The position numbers and the translations under genes were made by a program. From Acidobacteriota bacterium (GTDB lineage Bacteria > Acidobacteriota > Terriglobia > Acidiferrales > UBA7541), in assembly GCA_003224085.1 (NCBI GenBank), contig QHYK01000039.1, positions 1-64,000 on the forward strand: a DNA stretch of 64,000 bases, read 5' to 3'. Below, piece by piece: positions 1 to 64,000 of this stretch (the stretch's first letter is position 1; every line of letters begins with the position of its first letter). The notes below the pieces were generated by a model. The model searched no databases and was not told the origin of the DNA. It was given only the letters and a program-made list of their open reading frames with translations.

Positions 1-353
1 CGAGCCGGAAAACTACGCTCTGTTTTTGGTTTATTCGAGGAACAGTCGGACCTATTTAGGTCACACACCACCACACCCCGAACAACTTTTACGTCCTCAC
101 TCCAATCCACTCACCACGGTTATCTTCATCCTCTCTTTCAGCTCGCACGGGGTTTCGGCCCCTCCCCACTGTCTGAAGTGCAGAAGAGTAAGACTTAAGT
201 GTTGACAAACGCAAGGGAACGAAAGTAAAAGTAGCCATCCGTAAGCGCGGTGGCGCGGGAGCATCCCCACAAGGGAGTCACTAACCCCCGCGGGCGGAAA
301 AAACGCTTCCCCTTTCGACGCAGGAGAGAAGTGTGCAGTGGAGGAGCCCGGCA
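1..353. other. Intergenic leader upstream of the TonB receptor gene
   Basis: No convincing coding sequence is seen in either strand. A TTGACA hexamer lies at 202-207 and could be a -35 element, but the sequence 16-17 bases downstream (around 224-229) is a poor -10 match, so no promoter is called with confidence. The left end of the window is arbitrary, so part of this stretch may belong to a gene outside. A ribosome-binding AGGAG at 342-346 lies within it. Confidence 0.5.
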
Positions 354-3300
354 ATGAATCGTGTCCCGGTTGCGCGTTTTCGAGTCACCCCGGTTTTCAT
401 TCTGTTCCTTGCGGTTGCGGCCAGCACGTGGGCGCAGAAGGATACGGGCAGCATTGTCGGAACCGTGAAAGATCCGACAGGAGCGTTGATTCCTGATGCA
501 AAGATAACGGTGACAGAAACCGAGAAGGGCACCACTTTCGTCACTTCGTCAGATTCTTCCGGCGAGTATGTGGCCAGCCCGCTGAATGTTGGCCATTATA
601 AAGTCACAGTTGAAAAGCAAGGTTTCAAGACTGCAGTGGCCGGGCCGATTGAGCTCGACGTCCAGCAGCGTGCCGTCGTAAACGTCACTCTTCCAGTGGG
701 CGAAATGGTGATCAAAGTCGAGGTCAATACCGCAGCCCCCCTGCTTGAAACAGAAACCTCAGAGCTCGGTCAAGTCGTGAACAATCGCCAAGTCGTGAAT
801 CTGCCCTTGAATGGGCGCAACTTTGCTCAGCTCGCATTGCTGACCGCGGGAACCACTCCGAGCGAGCCCGGTGCGCGCGACGAAGGCGGATACGGCTTCA
901 GCTCCAACGGCGGCCGGTCGTTGCAGAACAATTTTCTGCTGGACGGCATCGATAACAATTCCAACCTTACCGACCTGCTGAATGAAACCAACTACGTGAT
1001 CCAGCCCTCGGTGGACGCCATCCAGGAATTCAAAGTCCAGACCAATGCGTACAGCGCGGAATTTGGCCGCGGAAACGGAGCGATCGTCAACGCCACCATC
1101 AAATCCGGCACCAATGATGTGCACGGGGACCTCTATGAGTTCCTTCGAAATGACAAGCTGGATGCGCGCAACTTTTTTGACCAAACGAAACCCGAATATC
1201 GCCAGAACCAATTTGGGGTCACGGTGGGAGGGCCCTTGAAGCTTCCCGGCTACGATGGCCATAACCGGACATTCTTTTTCGGAGACTACGAAGGTTTGCG
1301 CGTCCGGCAAGGCCAGACTCAAACCTCCACGGTTCCCACGGACGCCCAGAAGGCCGGCGATTTCAGCGATTTGATTGATTACACGACACCTGCACTCGAT
1401 CCCAATGGAAATCCAGCGCTCGATTGCAACGGCAAGCCCACCTACGTAGGCGAGATTTTCGACACGCGACTGACCCAGAACAGCGCCACAAGCGCCACAG
1501 GAGTTTGCGGGGTGCCGTTTCAGTACGACCCCGTTACGGGCCAGCCCTTGAATAAAATGCTTGCTTCCCAGATGGACCCGCTGGCCCTTCGCTTAGCTGC
1601 CCTTTATCCAGAACCGAATATTAACGGCAACGGGTTCAATTTCGTCAGCAACCCCATACTGAATCAAGATCGCAACAACTTCGACATCCGCGTTGACCAC
1701 AGATTTTCCGACAAAGATACCTCCTTCTACCGTTTTAGCTTCGAAGACCAGCCGAGTAACATTCCTCCGGCGTTCCCGAATTCATTGGCCGATGGCGGCG
1801 GGTTCTTCTCGGGTGTGGAAGACAACGCTTATCGCAGCCTGGCGCTGAGCGAAACGCACATTTTCAATCCGCGACTCGTCAACGAATTCCGCGCTGGTTA
1901 CAATCGCATCCATTCGCAGCGCTTTCAGTTCAACTACAACAAAGATGTGTCCGGTCAACTTCAATTTCCCGGAGTACCTTTTGTCCCCATGAACGGCGGC
2001 CTTCCCCAGCTCACCTTCTCCGACGTCTCCACCCTGGGAAGCCCAACATTTCTGCCCTCCCTCGAAATCCAGAATACTTACACTTATTCCGATAACCTTA
2101 ACCTAACGCGCGGCAAGCATTCCTTCAAATTTGGCACCGAGGTTCGTTTTGAGGAGTTCACGATTTTCCAGCCGGCCTCCCCGCGTGGCACTCTGAGCTT
2201 CGGCGGCGGTTTTGTCAGTAATCCGGCTACCACGGTCGGTGTGGCCGCGGGTTTCGCGCAATTTCTGCTGGGGATTTCCGACGGAGGCAACATCACGAAC
2301 CTGCATAACGTGGATTACCTTCGGCCGGTCTATGCCTTTTACGGCCAAGATGACGTCAAGCTGACGCCCAAATTGACGTTGAATCTGGGAATGCGTTACG
2401 AACTCTTCTTGACGGTGAAGGAGAAATTCGACAACCAAGGGACCTACGATCTCAGTAAGCAAATCTTGTTTGTTCCCAGGGGGCAAAAAGCTCAATTAAC
2501 CCCGACGATCGCGGCTCTCGTCCCGTTAAGCGCGACGGCCTCGCGAGGACTGATTAATCCGGATCTCAACAATTTCGCGCCGCGCATCGGCTTCGCCTAT
2601 TCCGTTACTCCACGCTTGGTGGTTCGCAGCGGTTTCGGCATTTTCTATGGAGGAGAAGAAAACGGTCCTTACTCAAACCCTAGCCAAGGGTTCAATCCTC
2701 CCTTTTTCGTCACCCAGGTATTCTCCACGCCATGCGGTTTGGCAGACGCCAATCCGGCAACAGGGACGAACGATTGCGCGATTCCCGGGCTAAGTGTCCT
2801 TTCGCAAGGTTTTCCCGCCAACTCGCTTACAGATCCGAACACGCCGCAGCTCTTTACACTCGATCCGAAGCTCATTACACCTTATGTGGATCAGTGGCAC
2901 ATCTCGACGCAGTACCAGCTTCCTTTCGAAACGCTTTTCGAGATCACTTACGCTGGTTCCAAGGGAACAAAACTTTATGCCTTCTTAAATGGGAATCAGG
3001 CTGCCCCCAGTGCTGTTCCCGGCGCGGATACTGCCTCGCGGCGGCCCATCCCAACCATTAATGCAGGAATCAGTCTGTTTAACTCCACCGCCAATTCAGA
3101 GTACAACTCCCTCCAGTTGCGCGCTGAGAAGCGTTTTTCCAAGGGGCTTTCCTTCCTGGCGGCGTACACCTGGAGCCATTCACTGGATGAAGCTTCGAAC
3201 GCAAATCTTGGCGCGCAGAACAACGATGGCTACCGTTGGTTCGTTCATCCCGAGTGGGAACACGGCAATTCCGATTTTGACATTCGCCATCGCTTGGCTT

Positions 3301-3842
3301 TGAGCTACATTTACGAGCTGCCCTTCGGGCATGGCCAGCATTTTGGAGCCAACGCCAGTGGAGCGGCTGAACGAGTCATTGGCGGTTGGCAGGTAGGCGG
3401 GATCACTTCGCTTTCCACTGGCAACTGGTTTACGGTCACCGGTGCTACCTCCATCGGAGCGCAATCGGACGGGCAGCAAAGACCGGACCAAATCTCCAGC
3501 CCCAACGGCAAGCCCTGTCTACCAGGAACCTATTTCAATACCTGCGCATTTCAGAACCCGCCCGACGGCTCATTTGGAGACACCGGACGAAACACGCTTA
3601 GAGGTCCAGGTTTTCAGATCTGGGATTTCTCGGTCTTCAAGGGTTTTCCGTTGAGCGAGAATAAGCGATTTGAATTTCGGTCTGAATTTTTCAACATTCC
3701 CAATCACGCGAACCTCCAACTGGCGAAATCTGGGCCGCAGAACTCGATCAACACGACAACGTTTGGCACCCCGCAGTTTGGCTTCCTGACGGCTGCCCGG
3801 CCGCCACGGCAGATTCAGTTCGCGCTGAAATTCTATTACTGA
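354..3842 (+). CDS. Oar-like TonB-dependent receptor with carboxypeptidase-like regulatory domain
   Basis: Predicted outer-membrane beta-barrel of 1162 residues. A signal peptide ends near the Ala-Gln at residues 27-28. An Ig-like carboxypeptidase-regulatory domain follows (motif [18 protein letters not shown]), then a plug-like section with [11 protein letters not shown], then a long barrel region. The chain ends in aromatic residues (KFYY), as expected for assembly by the BAM machinery. The ATG at 354 is chosen over the GTG at 333 because AGGAG sits seven bases upstream of it. In Acidobacteriota such genes occur in many paralogues; the transported substrate cannot be read from sequence, and no TonB/ExbBD or matching hydrolase lies next to it. 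Family assignment is secure, substrate unknown. Confidence 0.9.
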
Positions 3843-3969
3843 AGCGCTCGGCAGACATGGCAGACGTTTTCACAGGACTTCCAGAAGTGAAGAAGCGGAC
3901 CAGCCAAAGCATCGTGTTCCGCTCGCCGTTTTGCGTGTATGCTTGGGCCATCCGGCAGGGAGGGGTTTT

Positions 3970-5283
3970 ATGGCCACGCTGACTCAAGCAACCCCATTCA
4001 CGGAAACGACACGGGCCGTACAGGAGGCGATTCCCGCAAGACCCGCGGCGGTGCGAAACGTCGCACTGGATGCGTATCGCGGCTTGGTGATGCTGTTGAT
4101 GATGGCCGAGGTGTTGCGGCTGTCGCGGGTGTCGGCGGAGTACCCGACGAGCCTGTTCTGGAAGGTCCTGGCTTTCAATCAAACGCACGTAGAGTGGTTC
4201 GGCTGCTCCCTCCACGACACCATTCAGCCGGGATTCTCTTTCCTAGTTGGAGTAGCGTTGCCGTATTCCATCGCCAGCCGTATGGCGAAGGGCGCGCGCT
4301 TCGCGGAATTATTCTGGCATGCGCTGTGGCGCTCCTTCGTGCTGGCAGCTCTGGGCGTGTTCCTGCGCTCGATGGGTCATTCCATGACCTATTTTACTCT
4401 TGAAGATACGCTCTCGCAGATCGGCTTCGGTTATCCGTTTCTGTTTTTGCTCGGATACTACTCCTCGAAAGTGAAATCCCTGAAGTGGGTTTGGACCTCG
4501 CTCGGCTTAATTCTTTTTGCCTATTGGCTGGCGTGGGCCCTGTACCCGGCGGCGCCTGCGAATTTCGACTGGCAGAGCGTGGGGGTTTCCGCGCATTGGA
4601 ATGCGCAACACAACTTCACGGGATTCGCCGCGCACTGGAACAAAAACTACAATTTCGGCAACCGCTTCGACCAGTGGTTCCTGAACCTGTTTCCGCGCGA
4701 ACATCCCTTCGTGTACAACGAAGGCGGATATCTGACGCTGAGTTTCATTCCCACGCTGGGCACGATGATTCTGGGTCTGATTGCAGGACGCTGGTTGCGC
4801 GAAGCCCGGAACCCGGAGTCCGCGCCCTCCGTTCCCAGGTCCTCAGGTTCTCGCCCCGCGGAGACCGTCCCGATGAAGAAGCTGCTCATTGCCGGAGTAG
4901 TGGGAATGGTCCTCGGCCTGGCGCTGCATTACTCGGGCATTTGCCCGGTCGTGAAACGCATCTGGACGCCCTCCTGGACCATCTTCAGCGGCGGCATTTG
5001 CTTCCTGTTTCTGGCCGCGTTCAGTTGGATGATCGAGGTGAAGGGCTTCAAGAAATGGGCGTTCCCCCTGGTAGTCGTGGGCATGAACTCGATTGTGGCG
5101 TATTGCATCGCGCACTTCATGGAGGAGTTTTTGGTCAGCACCTTCCGCATCCACCTGGGTCCAAACTTCTTTGCATTTGCAGGCGCGGGATTGCAACCCT
5201 TCTTTGAAGGCGTCGCCATTCTGCTGTGCTACTGGCTCATCCTGTTCTGGATGTACCGCCGCAAATTGTTCCTAAAAATCTGA
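3970..5283 (+). CDS. HGSNAT-like (DUF5009/heparan-alpha-glucosaminide N-acetyltransferase) membrane acyltransferase
   Basis: Predicted polytopic inner-membrane protein of 437 residues with about ten hydrophobic segments. The N-terminal motif [13 protein letters not shown] is the hallmark of the DUF5009/heparan-alpha-glucosaminide N-acetyltransferase-like family (compare R-x-x-x-LD-x-RG). Conserved residues around [13 protein letters not shown] fit the same family. Family members are thought to transfer acetyl groups from cytoplasmic acetyl-CoA to sugars or glycans on the other face of the membrane. The ATG at 3970 is preferred over a TTG at 3931 because GGGAGG at 3958-3963 is well spaced from it. 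The gene is separated from the next one by 74 bases, so co-transcription with the selenoprotein gene is possible but not shown. The acceptor substrate is unknown. Confidence 0.8.
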
Positions 5284-5357
5284 TTTGAGGAACGAGCCAT
5301 CAGGCGTTTTTGTTTGACATGCTGCAATGCCCCGCCGAAGGACTGACTGAGAAGCAT

Positions 5358-6653
5358 ATGAACAAGCCACTCCTCTTTTTTCCTGCCGCTGTCTTGTTCT
5401 TCGCATCCCTTGCCGCCGCAGAACAAGGCAGCGCCCCTCATTCCGGAGCATGGTCTGGCGTCATTGTTTATAGCAGTTGCAACGCCGACGAAGCCTTCAA
5501 CGAGTCTCGCGAATGCTTTCTGAGCGCGCCGGGCGCCAAGCTTTCTCTGTACGACGATACCAGCCGTGTGATGTACGGGCTGGAGCCGCAGCAGCTCACT
5601 GCCGGTCACCTCGGAGACCCGGTGACCGTGCGCGGTGAGCTCGATGGCGACACCATTCGCGTGGCCTCCATTGAGCTGATGTCCATGGGCCTCGCAGTCG
5701 GCCAGAAAGCTCCCGCGTTTTCGCTGCACGATCAGTTTGGCGGGACCCAAACTCTCGATTCTCTGAAAGGGGCGAACGGCACGGTGCTTCTCTTTTTCCG
5801 CTCCGCGGACTGGTGACCGTTCTGCAAGGGACAACTGGTCGAGTTGCAAAGCACCATGTCGCGATTTGAGAAGCAACAGCTGAAGTTCGCAGCCATCAGC
5901 TATGATTCGGAAGAAATCCTTAAGTTTTTCTCAGATCGCCACAACATTACTTATCCCCTGCTTGCGGATCCGGACTCGAAGGCCATTCAGGCGTACGGCG
6001 TGCTGAACACCGAAGCAACCGGGATGCAAAAAGGGTTCGCGCGACCAGGATATTTCTTCATCGACACTAAGGGCGTTATTGAGGAAAAATTCTTCCAAGC
6101 CAAATACCGCGAGCGCCTTACCGGCAACGGCCTGATCGCCAAGCTATTTCCAGAGTTGGGGCAAGAGGTCACGGACACTATCGAAGCACCTCATCTTCGA
6201 GTGGCCCTGGAACAGTCCGACCGCACTGGAGTTCCCGGCACGCGGATCACTCTTGTTACGGAAGTGCGCCTGCCCCAAGACGTTCATGTGTATGCGCCGG
6301 GGACGCAAGGCTACAAGCCCATCAGGCTCGTGCTGGATGAAATGAGAGAGATGGAGTTCAAGCCCGCAACCTACCCGCCGTCCAAAATTCTCTATTTGCC
6401 GGCAATCAAGGAAAAAGTGCCCGTTTTCGAGGGAATGTTCCAAATCAGCCAAGACGTGAAAGTCAGTTCGGCGACGGAGTTTTGGGGCTCGCTGGGGAAA
6501 GCAGGAAAGACCTTCACGATTTCGGGTAAGCTCGAATACCAGGCTTGCGACAAGACGATCTGCTACCTGCCCACGTCCGTGCCGGTGAAATGGCAAATCC
6601 AGGTATTTCCCTTGGACCGCACGCGCGCGCCAGTGGAGATTCGCCACAAATAG
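5358..6653 (+). CDS. Predicted selenoprotein: secreted UxxC peroxiredoxin-like/DsbD-alpha fusion (in-frame TGA = Sec153)
   Basis: One 431-codon frame is interrupted only by TGA at 5814-5816 (codon 153). Residues 1-22 form a signal peptide. Residues about 30-108 resemble a small OB-like beta domain with two Cys (41, 53). Residues about 111-275 are an AhpC/TSA-type thioredoxin fold (GQKAPAFSLHDQFGG, LLFFRSADW, then TGA, then PFCKGQL), so the TGA replaces the first Cys of a CxxC and pairs with Cys156. Residues about 280-417 resemble the DsbD alpha domain (YQACDKTICYLP, Cys397 and Cys402). The frame and homology continue unbroken past the TGA, a hairpin follows it, and selA is in this window; together these support selenocysteine. 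Predicted periplasmic thiol redox or peroxide-reducing role. Alternative: a nonsense mutation, less likely given the exact position. Confidence 0.8.
5814..5851 (+). promoter_or_regulatory. Candidate bacterial SECIS element after the UGA codon
   Basis: Directly downstream of the TGA, TGCAA (5823-5827) can pair with TTGCA (5844-5848), and inside it GAC (5830-5832) can pair with GTC (5838-5840) around the loop AACTG (5833-5837). The apical loop begins about 17 bases after the TGA, within the range known for bacterial SECIS elements bound by SelB. The internal bulges (GG and GAG) make it imperfect. The loop lacks the G in its first two positions that is common in bacterial SECIS loops, so the exact fold is uncertain. 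It lies within the coding region, as is normal in bacteria. Confidence 0.5.
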
Positions 6654-6906
6654 GCTAGCGGACCAGGGTAAGCGTCTGCCGTTTTATCGCACCCATCTGG
6701 TGGTTCGTGCAATGCGATAAGTCAGCAAGACGATCAGGAAGAAAAACAGTAAAACGCCAATGGCAATTCTCTTTAGCCGATTACTGTCCATGCCGAAAGA
6801 CTAGCAGAACGACATCTACTGTGTCCGATGCACCATGGCCCACCCAAATTGTCCAACCTGCCGCCAATTTGGAGGCTGTTTTTCTAGCGGCGGCGAGCGC
6901 AAACTG

Positions 6907-8166
6907 ATGGACATGAAAACCACGAAACAATCCAAGCCCGCCACGCAGACAAAGTCTGGCCCGCAGTCCGACCGCCATCTTCAGGCCGGCAACGGGCTGA
7001 GCAAGCTCGGGCCGCAGACGAGGGCCATTCATGGCGGGGAGGCGCTACGCCACGGGGTGAACGGCCCGGTGGCCACGGAGATTATTCGCACCTCGACCTT
7101 TACGTTTTCCTCGACCGAAGAAATGAAGGAATGGGCAGAGGGCAAGAACAAGGCGTATATCTACACGCGTTATGGCAATCCCACGCTGTCCGTCGCGGAG
7201 AGGAAAATTGCGGCGCTCGAGGGCGCGGAGGCCGCGGTGGTGGCCGCTTCGGGCATGGCGGCGATTTCTTCCTCGCTTCTGGCGGTGCTGAAGAGCGGAG
7301 ATGAGCTAATCTCCACGGCGCAACTGTACGGCGGCACGTACCGGCTGATGCGCGACGTGTTTCCGAACATGGGCATTACCGTCCACCACGTCCAGCCCGA
7401 TCTTTGCGGCATTGAAAAACTGGTCAGCGCACGCACGCGCGCGTTGTACGTCGAGACACCGACGAACCCTACGTTAAGGCTGGTGGACATTGAAAAAGCA
7501 GCAGCATTCGCGAAGAAGCACAAACTTATCTCGCTCATCGACAACACGTTTGCCACGCCGGTGCTGCAGAACCCCATCGCACTGGGGTACGACATCGTGG
7601 TGCACAGTGCCACAAAAGGGCTCGCCGGTCATTCGGACATCCTCGCGGGCGTTTCCGTGGGCAGCGCGGAGTGGATGGACAAAGTGCGGCACCTGATCAT
7701 CAACCTCGGCGGGTCGATGGATCCCGGCGCGGCGTTTTTGCTGATTCGCGGGGTGAAGACGCTGGGCGTTCGGGTGCAACGGCAATGCGAAAATGCGATG
7801 GCCGTGGCGACTTTTTTGGAAAAACACCCCAAAGTCGAACACGTGCACTATCCGGGGCTGAAGTCGCACCTGGACCATGAACTGGCAAAGAAACAGATGC
7901 GCGGATTCGGCTCGATGCTGGCGTTTGACATGAAAGGCGGCTTGCCGGCGGCTCGGCGCTTTTGCGATCGCGTGCGGTTGTTTCTGATGGCGGCTAGCCT
8001 GGGAGGCGTGGAGTCGCTGGTGATTCTGCCGATTTACAGTTCGCATTACAACATGAGCGACGAGGAATTGAAGCGCGCCGGTGTGAGCCCGGGTACGGTG
8101 CGCGTGTCCATGGGCCTGGAGGACAAGGAGGATTTGATCGAGGATTTGAAGCAGGCGCTGGAATGA
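6907..8166 (+). CDS. Cys/Met metabolism PLP-dependent enzyme (cystathionine gamma-synthase/methionine gamma-lyase family)
   Basis: A 419-residue cytoplasmic PLP enzyme of the trans-sulfuration family. Recognisable blocks are the YTRYGNPT motif that contributes phosphate and substrate contacts from the neighbouring subunit, ASGMAAI, the YGGTY segment, and the PLP-lysine motif SATKGLAGHSD. The usual residue after the lysine is Tyr or Phe, here Gly, which is a modest variation. A long basic N-terminal extension precedes the conserved core (QTRAIHGGE). The ATG at 6907 is used because upstream in-frame starts lack a ribosome site. The family includes cystathionine gamma-synthase, cystathionine gamma-lyase, methionine gamma-lyase and O-acetylhomoserine sulfhydrylase; sequence reading alone does not separate them. 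No other sulfur amino-acid gene is adjacent. Confidence 0.85.
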   Translation: MDMKTTKQSKPATQTKSGPQSDRHLQAGNGLSKLGPQTRAIHGGEALRHGVNGPVATEIIRTSTFTFSSTEEMKEWAEGKNKAYIYTRYGNPTLSVAERKIAALEGAEAAVVAASGMAAISSSLLAVLKSGDELISTAQLYGGTYRLMRDVFPNMGITVHHVQPDLCGIEKLVSARTRALYVETPTNPTLRLVDIEKAAAFAKKHKLISLIDNTFATPVLQNPIALGYDIVVHSATKGLAGHSDILAGVSVGSAEWMDKVRHLIINLGGSMDPGAAFLLIRGVKTLGVRVQRQCENAMAVATFLEKHPKVEHVHYPGLKSHLDHELAKKQMRGFGSMLAFDMKGGLPAARRFCDRVRLFLMAASLGGVESLVILPIYSSHYNMSDEELKRAGVSPGTVRVSMGLEDKEDLIEDLKQALE

Positions 8167-8335
8167 CGTGATTCGTGACTCGCGTAAAACTACCGCCGCG
8201 GCACCTCGAAAAGACAGATTCCTCGTCCGATTTAGGGCGATGAGAGAATCCTAAAGAAAAAAAGAACGGGTCTGAAGACAGGCCACTACAAAGGTGGAAG
8301 GATGCCGCCAGGTGAGCGAAGCTGCGAGATAGAAT

Positions 8336-9106
8336 CTACTTCGCGGCGGCGGGGGCAGGAGCGGGGGCGTCCCACTCTTCCTGCTGGGGAAGCTGGGACT
8401 TCACGATATCTTCCAGTTCGTGGGCGCTGCTGACGTCCTGCGGATAATTGTGCGGCGTGATATCGAACGCTTGGCCGTACTTCGTGCGAACGTGCTGCAG
8501 CTCTTCCTGCAGGCGGACGGCGACGCGCTTCGCATTGAGAGCGTCCGTTTCCGGCAAAACCAGTGCGAAAATGTCGGGCCCGAGACGGTAGACGGAATCC
8601 GTGGGGCGCAGCTTGCGGGACATCGCTTTGGCGGCGTCGCTCCAGGCTGCGTCGTTGTCTTCGTTCTGCCTTCCGGAACCAGCCGCAGCTTTACCCTTCA
8701 CAAGCAGCACAGAAAGATTTTTCTCCATGGTCATGGCCCGGCGGAATTCCATGGTCAGGCGGTCCCAGAAATAGTTCTGGTCGGGCATGGAGTGAAGCAA
8801 ATCCACGCTGGCCTGATGCTGCAACGTCATGTTGCGCTCCAATTCTGCCAGCAGTTGCTGCTTGAGCTGGCGCACGGTGCGCTGGCGCTCGAGGAGGTAG
8901 CCGACAAAGAGCAACGTTAGGCCGCAAAATCCAAAAAACGAGACGCGCAGGGTCCACTTGTTGCCCACAGGATGGAGAAAGACCAGCGGATACATGAACG
9001 CCGCGAGTCCGCCGGCCAGCACGAGCACAAACACGACGGCGAGGACAGTGAGTTGCAGCTCACGCCGTTCGAGCCGATCCAGTTCCGCGCGATTCAGAGT
9101 CGCCAT
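8336..9106 (-). CDS. Membrane protein with degenerate GGDEF domain, probable c-di-GMP binder
   Basis: A 256-residue protein with two transmembrane helices near the N-terminus (about residues 18-40 and 53-72), a short charged linker, and a C-terminal GGDEF-fold domain. The catalytic signature is changed to GPDIF in the context YRLGPDIFALVLP, so diguanylate cyclase activity is unlikely. The allosteric I-site RxxD (RPTD), exactly five residues before the signature, is kept. By analogy with other degenerate GGDEF proteins this suggests a membrane-anchored c-di-GMP receptor. The C-terminus is an Ala/Pro-rich tail. It is convergent with the trans-sulfuration gene (170-base gap) and has its own upstream region shared with nothing obvious. 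Confidence 0.7.
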   Translation of the reverse strand: MATLNRAELDRLERRELQLTVLAVVFVLVLAGGLAAFMYPLVFLHPVGNKWTLRVSFFGFCGLTLLFVGYLLERQRTVRQLKQQLLAELERNMTLQHQASVDLLHSMPDQNYFWDRLTMEFRRAMTMEKNLSVLLVKGKAAAGSGRQNEDNDAAWSDAAKAMSRKLRPTDSVYRLGPDIFALVLPETDALNAKRVAVRLQEELQHVRTKYGQAFDITPHNYPQDVSSAHELEDIVKSQLPQQEEWDAPAPAPAAAK

Positions 9107-9338
9107 GCTTGCCTTCGCACTGTCCAGCAGGTCAGAGCCATGCTATGCAAATTTCGCCGAGCGGCTAAGCCTGAGAAGGGACGTTGGTCATTGTCCCCAT
9201 GGTCGGGTGAAGGGCTGGCGGCAAGCAATGGGACTCGGTTCTGTGACGGAAATGCTACTGTTCTTTCGCGCAGTGCGTTTGTGACGTTGGGCACACCAGG
9301 TTGGGGAAATTGGAGTTCGGGTACTTCCCCTGGCGCAG

Positions 9339-9998
9339 TTATTGGACGATACGAATCTCGACGTTTCGCGCAGCGGCATGCTCGGTAAGCAGAGCGGACA
9401 TGCGCTGAGTCCAGCGGTCCAGGCCCTCCGGCCCGCCAAAAGAAATGATGATCGCAAGAGTGCCTTCGGTTTTCGCCGTGACCATGGTGCGCTCGGAATC
9501 GCTGGTAGCGCTGCCATGCGGCCCCAGGTCATCGGCAAAGAGTGGCAAGCCTTCGAGATTCAAGTCGTATTTGCCGATGCCTTTGTAGGTTTCGCCCGCG
9601 CGTCCTGCGCGAAAGATAATGTCTCCCACGACATGCGCCAAGTCATAAAGGCCGACCGGCAGCCGGCTTTCGACCGAAACGAGATTGATTACATCCACCA
9701 CCACATTGATTTGCGGAAAGCCTTTGCCAGCCACGATTCTCCGGAGAAGGGCTTCCGCCGAACCGCGATACCTGGCGGGGTCTTTTCCCAAGGACTTGTA
9801 GGCTTTGCGGACTGCCTCAACCTGAGGCGATTCCAAGACGCCGCGGGGAAAGGGCAGTTCCTGGATTTCAAGTTCTCTCTGATTCATCTCCCCGAGCAGC
9901 GGCACCGGAGAAGGGCCCGGTTGCACGCGCGCAATCAAGCAGCCCAGGGCGGTTTGCGGGCATTTTTTCTTTAAGTCTGCTTCAATTAGGATTTTCAC
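9339..9998 (-). CDS. B3/B4 tRNA-binding domain protein (COG3382-like)
   Basis: A 219-residue cytoplasmic protein that matches the free-standing B3/B4 domain otherwise found in the beta subunit of phenylalanyl-tRNA synthetase. Supporting segments are the VRKAYKSLGKDPARYRGSAEAL stretch, the VVDVINLVSVESRLPVGLYD core and the late MVTAKTEGTLAII strand. In PheT this domain edits mischarged Tyr-tRNA; stand-alone versions are proposed to bind or edit aminoacyl-tRNA, but their targets are mostly unknown. It is transcribed divergently from the long non-coding stretch before the tRNA-Val gene, and is on the same strand as the degenerate GGDEF gene with a 230-base gap, so probably a separate unit. Confidence 0.75.
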   Translation of the reverse strand: MKILIEADLKKKCPQTALGCLIARVQPGPSPVPLLGEMNQRELEIQELPFPRGVLESPQVEAVRKAYKSLGKDPARYRGSAEALLRRIVAGKGFPQINVVVDVINLVSVESRLPVGLYDLAHVVGDIIFRAGRAGETYKGIGKYDLNLEGLPLFADDLGPHGSATSDSERTMVTAKTEGTLAIIISFGGPEGLDRWTQRMSALLTEHAAARNVEIRIVQ

Positions 9999-10755
9999 TT
10001 TTACGTGTGAATCGCCTCACGAATTTACTGGATGTCAGGCGCATTCTACAGCGGAGAGAGGAAGGTTCGCGAGCCCGCGAGGGAGTTATGGTTCTTTTTT
10101 TGTTGGAGCGGATTTTTGCGGGACTTCGAGTTTTGGCATGGACTCCGGTTTTGCCGAGCCCGTATCCACGCCCAAGAATAAGTAGCGAGCAGCATACGGA
10201 TCGCCCACTACAAAGTACGGATAGAACGGTCTGATGGCGCCGGGTGTTGGTGAAGGCGAAGTCGGGCTGTTAAGAATCGGCGTCGTACAACCAGGCACGG
10301 AGTTGGTGACCGGAGGGCCATTGGGCACAGGGCTTGAAACTGATGTGTTGCAAAGGGCGAAAGACGTTGACCCTCGTGACAAGGTTCTGTGAATGCATAC
10401 GCATTCTTGGTTTGATGGATGTGATTTGGGGGCTGCGTACCCCCACTTCTGTGGCTCCCCCAAGGTAGCTCGCCCTACACCCGGGGATCTGTAAAGGCAG
10501 TTTGAGGGCCGTGGGAATGATGCTGCGGCTGGCATTACGAAAACACTGCATTCCGAACTTGTCAAATTAAAATCTATTGAATGGTAAAATGTTACAGAAA
10601 GCTGGCGCTGGAGCAACACTATAAGGCCATAGGCAGACAAGCCCAAATTGGCATGCCCGCATCCCATTCTGATACGGCTCGTGCGCTATTGAGCCCCAAG
10701 CAATGCTTTCCGGGCTCTCCACACGCCGCCACTCGTGTTAAACTGAGCGGAGTTC
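9999..10755. other. Long stretch without a confident gene
   Basis: A minus-strand frame of 193 codons spans 10086-10667, but its N-terminal half has no recognisable feature and overlaps an AT-richer patch (around 10560-10600). Its C-terminal third is Pro/Ser/Thr-rich and ends in a Lys-rich tail. No ribosome site supports its start. It may be the remnant of an exported protein gene; it is not annotated as a gene. Nothing else is seen before the tRNA. Confidence 0.4.
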
Positions 10756-10832
10756 AGGCCCGTAGCTCAGTTGGTTAGAGCGCTTCCTTGACACGGAAGA
10801 GGTCAGAGGTTCGAGTCCTCCCGGGCCTACCA
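10756..10832 (+). tRNA. tRNA-Val (anticodon GAC)
   Basis: A complete 77-base cloverleaf. The acceptor stem AGGCCCG pairs with CGGGCCT (10822-10828), followed by discriminator A and encoded CCA. The D arm has GCTC/GAGC, the anticodon stem CTTCC/GGAAG encloses loop TTGACAC with anticodon GAC, and the T loop is TTCGAGT. The encoded CCA end agrees with a bacterial chromosomal tRNA. Confidence 0.96.
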
Positions 10833-11144
10833 ATTTTCGTTTTGCCAAATTTCTTACCTGTCCTTCGGTTTTTCCCTTCGCACGCGACGTTTGCCTGACC
10901 ATCTGCAAGTGTGCGGACCGCCAAAAGCGAACGGGCCGGAAAGCCATAAAAGCAACCCGGCCCGTCACCAAGAAGGGGCAACATTCCCGCTCTGCCACGA
11001 TCAGTTCCGCTATAAGCCCGATCCACCTGCCATCACCGGCGAAGCGAAAAGCGTACCGTCTACCTTAAAGTCGACTTTAAGGCAAGGAGCTCCTTTAAAG
11101 AATTTGGTAGAAGAGAATTCAGAGTGTAGCTCTAGAATGTAGTC
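10833..11144. other. Regulatory region between tRNA-Val and the MerR gene
   Basis: No gene is seen here. The first half is unremarkable sequence, and the minus-strand open frames crossing the tRNA are artefacts. The second half holds the two adjacent palindromes at 11063-11082 and 11084-11095 and an AT-rich leader just before the start codon at 11145. Confidence 0.5.
11063..11082. promoter_or_regulatory. Perfect 20-bp palindrome, probable MerR-family operator
   Basis: CCTTAAAGTCGACTTTAAGG is identical to its own reverse complement and resembles the GTCGAC-centred operators bound by MerR-family metal and stress regulators such as ZntR. It lies 62 bases upstream of the MerR gene start. A second, shorter perfect palindrome, AAGGAGCTCCTT, follows at 11084-11095. 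The flanking -35 and -10 hexamers are weak by eye, which fits an activator-dependent promoter but also leaves the promoter position open. Confidence 0.65.
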
Positions 11145-11612
11145 ATGCCTCTGCTAACGATTTCTCAGGTCGCAGGGCAGATTGGACTTCAGCCTTCTGC
11201 GATTCGGTATTACGAACAGATTGGATTGCTTCCACGCGCGCAACGAATGAGTGGTCAACGGCGCTATGATCCGACAGTCCTCTACCGATTCGCGATCATC
11301 CAGCGAGCGCGCCAGCTTGGCTTTACATTGACTGAAATTCGGGAGTTGTTCTTTGGCTTCCGCGATTCCACTCGCGCTTCAGAACGCTGGCGAACGCTTT
11401 CCCAGAGAAAGCTTGCAGAGCTGGACCAGCTAATGGATGGAATAAAAGCAATGCGAGCGCTGCTAAAGAAGCTGATGACGAAGTGTCAATGCGACACCTT
11501 GGATGAATGTGGAAAGTGCATGTTGCGGAGCATGAATGAAAATGTGAAACCTAAATCCGTGTCAGCAAGTCGTCGCCGTGGGCAAAGATCTCAGGTGAGT
11601 TTGCGAACCTGA
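11145..11612 (+). CDS. MerR-family regulator with four-cysteine sensor motif
   Basis: A 155-residue cytoplasmic DNA-binding protein. The N-terminal winged helix (LTISQVAGQIGLQPSAIRYY, EQIGLLP, RRYDP) is typical of MerR and is followed by a dimerisation helix. Cysteines at 114, 116, 122 and 125 (KCQCDTLDECGKCM) form C-x-C-x5-C-x2-C, the mirror of the SoxR iron-sulfur spacing, so a metal ion or Fe-S cluster is the probable signal; which one cannot be told. A basic tail follows. The perfect palindrome 62 bases upstream suggests autoregulation. The small exported protein gene downstream may be a target. No known metal exporter is adjacent. Confidence 0.85.
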   Translation: MPLLTISQVAGQIGLQPSAIRYYEQIGLLPRAQRMSGQRRYDPTVLYRFAIIQRARQLGFTLTEIRELFFGFRDSTRASERWRTLSQRKLAELDQLMDGIKAMRALLKKLMTKCQCDTLDECGKCMLRSMNENVKPKSVSASRRRGQRSQVSLRT

Positions 11613-11809
11613 CGCCGGTTCTGTTTCTCACGGCCCCTACCTTGACTGACAAACGGTCAGCCCCTTACAGGCAGGTATTCGTCCATGTGGAAGTCCCTTT
11701 GGCTGCCCCGCGCGGTTTTTGCTTGGTGCGGCGCACTTCACCATGTGAACATCAACTCGGCGTCAGCATTTGCGGGCGAAATCCGCGATGAGGAGGACAC
11801 AGCGAGAAC

Positions 11810-12313
11810 ATGCGGGCGGTGATCGTCATAGCCTTTGCATTTATTTGCTCAGGGCAGTCCCTTGCGCAGTCGGTGGAAAAAGAGCCTGCCGCTGTCCTTG
11901 AGCTCGGAGGCGCAACTGGCCGGAGTCTCAGGGAGGGCCAATCGAGCTACGGTTCCACGGTCACGCTTGAGCTTACCCCGATAGAAAACCGGCTGGAACT
12001 CGAGGCTGGCGTAACAACACTTTTTAGGCGTCACTCGACCGAATGGAGCGTCGACCTCCTCTTCAAGAAGCCTTGGACTCTGTCCGACAAAAAGGAGTTC
12101 ATGTTCGGAATTGGTCCCGAGTGGATTCATGCGAATGCATACGGCAAGAAAATGCACTCAGTGGGCGTTGAAGTAGCGCCGGACTTTATGTTCTGGTCAT
12201 CCAGAAAGCATAGATTCGGCTGGTATCTCGAACCGGCCTACGAGTACAAATTTGGGCCGGGGCATGAACACTCGGTCGGCATAAGCGGCGGCCTTCTGAT
12301 CGGGATACTGTAA
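11810..12313 (+). CDS. Small secreted, outer-membrane beta-barrel-like protein of unknown function
   Basis: A 167-residue protein with a clear signal peptide (residues 1-20, cleavage near LAQ-S). The mature part has alternating short hydrophobic strands with aromatic residues, and a Gly-rich end (VGISGGLLIGIL) as in small outer-membrane barrels. It contains several His residues (KKMHSVG, HRFGWY, GHEHSVG) that could bind metal. I do not recognise a named family. It lies 197 bases after the MerR regulator on the same strand. GAGGAG at 11791-11796 is a rather distant ribosome site. A metal-related envelope role under the MerR gene is conjecture. Confidence 0.6.
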   Translation: MRAVIVIAFAFICSGQSLAQSVEKEPAAVLELGGATGRSLREGQSSYGSTVTLELTPIENRLELEAGVTTLFRRHSTEWSVDLLFKKPWTLSDKKEFMFGIGPEWIHANAYGKKMHSVGVEVAPDFMFWSSRKHRFGWYLEPAYEYKFGPGHEHSVGISGGLLIGIL

Positions 12314-12479
12314 GACCTCCCCTACAGTCTCTACCTGTGAAACAGGTATAACCGTTGTGGAGAGGCAGTTCGATGCCGTCTGAGTTGTTCTCATCTCGCT
12401 TAGCAGTCTTCCTCCACAATCATGCACCGACCGCGGAGGGGCTCGCATCGAATCGCACTAGGAGAAAGCGTTATCCGCA

Positions 12480-12772
12480 GGTTTCGAGACTATCGCAGTT
12501 TCGCATTCCCCGGATAAAGACAAAATGATCCGGGATCTCGGCGCCGATGAAGTTGTCCGCCACGGCAAGGGCCTTGGGACAGCCGGCGGCGCAGATGTCA
12601 TCTAATTGGCAGCCAGCAAAACGGCCCCGAATATCTTTACGAAGCGCTTGATTTCGCAGCGCAAGGAAAAGTTAAAACGATTGTGGAGACGTACCCGTTG
12701 GCCGAGGCAGCGAAGGCCTACGACCGCGTGGCGCAGGGCAAGGCCCGATTTCGCGCCGTCCTGACAATGTAA
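12480..12772 (+). pseudogene. Remnant of a zinc-type alcohol dehydrogenase gene
   Basis: Two fragments of one medium-chain alcohol dehydrogenase can be read here in different phases. Bases 12486-12605 encode a piece of the nucleotide-binding domain (SHSPDKDKM, LGADEVV, AGGADVI) and then stop. Bases from about 12607 to the TAA at 12770-12772 encode the C-terminal end (EYLYEALDFAAQGKVK, YPLAEAAKAYDRV, ARFRAVLTM). The N-terminal catalytic domain and a middle segment are missing. The order matches an intact enzyme, so this is decay of a single gene by deletions. No start codon or ribosome site is present. Confidence 0.8.
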
Positions 12773-13146
12773 TCGCCGATCCGAGCAGTCAGCGTCGGTT
12801 TCGAGCGGAGCTGTGATCTTTGGTATCGGACGTGGCGAGCTCATCCATTTCCGCTGGTGTGCGAGGCTACCGGCAGCCCCAGTCAGAACCTGGGTTTCCT
12901 GCCTGTGATTCTTATCTGTGAAACGGGTATTTATGTCGGATCAACCCGGGATTTGGAGAGGGCCTGACTGGGCCACCTATGCGGGCATATCCCAGGCACG
13001 CGCGGCCGGGGATGCTTGTGCAAAGAAGAAAGAATTTTCGAGGCAACATTTAGTCGAATCAGCCGGCTCTAAAAGAGAGGCCCAGACGACAAGATGCCCG
13101 GGCCTCTAATCTGATTGCTACGAAGAGGTGGATGACGCGCTAACAG
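12773..13146. other. Non-coding stretch after the dehydrogenase remnant
   Basis: No credible gene is seen. A GTG-initiated frame at 12918-13109 lacks a ribosome site and recognisable sequence. The segment near 12914-12931 (ATCTGTGAAACGGGTAT) resembles an inverted repeat near 12337-12353 (ACCTGTGAAACAGGTAT) on the other side of the pseudogene. Confidence 0.4.
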
Positions 13147-15315
13147 CTACGGGTGGAACTCGATGAGTGTTGAGTAGCTTCCGGCGCCTTTCGGCGGCGC
13201 CGTTACGCCGACCGCCCACAGGCCGCCGCCAGGAATGGCGGTGATGGCCGCAAAGCCGCTGTCGGTACCGTTCCCGAGGCTCGGGCTCGAGACCAGGGAC
13301 CACACGCCATTCTTGCCTTGGAGAATGAGCGGGTCGTGATTTCCCGTGTTCGTGTCAATGTCCCAGCCAACCGCCCAGGTCGAGCCATCGGCGGCGGTGG
13401 CCACGGCAAACAGGTCATTCTCGCCGGTGCCCGCATTCGGTGTCGTCTGGATGGACAGACCACTCGGCCCACCGGCCGCTGCGTAGGTTGTGTACGGAGC
13501 TGTGTCTGTCTCCTGCTCGCCTACAATGGTCGATGACGAAGCTGTCGCTGTTACACCGAGAGGCAGCACCGAGGCCGACGTGTCCGCTGGACTGGTAACA
13601 ACATTCCAGGCTTTCCCGTCCCAGTGTTCGACGAGCGCCTGGCTCGGGAATCCCGCCCCCGACTGCTGTCCAACGGCGTAGACATTGTTCGAGGCAAGCG
13701 CCTTGACGGCATAGAACTGGTTGCCGCTGGAGCCCGCGTCCACCGCATTGACCACTGACCACGCCGACCCGTTCCAGTGTTCTGTAAGCGTGTGCCAGAG
13801 GCCGTTAGCGTCTTGCTCGGCGCCCACGGCCCACACGTCAGAGTCCGAAATAGCCGCCACGCCAAAAAGTATGTTTTGTTCAGCGCCTGGGCTCGGGCTC
13901 GGAATAACCGACCACGCGTTTCCGTCGAAGTGTTCGATGAGGGTCTGTTGCTGGAACTTACCATTCACGGAATATCCCGCGGCCCAAGCTTTGCCCGCGG
14001 ATGGCATGGAGACGGCGTAGAGGACGTTTTCCTGCACGCCCACGTTCGGCAAGGGAAAGGCGGTCCAGCGCGTCCCGTCAAAATGTTGCGCCAAGGTGGC
14101 GAGTACATTCGACGAAGAAGGATAGTAAGCGCCCACCGCCCACGCGTCCGTCAAGGACGCGGCGGATACCCCCGCGAGGATATTGTCACGCGAGCCGAAG
14201 CTGTAACTCGGCACAACCATCCAGCCACTCCCGGTAAGCGATGCCGAAGCAGCTTGCCTCTCCGCGCCCTGAGCCGAGATCGTGTCTGAACTTGCTGGGA
14301 AGTTGAACGGCGGGGGCAGCGTGGGCACAGTGGTCGACCCGGTGACCGCAAAGAGATTCGTCATCGGAGTCGCCGTGCAGCTGTTGAGGAGGCAGCCCAG
14401 GCCGAAAGTCTGCTGCAGAGAGGCGAGTAGGGAGTAATGATTGAAGCTGGTCTTGTCGGTTACACCGCGTGGTCCATGGTTCGTGATGACGATTGTTACG
14501 ATCTGGCCGGTGGCCGTGTTGCCTTCGTCGAAGGTAACGACGATCGCGTTGTTGCCGGTCTGCCACATAGAAGATGACGTGATTTGATTCACCAGGCTGC
14601 CCACAAATTTGTCGCCTTGCGCGATGAGCCAGCTTTGCTGCACGGTCCCGGTATTGTCCGAGTCCACGCACCAGGGAGGAGCGCCGTGCATGTCGTTGCA
14701 CTCGTTAGGCACGATGTAGCTGAAATTGGGAACCGCTCCCGCCGCGAGATCCGTCGTTAACTGCGTGAGAGGGAACATCTTTGCGAGTTCGGTCGGCGTC
14801 TGCAAATCCGCAAAGTTTACAATGCCGTTGTGCTTCGTCACATACTGGGTGTCCGCATCGGGGATGCTATTGCACTTGTCTGGATAGCAATAGCCGCGGT
14901 ACCCGGGATACGGCATGCTCTGGAAGTAGCCCCTCCAAGTCTTTCCCGCCGCCTCGAGCTGTGACATAAGGTTGTTCGCGTTGACGGTGTTGCCGGGAAA
15001 CCAGTACGGATCGTCGCTGGTGATGTTAAAGAAATCGCCTCCGAGCATCGCGACATAATTGGGCTCGCTGGGGTCGGCCACGCCCGAGTAGTTCGTTGCG
15101 AGTCCGTAATCTTGTGCCAGCGCATTCAGGATGGGCGCGTTCGCGTTGCCGATCACCTGATTGTAGTTCTCGTTCTCCATTATGATGAGAAACACATGGT
15201 CGTACTTCGGGAAGTTTTGTGCCTCAAGCGGAGATGGGGACGCGGCCAAAATCAGACCGAACGCAACCATCCCACACCAGAAACGCGCAAACAAACGATG
15301 TTTCCAGCTGTTCAT
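13147..15315 (-). CDS. Secreted acid phosphatase/phospholipase C-like phosphoesterase with C-terminal propeller repeats
   Basis: A 722-residue exported protein. A signal peptide ends near residue 32. Residues about 37-325 fit the PF04185 phosphoesterase family (AcpA and bacterial phospholipase C): HVFLIIMENENYNQVIG, PSEPNYVAMLGGD, VVTFDEGN, ITNHGPRG. Residues about 355-722 hold six or so repeats of roughly 55 residues carrying variants of DVWAVG and EHWDGxxWSVV, predicted to close as a beta-propeller. The enzyme probably releases phosphate from organic esters outside the cell; the propeller may bind substrate or surface. It is a single-gene unit on the minus strand. Substrate specificity cannot be read. 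Confidence 0.85.
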   Translation of the reverse strand: MNSWKHRLFARFWCGMVAFGLILAASPSPLEAQNFPKYDHVFLIIMENENYNQVIGNANAPILNALAQDYGLATNYSGVADPSEPNYVAMLGGDFFNITSDDPYWFPGNTVNANNLMSQLEAAGKTWRGYFQSMPYPGYRGYCYPDKCNSIPDADTQYVTKHNGIVNFADLQTPTELAKMFPLTQLTTDLAAGAVPNFSYIVPNECNDMHGAPPWCVDSDNTGTVQQSWLIAQGDKFVGSLVNQITSSSMWQTGNNAIVVTFDEGNTATGQIVTIVITNHGPRGVTDKTSFNHYSLLASLQQTFGLGCLLNSCTATPMTNLFAVTGSTTVPTLPPPFNFPASSDTISAQGAERQAASASLTGSGWMVVPSYSFGSRDNILAGVSAASLTDAWAVGAYYPSSSNVLATLAQHFDGTRWTAFPLPNVGVQENVLYAVSMPSAGKAWAAGYSVNGKFQQQTLIEHFDGNAWSVIPSPSPGAEQNILFGVAAISDSDVWAVGAEQDANGLWHTLTEHWNGSAWSVVNAVDAGSSGNQFYAVKALASNNVYAVGQQSGAGFPSQALVEHWDGKAWNVVTSPADTSASVLPLGVTATASSSTIVGEQETDTAPYTTYAAAGGPSGLSIQTTPNAGTGENDLFAVATAADGSTWAVGWDIDTNTGNHDPLILQGKNGVWSLVSSPSLGNGTDSGFAAITAIPGGGLWAVGVTAPPKGAGSYSTLIEFHP

Positions 15316-15525
15316 ACAGGCTCCTTGTTCGGCAAAAGATGTTCGTGATTAGCAAACGTGCGAGCTGGCCATCGCAGCGTGGGGGTGAGCGGTTAAGCGC
15401 AGGTAAAAGCCTAGTGAATTTTCCTCACCTAAGCTTGAATAAGCATTGTCCGCACGGGTTAGTCTGTTTGGACAGGAAACCCGGTTCGCTGCGGCCGAGT
15501 CCAGAGGCCAGACCTTTCACCCGGA

Positions 15526-16953
15526 TCAGTTAGCCGCATTCAAGCCAAATTCACGGTGGGTGGTAATCAGCGCCTGCTTCACCGCTTTTTCTTCGATCAC
15601 AAACGAAATGTTGCTCTCCGAGGAGCCTTGCGCAATGGCGATCAGGTTTACGCCGTCGCGTCCAAGGGCGCTGAAAGTTTTGCCCGCAATCCCCGGAATG
15701 CCGCGCATGTTTTCGCCCACCACGGCGACAATCGCGATATGCGGATCCATGGTGATGTGTTCGACGTTGTGGTGCGCGAGGTCATGAGCGAACTCCTTGC
15801 GCAACGCTTGCACCGTCCGCTGCGCGTCTCCTGACGCAACGATAAAGCAGATATCGTTCTGCGAAGAAGATTGCGAGATCAGCAAGACGTTGGCCCGCAC
15901 CTCGGCGGTGGTTGAAAACGTTCGTCCCACGACATCCGGCAACCCCACAATTCCCGGCCCGCCCACACTTATTAAGGTCACGTCGCGAATCGCCGTCAGG
16001 GCCTTCACTCCGCCGCCGATGCTGCGTCCCTGCGGTGTGATCTTAGTGCCAGGGCGATCCGGCGCAAAGCTGTTGCGGATCCAGACAGGAATCGCTGCCT
16101 GCACCACGGGATTCAGCGTCTTTGGGTGCAGCACTTTCGCGCCAAAATATGCAAGCTCCGCCGCCTCGCGATAGGAAATCTCGGGGATCGTCCGTGCTTC
16201 CGGCACCAGCCGGGGGTCTGCGGTCAGCACGCCATCGACATCAGTCCAGATTATGACTTCATGCGCATCCAGCGCTGCTCCAAGAATCGTTGCCGAAAAA
16301 TCCGAGCCGCCTCGGCCCAACGTCGTCAGTTGCCCTTCGGGGGTTGCGCCAATGAAGCCAGTCACCAGCGGGACGATTCCTTTTTCCAGCAACGGGCACA
16401 ATCGCCCCTGGGCTTTTCCCCGCGTTCGCTCCATTTGAGGCTCGGCCCCGCCATGAAACGCGTCTGTCACAATCAGCTCGGTGGCTTCGACCGCTTCGCC
16501 TGCCGCACCTGCGTCCCTAACAGCTGCCGCCAGCAGTGGCGCGGAAAGCCGTTCTCCCAAGCTGGACACCGCGTCGAGAGTGCGTGGCGTCAGTTCCCTC
16601 AGCAGAGCGGTCCCCTCGCAAAGCCGGCGGCCTTCCGCAAGAACGTCATCCAATTTCCTGCCAATGACCTCGCGTTCCTTTTCCTGCGGAATCAAACTGC
16701 TCAAAGCGGTTTCGTGCTGCTTGCGAAGCGTCTCCAAAATGCCCATGGCTCCGGCGGCGTTCCCCGCGCGCGCATGATTGGCGGCTTCGATCAACCGGTT
16801 CGTGACGCCGCTCATCGCGGAAACCACTGCCACGCAACGCCACTCCTTGGATGCATCCACGATGATCTTCGCCGCCCGCGCGATGCACGACGCGTCGCCC
16901 ACCGACGTCCCGCCAAACTTCATTACCTGTAACCGTTTTTTCATTTCATCCAT
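15526..16953 (-). CDS. lysC: Aspartate kinase (monofunctional, LysC-like)
   Basis: A 475-residue cytoplasmic enzyme that phosphorylates aspartate, the first step to lysine, threonine, methionine and diaminopimelate. The N-terminal kinase core starts with VMKFGGTSVGD and continues with VVSAMSGVTN, TLGRGGSDFSAT and the WTDVDGV motif; two ACT-like regulatory segments occupy roughly the last 150 residues (ISVGGPGIVG; VVGENMRGIPGIAGK). No homoserine dehydrogenase domain follows, so it is monofunctional. The start is placed at MDEMKK because upstream codons give unrelated sequence; a start three codons later is equally possible. Feedback regulation by Lys or Thr through the ACT domains is expected from the family. 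The gene is divergent from the PQQ dehydrogenase. Confidence 0.92.
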   Translation of the reverse strand: MDEMKKRLQVMKFGGTSVGDASCIARAAKIIVDASKEWRCVAVVSAMSGVTNRLIEAANHARAGNAAGAMGILETLRKQHETALSSLIPQEKEREVIGRKLDDVLAEGRRLCEGTALLRELTPRTLDAVSSLGERLSAPLLAAAVRDAGAAGEAVEATELIVTDAFHGGAEPQMERTRGKAQGRLCPLLEKGIVPLVTGFIGATPEGQLTTLGRGGSDFSATILGAALDAHEVIIWTDVDGVLTADPRLVPEARTIPEISYREAAELAYFGAKVLHPKTLNPVVQAAIPVWIRNSFAPDRPGTKITPQGRSIGGGVKALTAIRDVTLISVGGPGIVGLPDVVGRTFSTTAEVRANVLLISQSSSQNDICFIVASGDAQRTVQALRKEFAHDLAHHNVEHITMDPHIAIVAVVGENMRGIPGIAGKTFSALGRDGVNLIAIAQGSSESNISFVIEEKAVKQALITTHREFGLNAAN

Positions 16954-17134
16954 GGATCGTAACGCCCACAGAATATGCTTGTTCCGGGCTCCTCCATTGT
17001 ACGGCATGCGTTTGACTTCCCTTCGGCCGCGCACCTAACATGACATCCGGCAACTCGGCGCCGAATCTGCAAAGCGCTAGATCTTCCGTCAGACAGGCGA
17101 GGGCGCACGTTAATTTCAGAGAGAGGTTTCGAGC

Positions 17135-19240
17135 ATGCAAGCAAGGCGGATCTTGGGTCTAACTTTGGTTCTTGTCGCCATGGGAGCCGCGCTGGCCCTG
17201 CATTTCTCGCCGTCTTCGGCAGCTCCCACTGTCCCGAAGCCTGGAGATGTCAATGACGAACGGATCGCCGCCGACGCCGTAACCGGGGCCAATTGGCTGG
17301 TGAACGGCCGCACCAACGATTCCAAGCATTTCAGCCCGCTCAAGCAAATCAATTCCTCGAATGTCGCCAATCTCGGTCTCGCTTGGTATCTCGATTACGA
17401 CGGGCTCATGGGCGTAGTCTCGGAACCCATTGTGGTTGACGGTGTAATTTACGCGAGCGCGCCGCTTTCGAAAGTTTATGCAGTCGACGCCGCCACCGGG
17501 AAGCTCATCTGGAAATACGATCCGCAGATTCGCCTGGATCAGGCGTTGAATGGTTCCTATTCCGCGCGCACGAATGGCGGCGTGGCCGTCTGGAATGGCA
17601 AAGTGTACGTCGGCACCGGCGATTGCCGCCTCATTGCGATTGATGCTGCCACCGCCAACAAAATCTGGGAAGCCACCGTCTGTGAACCCACGCAAACCGG
17701 CATCACCGGGGCGCCTCGCGTCGCCAAAGGAAAAATCCTCATGGGATATAACGGTTCGGACGACGCCGTCCGAGGCGCACTGGCCGCTTACGACGCCGAA
17801 ACCGGCAAGGAAGTCTGGCGCTTCTGGACTGTCCCTGGCGATCCCTCGAAGCCTTTCGAAACGAAAGAACTCGAAATGGCCGCAAAGACCTGGCACGGCG
17901 AAGGGGCCTGGAAAATCGGCGGCGGCGACGTTTGGCACGCCATCACGTATGACGACGCAACAGGCCTCGTGATTTTCGGCACCGCCGGTGCTGACGTCGG
18001 TTACGGCGAATTGGCCGGAACCCAAATCACCGGCGAAAAGCTTTTCTCGCAGTGCATCATTGCGGTCGACGCCGGCACAGGAAGATACGTCTGGCATTTT
18101 CAGACCGGCACCGAAGGCGTGCACAACGAAAACAATCAAATCGTGATGGCCGACCTTATGATTAACGGCGAACGACGTCATGTCGCGATGACCGCGCCCA
18201 AGAACGGTTTCTTCTACATCCTCGACGCTAAAACTGGGAAGCTGCTTTCCGCCAAGCCGCTGGTCAAAACCACTTGGGCTTCCTCTTACGACTTGCAGAC
18301 GGAAAAGCCGGTCTTGATTCCGGCTTCACAAGGTGGCGGCCGCCAGTGGACCGTCCACAACTGGTGGCCCATCAGCTATGACACGCTCACCGGGCTCGTC
18401 TACATACCAACGACCGATCGCCACGCAGATGCCAAAGCGCCCGTTGAGGCGGGAGAAAGCGGTGTTGGCCTCTTTGGATGCCTCATTGCCTGGGATCCCA
18501 TTGCGGAATCCGCGCGGTGGTCGGTCGAGGAAGAAATCGCTGTGAACGGTGGCGTTCTCTCCACCGCCGGCAACTTAGTTTTTCAGGGCCAGGGGACGGG
18601 AGAATTCGCCGCTTATGCGGCGGACACTGGAAAAAAACTCTGGTCCGTGCAAACCAAGTCCGCCATCGAATCCATCCCCGTCACTTTTTCTGTAAACGGC
18701 GAACAGTATGTGATCACTTCGGTAGGTTGGGGTTCCGGTTCGCGGTTGTTCGCGCCCGCACGCACCATGGCCACGCCCGAATCGAAGCGCGGTCCGATTC
18801 GTCTCTACGCTTTCAAACTCGGCGGCAACGTCCCGTTTCCATACCCGCACATTGAGGTTCCACCTGTGCCGAAGCCGCCCAAGCAAAAAGCCGCCTTGGA
18901 AACGATTCGCAAGGGCGAAAAACTCTACGTCTCGTTTTATTGTGAAGGCTGCCACTCCCCCGGCATTGATGGCAGCGGCGCCTGGGTGGAGGACGGCGCC
19001 GTCCCAGATCTTCGCTACGCTCCGCCGGAAGTCCACAAAGATTGGTACCAAATCGTGATGGGCGGCTCGCATTGGTCAAAGGGCATGCCCGGCCTCGCCG
19101 ATCCACCCAAGTTTGCCTTTCCCAACTCTCACATGACCGTCGCGGACGCCGACGCCATTCACGCCTATGTGATCGATCAGGCTTGGAAAGCCTACAAGGG
19201 CGAACAAACCGCCGCGCACACCAAACGCGAAAGCTATTAA
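17135..19240 (+). CDS. PQQ-dependent alcohol/sugar dehydrogenase with C-terminal cytochrome c domain
   Basis: A 701-residue periplasmic quinohemoprotein. A signal peptide ends near residue 29. Residues about 40-575 form the eight-bladed quinoprotein propeller, with repeated blade motifs such as AVDAATGKLIWKYD, AIDAATANKIW, AYDAETGKEVWRF and AYAADTGKKLWSV. A cytochrome c domain follows with heme motif Cys603-x2-Cys606-His607 and a likely axial Met in SKGMPGLADP. The enzyme oxidises alcohols or aldoses and passes electrons to its own heme and then to the respiratory chain. The vicinal Cys pair of many methanol/ethanol dehydrogenases is not seen. A sugar transporter and PfkB kinase follow on the same strand, so a sugar substrate is plausible. 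GAGAGAGG upstream supports the start. Confidence 0.9.
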   Translation: MQARRILGLTLVLVAMGAALALHFSPSSAAPTVPKPGDVNDERIAADAVTGANWLVNGRTNDSKHFSPLKQINSSNVANLGLAWYLDYDGLMGVVSEPIVVDGVIYASAPLSKVYAVDAATGKLIWKYDPQIRLDQALNGSYSARTNGGVAVWNGKVYVGTGDCRLIAIDAATANKIWEATVCEPTQTGITGAPRVAKGKILMGYNGSDDAVRGALAAYDAETGKEVWRFWTVPGDPSKPFETKELEMAAKTWHGEGAWKIGGGDVWHAITYDDATGLVIFGTAGADVGYGELAGTQITGEKLFSQCIIAVDAGTGRYVWHFQTGTEGVHNENNQIVMADLMINGERRHVAMTAPKNGFFYILDAKTGKLLSAKPLVKTTWASSYDLQTEKPVLIPASQGGGRQWTVHNWWPISYDTLTGLVYIPTTDRHADAKAPVEAGESGVGLFGCLIAWDPIAESARWSVEEEIAVNGGVLSTAGNLVFQGQGTGEFAAYAADTGKKLWSVQTKSAIESIPVTFSVNGEQYVITSVGWGSGSRLFAPARTMATPESKRGPIRLYAFKLGGNVPFPYPHIEVPPVPKPPKQKAALETIRKGEKLYVSFYCEGCHSPGIDGSGAWVEDGAVPDLRYAPPEVHKDWYQIVMGGSHWSKGMPGLADPPKFAFPNSHMTVADADAIHAYVIDQAWKAYKGEQTAAHTKRESY

Positions 19241-19268
19241 CAACGGTGCCGTGTGAAATATGGGGATT

Positions 19269-19293
19269 GTCATTCCGAGCGTACCGAGGAATC
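19269..19293. repeat. Dispersed palindromic repeat (ATTCCGAGC...GAGGAAT type), copy 1
   Basis: GTCATTCCGAGC is followed four bases later by GAGGAATC, so the outer ATTCC and GGAAT are inverted. The same element occurs at 29901-29925, and a weaker version near 20833-20865. Its intergenic placement and partial dyad resemble REP-like elements common in bacterial genomes. Confidence 0.6.
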
Positions 19294-19337
19294 TGTTGTC
19301 AGAGCACACTGAAATTCCGAAAGCAACATCGAGGCTG

Positions 19338-19421
19338 ATGAGCGTGCTCACCGACCTTCATTTTTGGGTGCCCGTTGCCGTGCTCCTCGCAGGATTGTTG
19401 CTGCTGAGCTTCATGCATTAA
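19338..19421 (+). CDS. Predicted 27-residue single-helix membrane peptide
   Basis: A short frame from ATG 19338 to TAA 19419 encodes MSVLTDLHFW, a hydrophobic helix rich in Val, Ala and Leu, and the ending SFMH. The composition (one helix of about 17 hydrophobic residues) is like small subunits such as KdpF or CcoQ rather than random sequence. GAGG at 19331-19334 is a close, weak ribosome site. It sits between the PQQ dehydrogenase and the sugar transporter on the same strand, so it might accompany either protein in the membrane. No family is recognised, and the coding call rests on composition and position only. Confidence 0.35.
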   Translation: MSVLTDLHFWVPVAVLLAGLLLLSFMH

Positions 19422-19485
19422 TGGGTTGCTGAAAAACGAAGTAGGACAGGCATTCCTCTTCATCAAGGAGTTGAATGAAGCCAGC

Positions 19486-20790
19486 ATGACATCCGCGGCA
19501 CAACCTCTTGATTCGGCGGAAGTACAAAGAGCCGCGCGCTCCAAAAAACTTCATGCGCTTGGTATCCTTTCCGGTTTCACCGCAGGCGCCTGGCTTGGCG
19601 CCGCCGAAGCGCCCACAAAACTTGTATCCATGGGCATCTCCCCGATTGCGATTTCGCTCATCATGGTCATCGGTGTTTTTCTTGCGCGCTGGAGCTTGCC
19701 CGCATTGATCCTCGGCACTTCATCAGTTCGCGCGGACGTCTGCCGTGCGCCTCACTTGATTATTTGGGCGGTTCTCGCTGGCTGCCTCTGGGCTGTGGCC
19801 AACACGCTGACTATCTTCGCCATCCGCGATATCGGGCTGAGCATCGCTTTTCCGCTCTGGAATTCCAACAGCCTGCTCGGAATTTTCTGGGGCTTCCTTT
19901 TCTTCAACGAGCTGCGCCAGGCCGGCTGGCGCCGCTGGACGGGCGTGCTCGGTGGCGCAGTCGTGATGTGCGCGGGCGCAACGCTTCTCGCCATAGCTTC
20001 TTCAACGCCAGGCCCTGCGGGCCACTCCTTCCGCGGAGTTTGGGCCGCGCTCGGCGCGGGCGTGCTCTGGGGCACCATGTACATTCCTTACCGCAAGGCG
20101 TATCTCACGGGCATGAATCCCCTCTCCTTCGTCACATTCTTCACTTTCGGAGAAGTGGGAATGATGTCTGCGCTCGCCATTGGCTACACTGGTTTGGCTC
20201 CGCTCTGGCAGGAATTGCTCGGCGCCCGCGGTGTGATTTTCTGGCTTATGCTTGGCGGCTTCATTTGGGTCATCGGCGATCTCTTCCAGCAATATGCAGC
20301 CAAATATGTGGGCATCAGCCGGGGCATTCCGCTTTCCAATTCCAATCAGCTCTGGGGACTGCTTTGGGGCATTTTTGTCTTTGGCGAACTGCACGGCCGC
20401 AGTTCTTCCACGTATTTGCAAGTCGTCGGCGGCTCGCTGCTCATGATGCTCGGAGTCGGGGCCATCGCTTTTTCCTCCGCAACGGGCGAGGAGCAAAAGC
20501 GCTGGAAGGAGGCGGCGCAACGCGAAGGCCGCCGTTACAACGTGGCGGAAGATTTCGTCCAAGCCCGCATGGAGGGCCGCCAAGCGGCTGGCGAATCCAC
20601 GCCAATTCGCACTGTCCGGGACTGGCTCCTGGTCGCAGCGGCCACGGCCATCTTCGTGATATTTGCCGCGATGGCCCGCGTCCCGCAGCTATCTTTGCAT
20701 TGGGGCCCCGCCGCGCCTTTGACCGCCGCTCTCCTCGTTCTGCTTTTCGTTTGCACCCTTACTCTGTGGCGAACCACACGCTTTCACTGA
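19486..20790 (+). CDS. Sugar transporter of the GRP/RhaT-like (drug/metabolite) superfamily
   Basis: A 434-residue inner-membrane protein with about ten transmembrane helices arranged as an inverted repeat. The paired motifs FPLWNSNSLLGIFWGFLFFNE in the first half and IPLSNSNQLWGLLWGIFVFGE in the second half are characteristic of glucose/ribose porter and L-rhamnose symporter relatives. A cytoplasmic loop (residues about 345-390) precedes two extra C-terminal helices. The protein probably imports a monosaccharide with a cation. The start is uncertain: an upstream TTG at 19426 would add 20 residues, and AAGGAG at 19465-19470 fits neither start perfectly. It is followed by a PfkB kinase 194 bases later, suggesting uptake and phosphorylation of one sugar. 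Confidence 0.8.
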   Translation: MTSAAQPLDSAEVQRAARSKKLHALGILSGFTAGAWLGAAEAPTKLVSMGISPIAISLIMVIGVFLARWSLPALILGTSSVRADVCRAPHLIIWAVLAGCLWAVANTLTIFAIRDIGLSIAFPLWNSNSLLGIFWGFLFFNELRQAGWRRWTGVLGGAVVMCAGATLLAIASSTPGPAGHSFRGVWAALGAGVLWGTMYIPYRKAYLTGMNPLSFVTFFTFGEVGMMSALAIGYTGLAPLWQELLGARGVIFWLMLGGFIWVIGDLFQQYAAKYVGISRGIPLSNSNQLWGLLWGIFVFGELHGRSSSTYLQVVGGSLLMMLGVGAIAFSSATGEEQKRWKEAAQREGRRYNVAEDFVQARMEGRQAAGESTPIRTVRDWLLVAAATAIFVIFAAMARVPQLSLHWGPAAPLTAALLVLLFVCTLTLWRTTRFH

Positions 20791-20984
20791 GCGCTCGTTG
20801 GCTTCTCGGTCCCCGCATTTGCCCCGAAACCGTCACTCCGAACCCGCGAAGCGGGTGAGGAATCCTGGCTGGACCTAAACCGAGGCACGGTCACCATGAC
20901 GGCCTCTCTTTGTATCTCTCCACGCGCCCGCGCGCCCGCGCTTTGCAATTCTTTCCATTCTTCGTTTACAGTAACCCCAGCGAG

Positions 20985-21941
20985 ATGACAGGCGTCTTGA
21001 AAGTGGAAAAAGTCGACCTCGTCGGCGTCGGGCTCAACGCCACTGACACACTGATTCCCGTCGCGCATTATCCCGCGCGCGGCACGAAAGTCGAGATTCG
21101 CCCAACCACGGTTTTGCCTGGCGGGCAAACCGCCACCGCGGTCGTCGCATGCCAACATTGGGGACTTCACACGCGCTACGTCGGCAAAGTCGGCGGAGAC
21201 AGTGCGGCGGCGCTTCACGCGACGGAATTTTCGCGCCTCGGCGTCGAGGCGCATCTTCTCACCGCGCCCGACTGTCCTAGCCAGCAGGCCTTCATTCTTG
21301 TGGACGACCCCGGTGAGCGGACTGTCCTCTGGCGGCGCGATCATCGCTTGACATTGCGCCCCGAAGAACTGAAGCACGACTGGATCGTCAACGCTCGCGC
21401 CCTTCACGTCGACGGCCACGATACCGCCGCCGCCACCCAAGCTGCGGCTTGGGCGCGTTCAGCCGGCGTTCCCGTCATCGCCGACCTCGACGAACTTTAT
21501 CCCGGCATCGAAACGCTCTTGCAAAACGTCGACTACCTCATCACCAGCCGCGACATTCCCGGCAAGCTCGCATCCACAGCTGATCTGCAGAAATCCCTCA
21601 CCGCCGTTCATCGCCGCTTCGGCCGCCGCCTCACCGCCGCCACTCTCGGCACCGACGGCGTGCTCGCCTGGGATGGCACCCAGTTCCACTACGCGCCAGC
21701 GTTTCATGTGGAAACAGTCGACACGACTGGCGCTGGCGACCTGTTTCACGCTGGCTTCATCTACGCGCTTCTGCAAGGCTGGCCTTTGCAAGAGCAGCTC
21801 GACTTTGCCTGTGCCGCGGCCGCTCTGAACTGCACGGCAGTCGGCGCGCGTGGCGGCATCGCCTCCGTCGACGCCATCGAGCGCCTCCTCGCCACTGGCT
21901 CGCGCCATCCCTCCGTCTTCGCACGTCGCGCCGCCCACTAG
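20985..21941 (+). CDS. PfkB-family carbohydrate kinase
   Basis: A 318-residue cytoplasmic kinase of the ribokinase/PfkB fold. The N-terminal signature region VLPGGQTATAVVACQHWG and the C-terminal signature VDTTGAGDLFHAG, containing the catalytic Asp of the TGAGD anion hole, are intact. The family transfers phosphate from ATP to a sugar or nucleoside hydroxyl (ribose, fructose, 2-keto-3-deoxygluconate, adenosine). Position after a sugar porter and PQQ dehydrogenase suggests a sugar or sugar acid as substrate. The ATG at 20985 is used since the residues before it do not match the family. Exact substrate unknown. Confidence 0.85.
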   Translation: MTGVLKVEKVDLVGVGLNATDTLIPVAHYPARGTKVEIRPTTVLPGGQTATAVVACQHWGLHTRYVGKVGGDSAAALHATEFSRLGVEAHLLTAPDCPSQQAFILVDDPGERTVLWRRDHRLTLRPEELKHDWIVNARALHVDGHDTAAATQAAAWARSAGVPVIADLDELYPGIETLLQNVDYLITSRDIPGKLASTADLQKSLTAVHRRFGRRLTAATLGTDGVLAWDGTQFHYAPAFHVETVDTTGAGDLFHAGFIYALLQGWPLQEQLDFACAAAALNCTAVGARGGIASVDAIERLLATGSRHPSVFARRAAH

Positions 21942-22321
21942 CATGACGTTCCGCGGGGCGTCATCCCGAGCACGCTTTTTGCGATATGGTCGGTTCTGCG
22001 GATTGAGGGATCGCCGCTGCTTTCTCCGCCTTCTGTTTTTTCCCTCTGCGCCTCTCTGGCCTCGGCGTTAATTTCCAGTGGTTTCTCCCCGAGCTGTATC
22101 GCCGTTCTAGAACCCTTCGGGACTTTCCCTGTACGCTCCTGGAATTTTCTTCCGCGGCCTCCCGCGAAAACTCTATGGGAATTTTTGAAACGCATCTAAA
22201 TTCTTGTGATTCCACCACTTATTTCTTTCCAAATTGGCCCGCCATTTGCACACCATCACGCTCCCAGTCCGTCAAAGCCCGGTCCAACCAAACCCAGTCC
22301 AACTTAACAACGAGGTGCCTA
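21942..22321. other. Intergenic region, no gene seen
   Basis: No supported reading frame. A segment around 22030-22075 (CTCTGCGCCTCTCTGGCC and surroundings) is the reverse-complement style of the 'cacagagg' repeats seen near 45470 and 53970, a family of short dispersed repeats. The last 15 bases contain GAGGTG, the ribosome site of the next gene. Confidence 0.4.
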
Positions 22322-22684
22322 ATGAAAGGCAAACGAGTAACTGCCATCCTTTCCCTTCTTCTGGCGTCCGCGCTGCTGCCCCTGGCCGCAGTGGCTTCTC
22401 CGCGGGACACCACCGACAGCTCCCATCGCACGGTGATCTGCCAATCGCAGTCGCAGTCTCAGAATCCAAGTCAAAGCCAAAACGAATCCGAAGCGAAAAC
22501 GTTCACCGGAAAAATCACCAAGAGCAACGGCCGCTACGTGCTGGAAGACCAGTCCATGAATAGCTCCTACTATCTCGACGACACGAAAGCCGCCCAGAAG
22601 TTTGAGGGCAAAAACGTCGTGGTAACTGGCACTCTGGACGCCCAGAACCGTACCATCCACGTTCAGAAGATCGAGGCCGCCTGA
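22322..22684 (+). CDS. Small exported DUF5818-like OB-fold protein
   Basis: A 120-residue protein with a signal peptide (cleavage near residue 25), a Gln/Ser-rich linker (repeats of SQ around residues 40-55) and a C-terminal beta domain of about 60 residues (KTFTGKITKSNGRYVLED, GKNVVVTGTLDAQNRTIHV). This domain fits the DUF5818 pattern, an OB-like barrel frequent in Acidobacteriota exported proteins. The start at 22322 is supported by GAGGTG seven bases upstream and by the signal peptide. Function unknown; the same type of beta domain appears to form the N-terminal part of the selenoprotein at 5358. Confidence 0.75.
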   Translation: MKGKRVTAILSLLLASALLPLAAVASPRDTTDSSHRTVICQSQSQSQNPSQSQNESEAKTFTGKITKSNGRYVLEDQSMNSSYYLDDTKAAQKFEGKNVVVTGTLDAQNRTIHVQKIEAA

Positions 22685-22743
22685 CGGCTTCGTTTCTCCC
22701 AGGGGCGCTTAAGAGCATCCCACTTCTGTTTCGATGAAACGGT

Positions 22744-22774
22744 GGGGAGGGCCTTCCGCGGGACTTCCCTCCCC
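22744..22774 (+). terminator. GC-rich hairpin, possible terminator
   Basis: GGGGAGGG (22744-22751) is complementary to CCCTCCCC (22767-22774) with a 15-base loop. It follows the DUF5818 gene by 60 bases. Only scattered T residues follow, so it is a weak intrinsic terminator candidate. Confidence 0.35.
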
Positions 22775-22976
22775 AACTTCCTCATCTTTCTTCCATATTC
22801 CTCTCTGGAACGGCTCATCTCCCCACTTGGCCTCCTCCGATTTTTATAGAGCTTGAGTCGGGTCGACTCCACGGTGGGCTCCCTTGCCAAATGTGACGGC
22901 AGGTCTTGTTCTAAAAGACACTAAATTCTCGTCGCGTTCGTTTGCTAACCGCCTTGACCAATGCCAGAATAGAAGG

Positions 22977-23963
22977 ATGCAAAAATCAACCTGCTTTGTA
23001 CCGATCAACTTTGGAAAGATTTTATGTGTGACCACGCTGGCTCTCGGCGCGATCTTCCTGTCCCCCGCCCAGGCCCAGCAACCTTCCCCTCCGACTGCGC
23101 AGAACCCGCCCGCAACGGCTCCGGCGCAGACTCCCGCGAACACAACCAAGAAATCTGCCGCCACGGGCACCAAGTCAGGGCAGACTCCCGCAAAAAAGAC
23201 GCCCGCCCCGCTGACCCTCAACACCGACAAAGATAAGGTCAGTTACGCCATCGGTATGAATGTAGGAAAGGCCATGAAGAGAGATGGCGTAGATGTGGAC
23301 ACGGCAATCCTGATGCGCGGACTCAAGGACGCCCTGGCCGGCAGCACACCGCTCTTGAGTGACCAAGAAGCGCAAACGGTGATGGGGGCATTGCAAACCG
23401 ACGTGCGCAAGAAACAAGAGGAAAAGCAAAAGGAGCTTGCAGAAACCAACAAGAAAGAAGGCGACGAATTCTTGGCCGCCAACAAAATCAAACAAGGCGT
23501 CGTTACTCTTCCCAGCGGCCTGCAATACAAGATTCTTCAGGAAGGCACGGGACCAAAACCCGCGGCGGACGATACCGTTACTGTCAACTATCGCGGAACG
23601 CTCGTCAACGGCACCGAATTTGACAGCTCCTTCAAGCGCGGCCAGCCCGCGAGTTTTCCAGTCGGTGGAATTATCAAAGGCTGGAACGAAGGCCTTCAGC
23701 TAATGCCTGCAGGATCCAAATGGCAGCTTTTTATTCCTCCAGACTTGGCTTACGGACCTCGAGGCGCCGGCCCCACCATCGGTCCCAACTCCACTCTTGT
23801 TTTCGAAATTGAACTGCTCTCGGTCCAACCCAAACCCGCGGCCGCTCCGGCATCAGCCCAACCTTCAGCGCCGGCGACGGCTCCCGCGGGCTCCGCTTCG
23901 CAAACTCCGCCGCCCGCTCCGAAGCCGAATCCGGCTCCGCCTACGCTGAGACCAAAACCCTAG
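22977..23963 (+). CDS. Periplasmic FKBP-type peptidyl-prolyl isomerase (Mip/FkpA-like)
   Basis: A 328-residue exported protein. A signal peptide ends near AQA (residue 33), followed by a Pro/Ala/Thr-rich linker to about residue 78. An FKBP N-terminal dimerisation domain follows (VSYAIGMNVGKAMKRDGVDVD, long Lys/Glu helix), then an FKBP catalytic domain (LPSGLQYKILQEGTG, VNYRGTLVNGTEFDSS, PAGSKWQLFIPPDLAYG, LVFEIELL). The tail is again Pro/Ala-rich and could span peptidoglycan or be disordered. The arrangement matches Mip and FkpA, which catalyse proline isomerisation and chaperone envelope proteins. The ATG at 22977 starts the signal peptide; the ribosome site is poor. Confidence 0.9.
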   Translation: MQKSTCFVPINFGKILCVTTLALGAIFLSPAQAQQPSPPTAQNPPATAPAQTPANTTKKSAATGTKSGQTPAKKTPAPLTLNTDKDKVSYAIGMNVGKAMKRDGVDVDTAILMRGLKDALAGSTPLLSDQEAQTVMGALQTDVRKKQEEKQKELAETNKKEGDEFLAANKIKQGVVTLPSGLQYKILQEGTGPKPAADDTVTVNYRGTLVNGTEFDSSFKRGQPASFPVGGIIKGWNEGLQLMPAGSKWQLFIPPDLAYGPRGAGPTIGPNSTLVFEIELLSVQPKPAAAPASAQPSAPATAPAGSASQTPPPAPKPNPAPPTLRPKP

Positions 23964-24043
23964 GACCGGTCGCGCTCTCGAGCGCTTCCGCACTCGTCCT
24001 GCTGGTTGAGCACGCGACGACGCCCCGTGTTATCCTGCGTCTT

Positions 24044-26191
24044 ATGGCGGAGCGTGTCATCTCTCCGCCGGAAGTGTCTCAAACTTCCCCGCTGGAGCAC
24101 TCCCGGCGTCAACTCGAAGCCCTGCTCGAAGTGAGCGAGGCTATTGCGCAGCAGCGCGATCTCACCGCGCTCTTCCACGACCTTGCCGTCCGCTTGCACT
24201 CGGTCATTGAATTTGATTTTCTCAGCCTGGTGCTGCATGACACCGCAAAGAACGTCATGCGCCTTCACGTCCTCGAAACGCATCTGCCCAGCGCGAAGCG
24301 TGCGGGCGCCGAGTCTGCTATCGAAGGAAACCCCGCAGGATGGGTCTGGCAGACACAGAAGCCTTTCATCGTAGGAGACACTGACAAAGAAACGCGCTTC
24401 CCGGATTTCCTGCCGCGCTACCGGGAGCACAATGTGCGGTCGCTTGCGATTCTTCCGCTAACGACCGCGCAGCACCGGCTCGGCGCCATGGGCTTCGGCC
24501 GCGTGGTTCCTCACCGCCTCAGCGACACCGAGCTGCAATTCATGCAGCGCGTCGCCAGCCAGGTAGCAGTCGCTGTGGATAACGTGCTTAATCTGGAATC
24601 TTCACAGGCCTATCAGAAGCAGCTTGCGGGCGAACGCGATCGCTTCCGCGTGTTACTGGAAGTCAACAACGTCCTCATTAGCAGCCGCGAACTCCCTGAA
24701 CTCTTCCCGGGGATTGTTTCCACTCTCGAGCGCGTTATCCACCACGACTATACGAGCCTGGCCCTTTTTGATCCCGCCGCGAAAACGCTAAGGATCTACG
24801 CCTTCTATTTTCCTTCCAACCAAAACATCTTCAAGCCAGACACCATTGTTCCGCTCGACGACACCCCTTCTGGCCGCGCGATCGCCACGGGTCAGCCGCT
24901 CCTTGCGCGCGGGGCTGAACTGGACCATTACCCCAGTGAAGTCGTCCGTGTTCTTCGCGCCGAAGGGCTGCAGGCGATTTGCTGCGTGCCGCTCATACAT
25001 CGCGACCGAACCTTCGGCACATTGAATCTTGCCAGCCGCCGCCTCGATGCTTTTACTCCCGCAGACGTGGAACTGCTGCAGCCCGTCGGCGCGCAAATCG
25101 CCATCGCCGTCGAAAACGCGCTGGCCTTCAAGGAAATCGATGCGCTGAAAGACAAACTCGCCGTCGAAAAACTCTATCTGGAAGAAGAAATTCGCAGCGA
25201 ACTCAACTTCGAGGAAATTGTCGGCGAAAGCGCCGCACTGAAGCGCGCTCTTGGCCAGGTCGAACTTGCCGCTCCTGCTGGCACCACCGTTCTTCTTCTC
25301 GGCGAAACCGGCACCGGCAAGGAGCTTTTTGCACGCGCTATTCACAATCTCAGCCCGCGCCGCGACCGCACGTTTGTGAAAATCAATTGCGCTGCCATCC
25401 CCTCCGGCCTGCTGGAATCCGAGCTTTTCGGCCACGAGAAGGGCGCGTTTACCGGCGCCATCAACCAAAAAATCGGCCGCTTCGAACTGGCCGACAAAGG
25501 CACGCTTTTCCTCGATGAAGTGGGCGACATTCCGCTCGAGCTCCAGCCCAAATTGCTCCGAGTCCTTCAAGAGCAGGAATTCGAGCGCCTCGGTGGCACT
25601 CGCACGCAGCGCGTGGACGTGCGCGTCGTCGCTGCTACGAATGTCGATCTTTCCAAGCTCGTCGCGCAGCGCGCCTTCCGCAACGACCTCTATTACCGCT
25701 TGAATGTCTTCCCCATTCAGATTCCCGCGCTTCGCGAGCGCCACGAAGACATTCCGCTCCTCGTGCGCTACTTCGTGCAACGTTTCAGCCGCAGCCTGAA
25801 CAAAGCCGTCCAATACATTCCCGCTGACGCCATGGAGGCGCTCGTGCGCTATTCTTGGCCCGGCAACGTCCGCGAGCTTGAAAATCTCATCGAACGCGCC
25901 GTTCTTCTCTCTCCCGGGAAAGAGCTGCGCATCCCGCTTTCCGAACTGAAGGAAGCCTCTGGCCCAGCGGCCTCGTCCAGCGCCGATCTTTCTTCGCCCT
26001 TGGCTTCCTCTGCTTCGTTGACCTCCTCGATCTCTACTTTGGAAGAAGCCGAGCGCCAGCACATTTTGCGTGCGCTCAGGCAAACGCAATGGCGCATCGC
26101 CGGTCCCAAAGGCGCCGCCACTTTGCTCGGAATGAAGCGAACCACGCTGCAGGCCCGCATGCGCAAACTCGGCATCCGCCGCCCCGTCTGA
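24044..26191 (+). CDS. Sigma-54-dependent activator with two GAF domains (FhlA-like)
   Basis: A 715-residue cytoplasmic enhancer-binding protein. Two GAF sensory domains occupy about residues 35-190 and 205-370. The AAA+ domain has Walker A GETGTGKE at 420-427, the sigma-54-contacting GAFTGA at 467-472, and the Walker B region [10 protein letters not shown] followed by [11 protein letters not shown]. The C-terminal Fis-type helix-turn-helix ends the chain ([21 protein letters not shown]). Overall architecture equals FhlA, the formate-responsive activator of E. coli, but the GAF ligand here is unknown. It should activate sigma-54 promoters; no -24/-12 site was recognised nearby. The gene stands alone after the FKBP isomerase. 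Confidence 0.93.
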
Positions 26192-26345
26192 CCGCTCCCG
26201 GCGAGCGAGAATAGCTAGCTCCCGTCCCCTGAAGAGTGGCGCGAGGCAGTTCCGCTTTCCTGCTCGCCTTGTCTTTCATCCGTTCAACTTATGACTTACA
26301 ACTACGAACTAAAGGACTGTATAGTCTACCTCCTAGGGAATTCCC

Positions 26346-27737
26346 ATGCGCTTTGACATCGTGATTCGCAATGCGACCGTCGTTACCGCTGCCGACACCT
26401 ATCGCGCCGATGTCGGCATCATCGGCGACCGCGTCGCCGCCATTGCCGCGCAGCTTCCTGCTGACAACGCCGGCCGCATCATCGACGCCACTGGCCTGCT
26501 GCTTATCCCCGGCGGCATTGACGTCCACACCCATCTCGACATGCCCTTCGGCGGTACCACCAGCGCCGACGACTTCGAGACCGGCACCATCGCCGCGGCG
26601 TTTGGCGGCACCACCACGCTCATTGACTTCGCCATTCAGTACAAAGGCCAATCGCTCCGCCAGGCCTTTGACACCTGGATGAAAAAAGCCTACGACAAAG
26701 CCGTCACCGACTACGCTTTCCACTGCATCATCACCGATCTTGGATCTGCCCAGCTTGAAGAGATGAGCCAGCTCATCCGCGACGGCGTCACCAGCTTCAA
26801 GCTGTTCATGGCCTATCCCGGCGTCTTCATGCTCGACGACGCGACGATCTTCAAGGCCATGCGACAGGCCGCCGAGCACAACGGCCTCATCTGCATGCAC
26901 GCAGAAAACGGCGGCGCCATTGACGTAATCGTCCAGCGCGCCCTTGCCGAAGGCAAACGCGCGCCGAAGTATCACGCGCTCACGCGCCCCACTACGGCCG
27001 AAGCCGAAGCCACTTCCCGGGCCATCGCGCTCGCGGAAATGGCCGGCGCGCCCGTTTACATCGTGCATCTCTCCTGCAACGACGCGCTTGAAAAAGTCCG
27101 CGAAGCACGCGACCGCGGCCTCCCCGCCTACGCCGAAACTTGCCCGCAGTACTTGTATCTCTCCATTGAGAATTTCGACGTGCCCGGCTTCGAAGGGGCG
27201 AAATACGTTTTCACGCCGCCGCTCCGTGAAAAATGGCACCAGGAAAAGCTTTGGCAGGGCCTCGCGAAAGACACATTGCAGGTCGTCTCGACCGATCATT
27301 GTCCGTTCTGCTTCAAAGAGCAAAAGGAACTCGGCAAGGACGACTTCACAAAAATTCCCAACGGCGGGCCTGGCATTGAGCATCGCCTCAGCCTGGTCTA
27401 CACCGGCGGCGTCCATGGCAAGCATTTTTCGCCGAATCGTTTTGTTCAACTTGTCTCCACCGCGCCAGCAAAACTTTTCGGCCTCTACCCGCGCAAAGGC
27501 ACCATCGCCGTCGGCTCCGACGCCGACCTTGTCCTCTTCGACCCCCATCAGGAAGAAGTCATCAGCGCCAAAACGCATCACATGCGCGTGGACTATTCCA
27601 TGTTCGAGGGCATCAAGATCAAGGGCGCGCCCAAAACCGTTTTCTCGCGCGGCCGCGCCGTCATCGATTCCGGCAAATTCGTCGGCCGCCCCGGCTCCGG
27701 CCAATTCCTCCGCCGCCAAACCTACTCCGGCCTCTAA
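26346..27737 (+). CDS. hydA: Dihydropyrimidinase/D-hydantoinase
   Basis: A 463-residue cytoplasmic amidohydrolase opening the ring of dihydropyrimidines or hydantoins in pyrimidine breakdown. The dinuclear metal site is visible: His61 and His63 (GIDVHTHLDMPFGGTT), the carbamylated Lys152 (SFKLFMAYPG), a later His (MHAEN; IVHLSCN) and the Asp of VSTDHCPF. Length and motif order match hydantoinases. TAGGGA lies seven bases upstream of the ATG. No dihydropyrimidine dehydrogenase or beta-ureidopropionase is adjacent, so the pathway is not complete here. A strong hairpin follows the gene. Confidence 0.92.
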   Translation: MRFDIVIRNATVVTAADTYRADVGIIGDRVAAIAAQLPADNAGRIIDATGLLLIPGGIDVHTHLDMPFGGTTSADDFETGTIAAAFGGTTTLIDFAIQYKGQSLRQAFDTWMKKAYDKAVTDYAFHCIITDLGSAQLEEMSQLIRDGVTSFKLFMAYPGVFMLDDATIFKAMRQAAEHNGLICMHAENGGAIDVIVQRALAEGKRAPKYHALTRPTTAEAEATSRAIALAEMAGAPVYIVHLSCNDALEKVREARDRGLPAYAETCPQYLYLSIENFDVPGFEGAKYVFTPPLREKWHQEKLWQGLAKDTLQVVSTDHCPFCFKEQKELGKDDFTKIPNGGPGIEHRLSLVYTGGVHGKHFSPNRFVQLVSTAPAKLFGLYPRKGTIAVGSDADLVLFDPHQEEVISAKTHHMRVDYSMFEGIKIKGAPKTVFSRGRAVIDSGKFVGRPGSGQFLRRQTYSGL

Positions 27738-27752
27738 CTCGTATTTTTTGTA

Positions 27753-27774
27753 GAGCTGGGCTTCCGCCCAGCTC
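27753..27774 (+). terminator. Perfect 9-bp hairpin between hydA and der
   Basis: GAGCTGGGC (27753-27761) pairs exactly with GCCCAGCTC (27766-27774) around the tetraloop TTCC. No run of T follows it on the plus strand (a T-run precedes it), so it may be a factor-assisted terminator, an RNA-stabilising stem or a small palindromic repeat. Confidence 0.45.
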
Positions 27775-27840
27775 CCGCGTTTGCAGTGCGGCGGGCGCAT
27801 GGATGCGGTACATTGAAAGATTGCACCACAAAGCGAATTC

Positions 27841-29328
27841 ATGACAGCGGGACTACCATCTCTGGTGATTGTCGGACGCCCCAACGTGGGCAAGTCTGCG
27901 CTCTTCAACCGCTTTACAGGCACGCGCCGCTCCATCGTCACCAACGAGCCGGGCATCACGCGCGACCGCATCTACGGCAAAGCGGAATGGCGAGGCAAAA
28001 CGCTGGAAGTCGTAGACACCGGCGGAATCATTCCTGACGAAAAAGCGATCATTCCGCAGGAAATTTTTCGCCAAGCACAGGTTGCCATCAAGAAAGCGGC
28101 GTTGCTCGTTCTTGTTGTGGATAGCCAAGCGGGCCTCACACCTCTCGATGAAGAGCTGGCGCGTCTCTTGCGCAGCACTGGAAAGCCGTTCGTGCTGGCC
28201 GTCAATAAGGTGGATTCGCCTTCGCAGGAAGCGCATGCCGCGCCGTTTCACTCTCTTGGTGTTCCGGTTTTTCCCCTCACGGCCGAACATGGCACCGGGG
28301 TTGACGACCTTCTCGACTACGCCCTCGCGCACTGTTTTCCAGCGTCGAAGACGCCGCCAGTTGTGGGCGCGGAGCTGCCGCCGGTCGAACTGCCAACGGA
28401 ACCCGCTTCCATCGAGGTCGCTATCATTGGCCGACCCAACGTGGGCAAGTCCACGCTGCTGAACCGCCTGGTCGGCGAAGAGCGGTCCATCGTTTCGCCC
28501 ATCCCCGGTACCACCATGGACAACGTGGATACCGAGATCACGCGCAACGGCCGCGACTACCGCTTTGTGGACACTGCCGGAATCCGCCGCAAAGGCAAAA
28601 CCACGCTCGTCGCGGAAAAGCTCAGCGTGGTGATGGCCCGCCGCGGCCTCGAGCGCTGCGATGTGGCCTTGCTTGTGATTGACGGCGAGCAAGGCGTCAC
28701 GCAAGGCGACGCGACGATTGCTGGCTACGCCGAGCAATCCGGCCGCTCGGTGATTCTTGTCATTAACAAGTGGGATCTCGCTCTCGCCGCCGCGCGAGAC
28801 GCGGCCCTCCGCGATGCAACCACCGCCAAAGGAAAATCCAAACAAGCTACGAACGAGAATAGCAATCCGGTGAGCGTCGACCCAGGTGGGCTCAGGTTCG
28901 ACTACGAAAAAATGATTCGTGCAAAACTGAAATTCCTGAGCTATGCGCCCATCGTTTTTCTTTCCGCGAAAACGGGCGAGCGCGCCGAAAAACTCTTTCC
29001 GCTGATCAACCAATGCGCGGACGCGCGCCGCCGCCGCATCCCCACGCCGGCCCTGAACAACTGGCTCAAGCAGGATGTCGACCTTCAGCGTGGCACCACA
29101 CCCAAGTCGCGCCCCGTGCGCATCTACTACGTTACGCAGGCAAAAACCGCTCCGCCCACATTTCTCCTCTTCACCAATCAAAAAATGCCGCTGCACTTCA
29201 GCTACGAGCGCTTCCTCGAAAATCAGCTTCGCGCGAAATTTGATTTCGCGGGCACCCCCGTGCGTTTCGTGCAGCGCCTCCGCAAACGCGAGAAGCGCGC
29301 CCGCGCTGCATCTCGCGGTGAGGAATGA
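27841..29328 (+). CDS. der: Ribosome-assembly GTPase Der (EngA)
   Basis: A 495-residue protein with the tandem GTPase domains unique to Der. The first P-loop GRPNVGKS is at residues 12-19 and the second at 197-204; each is followed by DTGG or DTAG and NKxD motifs (VNKVDS; INKWDL). The C-terminal KH-like domain closes the chain (PVRIYYVTQAKTAPPTFLLFTN). Der promotes 50S ribosomal subunit maturation and is essential in most bacteria. A basic, Gly/Ser-rich insertion (residues about 320-350) between the second G4 and G5 motifs lengthens the protein slightly relative to E. coli Der. Confidence 0.97.
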   Translation: MTAGLPSLVIVGRPNVGKSALFNRFTGTRRSIVTNEPGITRDRIYGKAEWRGKTLEVVDTGGIIPDEKAIIPQEIFRQAQVAIKKAALLVLVVDSQAGLTPLDEELARLLRSTGKPFVLAVNKVDSPSQEAHAAPFHSLGVPVFPLTAEHGTGVDDLLDYALAHCFPASKTPPVVGAELPPVELPTEPASIEVAIIGRPNVGKSTLLNRLVGEERSIVSPIPGTTMDNVDTEITRNGRDYRFVDTAGIRRKGKTTLVAEKLSVVMARRGLERCDVALLVIDGEQGVTQGDATIAGYAEQSGRSVILVINKWDLALAAARDAALRDATTAKGKSKQATNENSNPVSVDPGGLRFDYEKMIRAKLKFLSYAPIVFLSAKTGERAEKLFPLINQCADARRRRIPTPALNNWLKQDVDLQRGTTPKSRPVRIYYVTQAKTAPPTFLLFTNQKMPLHFSYERFLENQLRAKFDFAGTPVRFVQRLRKREKRARAASRGEE

Positions 29329-29459
29329 CTCATCACCACCCGACCCCTATCCCTCTACAGGAATGGCCCGCAAACTGCTACGATAGCGGCGTCCCCCTAT
29401 CCTGACTGGATCCCACTGGATCCCAGAGGATGCACGAAGGATTCCGGCAGGGGAGGAGC

Positions 29460-29855
29460 ATGGCAGGCAACGTCACCGCCACAAAAACCGCCACCGAAGA
29501 GCGCCTCTACACCATTGGCGAAGTCAGCCGCCTCGCCGACCTGAAACCGTTCGTCTTGCGCTACTGGGAATCGGAGATTCCCCAGCTCCAGCCAACGAAA
29601 GATGACGCCGGCCGCCGTGTCTATCGTCAGCAAGACGTGGACATGGTCTTCCGCATCAAGCGGCTTCTCTACGATGAGGGATACACGATTGCCGGTGCCC
29701 GGCGCCACTTGCGCGAAAAGGGGAGTACCGACGATCCTTCGCACCGGGGGTCAAATCACCCCGCGGACGGCGCGTCCCAGCTGCTTAGCCGCAGGATGCT
29801 GCTCGATCTGCGCGACGCGCTGCACGCTTTCTTGACGCTTCTCGAACGCCGGTGA
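29460..29855 (+). CDS. MerR-family transcriptional regulator
   Basis: A 131-residue cytoplasmic regulator. The N-terminal MerR winged helix is clear (YTIGEVSRLADLKPFVLRYW, RRVYRQQDVDMVFRIKRLL, YTIAGARRHL). There is no cysteine-based metal site; the short C-terminal helix probably mediates dimerisation. This type of MerR protein is commonly found near translation or tRNA genes in Acidobacteriota; its target is unknown. The ATG at 29460 has GGGAGGAG just upstream; an ATG at 29430 would add ten residues. It follows der by 131 bases and may share its transcript. A short tandem repeat of TGGATCCCAC lies in the leader around 29408-29424. Confidence 0.82.
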   Translation: MAGNVTATKTATEERLYTIGEVSRLADLKPFVLRYWESEIPQLQPTKDDAGRRVYRQQDVDMVFRIKRLLYDEGYTIAGARRHLREKGSTDDPSHRGSNHPADGASQLLSRRMLLDLRDALHAFLTLLERR

Positions 29856-29900
29856 TAGCCTTGTTAGTGCTGGCGGAATCTAGAGGATTGCCCTACACGC

Positions 29901-29925
29901 GTCATTCCGAGCCAAGCGAGGAATC
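29901..29925. repeat. Dispersed palindromic repeat (ATTCCGAGC...GAGGAAT type), copy 2
   Basis: GTCATTCCGAGCC followed by GCGAGGAATC matches the element at 19269-19293 in sequence and spacing. It lies in the gap between the MerR gene and tRNA-Pro. Confidence 0.6.
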
Positions 29926-30006
29926 CCTCTTCGATGTTGTTCAGGGTGATGCGTGAAGCGCTCTTCAGCAATCTGCCGGCAGGTGGCACGCCATCAGTTC
30001 GCCGGT

Positions 30007-30083
30007 CGGGACGTAGCGCAGCCTGGTAGCGCGCACGCTTGGGGTGCGTGAGGTCGCGAGTTCAAATCTCGCCGTCCCGACCA
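30007..30083 (+). tRNA. tRNA-Pro (anticodon GGG)
   Basis: A 77-base cloverleaf. Acceptor CGGGACG pairs with CGTCCCG (30073-30079), then discriminator A and encoded CCA. The D arm is GCGC/GCGC, the anticodon loop TTGGGGT contains GGG, and the T arm has TTCAAAT between GCGAG and CTCGC. A short T-run follows the gene (30084 onward). Confidence 0.96.
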
Positions 30084-30362
30084 TTTTTATGTCCACTGCG
30101 ATGGACCATCCTCCAAGGCTATTCTCTTCGCTCTTACGAGTTCCTTGGAGACCTGTCTGGCAGAGGCAAATGTCGCTCCGTAGGAGAAAGCAAGGCAGGG
30201 TATCGCGCGTCAGCTACCGTTGATCAAGGGTGACTCTTACACCGCGTACGGGTACACGAGGCCACGTGAGCCAGTTCGCATGGAAACCAGAAGGAAGCTT
30301 GATACGGTCAACGAGAGATTCTCTCGGGCCGGTTGCCAGGCAAGTTCCTAGCCATTACAACG

Positions 30363-31157
30363 ATGAAGCACATTCTCCTCACAAACGACGATGGGTATCA
30401 GGCGGAAGGGCTGCGCGCGCTGGCCGAGGAGCTTGCGGATTTCGCCACCGTGAGCATTGTGGCGCCAAGCCGCGAGCAGAGCGGCACGGCTCAATCCTTG
30501 ACGCTGCGGCAGCCCATCGTGTGCAACCGCATCGCAGAGCGCGAGTGGGCCATTGACGGCACGCCCGCGGACTGCGTCATCGTGGCCTTGCACAAGCTTT
30601 TGCCGGAAAAGCCGGACCTGCTGATTTCGGGAATCAACCACGGCGCGAACCTTGGGGAAAACGCCTATTACTCCGGCACGGTGGGCGCGGCGCGCGAGGG
30701 TACGCTGCATAACGTTCCTTCGCTGGCCGTTTCTCTGTGCGCAAAGAAAGAAACTGTGAAATTTGAAAGTTCCGCTCGCGTAGCGCGTGCCGCAGCCGAA
30801 ATCGTTCTGAAGGAAGGCTTGCCCGACCAGGTGCTGCTCAACGTGAACGTGCCCGAGCCGTGGAAGGGCGAAGTGAAATTCACGCGGCAATCCCGAAAAA
30901 TCACGCGCAACCAGTTGAGCGAAGGGAAAGATCCGCGCGGCCGCAGCTATTTTTGGCTCTTCGAGCAAAGAATCGACAGGGACGTCGAGCCGGACACCGA
31001 TTACGCCGCCATTTTTTCCGGCGCCGTTTCCATCACACCCCTGCACCTCGATGCCACTCACACGCGCTCGCTCAACCACCTCTCCCACTGGGCCAAGGCC
31101 ATGGCCTATGGCCTCCGCGTTCCGCCGATAGAAGGACCAAAACCTCCCTTCGACTGA
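30363..31157 (+). CDS. surE: 5'/3'-nucleotidase SurE
   Basis: A 264-residue metal-dependent nucleotidase that dephosphorylates nucleoside monophosphates. The divalent-metal residues of the family are visible: Asp9-Asp10 in LLTNDDGY, Ser40 in PSREQSGTAQS, and the Asn of GINHGANLGENAYYSGTV. SurE is linked to stationary-phase survival and often sits near pcm or rpoS; neither is here. The ATG at 30363 begins the conserved MKHILLTNDD, so upstream in-frame starts are not used. The gene is monocistronic by position, between tRNA-Pro and an oppositely oriented propeller gene. Confidence 0.95.
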   Translation: MKHILLTNDDGYQAEGLRALAEELADFATVSIVAPSREQSGTAQSLTLRQPIVCNRIAEREWAIDGTPADCVIVALHKLLPEKPDLLISGINHGANLGENAYYSGTVGAAREGTLHNVPSLAVSLCAKKETVKFESSARVARAAAEIVLKEGLPDQVLLNVNVPEPWKGEVKFTRQSRKITRNQLSEGKDPRGRSYFWLFEQRIDRDVEPDTDYAAIFSGAVSITPLHLDATHTRSLNHLSHWAKAMAYGLRVPPIEGPKPPFD

Positions 31158-31345
31158 ATCAGCTGCACCCAATTCTCTTTTGCGTCGCAGCATGGCGGTG
31201 GTTATCTTGAACAAGAACAAATGGAGCCTTGTTCGCCACGTGCTGCCACAAATTGTTGACAAGGTGAACGCGGCGAAGCCCCGGATCCTTCACGGTGGTG
31301 GAAATCCCATCGAAATAAGTTCCCGCAGAAGAACGCAGCCCGAGA

Positions 31346-34300
31346 CTACTTTGCGGAAGTCACCGACGCGGGGGCAATCAGCGCCACATTGTTTTTTCGC
31401 ATGGCTTCATTGAGTGCGACAACGTCCTTCGCCAGCACGTCACGCCACTTCACCAGTTGCGCTCCGAGCCGCTGATCAAGCTCCGCAAAAACCGCCTCTT
31501 CGGCCGCCGTCGGCGCTGCGTCAGCGCTGTCCGTAACGTTCTGCAGATAGGCCAATTTGCTTTCGAGCTTCGTGGGATAGTTGGCGAAATCCTCGGTGGA
31601 CTTGCCGTTCACCTGAATGAGTTCCTCTTCAATCCCGCCGATTTTCTTGCGCAGGTCGACGGAAGCCGTGACAACCGGGTTCGGGGGATCGCTCGCATCG
31701 CTCTTCGCAGCTTGCGCCGGGCCGAGACGCTTTTCCAATGCCTGAAGCTGCCCACGCAGGTCGCGCATCGCAATGATGGTCTTGTTCATTTCGTCCGTGC
31801 GGTCGCGCATCTTGAGAATCAAGTCAAACTGCTTGCGCAAATCTTCCGCGGAAGTCTTCACCCGGGGGTCCATTTTCACTTCGAACGAAGCGGTTTGCGC
31901 CTTGCCGCCAACCGTAAGTCGCACCTGATAGGTTCCCGGCAGCGCAAGCGGGCCGATGGGGTCGCCGGCGTCATACACAACCTGCGGGATTTTCGTTGCA
32001 ACCTCGTACCGCAAATCCCAAGTGAAAAGATTTAAGCCCGCCTTCGCGGGAATGTGCTCTTCCGGAGCGTCGCGCTCCCATTCTTCCGGAGCTTCTTCCT
32101 TCTTCTTTTCCTCGTTGGTGAACGCGCGAATCACTTTGCCCTGCGCGTCGAGAATCTCCAGCTTCCCCGGCTCCTTCGGCTCCGCTTTCAGGTAGTAGTA
32201 AAGAATCGCGCCATTTGGCGGATTCTCCCCAACCGGATAGCGGCGCGGATTGAAGTGGCCGATTCTTGTCCGCCAAGTCGTGCGCGGCGTGAAGAGATGC
32301 GCGTCTTCCGCCGCAATCGAAGCGGCCGCTTGCCGCAGCGGGCTGATATCGTCCAGCACCCAGAACGACCGCCCATGCGTAGCGACAACCAGATCGTCGT
32401 TGTGAACAATCATGTCGTGGATCGGGGTGTTCGGCAAATTGAGCTGCAGCGGCTGCCAGCTTCCGCCGTCGTTGAACGAAACCCAAATCCCCGTCTCCGT
32501 TCCCGCGTACAGCAACCCTTTGCGTTTGGGATCTTCCCGCACCGCGTGAACGTAAGAATTGTCTGGCAGCCCGCCGACTATTTTGGTCCACGTTTTGCCG
32601 AAGTCCGCGGTCTTGAAAATGTACGGCTTGAAATTATCGAGCTTGTGCGCGTCCACCGCGGCGTAAGCGGTTCCTGCATCAAGCGGTGAAGCCTCGATGA
32701 GGCTAACCATCGCCCACTCGGGAATTTCCTTTGGCGTGACGTTCGCCCAATTCTTCCCGCCGTCGCGCGTCAGTTGAATCAGGCCGTCATCGGTGCCCGC
32801 CCAAAGCAAGCCTTCCTGTTCAGGCGATTCCGCGAGCGCGAAAACCGTGTCGTAGTACTCTACTGTGTACTGATCTTTCGTCAGCGGCCCGCCGGAATCC
32901 TGCTGTTTCGATTTGTCGTTGCGCGTCAGGTCGGGACTGATGGGCGTCCAGGTTCGCCCCGCATCGTTCGAACGAAACACATACTGCGAACTGTGATAAA
33001 TCACGTCTGGATTGTGCGAAGAAATGACAATCGGCATCGTCCAGGTGTAGCGGTACTTTTGCGTCGCGGCCGAGTAGCCGTTGGGATCCTCGGGCCACTC
33101 CTGAATGCTCTGCGCCTGGTTGATGCGGCGGTCGAAGCGCGTGAAGATGGGCCCCTCGTCGTCGGCGTAGACGATGTCTGAATCGCGCGGATCGGGAATT
33201 ATGTAGCCGCTTTCGCCTCCGCCGACCGCGTCCCAATCCCCCCGGTCAATGAAGCCTCGATCGCTGCGCGTGCGGATGCCGACCGAAGAATTGTCTTGCT
33301 GCGAGCCGTACAGGCGATACAGAAAATCGTTGTCCGCGGCAACGTGATAGAACTGCGCGGTGGGCTGATTGTTTTGCGTGGACCAGTTCTTGCCGCCGTC
33401 AACCGAGATGGTCGCGCCGCCGTCGTTGCCGTTGATCAGGCGATTGGGATTTTCCGGATCGATCCAAAGCGCGTGATGGTCGCCGTGCGGCGCGGGCAAA
33501 CGCTCAAAGGTTTTTCCGGCGTCGATGGAGCGATACAAGCCCGTGTTGGCTATATACACTTTGTTCGCATCCTTCGTGTCCGCCCAGACGTGCGTGAAAT
33601 ACCACGCGCGCTGGCGGAAGCGGTGGTCGTCATTGATGATCGACCATTTCGCGCCACCATCGTCGCTGCGATACAGCCCGCCTTTCTTCGCTTCGATGAG
33701 CGCGTAGACCACGTTCGAATCGCCGCCGGAAACCGACACGCCGATGCGGCCCAGCGGCCCTTCAGGCAGTCCGTCGCCTTCCAGGCGCTTCCAAGTCGCC
33801 CCATCGTCATTCGACCGATACAGTCCATCTTTTGCGCCGCCGCTATTGAGCGTCCACGGCGTTCGCCAGCCTTCCCACATCGAGGCAAAAAGAATGTGCG
33901 GGTTCTGCGGATCGAAAACCACATCAATCGCGCCGGTGCGATCGTTGAGATATAAAACTTTTTCCCAGGTCTTGCCGCCGTCGCGCGTACGAAAGACTCC
34001 GCGTTCAGTGTTCGGCCCGTAGGCGTGGCCAAGAGCGGCGACGAAGACAATGTCCGGATTCGCAGGATGAATAATCAGCGCGCCGATGTGCCGCGTGTCT
34101 TTCAAGCCGACGTTCACCCACGTTTTGCCCGCGTCCGTGGATTTGTAAATGCCATCGCCAAAAGAAATGTTGCCGCGAATGCAGGCTTCGCCGGTGCCGA
34201 CGTACACGACGTTAGGATCGGAATCGGCCACGGCAATCGCGCCGGTGGAAGAAACAGGCTGCTTGTCGAAGAGCGAATCCCAAGTGATGCCGCCGTCTGT

Positions 34301-34528
34301 GGTTTTCCAGACGCCTCCGCCGGTCGCGCCGAAATAGTACGTGTTCGGCTGGCTCGGCACGCCTGTGACGGCGAGCACGCGCCCCCCACGAAACGGCCCG
34401 ATGAGCCGCCACTTCATCCCGCCATAGGTCATGGGATCAATCTGCTGCGCATGCGCGGCTAGCGCCATCAGAAGAAAGAAGAACAGAGAGAAAATGCAGA
34501 CATACAAGGGCTGGCGAGAGACTTTCAC
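31346..34528 (-). CDS. Secreted sortilin/VPS10-like beta-propeller (BNR repeat) protein
   Basis: A 1060-residue exported protein. A signal peptide ends at AHA-Q (residue 27). Residues about 35-770 contain many repeats with the BNR/Asp-box signature S/T-x-DGGxTW (KTTDGGITW, KSTDAGKTW, RTRDGGKTW, RSNDDGATW, KTADFGKTW), forming a sortilin-like or glycosidase-like propeller. A beta-sandwich region (GTYQVRLTVGGKAQTASFEV) and a C-terminal helical, probably coiled-coil stretch (residues about 900-1040) follow. Such proteins are abundant in Acidobacteriota and Bacteroidota and are annotated as glycosyl hydrolase-like, but catalytic residues cannot be assigned. Probably periplasmic or surface-exposed, binding proteins or glycans. 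Confidence 0.82.
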   Translation of the reverse strand: MKVSRQPLYVCIFSLFFFLLMALAAHAQQIDPMTYGGMKWRLIGPFRGGRVLAVTGVPSQPNTYYFGATGGGVWKTTDGGITWDSLFDKQPVSSTGAIAVADSDPNVVYVGTGEACIRGNISFGDGIYKSTDAGKTWVNVGLKDTRHIGALIIHPANPDIVFVAALGHAYGPNTERGVFRTRDGGKTWEKVLYLNDRTGAIDVVFDPQNPHILFASMWEGWRTPWTLNSGGAKDGLYRSNDDGATWKRLEGDGLPEGPLGRIGVSVSGGDSNVVYALIEAKKGGLYRSDDGGAKWSIINDDHRFRQRAWYFTHVWADTKDANKVYIANTGLYRSIDAGKTFERLPAPHGDHHALWIDPENPNRLINGNDGGATISVDGGKNWSTQNNQPTAQFYHVAADNDFLYRLYGSQQDNSSVGIRTRSDRGFIDRGDWDAVGGGESGYIIPDPRDSDIVYADDEGPIFTRFDRRINQAQSIQEWPEDPNGYSAATQKYRYTWTMPIVISSHNPDVIYHSSQYVFRSNDAGRTWTPISPDLTRNDKSKQQDSGGPLTKDQYTVEYYDTVFALAESPEQEGLLWAGTDDGLIQLTRDGGKNWANVTPKEIPEWAMVSLIEASPLDAGTAYAAVDAHKLDNFKPYIFKTADFGKTWTKIVGGLPDNSYVHAVREDPKRKGLLYAGTETGIWVSFNDGGSWQPLQLNLPNTPIHDMIVHNDDLVVATHGRSFWVLDDISPLRQAAASIAAEDAHLFTPRTTWRTRIGHFNPRRYPVGENPPNGAILYYYLKAEPKEPGKLEILDAQGKVIRAFTNEEKKKEEAPEEWERDAPEEHIPAKAGLNLFTWDLRYEVATKIPQVVYDAGDPIGPLALPGTYQVRLTVGGKAQTASFEVKMDPRVKTSAEDLRKQFDLILKMRDRTDEMNKTIIAMRDLRGQLQALEKRLGPAQAAKSDASDPPNPVVTASVDLRKKIGGIEEELIQVNGKSTEDFANYPTKLESKLAYLQNVTDSADAAPTAAEEAVFAELDQRLGAQLVKWRDVLAKDVVALNEAMRKNNVALIAPASVTSAK

Positions 34529-34919
34529 ACAATCCTCCGGAAAAGAGAGCGAAACTCAAAAATGCTACCGCTTCCAACGCCTGAACGAAAGAGTTTTTCG
34601 GGCGTATGACAACTACACCGGACCGGGCCACGTCAAGTTCCCACAAGCCGGCTTGAGCAGGTCAGCGGCAGGCCTCGGGGTGGCCGTCGTTGGAGCAGCG
34701 GTGATTGGGAAAGAGGAAGCCAAGGCCAGCCGGTGGGTCGTAGCAAAAGCCCTTTTGAGCAGAAGGGAGATCGCGGCGACAAGCAATACAGGCAGTGCAG
34801 TCATCGGCTCGGTGAACGCCGTGTGGACACTCTGCTGCCTAATTGACACCGTGAACGAGGCGCTTGTTCCTAAAGGAGGATTGAGGCTCTATTTGTTCGG
34901 TTGATAAGATGCTGGCGCG
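34529..34919. other. Divergent intergenic region without a gene
   Basis: This 391-base gap separates the divergently transcribed propeller gene and the FAD oxidase gene and must hold both promoters. Open frames on both strands exist (for example a Leu/Ala/Pro-rich one at 34613-34849 on the minus strand) but lack ribosome sites and recognisable features. No clear operator is seen. Confidence 0.4.
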
Positions 34920-36074
34920 ATGAGCGGGCACAAAACCTACCACGTGGCGGTGATTGGGGCGGGCGTGTTTGGCGCATGGACGGCGTGGCACCTCGCGAAG
35001 CGCGGCAAGCGCGTCCTGTTGATTGAGGCGCATGGGCCTGGACATTCGCGCGCGAGTAGCGGCGGGGAGTCGCGCATCATCCGCATGGGCTACGGCGCGG
35101 ATGAGTTGTACACGCGTTGGTCGCAGCGGTCGCTGGTCCAATGGAAGGAGTTCTTCGCAGCGAAGCAAAAGCAGCTCTTTCTGGAAACAGGCGTTCTATG
35201 GATGGCAGGCAATAACGATGCGCGGCTTAAGGACACCTCAGCGACGCTGAAGCAATACAGGGTGAAATTTGAGGAACTCGATCGCGCGACGCTCGAAAAA
35301 CGCTATCCACAAATTGGATTGGAAGAGATCCAAAAGGGAATCTTCGAGCCCCACAGCGGCGTATTGCTGGCGCGGCGCGCGGTCGCCGCCGTGGTAGAAG
35401 ATGCGATACGCCTAGGCGTCGAGTATCGTTGCGCGCAGGTCGTGGAACCGAGAGAAGCAGGCGCCGTGAAGCACGTCACAACAAAGCAGGGAGAGCGCAT
35501 CGGTGCAGGACAATTTGTTTTTGCCTGCGGTGCATGGCTCGGGAAAATTTTTCCGGATGTGCTCGGCGCGCGCATTTTTCCTTCGCGGCAGGAGGTTTTC
35601 TTCTTCGGCACGCCCGCCGGCGAGACGCGCTTTGCTCCCCCGGCTCTGCCCACGTGGCTCTTTCAGGAAGATTTAGTTTACGGCATGCCAGACATCGAAA
35701 GCCGCGGCCTGAAAATTGCATTCGACGAGCACGGCGAGCGCGTGGATCCGGACACGCAATCGCGAATTGTTTCGCCGGAGACGACCAAGGCCGTACGCAA
35801 ATACGTAGCACGCCGGTTCCCTGCCCTGCGCGGCGCACCCATCGTCGAGACGCGCGTCTGCCAGTACGAAAACACATCGAGCGGTGATTTTCTCATCGAC
35901 CGGCACCCGGAAATGGAGAATGTGTGGTTTGCAGGCGGCGGCTCGGGACACGGATTCAAGCACGGCCCGGCCGTGGGCGAGTACCTGGCAGGGCAACTTC
36001 TCGACGCGGCGAAACCTGAGCCGCGCTTTTCGCTGGCAACCAAAGAAACCACGCAGAATCGCGCCGTGTACTGA
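34920..36074 (+). CDS. FAD-dependent amine oxidase (sarcosine oxidase/N-methyl-tryptophan oxidase-like)
   Basis: A 384-residue cytoplasmic flavoprotein of the DAO/monomeric sarcosine oxidase family. The dinucleotide-binding motif VAVIGAGVFGAWTAWHLAKRG is at the N-terminus. The family-specific GPGHSRASSGGESRIIRMGY follows, and the C-terminal FAD segment is WFAGGGSGHGFKHGPAVGEYLA. In monomeric sarcosine oxidase a Cys near the C-terminus holds FAD covalently; here the equivalent zone contains GGGSGHGFKHG without Cys, so FAD is probably non-covalent. The reaction is oxidation of a secondary or N-methyl amine to imine with release of H2O2 or transfer of electrons. Substrate not determined. Confidence 0.85.
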   Translation: MSGHKTYHVAVIGAGVFGAWTAWHLAKRGKRVLLIEAHGPGHSRASSGGESRIIRMGYGADELYTRWSQRSLVQWKEFFAAKQKQLFLETGVLWMAGNNDARLKDTSATLKQYRVKFEELDRATLEKRYPQIGLEEIQKGIFEPHSGVLLARRAVAAVVEDAIRLGVEYRCAQVVEPREAGAVKHVTTKQGERIGAGQFVFACGAWLGKIFPDVLGARIFPSRQEVFFFGTPAGETRFAPPALPTWLFQEDLVYGMPDIESRGLKIAFDEHGERVDPDTQSRIVSPETTKAVRKYVARRFPALRGAPIVETRVCQYENTSSGDFLIDRHPEMENVWFAGGGSGHGFKHGPAVGEYLAGQLLDAAKPEPRFSLATKETTQNRAVY

Positions 36075-36095
36075 ACTGTCAGTGACTGGTGACCT

Positions 36096-37406
36096 TCAGG
36101 CCCTGGGAGCGCGGCGGCGGGGCGGCAGCAGCGCCGGAGTGTGCATGGCGCGCTTGGCCTTTTCGGCGTAGAGATGCTGGTCGGCTTGGGAAAGCAGCTT
36201 CTCGATGCGCTCGCCATCGCCATGATAGACCGCGACGCCGATGCTCGCGGAGAGGCGAGGCGGCTCATCGTCATTGGCCATCACCTGGCGGATGCGGTCG
36301 GCGACGCGGCGCGCTTCCTCTTCCTGCGATTCGGGAAGAACCAGGGCAAACTCGTCGCCGCCGTAGCGCGCAGCGGTGTCAATGGCGCGGCAATGAATGC
36401 GGAGAATATCCGCGAGGCGGCAGATGGCACGGCTGCCTACCAGATGCCCGTAGCTGTCGTTGATGGTTTTCAGCCAATCGAGGTCCAGCAGCAGGACGGC
36501 AAACGGGCGGCCGGAGCGGTCAGTACGCTCGGTTTCGTTTTCCAGAACGTCGAGCAGGCGCCGATAGTTGGCGAGTCCGGTGAGAGGATCGCTGACGGCC
36601 ATGTGGCGAACGCGCTCGAACAGGCGCGCGTTATCGAGCAGTGCCCCGCCAAGCGCGACGGTGTAGCTCAAAACCATGAGCCCCTGGGCAAAGACAAAAG
36701 GAGCGTCCATAATCTTGGCCGATTGCGCCGCGGCAAGTTGAGCGGCGACGTTCAACCACACGGCGGCATACATCGTGCGGTCAAACGAGGAATCTTCCAC
36801 CGTCAAGCGGCGGCGGTACCAGAACAGGCTCACCAGGAAAATCGCGCCGGGCAGCAACTGCTGCGGACTCGGGAAGAAGGCGCTGGGGTGCAACGAAACC
36901 TCCGGTGGCAAGCGGCGAACCGAAGCCGCAAGTACGTAGGTAACCGCCACGGCAGCCAACAACGCACCGGCGATTTCCCCCTTGGGGTGGCGGGAACGGG
37001 GTATGAAATGCTCGACAAGGAGCGCCGCTACTACCAATACAGCCAGAATGATGCGGCCGAGCCACCAGGCAATGGGCGCCCAGAAGAGGTGAAGGGAGGC
37101 CTCCGGGAGAAATTGAAAGAAGAGGACCCCGGTGGCAATCAGAACTCCGCCGGAAAGGAAGAAGCCCGCGCCGAGAATCAGAGAGATGCGGTCCTGCGTG
37201 CCCTGGAAGCGGACAAGAGTGACGGCGGCGAAGACGAAGGCCAGCAGGCTGCTGATGACCTGGAGGTAACCCTGGAGGAGGGCGTCCGCGGGCACAATAA
37301 GGCTGCGCAGCCAGTACGCGGCAAGAATGACGAGCAGAAAAGCGCCGACATGCGACAAAAAGATAGTCGTGCGGTTGCGCGCATGCGACAGAGGAGTTTG
37401 GCCCAT
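36096..37406 (-). CDS. Membrane-bound diguanylate cyclase (GGDEF)
   Basis: A 436-residue protein. Seven or eight hydrophobic helices fill about residues 15-260 and look like an integral sensory module of the MASE/7TM type. A canonical GGDEF domain follows: DPLTGLANYRRL, LLLDLDWLKTINDSYGH, ARYGGDEFALVLP. The inhibitory I-site RxxD (RAID) lies five residues before GGDEF, so product inhibition is expected. The enzyme makes c-di-GMP from GTP. The ATG at 37406 (MGQTPLS) is preferred to one at 37439 because of GGGGA just upstream. Convergent with the FAD oxidase gene, with only 21 bases between stops. Confidence 0.9.
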   Translation of the reverse strand: MGQTPLSHARNRTTIFLSHVGAFLLVILAAYWLRSLIVPADALLQGYLQVISSLLAFVFAAVTLVRFQGTQDRISLILGAGFFLSGGVLIATGVLFFQFLPEASLHLFWAPIAWWLGRIILAVLVVAALLVEHFIPRSRHPKGEIAGALLAAVAVTYVLAASVRRLPPEVSLHPSAFFPSPQQLLPGAIFLVSLFWYRRRLTVEDSSFDRTMYAAVWLNVAAQLAAAQSAKIMDAPFVFAQGLMVLSYTVALGGALLDNARLFERVRHMAVSDPLTGLANYRRLLDVLENETERTDRSGRPFAVLLLDLDWLKTINDSYGHLVGSRAICRLADILRIHCRAIDTAARYGGDEFALVLPESQEEEARRVADRIRQVMANDDEPPRLSASIGVAVYHGDGERIEKLLSQADQHLYAEKAKRAMHTPALLPPRRRAPRA

Positions 37407-37717
37407 GGTCCCCTTTATTGGTTCTTGTCCCACGTGCATCGGTTGGATGTCTACTAAATTAGACTACAAAGCGATGGCCAGTGCTGCGCGGAAATCCAAA
37501 AAGGAGTGCGACATACGACACTTACCGCGGATTTTAGTACCTGCCCAAAAGAACAGGTCAAAAAGCTGGCGGAATGAGGCCGTGAGGATGCAAGGCGGGC
37601 CAGACTTTTTTAGTTGTTGCGGAGAAAGCCAAGAGTGCGCAGAATTGTCTGACTTGAAACGATTCAAATAGCTGGGTCCCTATCGCATCGGAATTTATCT
37701 CTCCAAAGGAGAGCTGC

Positions 37718-39109
37718 GTGGACAAAGAAACCGGCGTAAGCGCGGGGCCACGACTGCGGCGTTCGCTCACCCTGTGGGATTTGATCTTGTATGGCGCGAT
37801 CGTGCTGCAGCCGGTTGCGCCGATGTCGGTGTTTGGTGCGCTGAGCGACCGTGGGCGCGGCCATGTGGTCACAGCGATTCTGATCGCTATGGTTGCGATG
37901 CTGTTCACCGCGATGAGCTACGGCCGAATGGCGCGTGCCTATCCAAGTGCCGGGTCAGCGTTCACCTATGTCGCGCAAGAGATCCATCCCTCCATCGGAT
38001 ACGTCACCGGCTGGAGTTTCGTCATGGATTACATCGTGAATCCGCTGATCTGTACCATCTGGTGCGCAGTACAAGCCCACGAGTTTGCCCCGGGGATTCC
38101 CGTCTGGGGCTGGAAGGTTTTCTTTGCGGTTGCGTTTACGCTGCTGAATCTTCAAGGAATCAAGACCTCAGCGCGCGTCAATGCGGGCTTGACGATTGGG
38201 ATGAGCGCGGTGGTGATTGTGGTGTTTGTAACGGCGATTCGCTACATCCTTGGACATCCCCACAGCGATCCGCGATTTTTCACGCGACCTTTCTACGACC
38301 CGCAGACCTTTACTTGGGGAAATCTGTTTGGTTGTACTTCTATTGCCGTGCTCTCCTACATCGGATTTGACGCTATTTCCACGCTTTCCGAAGAAGCAGA
38401 GAATCCCCGGCGCAATATCTTGCTGGCAACGGTTCTCACCTGTGTGGTGATTGGATTTTTGTCCGCAGCAGAAGTCTACATCGGGCAACTGGTGTGGCCT
38501 GCCTCGCAGCCATTTCCGAATCCGGACACCGCGTATGTTTGGGCTGCGGCGAGGACCTGGGCGCCATTGTTCAAGATTCTAGGTCTCACTCTGATAGTGG
38601 CTAACTTCGGGTCGGGCATGGGGGCACACATAGGCGCGGCCCGCCTGCTGTACGGCATGGGGAGGAGCAACGCGCTCCCGAAATCTTTTTTCGGAGCGAT
38701 TGATCCAAAGCATCAGGTTCCCCGAAACAATGTGCTCGTTGTCGGAGCAATAGCGCTGATTTTGTCGCAATTGCGCAGCGCGGATGGCTCTTTTTTGCTC
38801 ACCTATGAGCGAGGAGTTGAGCTATTGAATTACGGAGCGCTAATCGCGTTCATGGGCGTGAATGCGGCAGCGTTGGCACGTTACTTTCTCCGCGTTGACC
38901 ACAAGTCTCTGGGTGAGTTGGTCCGGAATGCGCTTTCGAATCTCATTCCTCCAATGTTGGGCTTGGTCATCTGCTTCTTCCTATGGCTAAACCTTAGCCG
39001 CTCAGCAAAGATTGTGGGATCCATCTGGATGCTTGCAGGGATCTTGTTCGGCGTGTGGAAGACCCGCGGGTTCCGTGAACAACTTTCGTTTGAGGTGCCG
39101 CCGGAATGA
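37718..39109 (+). CDS. APC-superfamily amino acid/polyamine permease
   Basis: A 463-residue inner-membrane transporter with about twelve helices. The first helix region LTLWDLILYGAIVLQPVAPM and the conserved helix-6 area SYIGFDAISTLSEEAENPRRN are typical of amino acid-polyamine-organocation carriers, closest in pattern to PuuP/putrescine-type importers. Start codon is GTG at 37718 with AAAGGAG eleven bases upstream. The LacI-type regulator starts 50 bases after the stop on the same strand, so the two may be one unit with a regulated carbon or nitrogen source. Substrate unknown. Confidence 0.87.
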   Translation: MDKETGVSAGPRLRRSLTLWDLILYGAIVLQPVAPMSVFGALSDRGRGHVVTAILIAMVAMLFTAMSYGRMARAYPSAGSAFTYVAQEIHPSIGYVTGWSFVMDYIVNPLICTIWCAVQAHEFAPGIPVWGWKVFFAVAFTLLNLQGIKTSARVNAGLTIGMSAVVIVVFVTAIRYILGHPHSDPRFFTRPFYDPQTFTWGNLFGCTSIAVLSYIGFDAISTLSEEAENPRRNILLATVLTCVVIGFLSAAEVYIGQLVWPASQPFPNPDTAYVWAAARTWAPLFKILGLTLIVANFGSGMGAHIGAARLLYGMGRSNALPKSFFGAIDPKHQVPRNNVLVVGAIALILSQLRSADGSFLLTYERGVELLNYGALIAFMGVNAAALARYFLRVDHKSLGELVRNALSNLIPPMLGLVICFFLWLNLSRSAKIVGSIWMLAGILFGVWKTRGFREQLSFEVPPE

Positions 39110-39158
39110 GCCGCTTGTAGCAAGCAAGGACCGTTGCCTTGCGGCGAACTCTGGAAGA

Positions 39159-40280
39159 ATGACGGTGCCTGCAGAGGAATCCAAACCAGTGAAGCGTCAT
39201 AGCGGAAAAGTCAAGATGGTCACGATGCGCGATGTGGCGCAGGCCAGCGGGTTCTCGCCGGCCACGGTTTCCATCGTGCTGAACAGCGCACCGCTCGCGC
39301 GGTACATCGCTCCGGCGACCAAGAAGCGGATTGAAGACGCGGCCAAGAAGCTGGGCTACCGGCCGAACGCGATGGCGCGATTCCTGCGTAGCAAGCGAAG
39401 CCAGAGCGTGGGCGTGATGCTCTTTGACGTCACCGATCCGTTTTGCGCGCCCATCTTGCGCGGCATTGAAAACGCGCTGTATCAATCTTCCTACGTGCCG
39501 ATCTTCGCCGATGCCCACAACCAAAAAAGCCGGTTCGAGCACTGCCTGGAAATGCTCCTGGATCATCACGTCGAAGCCCTGATCGTCGTGGCCAACTGGT
39601 TGTTCGTTGATATTCAGCTGTTGGCGGACCTGAGTAAGCGAAACATCACAGCAGCGACGATTTGCTGGGAAGTGCCAGGCGATTCGGTGAGTTCGGTGAT
39701 CGTGGACAACGAAGCCGGAGGAAGGCTGGCACTCGAGCACCTCTACCACCTGGGGCACCGCAAGATAGCGTTCATCCGCGGACCCAAAATGCTGATTGAC
39801 AGCGCACCGCGTTGGAAAGGCACGCAGAAGTTTGCGCACTCCGTGGGATTGGAGATCGATCCCTCAATGGTGGTGCAGCTGCCTGATGTCTGGGACCCCA
39901 ATTCCGGATTCGAGGGCGGCTACCGGCTGACGGAAGAATTGCTGCAACGCAAAAAGAAGTTCACGGCGATGATGGCATTTGACGATTTGACTGCATTGGG
40001 CGTCATTCGCGCGCTGACCAAGGCCCGCATGAAAGTGCCGGAACACTGCTCGGTGGTGGGCTTCGATGACGTGCCGCTTTCCTCCATGTCTGCTCCTTCC
40101 TTGACCACGGTTCGGCAACCGCTGGAGGCCATGGGAAACCTGGCCGCGAGCATTGTCATGGAAGGAATCAATGCGGGCTTGGAAAACCGCGAGTGGAGCA
40201 TCTCGCGTCACAAGGTGAGCCCGGAACTGGTGATTCGCGATTCCACCATGGCCGCGGCGCTGACAGCATGGGACGACTGA
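39159..40280 (+). CDS. LacI-family transcriptional regulator
   Basis: A 373-residue regulator. The N-terminal LacI helix-turn-helix with hinge is clear: VTMRDVAQASGFSPATVSIVLN, LGYRPNAMARFLRSKRS. The ligand-binding periplasmic-binding-protein-like domain follows (VGVMLFDVTDPFCAPILRGI, GHRKIAFIRGP, SVVGFDDVPLSSMSAPSLTTV). An extra 20-residue polar N-terminal tail precedes the DNA-binding domain if the ATG at 39159 is right; ATG at 39216 is an alternative. Its effector is probably a sugar or nucleoside by family. The gene follows the APC permease closely, although LacI proteins seldom control amino acid carriers. Confidence 0.88.
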   Translation: MTVPAEESKPVKRHSGKVKMVTMRDVAQASGFSPATVSIVLNSAPLARYIAPATKKRIEDAAKKLGYRPNAMARFLRSKRSQSVGVMLFDVTDPFCAPILRGIENALYQSSYVPIFADAHNQKSRFEHCLEMLLDHHVEALIVVANWLFVDIQLLADLSKRNITAATICWEVPGDSVSSVIVDNEAGGRLALEHLYHLGHRKIAFIRGPKMLIDSAPRWKGTQKFAHSVGLEIDPSMVVQLPDVWDPNSGFEGGYRLTEELLQRKKKFTAMMAFDDLTALGVIRALTKARMKVPEHCSVVGFDDVPLSSMSAPSLTTVRQPLEAMGNLAASIVMEGINAGLENREWSISRHKVSPELVIRDSTMAAALTAWDD

Positions 40281-40447
40281 CCCGAGTTGCCACAACAAGC
40301 AATCTTCCCCCTATAGTTTTTGTGTGAGTGTCGCTTCGCAAGGGGAGACCTTCCCGCGCCACAAACGTGGTGCCATGCGTGCCATGCTTCTCTCCTTGAC
40401 ATTCTACCTATGCCCGGGTTATATGTGTCGAATGTCTAGGAGACGTT

Positions 40448-40801
40448 ATGCCGCCAGGGGGTGTCATGCCGATTGAGAAATCCGATTTGCTGCAGGGCAC
40501 GCTGGACATGCTGATCCTGAAAATCGTGACGCTGGGCCCCATCCACGGCTACGGCATCTCGCAGCGGTTGCGGCAAATCTCGCAAGATGTGCTGCTCGTG
40601 CAGCAGGGCTCGCTCTACCCCGCGCTCCATCGCCTGGAAAAGCGCGGCTGGCTCGCCGCCGAGTGGGGCGAGTCCGAAAACGGCCGCCAGGCCAAGTTCT
40701 ACAGGCTGTCGGCGAAAGGCAAGCAACAACTGAAGAAAGAGGAATCGAATTGGAACCGCTTGGCCGGAGCGGTGACGAGCATTCTTCAGACCGCGCAATA
40801 G
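40448..40801 (+). CDS. PadR-family regulator of the downstream permease
   Basis: A 117-residue winged-helix protein: LLQGTLDMLILKIVTLGPIHGYGI, VQQGSLYPALHRLEKRGWLA, GRQAKFYRLSAKGKQQL. AGGAG lies eight bases before the ATG. Its stop is ten bases before the start of a large ADOP permease, a pairing repeated many times in acidobacterial genomes. PadR proteins repress promoters until they bind a small lipophilic ligand, so this one is likely to control the permease operon and itself. No palindromic operator was identified with confidence. Confidence 0.9.
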   Translation: MPPGGVMPIEKSDLLQGTLDMLILKIVTLGPIHGYGISQRLRQISQDVLLVQQGSLYPALHRLEKRGWLAAEWGESENGRQAKFYRLSAKGKQQLKKEESNWNRLAGAVTSILQTAQ

Positions 40802-40811
40802 GAGTACCGCC

Positions 40812-43409
40812 ATGCCGTCCTGGAAGTCTCCCTTTCGCAAGCTTACGCTCGATCGGCAGTACGATTCCGAACTTCACTTCCACATCGAGAAACTTACCGA
40901 AGAGAACATCGCTCGAGGCATGACGCCGGAAGAGGCCAGAAGACGCGCGGCGCTCGAATTCGGCGGCGCAGAGCAAATCAAGGAAGAATTGCGGGACGTG
41001 CAGCGCTTTCCCATCCTCGAAGCCACGCTGAAAAATTTCCAAGGGGCGGTGCGTTTTATTCGCAAGTCGCCGTCTTTTTCGATCGTGGTCATTCTGACGC
41101 TGGCCCTGGGGATTGGCGCGAACAGCGCCGTTTTTTCGGCGATTGATGCGATTCTGCTGCGGCCATTGCCGTATCCCGAAGGCGACCGGCTCATGGAGCT
41201 TCAGCAAATCCATCAAAGGGTGCAGAGGCCGCAGACGCGCCTGGCGCCCTTGCGGCTCGAAGATTGGAACCGGCTGAATTCCACGTTCGAGGGGATCACC
41301 GGCTACTACACGGAAGACGATTCCGAAACGTCCGGCATTCTGCCGGAGAAAATAGAAGTTGCATACGTCGCACCGCGATTTTTCCAAGTATTCGGCGTCG
41401 CACCGACGGTGGGACGCGAGTTCAATTCCGCCGAAGAACAGTTCGGCGGGCCGAATGCAGTTCTCATCAGCTACCGCTTGTGGCGCCGCCGCTTTGGCGC
41501 CGATCCGGACGTGCTCACAAAACAACTGCGAATTCATGAGCATGCCTGGTCGATCGTCGGCGTCCTGCCCGCTTCCTTCGCGTTTCCTGACCGCGATGCG
41601 GAAATCTGGGTGCCGGTTCCACCCGACGCCCCGCCCGCGCAACAAAGAGAATGGGGCTGGTACATCGCGATCGGGCGTCTCAAGCCCGGCGTAACGGTGG
41701 ACCAGGCGCGGGCCAATCTCGAAACGGTGCAGGCGCAACTCGGCAAGCAATATCCCCAAACGGATGCGGACTTAACTGCGGGAGTCGTGCCGCTCAAAGA
41801 AACGACGATCGGCGGTGTACGCGGTTCGCTCTGGATGTTGTTTGGCGCGGTGTCGCTGCTTCTGCTGATTGCCTGCACCAACATTGTCGCGCTGCTGCTC
41901 GCTCGGGGGGCACAGCGCCAGCACGAAATTTCGGTGCGGCTGTCGCTGGGCGCTACGCGCTTCATGGTAGTTTGCCAGTTGCTCACCGAATCTTTCGTGC
42001 TAGCGCTCACTGGCGCGCTGATTGGCCTGTTTGTGGCGGGCGAGGCCTCGGACGTCTTTCGCGGGCTGGCCAATGAGCTTCCGCGTGTGGAAGAGATTCA
42101 CCTCGACGCGCGCATACTGCTGTACACGCTAGCGTGTTCTGTCCTGGCGACTCTTCTTTGCGGATTGTTCCCTGCGATTCGCGGAGCGCGCGGCCATCTT
42201 TCCGGAGCGCTGGCGCAGACCAGCCGCTCGCAGGTGTCCGCGCGCACCCCGCTCCAGTGGTTCCTGGTCGGCGTGCAAGTCGCTCTTGCAGTGACCTTGC
42301 TGGGCGGCGCGGGATTGCTGCTGCGAAGCTTTCAGGCCCTCGGCCGCGTATCGCCTGGGTTTGATCCGCAGAACGTTCTCACTCTTCACATTACAGGTTC
42401 GTACGGAGAAACCGCGGACTTGAAAAAGCTCCAGTCGCGAATCTGGCGCACCCTGGAAAATCTGCGCGCCTTGCCCGGCGTCGAATCTGCCGCGACCTCG
42501 CTTTTTTTGCCCGGCGTGCCGTTCGCTTTTCAGAATGAATTGACGATAGCCGAGGAACAGACGGACCCGAATCGCAAGATTGTGACGGAAACGCGCGTGG
42601 TTTCGCCGAGCTACTTTGCCGCCATGCGCATTCCGATCCTTGCCGGCGAGTTGTGCCGGGAAGACATCCATTCTGTCAACGTCATGGTGAATCGCAGTTT
42701 CGCAAGCGCGTATTTTCCCCGAACAACACCGATTGGTCATCACGTTCGGGAACCGGGGAACCCGTTTCTTCCCGGAGGCGAGATTCGCGGCATCGCAGGC
42801 GACGCCCGCGAAGAAGGTTTGAACCGCGAGCCTGCCCCCACCGTGTATTGGTGCCTGAGCGCCCCCAGCCCGGACCCGTATTATTTGGTGCGTACGCGCA
42901 CGGAGCCGACCGCGATGGCCGGGGCTCTGCGCAAAAAAATCCAGGAGATCGAGCCGGCCCGCTCGGTCTTCGACATCCTTTTGCTGGAAGAACATTTGAA
43001 CGACGCTTTCGCGGAAAACCGGCTGCGCACGATTCTGCTTACGCTGTTTTCGGTGACCGCGGTTTCGCTGGCGTGCATCGGACTCTACGGAACGCTGAGC
43101 TATTCCGTGACCGCGCGGCGTCGCGAAGTCGGTTTGCGTCTTGCGCTCGGAGCCCTGCAAGGACAAATCGTGAAGCAATTTCTTTTGCAAGGATTGGCCG
43201 TCACCCTTCTTGGCTGTCTTGCCGGTTGGGGCTTAGCGGCTGCATCCTCGCGCGTGCTCTCCGAAATGCTCTATGGCGTCTCGCCTTCGGATGCTCCGAC
43301 CTTGTTAACCGTAGTGCTCTTGATGCTTCTTGTTGCCGCCTTGGCAGCGTTGATGCCGGCGCTTCGCGCCGCTCACGTCGATCCGATGCAGGTGCTCCGG
43401 GAAGAGTAG
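40812..43409 (+). CDS. MacB-like orphan ABC permease (ADOP type)
   Basis: An 865-residue inner-membrane protein. Residues 1-80 form a cytoplasmic helical cap typical of ADOP proteins (SELHFHIEKLTEENIARGM, MTPEEARRRA, GGAEQIKEELRD). The first membrane helix is near 90-110 ([29 protein letters not shown]), followed by a large periplasmic MacB-type core domain, three helices with an FtsX signature (RQHEISVRLSLGATR), a second periplasmic domain and a second FtsX trio (RRREVGLRLALGA). This duplicated form lacks any ATPase domain, and no ATPase gene is adjacent. It may use a distant ATPase or act without one in envelope export. Paired with the PadR gene. Confidence 0.9.
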   Translation: MPSWKSPFRKLTLDRQYDSELHFHIEKLTEENIARGMTPEEARRRAALEFGGAEQIKEELRDVQRFPILEATLKNFQGAVRFIRKSPSFSIVVILTLALGIGANSAVFSAIDAILLRPLPYPEGDRLMELQQIHQRVQRPQTRLAPLRLEDWNRLNSTFEGITGYYTEDDSETSGILPEKIEVAYVAPRFFQVFGVAPTVGREFNSAEEQFGGPNAVLISYRLWRRRFGADPDVLTKQLRIHEHAWSIVGVLPASFAFPDRDAEIWVPVPPDAPPAQQREWGWYIAIGRLKPGVTVDQARANLETVQAQLGKQYPQTDADLTAGVVPLKETTIGGVRGSLWMLFGAVSLLLLIACTNIVALLLARGAQRQHEISVRLSLGATRFMVVCQLLTESFVLALTGALIGLFVAGEASDVFRGLANELPRVEEIHLDARILLYTLACSVLATLLCGLFPAIRGARGHLSGALAQTSRSQVSARTPLQWFLVGVQVALAVTLLGGAGLLLRSFQALGRVSPGFDPQNVLTLHITGSYGETADLKKLQSRIWRTLENLRALPGVESAATSLFLPGVPFAFQNELTIAEEQTDPNRKIVTETRVVSPSYFAAMRIPILAGELCREDIHSVNVMVNRSFASAYFPRTTPIGHHVREPGNPFLPGGEIRGIAGDAREEGLNREPAPTVYWCLSAPSPDPYYLVRTRTEPTAMAGALRKKIQEIEPARSVFDILLLEEHLNDAFAENRLRTILLTLFSVTAVSLACIGLYGTLSYSVTARRREVGLRLALGALQGQIVKQFLLQGLAVTLLGCLAGWGLAAASSRVLSEMLYGVSPSDAPTLLTVVLLMLLVAALAALMPALRAAHVDPMQVLREE

Positions 43410-43510
43410 TCCTCGCGTTTGTTGAGAGCGCTGTGGCCGTCGCAGTGCAGCACTCTGCGAACCTATCGCTGATCGATGATATTGGAGTCGGACCCGTGGT
43501 GCGATCCGCT

Positions 43511-44866
43511 CTAGTGAAATGTGATCGAAACCGGCGCCGCGAAGATCTCGGATTGCTTGCCGCCATCTGAGGTCGGTACCGCACTTCCCCAACTCAAGAC
43601 GACGTTGTTTGGCGACGTTGCGGAAACGCCGATGGTGTCGCCCGGCCATACCGACGAGTTGCCGAACTGCGTCGAGACCTGGATGGGATCGGAGAGCCAT
43701 CCACGTGTGACGGAGAAAGTCCGCAAATACATGGCGTACCCCCGCGGATTGCTGTCCGAGAGCCACGCGACATAGGCGATTCCGGAGCCGCCGCTGGCTA
43801 CTTGGACGATGTGAGGAATATTGAGACTGTCCGGCGTTACTTGAACCGGCACTGACCAACTCTGGCCGTGGTCGGTGGAGAAAGAGATCCAGCCAAGGTC
43901 GTTCGGGGTGCCATCGGGGTTGCTTCCCTGTGTGTCCCAAGTAGCGTACAGGTTACCGCCCGAATCCATGGCAATGTCCCCGTCAATCCACCACTCGGCG
44001 AGCGACATCGTCCCTGCCTGCGGGCCGACCTGGATGGGAGTCGACCACGTGGCTCCTCCATCGGTGGACGAGGTGAAGTAGCTGTAGGCGGGATTCAAGG
44101 TATAGGTCGCGGTATTCGTGACTTTATAACCTTGGTAAAGAATGTCGATTTCCCCGTTGGATTCGACCACCATGGGCGCGCTGTCAGCGCCGCTCGCCGG
44201 AAATCCCGGGCTCACATGCACCATAGGGCCAAATGTCTTGCCGCCGTCGGTGGACTTCTGAATGACCACGTTTAAATCGCCCGTCGCAAAGGCGCAACTG
44301 CCGGCCGAAGAACAGATGTAAGTGACCGAGGTGCGTTCGGGTCCGTAGTCCCAGGTCACATAAACGGCGCCGTCGGGTCCAACAGCGATGAAGTCGCGGT
44401 CACCCCAGTTCTTGGCGTCCGGCGGAATCAGCGAAGTCACTTGCGTGAAGGACTGCCCGTGGTCAAAGGAGGCTGCAACCACGGGATACCATTGGGCGTT
44501 CTTGGCGAGCATGAAAGCGGCATACACGGTGCCGTCCGGGCCCACGGCGAGGGCGGGATCCCAGGAATTTACGCTTGATCCGACGGAGTCCGGAACCGAA
44601 ATTGGGTTAGAGAAGGTGAGCCCTCCATTCGTAGACACAGCAAAAGCTATGCCCTTACAGCCCATCCACTCTTCGTAGACGTACTCGGGGTCCGTTGGAT
44701 CGACTGCTTGCTCGACTTCTGCGTTTTGGCCGGAGCAGGAACTACTAATGTTGGTGATGGGACCAACGCTGTAGGTTGACCCGCAAGCCGCGGCCGCTGC
44801 AAGCGAAATAAGGGCCAATGCGGCCATAGATCGTGGCACAACCAAAAGCACGCGGTTACGTGCCAT
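43511..44866 (-). CDS. Secreted sialidase-like (BNR/Asp-box) propeller protein
   Basis: A 451-residue exported protein. A signal peptide with a Cys at residue 28 in the context AAAACGS could be a lipobox-like site, so it may be a lipoprotein. The mature part has Asp-box repeats: STNGGLTFS, SFDHGQSFT, STDGGKTF, STDGGATWS, STDHGQSWS, consistent with a six-bladed sialidase-like propeller. Conserved sialidase arginines could not be placed with certainty, so an enzymatic role is not claimed. GGAGGG lies upstream of the ATG on the minus strand. Monocistronic by position, convergent with the ADOP gene. Confidence 0.8.
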   Translation of the reverse strand: MARNRVLLVVPRSMAALALISLAAAAACGSTYSVGPITNISSSCSGQNAEVEQAVDPTDPEYVYEEWMGCKGIAFAVSTNGGLTFSNPISVPDSVGSSVNSWDPALAVGPDGTVYAAFMLAKNAQWYPVVAASFDHGQSFTQVTSLIPPDAKNWGDRDFIAVGPDGAVYVTWDYGPERTSVTYICSSAGSCAFATGDLNVVIQKSTDGGKTFGPMVHVSPGFPASGADSAPMVVESNGEIDILYQGYKVTNTATYTLNPAYSYFTSSTDGGATWSTPIQVGPQAGTMSLAEWWIDGDIAMDSGGNLYATWDTQGSNPDGTPNDLGWISFSTDHGQSWSVPVQVTPDSLNIPHIVQVASGGSGIAYVAWLSDSNPRGYAMYLRTFSVTRGWLSDPIQVSTQFGNSSVWPGDTIGVSATSPNNVVLSWGSAVPTSDGGKQSEIFAAPVSITFH

Positions 44867-44968
44867 GGAGCCCTCCTTTTTTATTCAGCGAGTTTCAAGA
44901 GTCCTTTCAGGATTCGGCGAGTGGGGACACTCCATGGGTGGCCATACTGAACCCGGGGTTTTGGGATG

Positions 44969-45405
44969 TCAATTGGAGAGTAGAGCGTTAGTTAAGCGCT
45001 GTGGCCCGCGCAGTGTAACTGGGCCGAAGGCAGGATGGCGTCCGTGGCGGGCCAGGTCTTCTGCTCCTAGATTCATTGCTCGCAATTGATCCAGGCTTTT
45101 TGCTCGAAGCCGCGCAAATTCATCCAGTAACCGCGGGAGCGACTTGCCTTGGCTCTCCCGCACGTGTCCCGCGCGATCAAAAGGTTCAAACTTCCTGGTC
45201 TCGCCAAATTGCAGAATGATCTTCGTACGCGGGATCCAATCCCTGCGCTCGCCGTAAATCAGATGGGCGACTACCTCGGACGGGCTCCAAGGGCCTTTTC
45301 CTTCTTGCAAAACGTCCATGCTTCCGGCAGATCGCGCAAAAAGGCGTTGAGAGCGGCGGGCGTGCGGGAAAGGAGCGCCATGGCGTCATGCAGGTTGTGT
45401 TGCAT
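44969..45405 (-). pseudogene. Broken DinB-family gene (frameshift and lost C-terminus)
   Basis: Read on the minus strand, 45405 to about 45290 encodes a DinB N-terminus (MQHNLHDAMALLSRTPAALN, LPEAWTF). The frame then shifts by one base within the A-rich AAGAAGGAAAAGG, and the next frame continues the same protein (GPWSPSEVVAHLIYGERRDW, RESQGKSLPRLLDEFARLRA, GRHPAFGPVTL). The family's last third, with the metal-binding HxxxH region, is replaced by unrelated sequence that stops at 44969. DinB proteins are four-helix metal-dependent enzymes of thiol transfer or unknown function. Two independent lesions argue for a true pseudogene rather than a sequencing error alone. Confidence 0.75.
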
Positions 45406-45614
45406 CGTGGTCGCCAGCGTGAAACATCTCGGTGCACCGATGGCAGCTCGGGCACAAGTCACAGACCTAAGATTTCACCACAGACTCGACCGAGGTCACA
45501 GAGAAGACTGGGGCGACTAACGCTTCCTATTGGCATGGAGCAAGCGATGGAAACTCGCGTCGAGCTGGCGGAGCATCGAGGCGCCTGAGCCACAAGTCAC
45601 GATTCACGGCTCTA

Positions 45615-47186
45615 CTAATGCAGGAAGTGGCGGATGCCGGTGAAGACCATGCTGAGGCCCCAGCGGTCTGCGGTGGCAATCACGTCCGGGTCGCGGACCG
45701 AACCGCCAGGCTGAATGACCGCGGTCGCACCGGCTTTGGCTGCTTCCTCGATGCCATCGGGAAAAGGAAAAAATGCATCGGAGGCGACCACGGTTCCCGC
45801 GAGCGGCGATTGCGCCTTCATCACCGCGAGTTTCACGGAGTCCACCCGGCTCATCTGGCCAGCGCCGACCCCCACGGTCGCACCGTCTTTCGCGAACACG
45901 ATGGCGTTGGACTTCACGTGCTTCGCCACCTTCCACGCAAAGCGCATCGCGTGCATTTCCTCTTGCGAAGGCACGCGCTTGGTCACCGTGCGGGGTTCGT
46001 TGTCGTTGAGTTCGCCGAGGTCCGGCTGCTGCACGAGCATGCCGCCAAGAATCCGCTTGAGCTGCAGCTCGCGTTCAGGTTCCAATCCGCCGGGAAACAG
46101 TTCGAGCAAGCGCAAGTTTTTCTTTGCCGCAAAAATTTCTTTCGCGCGGGCCGCAAATCCTGGCGCCGCGATGCACTCGACGAACAGCTTCGTCACTTCT
46201 TCCGCAGTGGCCGCGTCTACCTCGCGATTGAACGCCAACACGCCGCCAAACGCGGAGACCGGATCGCATGCCAATGCCTTCAAATACGCATCGCGCAGGT
46301 TTGCTTGTTCCGCCGTGCCGCAGGGATTGTTGTGCTTGATGATGACGGCTGCGGGATTTTTGAATTCCGCCGCGAGGCTGCGCGCTGCTTCGAGGTCCAC
46401 GAAATTGTTGTAGGAGAGCTCTTTGCCTTGGAGCTGCTTTGCAGCCGCCAATCCTTCCGGCGCGCGGCTCGCAGGCACGTAGAGCGCCGCGGCCTGATGC
46501 GGATTTTCGCCGTAGCGCAATTCCTGCCGCTGGCGAAGCGCGAGGTGCACGCGCTCGGGCAGCACCGGTTTTGCTTGCAACTTCACGTGGCCCTCGGCTG
46601 ACGCAAGACGCTCCAGTTCCGCGGTAATCATTCCGTCGTAGCGCGAAGTAGTGGCGAAGGCTTTTCGCGCCAGCTCAAGCCGCGTTGCAAGGGCGGTATC
46701 GCCGGAGCTTTCAATTTCTTTTGCGACGCGTTCGAAATCCGCGGGATCCCAGACCACGGTTACGCTTTCGAAATTTTTCGCGGCCGAGCGCAGCATCGTA
46801 GGACCACCAATGTCGATGTTCTCGATGAGTTCCTCGGCGGTGAGCCCGGCTTTTGCGGCCGTCGCTTCAAAGGGATACAGGCTCACCACGACGAGATCGA
46901 TCGGCGCAATGCCGTGTTCTTCCGCTTGTTTCTGGTCATCCGCATGCTTCCTGCGGAAAAGCAGCCCACCATGCACTTTGGGATGCAGCGTCTTCACACG
47001 TCCGCCGAGCATTTCGGGCCAGCCGGTGAAGTCGGACACGTCGCGAACGGCGACTCCGTCTTCGCGCAGCAGTTTGGCTGTTCCGCCGGTTGAAAGGATT
47101 TCGATTTTTCGCGCTGCAAGGCGCTTCGCAAAAGCAACGATTCCGGTTTTGTCAAAAACGCTGATGAGCGCGCGCTCCACCGCCAT
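45615..47186 (-). CDS. purH: Bifunctional AICAR formyltransferase/IMP cyclohydrolase PurH
   Basis: A 523-residue cytoplasmic enzyme performing the last two steps of IMP synthesis. Residues 1 to about 195 are the IMP cyclohydrolase domain ([53 protein letters not shown]). The rest is the AICAR transformylase domain with the catalytic Lys-His in [12 protein letters not shown] and the C-terminal [14 protein letters not shown] and FTGIRHFLH. All motifs are intact and length is usual. The gene is divergently placed from nothing; a purine-rich repeat lies downstream of its start region toward the next gene. Confidence 0.96.
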
Positions 47187-47268
47187 GAATCCCTCCCCAC
47201 CAAGCAGAACAGTGTAAGCGGGCGGCGCAGTTTCGGAAAGTGCGGCGATGTGGAAATCCGAGGAGAAG

Positions 47269-47302
47269 GCAGAAAGCAGAATGTAGAAAACAGAAAGCAG
47301 AA
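47269..47302. repeat. Imperfect GCAGAAA-type direct repeat in the purH leader
   Basis: The unit CAGAAAGCAGAA appears twice, separated by TGTAGAAAA. On the opposite strand it reads as TTCTGCTTTCTG repeats. It sits in the 172-base gap between purH and the next minus-strand gene and has no coding content. Confidence 0.5.
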
Positions 47303-47359
47303 CAAGAAAAAAGAATCCTAACGGCAGGCTGATGACGGAGAAACCGGACTGGGATCAGC

Positions 47360-48001
47360 TTAGGTTTTTACGAGGGCTTTTAGTTTGACCCGGCCTTCGA
47401 CGGTTTCGACGACGTATTCCACGTCCTTGCAGTTTTTCTGCTGCTGCAATTCCTTGGTTTTCTTGAGCACAAATTGATTGAAGCTGGAGCGCGATAATTT
47501 CCCGGTGTGTTCGCCGGCCAGTTGTTTGGCTTGCAGGAACGCCTCGTACAGCTTCTCGACTTTTTCCGGTTCGCTTTCGGGATGCGAGCAGATTATGCGG
47601 AATGCTTTGACGTCCCTGCCCGCCGAGGCTTCGGCTGGCTCTTCTTTTTCGTGCTCCCGGGCGCGGGCCTGCTCGATGGCTCTTGCCGCGGCGCCGAAAT
47701 GGCGCTGGATAATGCCCTCTTCCTTCTGCTTCGTTTTCTTCCGGAAGATATCTTTGTACTTGGCGTAGGTCTGCGTGAGGTTGTTGAAGCGGAAACGCTG
47801 GCCGGACTTCAGTTCGCCGCCGCGTTCATTATAGCGTTTTACGAGAAGGTCGATGCGCCACTCAATTTCGGTGGGCGGGCGCTTTCTCCCGCCTCCAAAA
47901 TACTGGTCATACTCGATTTTGAGCTGACGGATGTCCTTTTCGATCTGGCCCAGATCTTCGTCGATGGTCGCCATGCGTGCCGCGAACTCCGGAACCTCCA
48001 T
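47360..48001 (-). CDS. Conserved unknown protein, resembles MXAN_5187 C-terminal domain proteins
   Basis: A highly charged cytoplasmic protein of 213 residues. Residues about 15-130 fit the pattern of the MXAN_5187-type domain: IEKDIRQLKIEYDQYFGG, PPTEIEWRIDLLVKRYNE, FRFNNLTQTYAKYKDIF. A Lys/Glu-rich linker follows, then a C-terminal segment containing a run of helices (EKLYEAFLQAKQLAGEH, SRSSFNQFVLKKTKELQQ) and a beta strand pair (VEYVVETVEGRVKLKALV). Coiled-coil propensity is high at the start. The start at 48001 is a choice; ATG 47974 is an alternative. It is divergent from selA, with only about 160 bases between the starts. Function unknown. Confidence 0.7.
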   Translation of the reverse strand: MEVPEFAARMATIDEDLGQIEKDIRQLKIEYDQYFGGGRKRPPTEIEWRIDLLVKRYNERGGELKSGQRFRFNNLTQTYAKYKDIFRKKTKQKEEGIIQRHFGAAARAIEQARAREHEKEEPAEASAGRDVKAFRIICSHPESEPEKVEKLYEAFLQAKQLAGEHTGKLSRSSFNQFVLKKTKELQQQKNCKDVEYVVETVEGRVKLKALVKT

Positions 48002-48162
48002 GCTAGGTGGACTTAACGAAGGCGTCAACGGGGCGACGAAAAGGTGCTTCGAATGCGATACGGCACGTATTCTGCACGTTGCTTCAGCCCGGAAAGCAAT
48101 AGAGGGCCAGATTCTGCGAGCTCCGGATTGCCGGGCGGACGGCACTGTGCTGAAATGTTCGC

Positions 48163-49611
48163 ATGCCTGCCCGCACCAAGCGCGCGATTTCCGAGGAACA
48201 GGCGGAACTGCTGCGGCAGATTCCTTCGGTGGACGAATTACTGGCGCAACCGCGGCTGGCGGAGCTTTCTCAGCGTCTGGACCGCAATTTGGTTGTCGAG
48301 GTAGCGCGGACGGTGCTGGATGACTTGCGGGCGCGCATCACCGGGCGGATGGCTACCAACGTCCTTGCGGAAATCTCCCCGGTTGCCTGCGACCGCGCGT
48401 CGCTCGAAGAGCGCATCACGGCCCTGGTGGAGCAAGTTCTTGCGCGCTCGCTTTTGCCAGTGATCAACGCCACCGGGGTGATTTTGCACACGAACTTGGG
48501 GCGTGCGCCGCTGCCGGAAGGTGTAGTGCCGGAGTTTCGCAGCGTCGCGACGCAATATTCGAATCTGGAATACGACCTGGAAGCGGGGGTGCGAGGCAAG
48601 CGCGACGTGCACACGGCGGAGTTGTTGACGCGCCTTACCGGGGCCGAAGCAGCGATCGTGGTGAACAATGGCGCCGCGGCCGTGCTGGTGACGCTGGCGG
48701 CGCTGGCGCGTGGCGGCGAAGTGATTGTTTCGCGCGGAGAATTGATCGAGATTGGCGATGGCTTTCGGATTCCGGAGATCATGGAGCAGAGCGGCGCGGT
48801 GCTCCGCGAGATTGGAACCACGAACCGCACGCGGCTGGCGGATTATGAAAACGCGATCAACGAAAAAACGCGCTTGCTTCTGCGCGTGCATCCTTCGAAT
48901 TTCAAACTCACAGGATTCACGGAAAAGCCATCGCTCAAAGAGCTGGTGGCGCTAAGCCGACGCGCGCAGATTCCCCTGGTCGAAGATCTTGGTTCCGGCT
49001 GCCTGGTGGATTTGAAAGAGCACGGCATCACGGAGCCGACGGTGCGCCAGAGTGTAGAAGCTGGCGTGGGCATCGTGACGTTCAGCGGCGACAAACTTTT
49101 GGGCGGGCCGCAAGCAGGCATTATCGCCGGGAAGACAGATTTGATTACCCACGTGCGGCGGCATCCGCTGTTTCGCGCGCTGCGCGTGGACAAACTTACG
49201 ATTGCGGCGCTGGAAGTCACGCTCAGCGCTTATTTGCGCGCGGCTTGGGACGAAATTCCAGTGATGCGGATGATTCGAATGACGCCACAGGAATTGAAGC
49301 GCCGAGCGGAGAACTTCATCCGCGAGCTGCGGCCGGGGCTGCCGCCGGACGAAGTGGAGATCGAGGTTGTGGATGGGGCTTCGCTCGCAGGAGGCGGCTC
49401 GACGCCGGCGCAATCGCTGCCCAGCAAAGTGATTCGGATTGCCAGCGTCCGGTACTCCGCGGCAAAGCTGGAGCAGCGGCTGCGGCGCGCGCCTGCCGGC
49501 ATTTCCGTGATTGCGCGCGTGGAAGAAGACCGGCTCGTGCTCGATTTGCGCACGGTTTTTCCCGGGCAGGAGCTGCTGCTCGTCAAGGCACTGGCGGCCG
49601 CACTGCACTAG
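48163..49611 (+). CDS. selA: L-seryl-tRNA(Sec) selenium transferase SelA
   Basis: A 482-residue PLP enzyme that converts seryl-tRNA(Sec) to selenocysteyl-tRNA(Sec) using selenophosphate. The N-terminal tRNA-binding domain starts with LLRQIPSVDELLAQP; the core has VINATGVILHTNLGRAPL at about 100-117, a dense run at 164-178 (AIVVNNGAAAVLV), LIEIGDGFRIPEIM at 194-207, and the PLP lysine Lys311 in FSGDKLLGGPQAG. Length matches the family (E. coli 463). Genes for SelB, SelD and tRNA-Sec are not in the window. Its presence independently supports reading the TGA at 5814 as selenocysteine. Transcribed divergently from a conserved unknown gene. Confidence 0.96.
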   Translation: MPARTKRAISEEQAELLRQIPSVDELLAQPRLAELSQRLDRNLVVEVARTVLDDLRARITGRMATNVLAEISPVACDRASLEERITALVEQVLARSLLPVINATGVILHTNLGRAPLPEGVVPEFRSVATQYSNLEYDLEAGVRGKRDVHTAELLTRLTGAEAAIVVNNGAAAVLVTLAALARGGEVIVSRGELIEIGDGFRIPEIMEQSGAVLREIGTTNRTRLADYENAINEKTRLLLRVHPSNFKLTGFTEKPSLKELVALSRRAQIPLVEDLGSGCLVDLKEHGITEPTVRQSVEAGVGIVTFSGDKLLGGPQAGIIAGKTDLITHVRRHPLFRALRVDKLTIAALEVTLSAYLRAAWDEIPVMRMIRMTPQELKRRAENFIRELRPGLPPDEVEIEVVDGASLAGGGSTPAQSLPSKVIRIASVRYSAAKLEQRLRRAPAGISVIARVEEDRLVLDLRTVFPGQELLLVKALAAALH

Positions 49612-49682
49612 CGCCCGCCGGGCTAATAAGGTTACAGTAATTTAAGGTTGAGGATTATCCTATAGAGAATCTAGTCCAGGTC

Positions 49683-52100
49683 ATGCGCTACTCGGCCCGC
49701 TCCCTTTTCAAGCACCCGGGCTTTGCCGCCGTTGCCGTGCTGACGCTGGCGCTGGGCATCGGAGCCAATACAGCGATCTTTAGCGTGGTCGAGAATGTGC
49801 TGCTACGTCCCCTGCCTTATCCGCAGCCGGAAAATCTGGTGCAAATCTGGAACACGTATCCGCCGCAGGCTCCCCGGGTACCATTGTCCCCCGGCGATTA
49901 CGCGGACTGGCGGGAGCAAAACGCCAGCTTTTCGGAGATGGGCGGATACGTGCAAATTTCGCAGGGATTCAATTTGACCGGCGAAGGCGAAGCGCAACGG
50001 GTGCTTGGGAGCTACGCAAGTGCGAGCCTGTTCCCGATGCTGGGAATACGCCTTGCCACAGGCCGCTACTTTACTCCGGAACAGGACCGGGCCGGCAGTG
50101 CTCCGGCAGTAATGCTGAGTCATCGGCTTTGGCAAAGCCGCTTTGGGAGCGATCCCGGGGTGGTGGGACGAACGATTACGCTCGACAACCAGCGCTACAC
50201 GGTTATAGCCGCGTTGCCGGCTGATTTTCGCTTTTTGCGCTGGGCCGACCTCTGGATGCCCATCGGCCAATATGCGGATGACTTAACCGAGCATGTTCAT
50301 CACGTGTTCAACACCATCGCACGGCTCAAACCTGGCGTCACGCTGGCGCAGGCTCAAGACGAATTGAAACGACTGAACGAACAGGAAACCGTCAAATACG
50401 CGGATGCGCACAAATTTTTTGGTGTGCTCGTCGAACCGCTGCAGGATCCCGCGGTCCCGCAACTGAGGAGCATGCTGCTGGTTCTTTCCGGAGCCGTAGG
50501 ATTGGTGCTGCTGATTGCGTGCGCGAACATCGTGAATCTGCTGCTGGTGCGCAATGCGGCCCGAGAGCGGGAAGTGGCGTTGCGGACAGCGCTGGGGGCC
50601 AGCGCCTGGCAGGTGTCGCGCCAGTTGCTGGCGGAGAGCATGTTGCTGGCGGCGGCGGGCGGAGCCGTGGGATTGCTCCTGGCGGTTGGGAGCCTGCGCG
50701 CGTTGAGGGCATTGGTTCCCGCGGACCTTGGCGTTTTGCGAGAGAGCGGCCTGAACGGTAAAGTGCTGGGATTCACCGCGGTAGTTTGTGTCGCTACTGG
50801 AATGATTTGCGGGTTGCTTCCTGCGCTGCGCACGCTGCGAGCAAATCTCGCGGGAGCTCTCAAACAAGGAAGCAAAAGCACGGGCGGAGCCGGATCCCGC
50901 CGAACACACAACGTACTGGTGATTTCGGAAGTCGCAATGGCGCTCGTGCCGCTGATCGGGGCGGGCCTGCTGCTGCGGAGCTTTGAACATTTATTGGAGG
51001 TGGATCCTGGTTTTCGCGTGGACCACATCCTGACGATGGAAGTACAGCAGGCGACGTTGCCTTTTGTGCAAGCCAGCAAGATGTCGCAGCAAGACTGGAT
51101 CCAACTGGGGCAAAAGCAGTCCGTGCAATTTGAACAAATAGCGCAAGAAATCCGCGCGCTGCCCGGAGTGAAAGACGCGGCCGGCATTGACGACCTGCCG
51201 CTTGGCAATGAATTCAGGCAAGCTTCCAGATTCGTGATCGAGGGGCAACCCGTCCCCAATGCGGGAGCCAGGCCAATCGTGCAATTCCGAACAGTGAGTC
51301 TCGGATATTTTTCTGCTTTGGGAATCCCGCTACGCGAAGGGAGATTGTTTACCGAAGACGATTGGAAAGTGCCGAGAGCGATAATCAACGAGACCATGGT
51401 TCGGCGTTTCTGGCCCAAAGGCGACGTTCTCGGGAAACGCATCAATCTCTGTACGCTCGATCCCAAACCGTGCTGGAGCACCATCATTGGAATCGTGGGG
51501 AACGTGCACCAGTTTGGCTTGGATGGCGAACCAACGTTTGACGTCTATTTTGTGGGCGGATGGACTCCGTATGTGGTGGTGCGGACGGCCTCGGATCCCG
51601 CAATGGTGGCCGCCGCGGTGAGAGAAGTCATTCACAAAGCAGATCCGAACCTGCCGGTAACGCACGTAATGACTATGGATGGATTACTCGAGGGCTCCGT
51701 CTCGCCCAGGCGATTTTCGGCGATGCTGGTCGGAGTTTTCGCTGTGCTTGCCGTCGTGCTCGCCGCCGTCGGCATCTACGGGGTGATGAGTTATACGGTA
51801 AGCCAGAGGACGCAGGAAATTGGCGTGCGCATGGCCCTGGGAGCGCATGCCGCGGACGTGCGCAGTATGATTCTGCTGCAAACCATCAAGTTGACGACAC
51901 TAGGCGTAGCGATTGGTCTTGTTGGGGCCTTTGTCGTGGCGCGGTTCTTGACCAGCCTGGTCTTTGGTGTGGGGACGCACGATCCGATTACGTTCCTTGG
52001 AGTGGCCATTTTATTGATTCTTGTGGCACTGGTCGCGGCCTATGTCCCGGCGCAACGGGCCATGCGCGTGGACCCCATGGTGGCCTTGCGTTACGAGTAG
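49683..52100 (+). CDS. MacB-like orphan ABC permease (second ADOP-type protein)
   Basis: An 805-residue inner-membrane protein with the same duplicated MacB/FtsX architecture as the permease at 40812: [20 protein letters not shown] at the N-terminus, [19 protein letters not shown] after the first large periplasmic domain, and [17 protein letters not shown] near the end. It lacks the 80-residue cytoplasmic cap and has no PadR partner, so it belongs to a shorter subtype. No ATPase gene lies nearby. It begins 71 bases after selA on the same strand, but a functional link with selenium is not evident. The AT-rich gap before it (TAATTTAAGG...TATCCTATAG) may hold its own promoter. Confidence 0.88.
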
Positions 52101-52138
52101 ATGGGTTGGCATGGCCTGCTGTGACATAGGAGCGCGGC

Positions 52139-52396
52139 TTGACCACCGCCCTGATTCATCTGGAGCCCGATCAGAAGAAGCGTCTCGCGCGCTGCGCAAA
52201 ACTTCGTGGGAAGTCCTTTTCCCCGGAGGTTCGTGATGCTGTTGACCTGTACCTCGATATCCCGATCGAGAGTGAGGAGGAGTTTAGCTCGCTCGCCAAA
52301 GAAGCCAACCGTGCCGCGGACAGGATGATCCGACGGCTCGATGAAACTGTCGCTCACGTCGACCGCGTCCTGCGTCAGATGAAGAAGAACCGATGA
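52139..52396 (+). CDS. Small ribbon-helix-helix/antitoxin-like protein
   Basis: An 85-residue protein starting with TTG at 52139. The N-terminus, TALIHLEPDQKKRLARCAKLRGKSFSPEVRDAVDLYL, has the strand-helix-helix spacing of CopG/Arc-type DNA-binding antitoxins. The second half is an acidic-to-basic helix with coiled-coil character. Its stop overlaps the start of the next gene by four bases (ATGA), so the two are translationally coupled. The pair looks like a regulatory or toxin-antitoxin-like module, but the partner matches no toxin known to me. Alternative ATG starts are absent near the N-terminus. Confidence 0.6.
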   Translation: MTTALIHLEPDQKKRLARCAKLRGKSFSPEVRDAVDLYLDIPIESEEEFSSLAKEANRAADRMIRRLDETVAHVDRVLRQMKKNR

Positions 52397-52593
52397 GCCG
52401 GGCAAGTGAGGCGGTGGAAGCCATCCGAGAGCTGGTGTTGATCGAAGATCGTTCAGACCGAGTGGCAAACCACGTAGATCAACTTGCCGAAGGCTGCCAG
52501 GACTTGGACCGGCGCCTCGTCCGACTCGAGGCAAAGTTTGAGCTCATCGATAAAGTTGCAACCAGCCGCCGCTCGATTCGCGGAAAAATCTGA
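52393..52593 (+). CDS. Small coiled-coil protein coupled to the ribbon-helix-helix gene
   Basis: A 66-residue charged, helical protein (AVEAIRELVLIEDRSDRVAN, DLDRRLVRLEAKFELIDKVA) with heptad-like spacing of hydrophobic residues. It begins at the ATG overlapping the upstream stop. No catalytic motif, signal peptide or membrane helix is seen. It could be a toxin, a co-regulator or a structural partner of the upstream protein. I do not recognise a family. Confidence 0.55.
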   Translation: MSRASEAVEAIRELVLIEDRSDRVANHVDQLAEGCQDLDRRLVRLEAKFELIDKVATSRRSIRGKI

Positions 52594-52606
52594 AGGCTAG
52601 ACAACT

Positions 52607-53002
52607 GTGCTCGCCTTCCGCGTCCAGAAGGGAAAACTCGTTTCCGTGGCGAGGCCTTTGCCGAAGTTGAGGAAAGGCTGGGCACTGGTGCGCGTGCGGC
52701 TGGCTACCGGTTCGCCAAGCGGACTGGCGCTGGCGCAGCAAATGACCAAACCGCGCGGGACGCTGGTGCTGAAGTCCACATTTCATGGCGCAGCGCCCGT
52801 GGAGACGTGGCCGATTGTGGTGAAAGAGATCAACGTCGTTGGCTCGCGGTGCGGGCCGTTCAAAAAGGCGGTCGCGCTGTTGCACTCGGGAGCAGTGGAT
52901 CTGAAGCCGCTCATTACGCGCACGTTTGCTTTGAAGGAAGCGCAGAAAGCGATGGCGTTTGCGGAGAGCTCCGGAGTCCTGAAGGTTCTGCTGAAACCGT
53001 AA
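52607..53002 (+). pseudogene. Internally deleted zinc alcohol dehydrogenase gene
   Basis: The 131-codon frame starts like a threonine dehydrogenase-type medium-chain dehydrogenase (MLAFRVQKGKLVSVARPLPK, ALVRVRLA) and then jumps, in frame, to the far end of the nucleotide-binding domain and the C-terminus (SGLALAQQMTKPRGTLVLKS, VKEINVVGSRCGPFKKAV, FALKEAQKAMAFAESSG). About 200 residues, including the zinc and catalytic Cys/His site and the Rossmann GxGxxG, are missing. The remainder may still be translated from the GTG at 52607 but cannot be an active enzyme. A clean in-frame deletion is the simplest explanation. Confidence 0.8.
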
Positions 53003-53075
53003 GAGAAAAAATTGCAGCGAAACGCAGCGGGAGCAGAGAAGATTGAGAGGTGTCCGCGTATTCCGAAAAACGAAA

Positions 53076-53846
53076 TCAGAGGCGGTTGATGCAGGAGGCG
53101 ACGCAGGCGGCGCCGAAGCCGTTGTCAATGTTGACAACGGTGACGTTAGACGCGCAGGAATTGAGCATGCCGAGCAAGGCGGCGATTCCGCCGAAGCTGG
53201 CGCCATAACCGACGCTGGTGGGTACGGCGATCACCGGCGCGGCGACAAGGCCCCCAACGACACTGGGGAGTGCGCCCTCCATTCCCGCGACACAAATTAT
53301 GACGCGGGCCTGGGCGAGCTTGCTCTCGCGATGCTCGAGCAGGCGGTGAATGCCGGCGACGCCGACGTCGTAGAGTTGATCAACGCGGTTGCCCATCATG
53401 CCCGCGGTGAGCAGGGCTTCTTCGGCGACGGGGATGTCGCTGGTGCCGGCGGAGACGACAAGGATCAGGCCTTGGCCTGAGATTTCGCGGCTGCGCTGGA
53501 TGGTGATGACGCCCGAGAGCGGATGAAAGTTCGCGGCACGCGCGGCTTTTCCGTTGGCCTTTTTCAGGGCAGCGAAGACTTTGGCATCGGCTCGGGTCAC
53601 AAGAATGTTGTGGCGCGAGTCTTTTTTCTGGAGCATGGCGTGGACGATTTCGGCAACTTGTTGTGGCGTCTTGCCCTTGGCGAACACGACTTCGGAGAAG
53701 CCCTGACGGAGGGTGCGGTGATGGTCCACCTTGGCAAAGCCGAGGTCCTCGAACGGAAGATGCTTCAGGCGCTCGACGGCCGCGGTGGGAGAGAGTTTCC
53801 CGCCTTGCACAGATTCCAGAATTTTCAATAAGTCCGTTTGATTCAT
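53076..53846 (-). CDS. larB: Nickel-pincer cofactor synthesis carboxylase LarB
   Basis: A 256-residue cytoplasmic enzyme resembling PurE. LarB carboxylates and hydrolyses nicotinic acid adenine dinucleotide to pyridinium-3,5-biscarboxylate mononucleotide, the first step to the nickel-pincer nucleotide used by lactate racemase and relatives. Recognisable blocks: [95 protein letters not shown]. LarC, LarE and LarA are not in this window, so the pathway is split or incomplete. Transcribed on the minus strand, convergent with the dehydrogenase remnant. Confidence 0.93.
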
Positions 53847-54086
53847 GCAATTCAGCCGCTCGAAATTCTATCATTTGCGCGCGGGATTGCCGCCGCTTGA
53901 CTTGTCATGAAGCCGCTGCGAGACTGAAATTATCCGCGGAAAAACGGCAAAGAAAGAAAAAGATTTAATACAGAGAGCACAGCGCAGAGAGCACAGAGGT
54001 CACGGAGAAGAGGCAATTGCTTTGCATTTTTGCGCGCGTGCACGCTGCTCCTTCAAGGACCGGATGACGGAGCGGATTTCCCGGCG

Positions 54087-54962
54087 ATGAACAAAGGCCG
54101 CATAACCACGGTGCTGGAGATGATCAAGTTCGAGCACTCGGTGTTCGCGCTGCCGTTTGCGCTGACGGGAGCGCTGCTGGCGGCGCGGGCGACGCGGCAT
54201 GGCTGGCCGACGCTGCAGCAGATTTTGTGGATTATTGTAGCCATGGTGGCGGCGCGGTCGGCGGCCATGACCATGAACCGTATCGTGGACCTGCGCTACG
54301 ACCGGGAGAATCTTCGGACCAAACAGCGGGCGCTGGTGACGGGCGCGCTGTCGCTGGAATTCGCGTGGATTTTCACGGGGCTTGCCGTGACGTTGTTTCT
54401 TGTAGCTGCGTGGCAGCTCAACCCTCTGGCACTGAAACTTGCCCCGCTGGCCATCGCGATACTGTTTTTCTATTCGTTCACCAAAAGATTCACCACCTGG
54501 TCGCATGTGTTTCTAGGATTTGCGCTGGGGATTTCACCGGCGGGGGCGTGGATCGCCATTACCGGTGGGCTCGATTGGCGCATGCTGATTCTTTGCGGTG
54601 CCGTGACCTTGTGGGTCGGCGGATTTGACGTGCTCTACGCGTGCCAGGATATGGATTACGACAAGCAGGCAGGATTGTTTTCGATTCCAGGGAAATTCGG
54701 GATCGCGAAGGCGCTATTGGTCGCGCGAGGAATGCATATTGGCGTAATTCTGCTCTTGAGCTGGCTGGCGCTGAGCTTTGGATTGCCGTGGCCGGCATGG
54801 GTGGGAATCGCAGTCGTTGCAGCGCTGCTGGCGTATGAACATTCGCTGGTAAAAGCAGACGATTTGAGCAAGCTGGACGCTGCGTTTTTCACGGTGAACG
54901 GCTATATTAGTATGTTGTTCCTGCTGTTCTGGGGCGCGGCAGCGGCGTTTTGGCGCGTTTGA
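54087..54962 (+). CDS. mqnP: UbiA-family prenyltransferase, probably MqnP of the futalosine menaquinone pathway
   Basis: A 291-residue inner-membrane protein with about eight or nine helices. The first Asp-rich motif is NRIVDLRYDRENLRTKQRAL, i.e. N-x-x-x-D-x-x-x-D, which binds polyprenyl diphosphate-Mg. The second is the DxxxD in YACQDMDYDKQAG. The N-terminus EMIKFEHSVFALPFALTGALLA is typical of the 4-hydroxybenzoate/1,4-dihydroxy-6-naphthoate octaprenyltransferase branch. The mqnE gene starts 87 bases downstream, so the MqnP assignment rests on neighbour and family. The enzyme attaches the isoprenoid tail during menaquinone synthesis. ATG 54087 is chosen over an upstream GTG that yields sequence unlike the family. 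Confidence 0.85.
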   Translation: MNKGRITTVLEMIKFEHSVFALPFALTGALLAARATRHGWPTLQQILWIIVAMVAARSAAMTMNRIVDLRYDRENLRTKQRALVTGALSLEFAWIFTGLAVTLFLVAAWQLNPLALKLAPLAIAILFFYSFTKRFTTWSHVFLGFALGISPAGAWIAITGGLDWRMLILCGAVTLWVGGFDVLYACQDMDYDKQAGLFSIPGKFGIAKALLVARGMHIGVILLLSWLALSFGLPWPAWVGIAVVAALLAYEHSLVKADDLSKLDAAFFTVNGYISMLFLLFWGAAAAFWRV

Positions 54963-55049
54963 GCGGTTCGAAATATTTGAAATACGTGAACCTGAGATAG
55001 GTGAAAAAGCGCCCGCTTCAGAAAGCGGACGCTACCGGGGCTAGAGAAG

Positions 55050-56207
55050 TTGAGTGGACCGACGATTACGGACCTGCGGCTGAAGCCCATTGTCGACAAA
55101 GTTCTGGCTGGCGAGCGGCTGAGCTTTGACGATGGCGTCACGCTGTACCGCTCGCCCGATTTGCTGGCCGTGGGCTGGCTGGCGAACCACGTGCGCGAGA
55201 AGAAGCATGGCAACGTGACGTATTACAACGTCAATCGCCATATCAATCCGACTAACATTTGCGTGGCGCATTGCAAGCTGTGCGCGTTTGGGCGCGACCC
55301 AGATGCGCCGGGCGCGTACAACTTCGCGCTGGAGGAGATTTATCAGCGCGCGGAACAGGGCATGCGCGAGGGCGCGCTGGAATTCCACATTGTAGGCGGA
55401 CTGCATCCCGATCTGCCGTTCGAATATTTCCTGGACATGATGCGCGGGTTGAAAAAGCGATGCCCTGGCGTTCATTTGAAGGCGTTCACCATGGTGGAAG
55501 TGGGCTACTTCGCGCGCATTTCGAAACTGAGCGTGAAGGAAGTGCTGCTGAAGCTGAAAGAAGCCGGCGTGGATTCGCTGCCGGGCGGCGGCGCGGAAAT
55601 TTTTCATCCACGCGTGCGCAAAATCATTTGCGACCACAAAGTCAGTGGCCAGATGTGGCTGAACGTCGCGCGGCAAGCGCATGAAATTGGCCTGCGTTCG
55701 AACGCGACGATGCTGTACGGGCACGTGGAGACGGAAGAAGAGCGGGTGGATCACCTGGTGCAGCTGAGGGAGTTGCAGGACGAAACGCACGGGTTCGTGG
55801 CATTCATTCCGCTGGCCTTTCATCCGGACAACACGGCGCTTTCGCATATTCCAAAGCCGACGGGTTACGCGGACTTGCGGAATATCGCCGTGTCGCGTCT
55901 GCTGCTGGACAACTTCGAACACATCAAGGCGTACTGGATCATGCTGACGGCGAGCATCGCTCAAATTGCGCTGCGATTTGGCGCGAACGACCTGGACGGC
56001 ACGGTTGTGGAAGAGAAGATTTATCACGATGCAGGGGCGAAGACTTCGGAGTTCACACCGCGCGCGGAACTGGAGCGCTTGATTCGCGCGGCGGGCCGCG
56101 TGCCGGTGGAGCGCGACACCTTATACCATCCCGTGGACCGGTCGAAGCTGCCGCCGCTCCCTCCACCGGCGCGGCCGGACCTGGTCAGTCTCAGGCTAAA
56201 TGTCTGA
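55050..56207 (+). CDS. mqnE: Aminofutalosine synthase MqnE (radical SAM)
   Basis: A 385-residue cytoplasmic radical SAM enzyme. The [4Fe-4S] cluster motif Cys71-x3-Cys75-x2-Cys78 is in NICVAHCKLCAFGRD. The following blocks match MqnE: EFHIVGGLHPDLPFEYFLDM, LPGGGAEIFHPRVRKIICDHK, SNATMLYGHVETEEERVDH and FIPLAFHPDNT. MqnE joins 3-[(1-carboxyvinyl)oxy]benzoate to SAM-derived 5'-deoxyadenosyl to give aminofutalosine, an early step of the alternative menaquinone route. A TTG codon at 55050 serves as start, since no ATG or GTG lies at the right place. Follows the UbiA-family gene, probably one operon. Confidence 0.95.
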   Translation: MSGPTITDLRLKPIVDKVLAGERLSFDDGVTLYRSPDLLAVGWLANHVREKKHGNVTYYNVNRHINPTNICVAHCKLCAFGRDPDAPGAYNFALEEIYQRAEQGMREGALEFHIVGGLHPDLPFEYFLDMMRGLKKRCPGVHLKAFTMVEVGYFARISKLSVKEVLLKLKEAGVDSLPGGGAEIFHPRVRKIICDHKVSGQMWLNVARQAHEIGLRSNATMLYGHVETEEERVDHLVQLRELQDETHGFVAFIPLAFHPDNTALSHIPKPTGYADLRNIAVSRLLLDNFEHIKAYWIMLTASIAQIALRFGANDLDGTVVEEKIYHDAGAKTSEFTPRAELERLIRAAGRVPVERDTLYHPVDRSKLPPLPPPARPDLVSLRLNV

Positions 56208-56300
56208 CAGCTACGTTAGGCTTGTTATTTCTCGCAACGTGAACCTGCGGATGCGCGTCTGCTAAAAAGTCTTTCCGTTTTAAGGAGCGTCATTCCCCCC

Positions 56301-56630
56301 GTGCGAACTATATTACTGCTCATGATTTCGAATGTTTTTATGACCGTGGCCTGGTACGGGCATCTGAGATTCCGCAGCGAGGCGTTGTGGAAGGTGGTTT
56401 TAGCGAGCTGGGGCATCGCCTTTTTCGAATACTGCTTCCAGGTGCCGGCGAACCGCTTCGGGTCCTATGAATTCACGCCCGCGCAGTTAAAGACCATTCA
56501 GGAAATCATCACGCTTTCGATTTTTCCGGTGTTTTCAATATTTTATCTGGGAGACCGTTTCAAATGGAATTATGGAGTGGGCTTTGTGCTGATCGTGGCC
56601 GCGGCATTCTTTATTTTCCACAAATGGTAG
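56301..56630 (+). CDS. DUF486/DMT-family small membrane protein
   Basis: A 109-residue inner-membrane protein with four hydrophobic segments, starting with GTG at 56301. The sequence (WGIAFFEYCFQVPANRFG, FTPAQLKTIQEIITLSIFPVFS, YGVGFVLIVAAAFFIF) matches the DUF486 family, distant relatives of small drug/metabolite transporters. Transport of a metabolite as a dimer is conceivable but not shown. Ribosome site upstream is weak (AAGGAG at 56281-56286). Confidence 0.85.
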   Translation: MRTILLLMISNVFMTVAWYGHLRFRSEALWKVVLASWGIAFFEYCFQVPANRFGSYEFTPAQLKTIQEIITLSIFPVFSIFYLGDRFKWNYGVGFVLIVAAAFFIFHKW

Positions 56631-56671
56631 ACTGAATCCCTTCTTCGCCTGGCCGAGGAGAAGGAGGGTGG

Positions 56672-57574
56672 ATGCCATTGATAATTTCGATGATTCGAAC
56701 GCGTATGCGCAGTTTCGCCCTGCTGGGCTACCTGGTGCTGTTCGGGTACCCGCCAGTGGCGGCGCAGAACGTTACGCCCACACCGGAAACCGGAGTCACA
56801 CCAAGCACACTGCTGCTTTACCGGGCCGACCTCTACTCAGGGAAAGAAACCGCATACGAGGAGACGGAAGCACAAATTGTGCAAAGTTACGCCGACGCGA
56901 AGATCCCGATTTACTGGAGCGCGCTGCAATCGGTTACCGGCTCACCGCATATCCTCTATTTCGATGGATTCGACAACTTCGCCGACATTGAGAAATCCGG
57001 GGCGGACCTGGCCCAAGGGCTGGATGCACATCCGGAAATCACGACACTGCAGCAAAAACTGACGGATTTCGTCTCCGCAACACGAACCGCACTGGCCTTC
57101 CGGCGCGATGATCTGGGCTATCGCCTGAACAAGATTGACCTGGCGAGAGCAAACTATGTGCGAGTCTCTATTTTTCAGTTCCGCACTGGATACGAAGAGG
57201 AATTTGCCGACGCCGTGCGCACGCGGGCGCGGATATATGAAACCGATGACATTAATACGCCCTGGATGTTCTACCAGGTCCACTCCGGGTTCTCGCTGCC
57301 GACCTACATCGAGTTTCAACCCATGAATTCGCTCGGCGAAATTGATGATGCGCTGGAACGCAACGCAAAGGCGCGCCGTCCAGGCGGGCCGGGTTCGTTG
57401 TCGGCGCAGAAATGGATTCGAGAAGCGGACTTGAGCGTTGACATCCAAATCTATCGCGTCAGCCAGAGCATGAGTCATTTGTCCGCCGCAGACGCGGCTG
57501 CAGCACAGGGTGCAAAGCGTGAGAGTGCCTCGACAGGGCCCGCCAAGAAATATATTCTTCGGGCGAGGCAATGA
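56672..57574 (+). CDS. Secreted protein of unknown function, dimeric alpha-beta barrel-like repeats
   Basis: A 300-residue protein. After a short basic N-terminus a signal peptide (FALLGYLVLFGYPPVAAQ) is present. The mature part has two similar halves, each with a strand-helix-strand pattern (STLLLYRADLYSGKETAYEETEAQIVQ...YWSALQSVTG and VRVSIFQFRTGYEEEFADAVRTRARIY...WMFYQVHSG), consistent with a tandem ferredoxin-like or dimeric alpha-beta barrel fold. It lacks catalytic motifs I recognise. GGAGGG lies ten bases upstream of ATG 56672. An OsmC gene follows 50 bases later on the same strand. Confidence 0.7.
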   Translation: MPLIISMIRTRMRSFALLGYLVLFGYPPVAAQNVTPTPETGVTPSTLLLYRADLYSGKETAYEETEAQIVQSYADAKIPIYWSALQSVTGSPHILYFDGFDNFADIEKSGADLAQGLDAHPEITTLQQKLTDFVSATRTALAFRRDDLGYRLNKIDLARANYVRVSIFQFRTGYEEEFADAVRTRARIYETDDINTPWMFYQVHSGFSLPTYIEFQPMNSLGEIDDALERNAKARRPGGPGSLSAQKWIREADLSVDIQIYRVSQSMSHLSAADAAAAQGAKRESASTGPAKKYILRARQ

Positions 57575-57624
57575 ATCGAATTCCAGGAATCCAGCGGATG
57601 AAATGAAAGAACAGGAGAGAAACC

Positions 57625-58050
57625 ATGCAGCGCAAAGGTTCGGCAGTATGGCAGGGCGGGTTGAAGGACGGCAAGGGAACGATTTCGACGGAAAGCGGTG
57701 TGCTCAAGCAGACGCAGTATTCCTTCAGCACGCGCTTTGAAAATGGCCTTGGCACGAATCCGGAAGAGCTGTTGGCCGCGGCCCACGCCGGATGCTTCAC
57801 TATGGCGCTTTCCGCGCAGTTGGGGAATGCCGGGATGACGGCGAGCAAGCTCGAAACCACAGCGACGGTTTCGCTGGAAAAAGTAGCGGACGGATTTGCC
57901 ATAACGAAAAGCCATCTGGATCTGATCGCGCATGTTCCCGGAGCCGACAAAGCGAAGTTTGATACGGCGGTGAAAAACGCGGAGACGGGCTGTCCCGTTT
58001 CCAAATTGTTCAAAGCGGAAATAAGCGTTAACGCACGGCTCGTGTCGTAA
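57625..58050 (+). CDS. OsmC-family peroxide/hydroperoxide reductase
   Basis: A 141-residue cytoplasmic protein of the OsmC/Ohr fold. It begins with MQRKGSAVWQGGLKDGKGTIS and has the two reactive cysteines of the family, in HAGCFTMALSAQL and AETGCPVSKLF. OsmC reduces organic hydroperoxides with a Cys-based mechanism and is linked to osmotic and oxidative stress. Length equals E. coli OsmC. GGAGAG is located eight bases before the ATG. No OhrR-type regulator lies adjacent. Confidence 0.95.
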   Translation: MQRKGSAVWQGGLKDGKGTISTESGVLKQTQYSFSTRFENGLGTNPEELLAAAHAGCFTMALSAQLGNAGMTASKLETTATVSLEKVADGFAITKSHLDLIAHVPGADKAKFDTAVKNAETGCPVSKLFKAEISVNARLVS

Positions 58051-58114
58051 GGAATCTCGAAGCCCTTCGATCGAGCGTTCTCACGAACCGAGACAAGCGA
58101 GTACTAGGCCGCAC

Positions 58115-59263
58115 ATGATTCCAGCTCCAGGCACTTTCGCTGCCGGTATAGCAATCTTCGTGATTGTGGTATGGGACGCGTTTGAATCCATCATCTTGCC
58201 ACGCCGCGTCACACGAAAGTTCCGCTTGACGCGCGTGTTTTTCAAATTCACGTGGAGCAACTGGAAGTCTCTCACGCGGCTGATCCCCTCACGCAAAAAA
58301 CGCGAGACGCTGCTCAGCTTTTACGGACCGCTTTCGCTGCTCGTGCTGGTGGGCGTGTGGGCGGTTGGCTTGGTCCTGGCGTTTGGCATGATGCAGTACG
58401 GAGCGGGCTCTCCGGTGAATATGAACGGCGGGCAGCCAGGTTTCGCGACTGACATTTATCTGAGCGGAACGACTTTCTTTACCCTGGGGCTCGGCGACGT
58501 CGTCCCGCAGACGGGTTTGGCACGCGTACTTGTTGTGACAGAAGCGGGCTTCGGTTTCGGTTTCCTCGCGGCAGTAATCGGCTATTTGCCATTCATCTAC
58601 GGGTCTTTTTCGAAACGGGAAGTGAACATTTCGCTGCTGGATGCGCGCGCAGGAACGCCTCCGACCGCGGGAGAACTGCTTCGACGGCATGCGTATCCGG
58701 GGGGCAACGAGGCGCTACGCCAGCTTTTCAAGGATTGGGAATTCTGGGCGGCGGAACTGATGGAGAGCCATCTCTCTTATCCGGTGCTGGCGTTCTTTCG
58801 TTCGCAGCATGACAACCAGTCGTGGATTGCCGCGCTGACGGCCATCCTGGATGGCTGCGCGCTCGTGAAAGTCGCGATTACCGATACGTGCCGGCGGCAA
58901 GCCGAGCTGACTTTCGCCATCGCGCGCCACGCCGCAGTCGATCTTTCGCAAGTTTTCAAAACTCGGCCGCGCGCGCTTCCGCACAATCGCCTGCCTGCTG
59001 AGGACCTGAAGCGGATTCGCGACATGCTCGCCTCGTATGGTCTGAGGGTGGGCGACATTAGCGAAATGGGAGAACGCCTCGCGGAATTGCGGAACATGTA
59101 CGAGCCGTACCTCTTCGGGTTGGCAGAATATTTAGGTCTGACCTTGCCGCCATGGATTCCTCCGGCTAAGGGAAAAGACAATTGGCAGACCACCGCGTGG
59201 GGCCGCTCCGCGGGGCTGTTAGAGAAAGAAGGAGCGGCGATCGGCGCGGAAGATCACTTTTAG
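58115..59263 (+). CDS. Two-helix potassium-channel-like membrane protein with large soluble C-terminus
   Basis: A 382-residue membrane protein. Hydrophobic helices near residues 9-30, 72-92 and 133-155 enclose a pore loop with TTFFTLGLGDVVP, a variant of the K+ channel filter TVGYGD (here T-L-G-L-G-D at 123-128). About 220 residues of mostly helical cytoplasmic sequence follow (ELLRRHAYPGGNEALRQLFKDWEFWAAELMES...), with no RCK/TrkA domain that I can recognise. Substitution of Tyr by Leu in the filter makes ion selectivity uncertain. Transcribed on the plus strand after OsmC, probably separate. Confidence 0.75.
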   Translation: MIPAPGTFAAGIAIFVIVVWDAFESIILPRRVTRKFRLTRVFFKFTWSNWKSLTRLIPSRKKRETLLSFYGPLSLLVLVGVWAVGLVLAFGMMQYGAGSPVNMNGGQPGFATDIYLSGTTFFTLGLGDVVPQTGLARVLVVTEAGFGFGFLAAVIGYLPFIYGSFSKREVNISLLDARAGTPPTAGELLRRHAYPGGNEALRQLFKDWEFWAAELMESHLSYPVLAFFRSQHDNQSWIAALTAILDGCALVKVAITDTCRRQAELTFAIARHAAVDLSQVFKTRPRALPHNRLPAEDLKRIRDMLASYGLRVGDISEMGERLAELRNMYEPYLFGLAEYLGLTLPPWIPPAKGKDNWQTTAWGRSAGLLEKEGAAIGAEDHF

Positions 59264-59327
59264 TTTCTTCTGCACATGGCGCACGCACATTGCCTAGCTC
59301 CCTCATAGAAATCATCGGAGACAAACC

Positions 59328-60290
59328 ATGAAGGCGATTCTTGTTCGTCAATTCGGTGGTCCGGAAGTCTTGAAGCTCGAAGAGGTGCCTACCCCGAAGC
59401 CTGCGGCCGGGGAGGTGCTCGTGCGCATTCATGCTGCGGGAGTGAATCCTTACGACACCTACATGCGCGCGGGAACTTACGCGGTGAAGCCGCCGCTCCC
59501 CTACACGCCGGGCTCGGATGGCGCGGGAGTGATTGAAGCGGTCGGCGAGGATGTGAAGAAGGTAAAGAAAGGCGACCGCGTTTACACGGCAAAAACAGTC
59601 ACGGGGGCTTACGCAGAGTACGCCTTAGCGCGGGAAGAGCAGGTGCATCCGCTGCCGGTGAAGATCAGCTTCAGCCAAGGAGCGGGCGTGTGGGTTCCAT
59701 ATGGAACGGCGTATCATGCGCTGTTTCATTCAGCGAAAGCGCACGCTTCGGAAACCGTGCTGGTGCACGGAGCGAGCGGCGGAGTAGGCACTGCGAGCGT
59801 GCAGATAGCGCGCGCGATGGGACTCACCGTTTTCGGCACGGCGGGTACGTCAAAGGGGCTGGACCTGGTGAAACGCGAAGGGGCGCATCAGGTGTTCGAT
59901 CACAGCACAGCGGGCTACCAAGAGGAGATTATGAAGGCGACAGGCGGGCGCGGTGTGGACCTCATTCTGGAAATGCTCGCCAACGTGAACCTGGCGCACG
60001 ATTTGAAGCTGCTGGCGACCAATGGACGAGTCATTATCATAGGCAACCGTGGGGAAATCACCATCAATCCGCGTGACCTAATGGCGAGGCGTGCGTCGGC
60101 GCGCGGTTTCACGCTGTGGGCCGTTATGCCTGAGGAAGAAGCAGATATTCATGCCGGACTAATAGCCGGTCTGGAAAACGGCACGCTGCGCCCGGTAGTG
60201 GGCAAAGAGCTGCCGCTGGCCGAAGCCGACCGTGCTCACAAGGAAATCCTCGAGCCAGGCGCTTCTGGAAAAATCGTGCTCATCCCCTAG
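59328..60290 (+). CDS. NADPH:quinone reductase/zeta-crystallin-type oxidoreductase
   Basis: A 320-residue cytoplasmic member of the medium-chain dehydrogenase superfamily without zinc ligands. Signatures: MKAILVRQFGGPEVLKLEEVP, AAGVNPYDTYMRAG, LPYTPGSDGAGVIEAVGEDV, and the Rossmann motif VHGASGGVGTASVQIARAMG. Such enzymes reduce quinones by one or two electrons with NADPH. The end (EILEPGASGKIVLIP) matches the family. It stands upstream of the chrA remnant on the opposite strand. Other family members (enoyl reductases) are possible. Confidence 0.9.
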   Translation: MKAILVRQFGGPEVLKLEEVPTPKPAAGEVLVRIHAAGVNPYDTYMRAGTYAVKPPLPYTPGSDGAGVIEAVGEDVKKVKKGDRVYTAKTVTGAYAEYALAREEQVHPLPVKISFSQGAGVWVPYGTAYHALFHSAKAHASETVLVHGASGGVGTASVQIARAMGLTVFGTAGTSKGLDLVKREGAHQVFDHSTAGYQEEIMKATGGRGVDLILEMLANVNLAHDLKLLATNGRVIIIGNRGEITINPRDLMARRASARGFTLWAVMPEEEADIHAGLIAGLENGTLRPVVGKELPLAEADRAHKEILEPGASGKIVLIP

Positions 60291-60307
60291 CCGAAAGCTT
60301 TCCTTTT

Positions 60308-61150
60308 TCAGGGGTTCAGGCCCAGTGAAAAACGCGCAGAACTGCGCCCGCCACTGCGGCTCCGGCAATGATCCGAAGCGGAATTCACGCGATAGCAAAA
60401 AGCGAGCATGGCGCTGATCGCGGCGAGCGCAAAAGCAGGCGCGCGCGAACTGCCAGCCTACGTAGGCCATCAGCGCGACAGACGCACAACAAGATCATCG
60501 TGAAACAGGGCCAGCAGCACATAGCCGCTGCCGAATAAATGAACGGGTGGAACGGGCAAGCGTTGAAATGATTGCGGAACTTTCCATGCCGGACGGCCAC
60601 GCGGCTCTTGCCGCCATCCAGAAGACTCCTGCACCAATCAATAATATCAACGCAGATACCCAAAGGCGGACAGCAAAATCACCGTTGCCGCAAGCAGAGC
60701 CAGCGGAACGGTTCGCAGTGCAGTTTTGCCAAGAGCCCAAATCGCTTGCGCGATTAAGACCACGACGGCCGGTTTCACGCCAAAGAGCAGCCTGGCCAAT
60801 TGCGGTGTGGCTCCAAAACGCGCGTAGACCCAGGATAATCCCACGACGAGAACCGCTGCTGGCGGAATAAATGCCACCCCCGCAAAAATAAGCCCAAGCA
60901 CTCCGCCGCGAATCTGCCCCAGGTAAATGGCCAATTCCGTGGAGCTTGGCCCCGGCAGCAGGCTCACCGCGCCAACCAGGTCGGGGAAGCGCTCTCGTGT
61001 GAACCAAGCGCGGCGCCGCACAAACTCTTCTTCCATCAGGGCGATGTACGCCGCTGGTCCGCCGAACGCGACCAAACCCAGCCGCACTCGAGCGATTTCG
61101 CCGAGAGCAGCCTTGGGCCGCAGCTTTTGCTCCTGTCCGGGGTTCAGCAC
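60308..61150 (-). pseudogene. chrA: Decayed chromate transporter gene
   Basis: Read on the minus strand, 61150 to 60647 encodes the first ChrA half (RLGLVAFGGPAAYIALMEEEF, LLPGPSSTELAIYLGQIRGG), then stops after a helix ending FGYLR. In another frame the same domain continues (LILLIGAGVFWMAARAA). Near 60540-60460 the start of the second half is recognisable in a third frame (LFGSGYVLLALFHDDLVVRL), followed by a stop, and at about 60455-60310 fragments of the terminal helices appear (LMAYVGWQFARA, LAAISAMLAFCYRVNSA). At least two frameshifts and an internal deletion of about 100 residues are required, so the gene is non-functional. ChrA exports chromate. Confidence 0.85.
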
Positions 61151-61167
61151 CGCGGAGGATTATGCCT

Positions 61168-61173
61168 TATAAT
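61168..61173 (+). promoter_or_regulatory. Consensus -10-like hexamer before the glycosyltransferase gene
   Basis: TATAAT, a perfect -10 match, sits eight bases upstream of the TTG at 61176. The best -35 match (TTCAGC at 61143-61148) is poor and 19 bases away. If this is a true promoter, the transcript would begin inside or just after the TTG, so the glycosyltransferase would use a later start such as TTG 61227. Confidence 0.3.
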
Positions 61174-61175
61174 GT

Positions 61176-62864
61176 TTGGTTCGCCAGAAACGAGGCGAAG
61201 AAACTTGTAGCTACGGATCCGGTATCTTGCACGCCGCCCCTGCAATCACGATCTTTTTCGCGCTCCAGAGCGCCATCGGCCATTACTGGCACAAACTCAC
61301 GGACAAAACCTTCAGCGGCATTTATCACGCCAACGCCTTCGACCTGGCCCTGATGATTCCCTACTTCATCGTGCTTCTCGTGCTCGCCATGTACGGGCTG
61401 CATCGCTACTGGCTGGTCTACGACTATTTTCAATATTCGAAAAATGTCCCGCCGCCTCCGCCACCGGTCACAAACTGGCCGCGCGTGACCGTGCAATTGC
61501 CAATTTTCAATGAGCGCTATGTCATTGAGAGACTCACGGAAGCTGTCGCGCGTTTCGACTATCCGCGGGAGCTGCTGGAGGTTCAAGTTCTGGACGATTC
61601 CACCGACGAAACGCAAGACGTTGCGCGCGCGTGCGTGGAGCGCCACGCTGCGCAGGGCATGCCTATCACTTACATCCATCGAACGAATCGCGACGGATAC
61701 AAGGCTGGCGCGCTGGAAAACGGCTTGAAAACGGCGAAGGGCGGATTCGTGGCGATTTTTGACGCGGACTTCATTCCCGAGCCGGATTTTCTCCGCCGCA
61801 CGATTCCGTATTTCCTGAACCCCGACGGCGGCGAAAACATCGGCATGGTGCAGGCGCGCTGGACCTACCTGAACAGCGATTATTCGCTGCTGACCAACGT
61901 GGAAACGATTCTGCTCGACGGGCACTTCGTGGTGGAGCACGGCGCGCGTTCCCGGCGGGGCGCATTTTTCAATTTCAACGGCACGGCGGGCGTGTGGCGC
62001 CGCAAAGTGATTGACGATGCCGGCGGCTGGCAACACGATACGCTGACCGAAGACACGGACCTTTCTTATCGCGCGCAGCTCAAAGGCTGGAAATTCCTCT
62101 ATCTGCCGCAAATTGAATGCGCCTCCGAGCTGCCCGTGGACATGAACGGCTTCAAATCGCAACAGGCGCGCTGGGCCAAAGGACTGATGCAAACGGCCAA
62201 GAAAATCTTGCCAAAAGTTTTCCAGGCGGATGTACCGTGGCACGTAAAAGCCGAAGCCTTTTTTCACCTCACGGCCAACATCAGCTATCCGCTTATGATT
62301 GTGCTCTCCACGATGCTGCTGCCGGTGATGATCGTGCGCTTTCAGCAAGGCTGGTTCCAGGTGCTGTTGGTAGACCTGCCGCTCTTTCTGGCGTCCACGT
62401 GCTCGATTTCGAGCTTTTACCTGGTTGCGCAAAGGGAACTGCGGCCAAAAACATGGTGGCGCACATTCCTCTACATGCCTTTCGTAATGGCCACAGGCAT
62501 CGGTATTTCCGTGCGCAACGCGCAAGCGGTGATCGAAGCTATCGTGGGGAAGCAAACTGAGTTTGCGCGCACCCCAAAGTTCAGGATTGAAGGAAAGAAA
62601 GGCACGTTCGCGAAGAAATCCTACAAGAACAAGGCCGGCTGGATTCCGTACGCAGAAGTGGCGCTGGGAATTTACTTCGCGCTGACCGTGGTTTACGCCA
62701 TCACCAACGATAATTACGGTACGGTGCCGTTTCTGCTGCTGTTCGTCTGGGGTTATCTCTACACCGGACTGATGTCGCTTGGGCAAACGTATTTCGCGCA
62801 TTTGCGCTTCGGCGTGAATGCACCAGAGATGCGACCTGCTGCTTCCGGCGCTCCGGGGTTCTGA
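61176..62864 (+). CDS. Cellulose synthase-like family 2 glycosyltransferase
   Basis: A 562-residue inner-membrane protein. Two N-terminal hydrophobic segments (about 20-35 and 55-75) precede a GT-A catalytic domain: VTVQLPIFNE, VLDDSTDET (first Asp pair), AIFDADFIPEP (DxD), LTEDTDLSYR (TED base), and SQQARWAKGLMQ (QxxRW). Helices follow at about 365-470 and at the C-terminus. The enzyme should polymerise or transfer a sugar from a nucleotide sugar across the membrane; its closest known pattern is cellulose/glucomannan synthases and processive BcsA-like proteins, but without a PilZ domain. The start is uncertain: TTG 61176 or TTG 61227 instead. A standalone gene between the chrA remnant and an alpha/beta hydrolase. 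Confidence 0.88.
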   Translation: MVRQKRGEETCSYGSGILHAAPAITIFFALQSAIGHYWHKLTDKTFSGIYHANAFDLALMIPYFIVLLVLAMYGLHRYWLVYDYFQYSKNVPPPPPPVTNWPRVTVQLPIFNERYVIERLTEAVARFDYPRELLEVQVLDDSTDETQDVARACVERHAAQGMPITYIHRTNRDGYKAGALENGLKTAKGGFVAIFDADFIPEPDFLRRTIPYFLNPDGGENIGMVQARWTYLNSDYSLLTNVETILLDGHFVVEHGARSRRGAFFNFNGTAGVWRRKVIDDAGGWQHDTLTEDTDLSYRAQLKGWKFLYLPQIECASELPVDMNGFKSQQARWAKGLMQTAKKILPKVFQADVPWHVKAEAFFHLTANISYPLMIVLSTMLLPVMIVRFQQGWFQVLLVDLPLFLASTCSISSFYLVAQRELRPKTWWRTFLYMPFVMATGIGISVRNAQAVIEAIVGKQTEFARTPKFRIEGKKGTFAKKSYKNKAGWIPYAEVALGIYFALTVVYAITNDNYGTVPFLLLFVWGYLYTGLMSLGQTYFAHLRFGVNAPEMRPAASGAPGF

Positions 62865-62935
62865 TCCTCGATTTCTATTGGTAAGAAAGCTCCTTTTGTT
62901 TTTACAGGGTAGACTGTCCCAACCGGAAGACTCCA

Positions 62936-63784
62936 GTGGATTCTGTCTATTTCCAGAATTCAACCGTCCGCATTCATGCTGTGGCTGCGGGACCGAGAGA
63001 CGGTCCCGTCATACTGCTTCTTCACGGCTTCCCTGAATTCTGGTACGGGTGGCGCAAGCAAATCGAGCCGCTGGCTACGGCTGGGTTTCGTGTCATCGCG
63101 CCCGACCAGCGCGGGTACAACCTGAGCAGCAAGCCGCGCGGCGTGGCTTCGTACGCTTTGACGGAGCTGGTCTCCGACGTCATCGCCATCGCTGATCAGC
63201 TTGGGCAGAAAAAAATTTTCCTCGCCGGTCACGATTGGGGTGCTGCAGTAGCTTGGAGCACGACTATGCTGCATCCCGAGCGCGCCGAGAAACTCGCCGT
63301 CCTTAACGTGCCGCATCCCTCCGTGATGCACCGTTTTCTTAATACGCGCATCGGGCAGATGAGGCGAAGCTGGTACATTCTCTTCTTTCAGATCCCGTGG
63401 CTGCCAGAAATGCTTTTTTCTGCATTCGACTTTCGTTTGGGGACGCGCGCGCTGGTCAATTCCAGCCGGCCTGGCACATTTTCTGCTGAGGACCTCGCGC
63501 AATACCGTGACGCCTGGTCGCAGACCGGCGCACTGACGGCCATGATCAACTGGTATCGCGCGGCCATACGCTATCGCACGCCATTCGCCGATCGCACTGT
63601 GCGCGTGCCCACGCGCATCCTGTGGGGCGAGCGCGACAAATTCCTGATTGCGGAAATGGCGCGCGAAAGCCTGCGCTATTGCACGAACAGGGAGCTCCTT
63701 ACCTTCGCGAACGCTAGCCATTGGCTCCAGCATGAGGAGCCGGAAAAAGTTTCAGAGCTGCTCATAAAGTTTTTTCAATCGTAA
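62936..63784 (+). CDS. Alpha/beta hydrolase, epoxide hydrolase-like
   Basis: A 282-residue cytoplasmic hydrolase starting with GTG at 62936. The oxyanion-hole motif LLHGFPEFWYGWRKQI, the nucleophile elbow AGHDWGAAVAW with Asp nucleophile, and the catalytic His in ANASHWLQHEEPE are intact; the acid is probably in ILWGERDKF. An Asp nucleophile with HGFPE and a lid domain containing Tyr residues fits epoxide hydrolases, as well as haloacetate dehalogenases. The natural substrate is unknown. The gene begins 71 bases after the glycosyltransferase, so co-transcription is possible. Confidence 0.87.
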   Translation: MDSVYFQNSTVRIHAVAAGPRDGPVILLLHGFPEFWYGWRKQIEPLATAGFRVIAPDQRGYNLSSKPRGVASYALTELVSDVIAIADQLGQKKIFLAGHDWGAAVAWSTTMLHPERAEKLAVLNVPHPSVMHRFLNTRIGQMRRSWYILFFQIPWLPEMLFSAFDFRLGTRALVNSSRPGTFSAEDLAQYRDAWSQTGALTAMINWYRAAIRYRTPFADRTVRVPTRILWGERDKFLIAEMARESLRYCTNRELLTFANASHWLQHEEPEKVSELLIKFFQS

Positions 63785-63913
63785 GCGGCAATCTAACTTT
63801 CGTTCGGATACAATCACACATCTGCGACAAAATAGTTTTTCCATCAAGGCAGGTGGCAGCCCCATTGCCCATAGCGAGCAACAAGAAATTCAAGCAATAC
63901 TCGAGGTGAATCT

Positions 63914-64000
63914 ATGAGCGGTCGCCGGTGGTGGATTTTAACATTGGTGCTGGCCTTGTGTGTCATGGCGCGGCCAGCGAAAGCACAGCAGCGCCGCGAG
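63914..64000 (+). CDS. Start of an exported protein, cut by the window edge
   Basis: An ATG at 63914 with GAGGTG at 63903-63908 begins a frame open to the window end (29 codons). It encodes a basic start (MSGRRWW), a hydrophobic stretch (ILTLVLALCVMA) and a probable cleavage site (RPAKAQQ), i.e. a signal peptide. The rest of the protein is outside, so its family is unknown. Confidence 0.7.
   Translation, partial: MSGRRWWILTLVLALCVMARPAKAQQRRE

Follow-up and report, generated by a model that had tools for sequence, protein, structure and literature searches.

An internal UGA codon in a gene of this acidobacterium is very probably read as selenocysteine (Sec), the product being a cell-envelope redox enzyme. 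The gene lies within the 64,000 nucleotides analysed here (referred to as the window). We consider it highly probable that it encodes an exported selenoprotein in which Sec153 is decoded by SelB with the help of a hairpin, and whose three redox domains would carry electrons by the route proposed below. We infer the insertion of Sec at position 153, the export and localisation of the chain, its electron flow and its substrate. The product is most likely a periplasmic seleno-thiol reductase that would be fed through its own DsbD-alpha domain.

A redox gene interrupted by TGA

The frame at 5358–6653 of the forward strand runs from ATG to TAG, and its translation confirms what a first-pass annotation of the window had claimed, namely that it is open apart from a single TGA at 5814–5816. 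Read through, it gives a product of 431 residues containing SADW-U-PFCKGQL, with Sec as residue 153. The features of the gene, and one other gene of the window, are as follows.

5358–6653, forward strand: predicted selenoprotein gene of 431 codons with in-frame UGA and TAG stop (translation; lower dN 3' of the TGA)
5358–5420, forward strand: probable signal peptide, residues 1–21, MNKPLLFFPAAVLFFASLAAA (judged by eye; residues 1–25 form a low-confidence tail in the model)
5421–5678, forward strand: DUF5818-like N-terminal domain with the pair C41/C53 (PF19135 below cut-off; Cys pair kept)
5691–6101, forward strand: domain of peroxiredoxin/AhpE fold, residues 112–248, with U153-P-F-C156 (Pfam AhpC-TSA; AhpE structures)
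5814–5816, forward strand: UGA codon, predicted to be read as Sec153 (alignment with Cys homologues)
5832–5846, forward strand: candidate SECIS hairpin, stem CAACU/AGUUG, loop GGUCG (covariation in relatives and an excess independent of coding; weak in the window copy)
6189–6605, forward strand: DsbD-alpha-like domain with C397 (6546–6548) and C402 (6561–6563) (Pfam DsbD_N; fold match)
48163–49611, forward strand: selA, L-seryl-tRNA(Sec) selenium transferase (TIGR00474)

The presence of selA in the same window, also noted in the first pass, is borne out by a TIGR00474 match of 561 bits at 48211–49596 of the forward strand (cut-off 267.9). At gathering level, Rfam finds two tRNAs across the window and nothing else.

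Domain structure and proposed function

The chain contains exactly six Cys or Sec residues, arranged as three pairs with one in each domain (C41/C53, U153/C156 and C397/C402). Pfam AhpC-TSA (PF00578) matches residues 114–243 with 107 bits (cut-off 26), and DsbD_N matches residues 292–407 with 29.3 bits in the whole protein and 32.6 bits for the stretch alone (cut-off 25), while the N-terminal part reaches 20.7 bits with DUF5818 (PF19135), below the cut-off of 27. C41 and C53 are present in all 8 full-length rows of one alignment (A2), whose other rows begin past the N-terminal domain and hence fall outside this count; all 14 rows of another (A3) have C397 and C402.

The AlphaFold model of the protein has a mean pLDDT of 85.8. 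Its middle domain matches AhpE and other peroxiredoxins, with Z up to 20.6. Modelled alone, the C-terminal domain (pLDDT 90.1) has DsbD-alpha structures at Foldseek ranks 1–10 and superposes on 1vrs_C, of immunoglobulin-like fold, with Z 11.4 and rmsd 2.0 over 104 aligned residues. C397 and C402 align with both active Cys of E. coli DsbD-alpha, in an alignment of 17 columns with an hhalign probability of 13.6%, and a PDB sequence search with a profile of the DsbD-like domain found no chain.

In the mechanism that we propose, SelB, guided by the hairpin 3' of the UGA, would deliver Sec-tRNA to codon 153, and the chain, once exported, would fold into three redox domains, each having its own Cys/Sec pair. 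A membrane carrier of the DsbD/CcdA type would reduce C397/C402 of the DsbD-alpha-like domain, this pair would reduce the selenenylsulfide between U153 and C156, and the U153 selenolate would then act on substrates in the envelope, reducing their disulfides or peroxides. The attack step would be faster with selenium, and Cys can take its place. A DsbD_TM-type frame of 293 residues lies on another contig, away from the gene, and is matched in two pieces of 31.5 and 28.3 bits (cut-off 27.1).

The peroxiredoxin motif PxxxTxxC contains a catalytic Thr and the peroxidatic Cys. The first pass had described the site of the TGA as a UxxC catalytic site, and Sec is indeed the first residue of the pair, but the alignment with AhpE calls for a correction: it is C156 that falls at the Cys of TxxC, whereas U153 falls at the Thr and an Arg at the place of the Pro. 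The site is therefore of the CxxC type and not TxxU. This bears on a possible if rather unlikely role as a peroxidase, a Sec peroxiredoxin for which the DsbD-alpha domain would serve as reductant. The nearest solved structures, by sequence as well as fold, are after all the AhpE peroxiredoxins of M. tuberculosis; however, PxxxTxxC is lost, the Cys at the peroxidatic place is the second residue of UxxC, and ResA-type thiol-disulfide oxidoreductases match the protein too.

The DsbD-alpha domain is part of the reducing branch, and its fusion to a redoxin of peroxiredoxin/ResA-like fold makes it improbable that the selenoprotein serves, in the manner of DsbA or DsbC, to oxidise or isomerise disulfides instead of reducing them. 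In favour of such a role, PMC13188914 lists selenoproteins of DsbA-like and DsbG-like type that also have UxxC pairs.

The TGA codon across genomes

In two whole-genome searches, 46 genomes proved to have TGA at this site and 7 to have Cys alone, a recurrence that marks the site as more than chance. Among 101 relatives (own genome included), 27 were matched at E 1e-30 or better, and those covering the site comprise 23 genomes with TGA and 3 with Cys only. The sample of the phylum gave matches at E 1e-45 or better in at least 29 of 396 genomes, a count that may be low as 4 candidates per genome were scored, and in at least 24 of 211 genera; after removal of genomes already counted, it contributed 23 further TGA genomes and 4 further Cys-only genomes. 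One genome that holds both forms (G212) was counted as TGA, another was omitted as its match does not cover the site (G025), and second copies in G380 and G411 lie outside the counts.

Over all examined locus rows the codon is TGA in 55, TGC in 47 and TGT in 34, and no other codon, Trp included, occurs at the site in any of them; this tally includes a Cys-rich homologue set and holds some genes or genomes twice. The search for that set used ADWCPFCK as part of its seed, which biases it towards Cys genes, and for this reason the genome counts were drawn only from the two whole-genome searches. The TGA thus aligns with the Cys codons of homologues, as the first pass had expected, and close relatives, in which it had held that truncations or random codons would tell against its reading, keep the TGA.

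Coding constraint continues past the TGA. The dN is lower 3' of it than 5' in 21 of 23 compared rows, which include some genes held twice, and dN/dS on the 3' side is 0.04–0.14 in the 19 rows where it could be computed, these ratios being rough because dS exceeds 1 or is saturated in most rows.

The nearest named relatives of the protein are from Acidobacteria gp2 bins (80–82% identity), and the distribution of the gene in the Acidobacteriota is patchy. Plasmid records gave 66 partial matches, none spanning 80% of the query. No conserved gene neighbourhood was found: NagX-like and Met-gamma-lyase-like neighbours are confined to a few of the nearest relatives, and the one large cluster among the flanking frames, drawn from 16 loci, corresponds to the 5' portion of the selenoprotein gene itself.

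A tree of 61 rows (49 TGA and 12 Cys, 6 identical rows having been dropped from 67) requires at least 8 changes between Sec and Cys; its root is arbitrary, so that the direction of change is unproven. Several Cys genes are nested among TGA genes, among them L041 with moderate support and L044 with 99/97, which suggests a change from Sec to Cys there.

Some copies deserve separate mention. Degraded extra copies of the gene occur in G030 (L052, C356:48584–49185) and G019 (L053, C120:19329–19837); both adjoin a Met-gamma-lyase-like gene, and the latter also a NagX-like gene, as in the window. The genome with both forms carries a TGA and a Cys paralogue (L145 and L163 in G212), which make a natural pair for direct comparison. 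In two further genomes the match lies within open frames of 1106 codons (L144 in G167) and 918 codons (L156 in G348), which suggests longer fusions of the same redoxin. A copy on a contig labelled Formivibrio sp., a pseudomonadote, falls inside the acidobacterial clade (L058); this contig is probably mis-binned.

A hairpin downstream of the TGA

The first pass had also pointed to a hairpin downstream of the TGA. It is convincing as a feature of the family, since it covaries and exceeds what coding demands, while the short hairpin of the window is the weakest link, being weak and non-significant when this copy is taken alone.

In the window, a 5 bp stem (CAACU/AGUUG) with a loop of 5 nt (GGUCG) lies 20 nt after the UGA. 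As described in PMC13188914, bacterial SECIS elements have a loop of 3–9 nt, a stem of 4–16 bp and a distance of 16–37 nt from the UGA, with a G within the first two loop positions. The window hairpin lies within these ranges for loop, stem and spacing, and its first loop base is G. The same source gives an energy guideline of −7.5 kcal/mol or lower and notes that the model fails to cover some genuine elements; the window hairpin, at −4.2 kcal/mol, misses this limit, and a longer stretch of the sequence favours a different fold. The limit is reached by 22 of 32 TGA rows with the 17-nt hairpin alone. Rfam has no match at the window hairpin.

The TGA genes can form a stem of 6–7 bp with an NGU loop, 17–33 nt after the U of the UGA. 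Across 26 distinct TGA sequences, 92.9% of 182 cells pair and changes on both sides are seen in 4 of 7 pairs, whereas sliding the hairpin partner as a control leaves 3.3–40.1% of cells paired. When the phylum set is added, pairing is found in 318 of 336 cells (48 distinct TGA sequences), compared with 275 of 539 in the Cys sequences (77 distinct), and at least 5 of the first 6 pairs are kept in 47 of the 48 TGA sequences but only 12 of the 77 Cys sequences. Among the 48, compensatory changes give G-C, C-G and U-A at the outer pair and G-C, A-U and G-U at the fourth. GGUC starts at index 23 from the U of the UGA in the window and in 26 of 32 TGA rows; it starts at index 21 in fdhF of E. coli K-12 and at two of three formate-dehydrogenase-like sites of the source genome.

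Because the hairpin lies in coding sequence, synonymous codons were resampled as a test, with the codon usage of 9 window ORFs applied to every genome. The mean z was −2.66 for the 26 TGA sequences, with p <0.05 in 20 of them; for Cys sequences it was 0.0 (n=73), and +0.66 in 8 full-length-matched Cys genes. Of the 26 TGA sequences, 6 show no significant excess, the window copy (z −0.31, p 0.37) and its neighbour L055 (p 0.37) being two of them; these two have lost the outer pair.

Selenocysteine machinery

The source genome (6.8 Mb, 159 contigs, 97.17% complete) carries a complete set of Sec genes. The first pass had named selB, selD and tRNA-Sec as genes to be sought, and had held that a lack of the machinery would speak against its reading; all of them were located. 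A profile search found SelB (353 bits) and SelD (344 bits) on other contigs, and these, like SelA, each exceed their own curated cut-off, while ARAGORN identified a tRNA-SeC with anticodon tca on contig 122.

Sec machinery and the TGA codon go together across genomes. SelA and SelB are both present in 39 of the 46 TGA genomes, with one of them in 6 and neither in 1; the 7 Cys-only genomes comprise 2 with both, 1 with one and 4 with neither. For the class with neither (1 of 46 versus 4 of 7) Fisher's test gives p 0.0006, a value that is uncorrected for kinship and could be affected by missing parts of draft assemblies. G039 and G051 belong to a single genus-level group (g5); the former has TGA with SelA and SelB, the latter Cys with neither found.

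The association has exceptions on both sides. One genome with a TGA copy (L162 in G411), which is 93% complete, yielded neither SelA nor SelB, owing either to an assembly gap or to recent loss of the machinery. Conversely, Cys copies are present in two genomes that have SelA and SelB (L137 in G487 and L141 in G478), so the mere ability to make Sec is not sufficient to keep it. At the limits used, SelA was found in 89 of the 101 relatives and SelB likewise in 89, while the gene was unmatched in 74 of the 101 (E 1e-30), so that it cannot be the sole reason for keeping the machinery.

In two genomes the gene has Sec genes nearby: selB-selA at about 0.8 kb (L038 in G039) and selB at about 2.5 kb (L032 in G014). 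At three other places in the source genome (L164, L165 and L168, on contigs 129, 75 and 152), a formate-dehydrogenase-alpha-like sequence has an in-frame TGA before His, in every case with a score below the cut-off of that family; two of the three have GGUC hairpin loops that resemble E. coli fdhF.

The selenoprotein reading of the in-frame TGA is thus strongly supported by the alignment with Cys, the covarying hairpin and the Sec machinery, and the first-pass interpretation stands. At the level of the protein, reading of the UGA as another amino acid (by a Trp, Cys or near-cognate tRNA) would be compatible with the data, but we regard it as very improbable: TGA is a normal stop within the window, the machinery of the genome is complete, the spacing of the hairpin is within the published range, 4 of the 7 Cys-only genomes lack both SelA and SelB, and a Trp codon was never seen at the site in the examined rows. 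A general reassignment of UGA was rejected, as 6 of 17 hand-picked window ORFs (the selenoprotein gene included) end in TGA, the others in TAG (9) and TAA (2). That the TGA is a true stop (in a pseudogene or between two genes) or a sequencing error is extremely unlikely and can be dismissed, for although a mechanical ORF list splits the frame into 5310–5816 and 5844–6653 and degraded extra copies exist in G019 and G030, 46 genomes share a TGA at precisely this codon and Cys codons are its only replacements, constraint continues behind the TGA, a break would cut the active-site motif, and TGA genes retain the hairpin whereas Cys genes do not.

Relation to known selenoproteins

The core of the predicted selenoprotein is of a known kind, as PMC13188914 lists both Prx-like UxxC and Redoxin families. 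The Prx-like thiol:disulfide oxidoreductase selenoproteins are described by PF00578 with UxxC or UxxU (PMC13188914, Table 1; PMC9312934), and the protein has both PF00578 and UxxC. As far as these descriptions go, it shares with them the AhpC-TSA domain, Sec as first residue of UxxC, Cys homologues and a SECIS element just downstream; it differs, when compared by description (exemplar WP_010940744.1), in being fused to DsbD-alpha-like and DUF5818-like domains. The Redoxin family selenoprotein (PF08534, UxxC; PMC13188914), and 'Prx-like 3' and its kin from the GOS data, Prx-like selenoproteins fused to unknown Cys-bearing domains (PMC2398784, PMC13188914), are likewise similar in having a UxxC redoxin and a fused Cys-bearing domain, the partner in 'Prx-like 3' being labelled Unknown_3. 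TsoB, a rhodanese/DsbD fusion-like selenoprotein (NF045694; PMC13188914), is another listed selenoprotein with DsbD-like parts, set apart by its description as rhodanese-like with UxxxxU. The protein scores 43.4 bits with NF040769 (SelL-related redox protein; 120 required), and none of the 11 curated NCBIfam models listed reaches its cut-off.

Among proteins without Sec, the 1-Cys peroxiredoxin AhpE (Rv2238c of M. tuberculosis) is the nearest solved structure in sequence and fold, but it has no fused domains and has TxxC instead of UxxC. The C-terminal domain resembles the DsbD alpha domain of E. coli and N. meningitidis and the N-terminal domain of ScsB in its fold and Cys pair. It differs in being part of a soluble fusion to a seleno-redoxin, where DsbD has a membrane domain, and in having C-x4-C instead of C-x5-C.

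Selenoproteins are not new in the Acidobacteriota, as 3 known ones were counted in one acidobacterium (PMC12013277). In open papers, taken without their supplements, our searches turned up no account of a fusion between a UxxC redoxin and a DsbD-alpha domain.

Biological implications

It is quite conceivable, though we advance the idea tentatively, that the gene encodes a seleno-redox relay of the envelope in a single chain (DsbD-alpha domain, UxxC redoxin and N-terminal Cys-pair domain) with a self-contained electron path, and that Sec, which may be ancestral in the Acidobacteriota, was swapped for Cys when the machinery was lost while the fused path was kept. If this idea is true, the gene would represent a distinct and so far unnamed selenoprotein subfamily. 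The covarying SECIS set, with its [N]GU loop and 48 distinct sequences, would be useful for detecting genes that are split by ORF callers. Paired TGA and Cys genes in genomes with and without SelA and SelB, such as G039 and G051, form a natural series on why Sec is kept or lost. With this protein, the envelope in the Acidobacteriota would gain a selenium-dependent redox chemistry, in a phylum for which the papers searched say little on selenoproteins.
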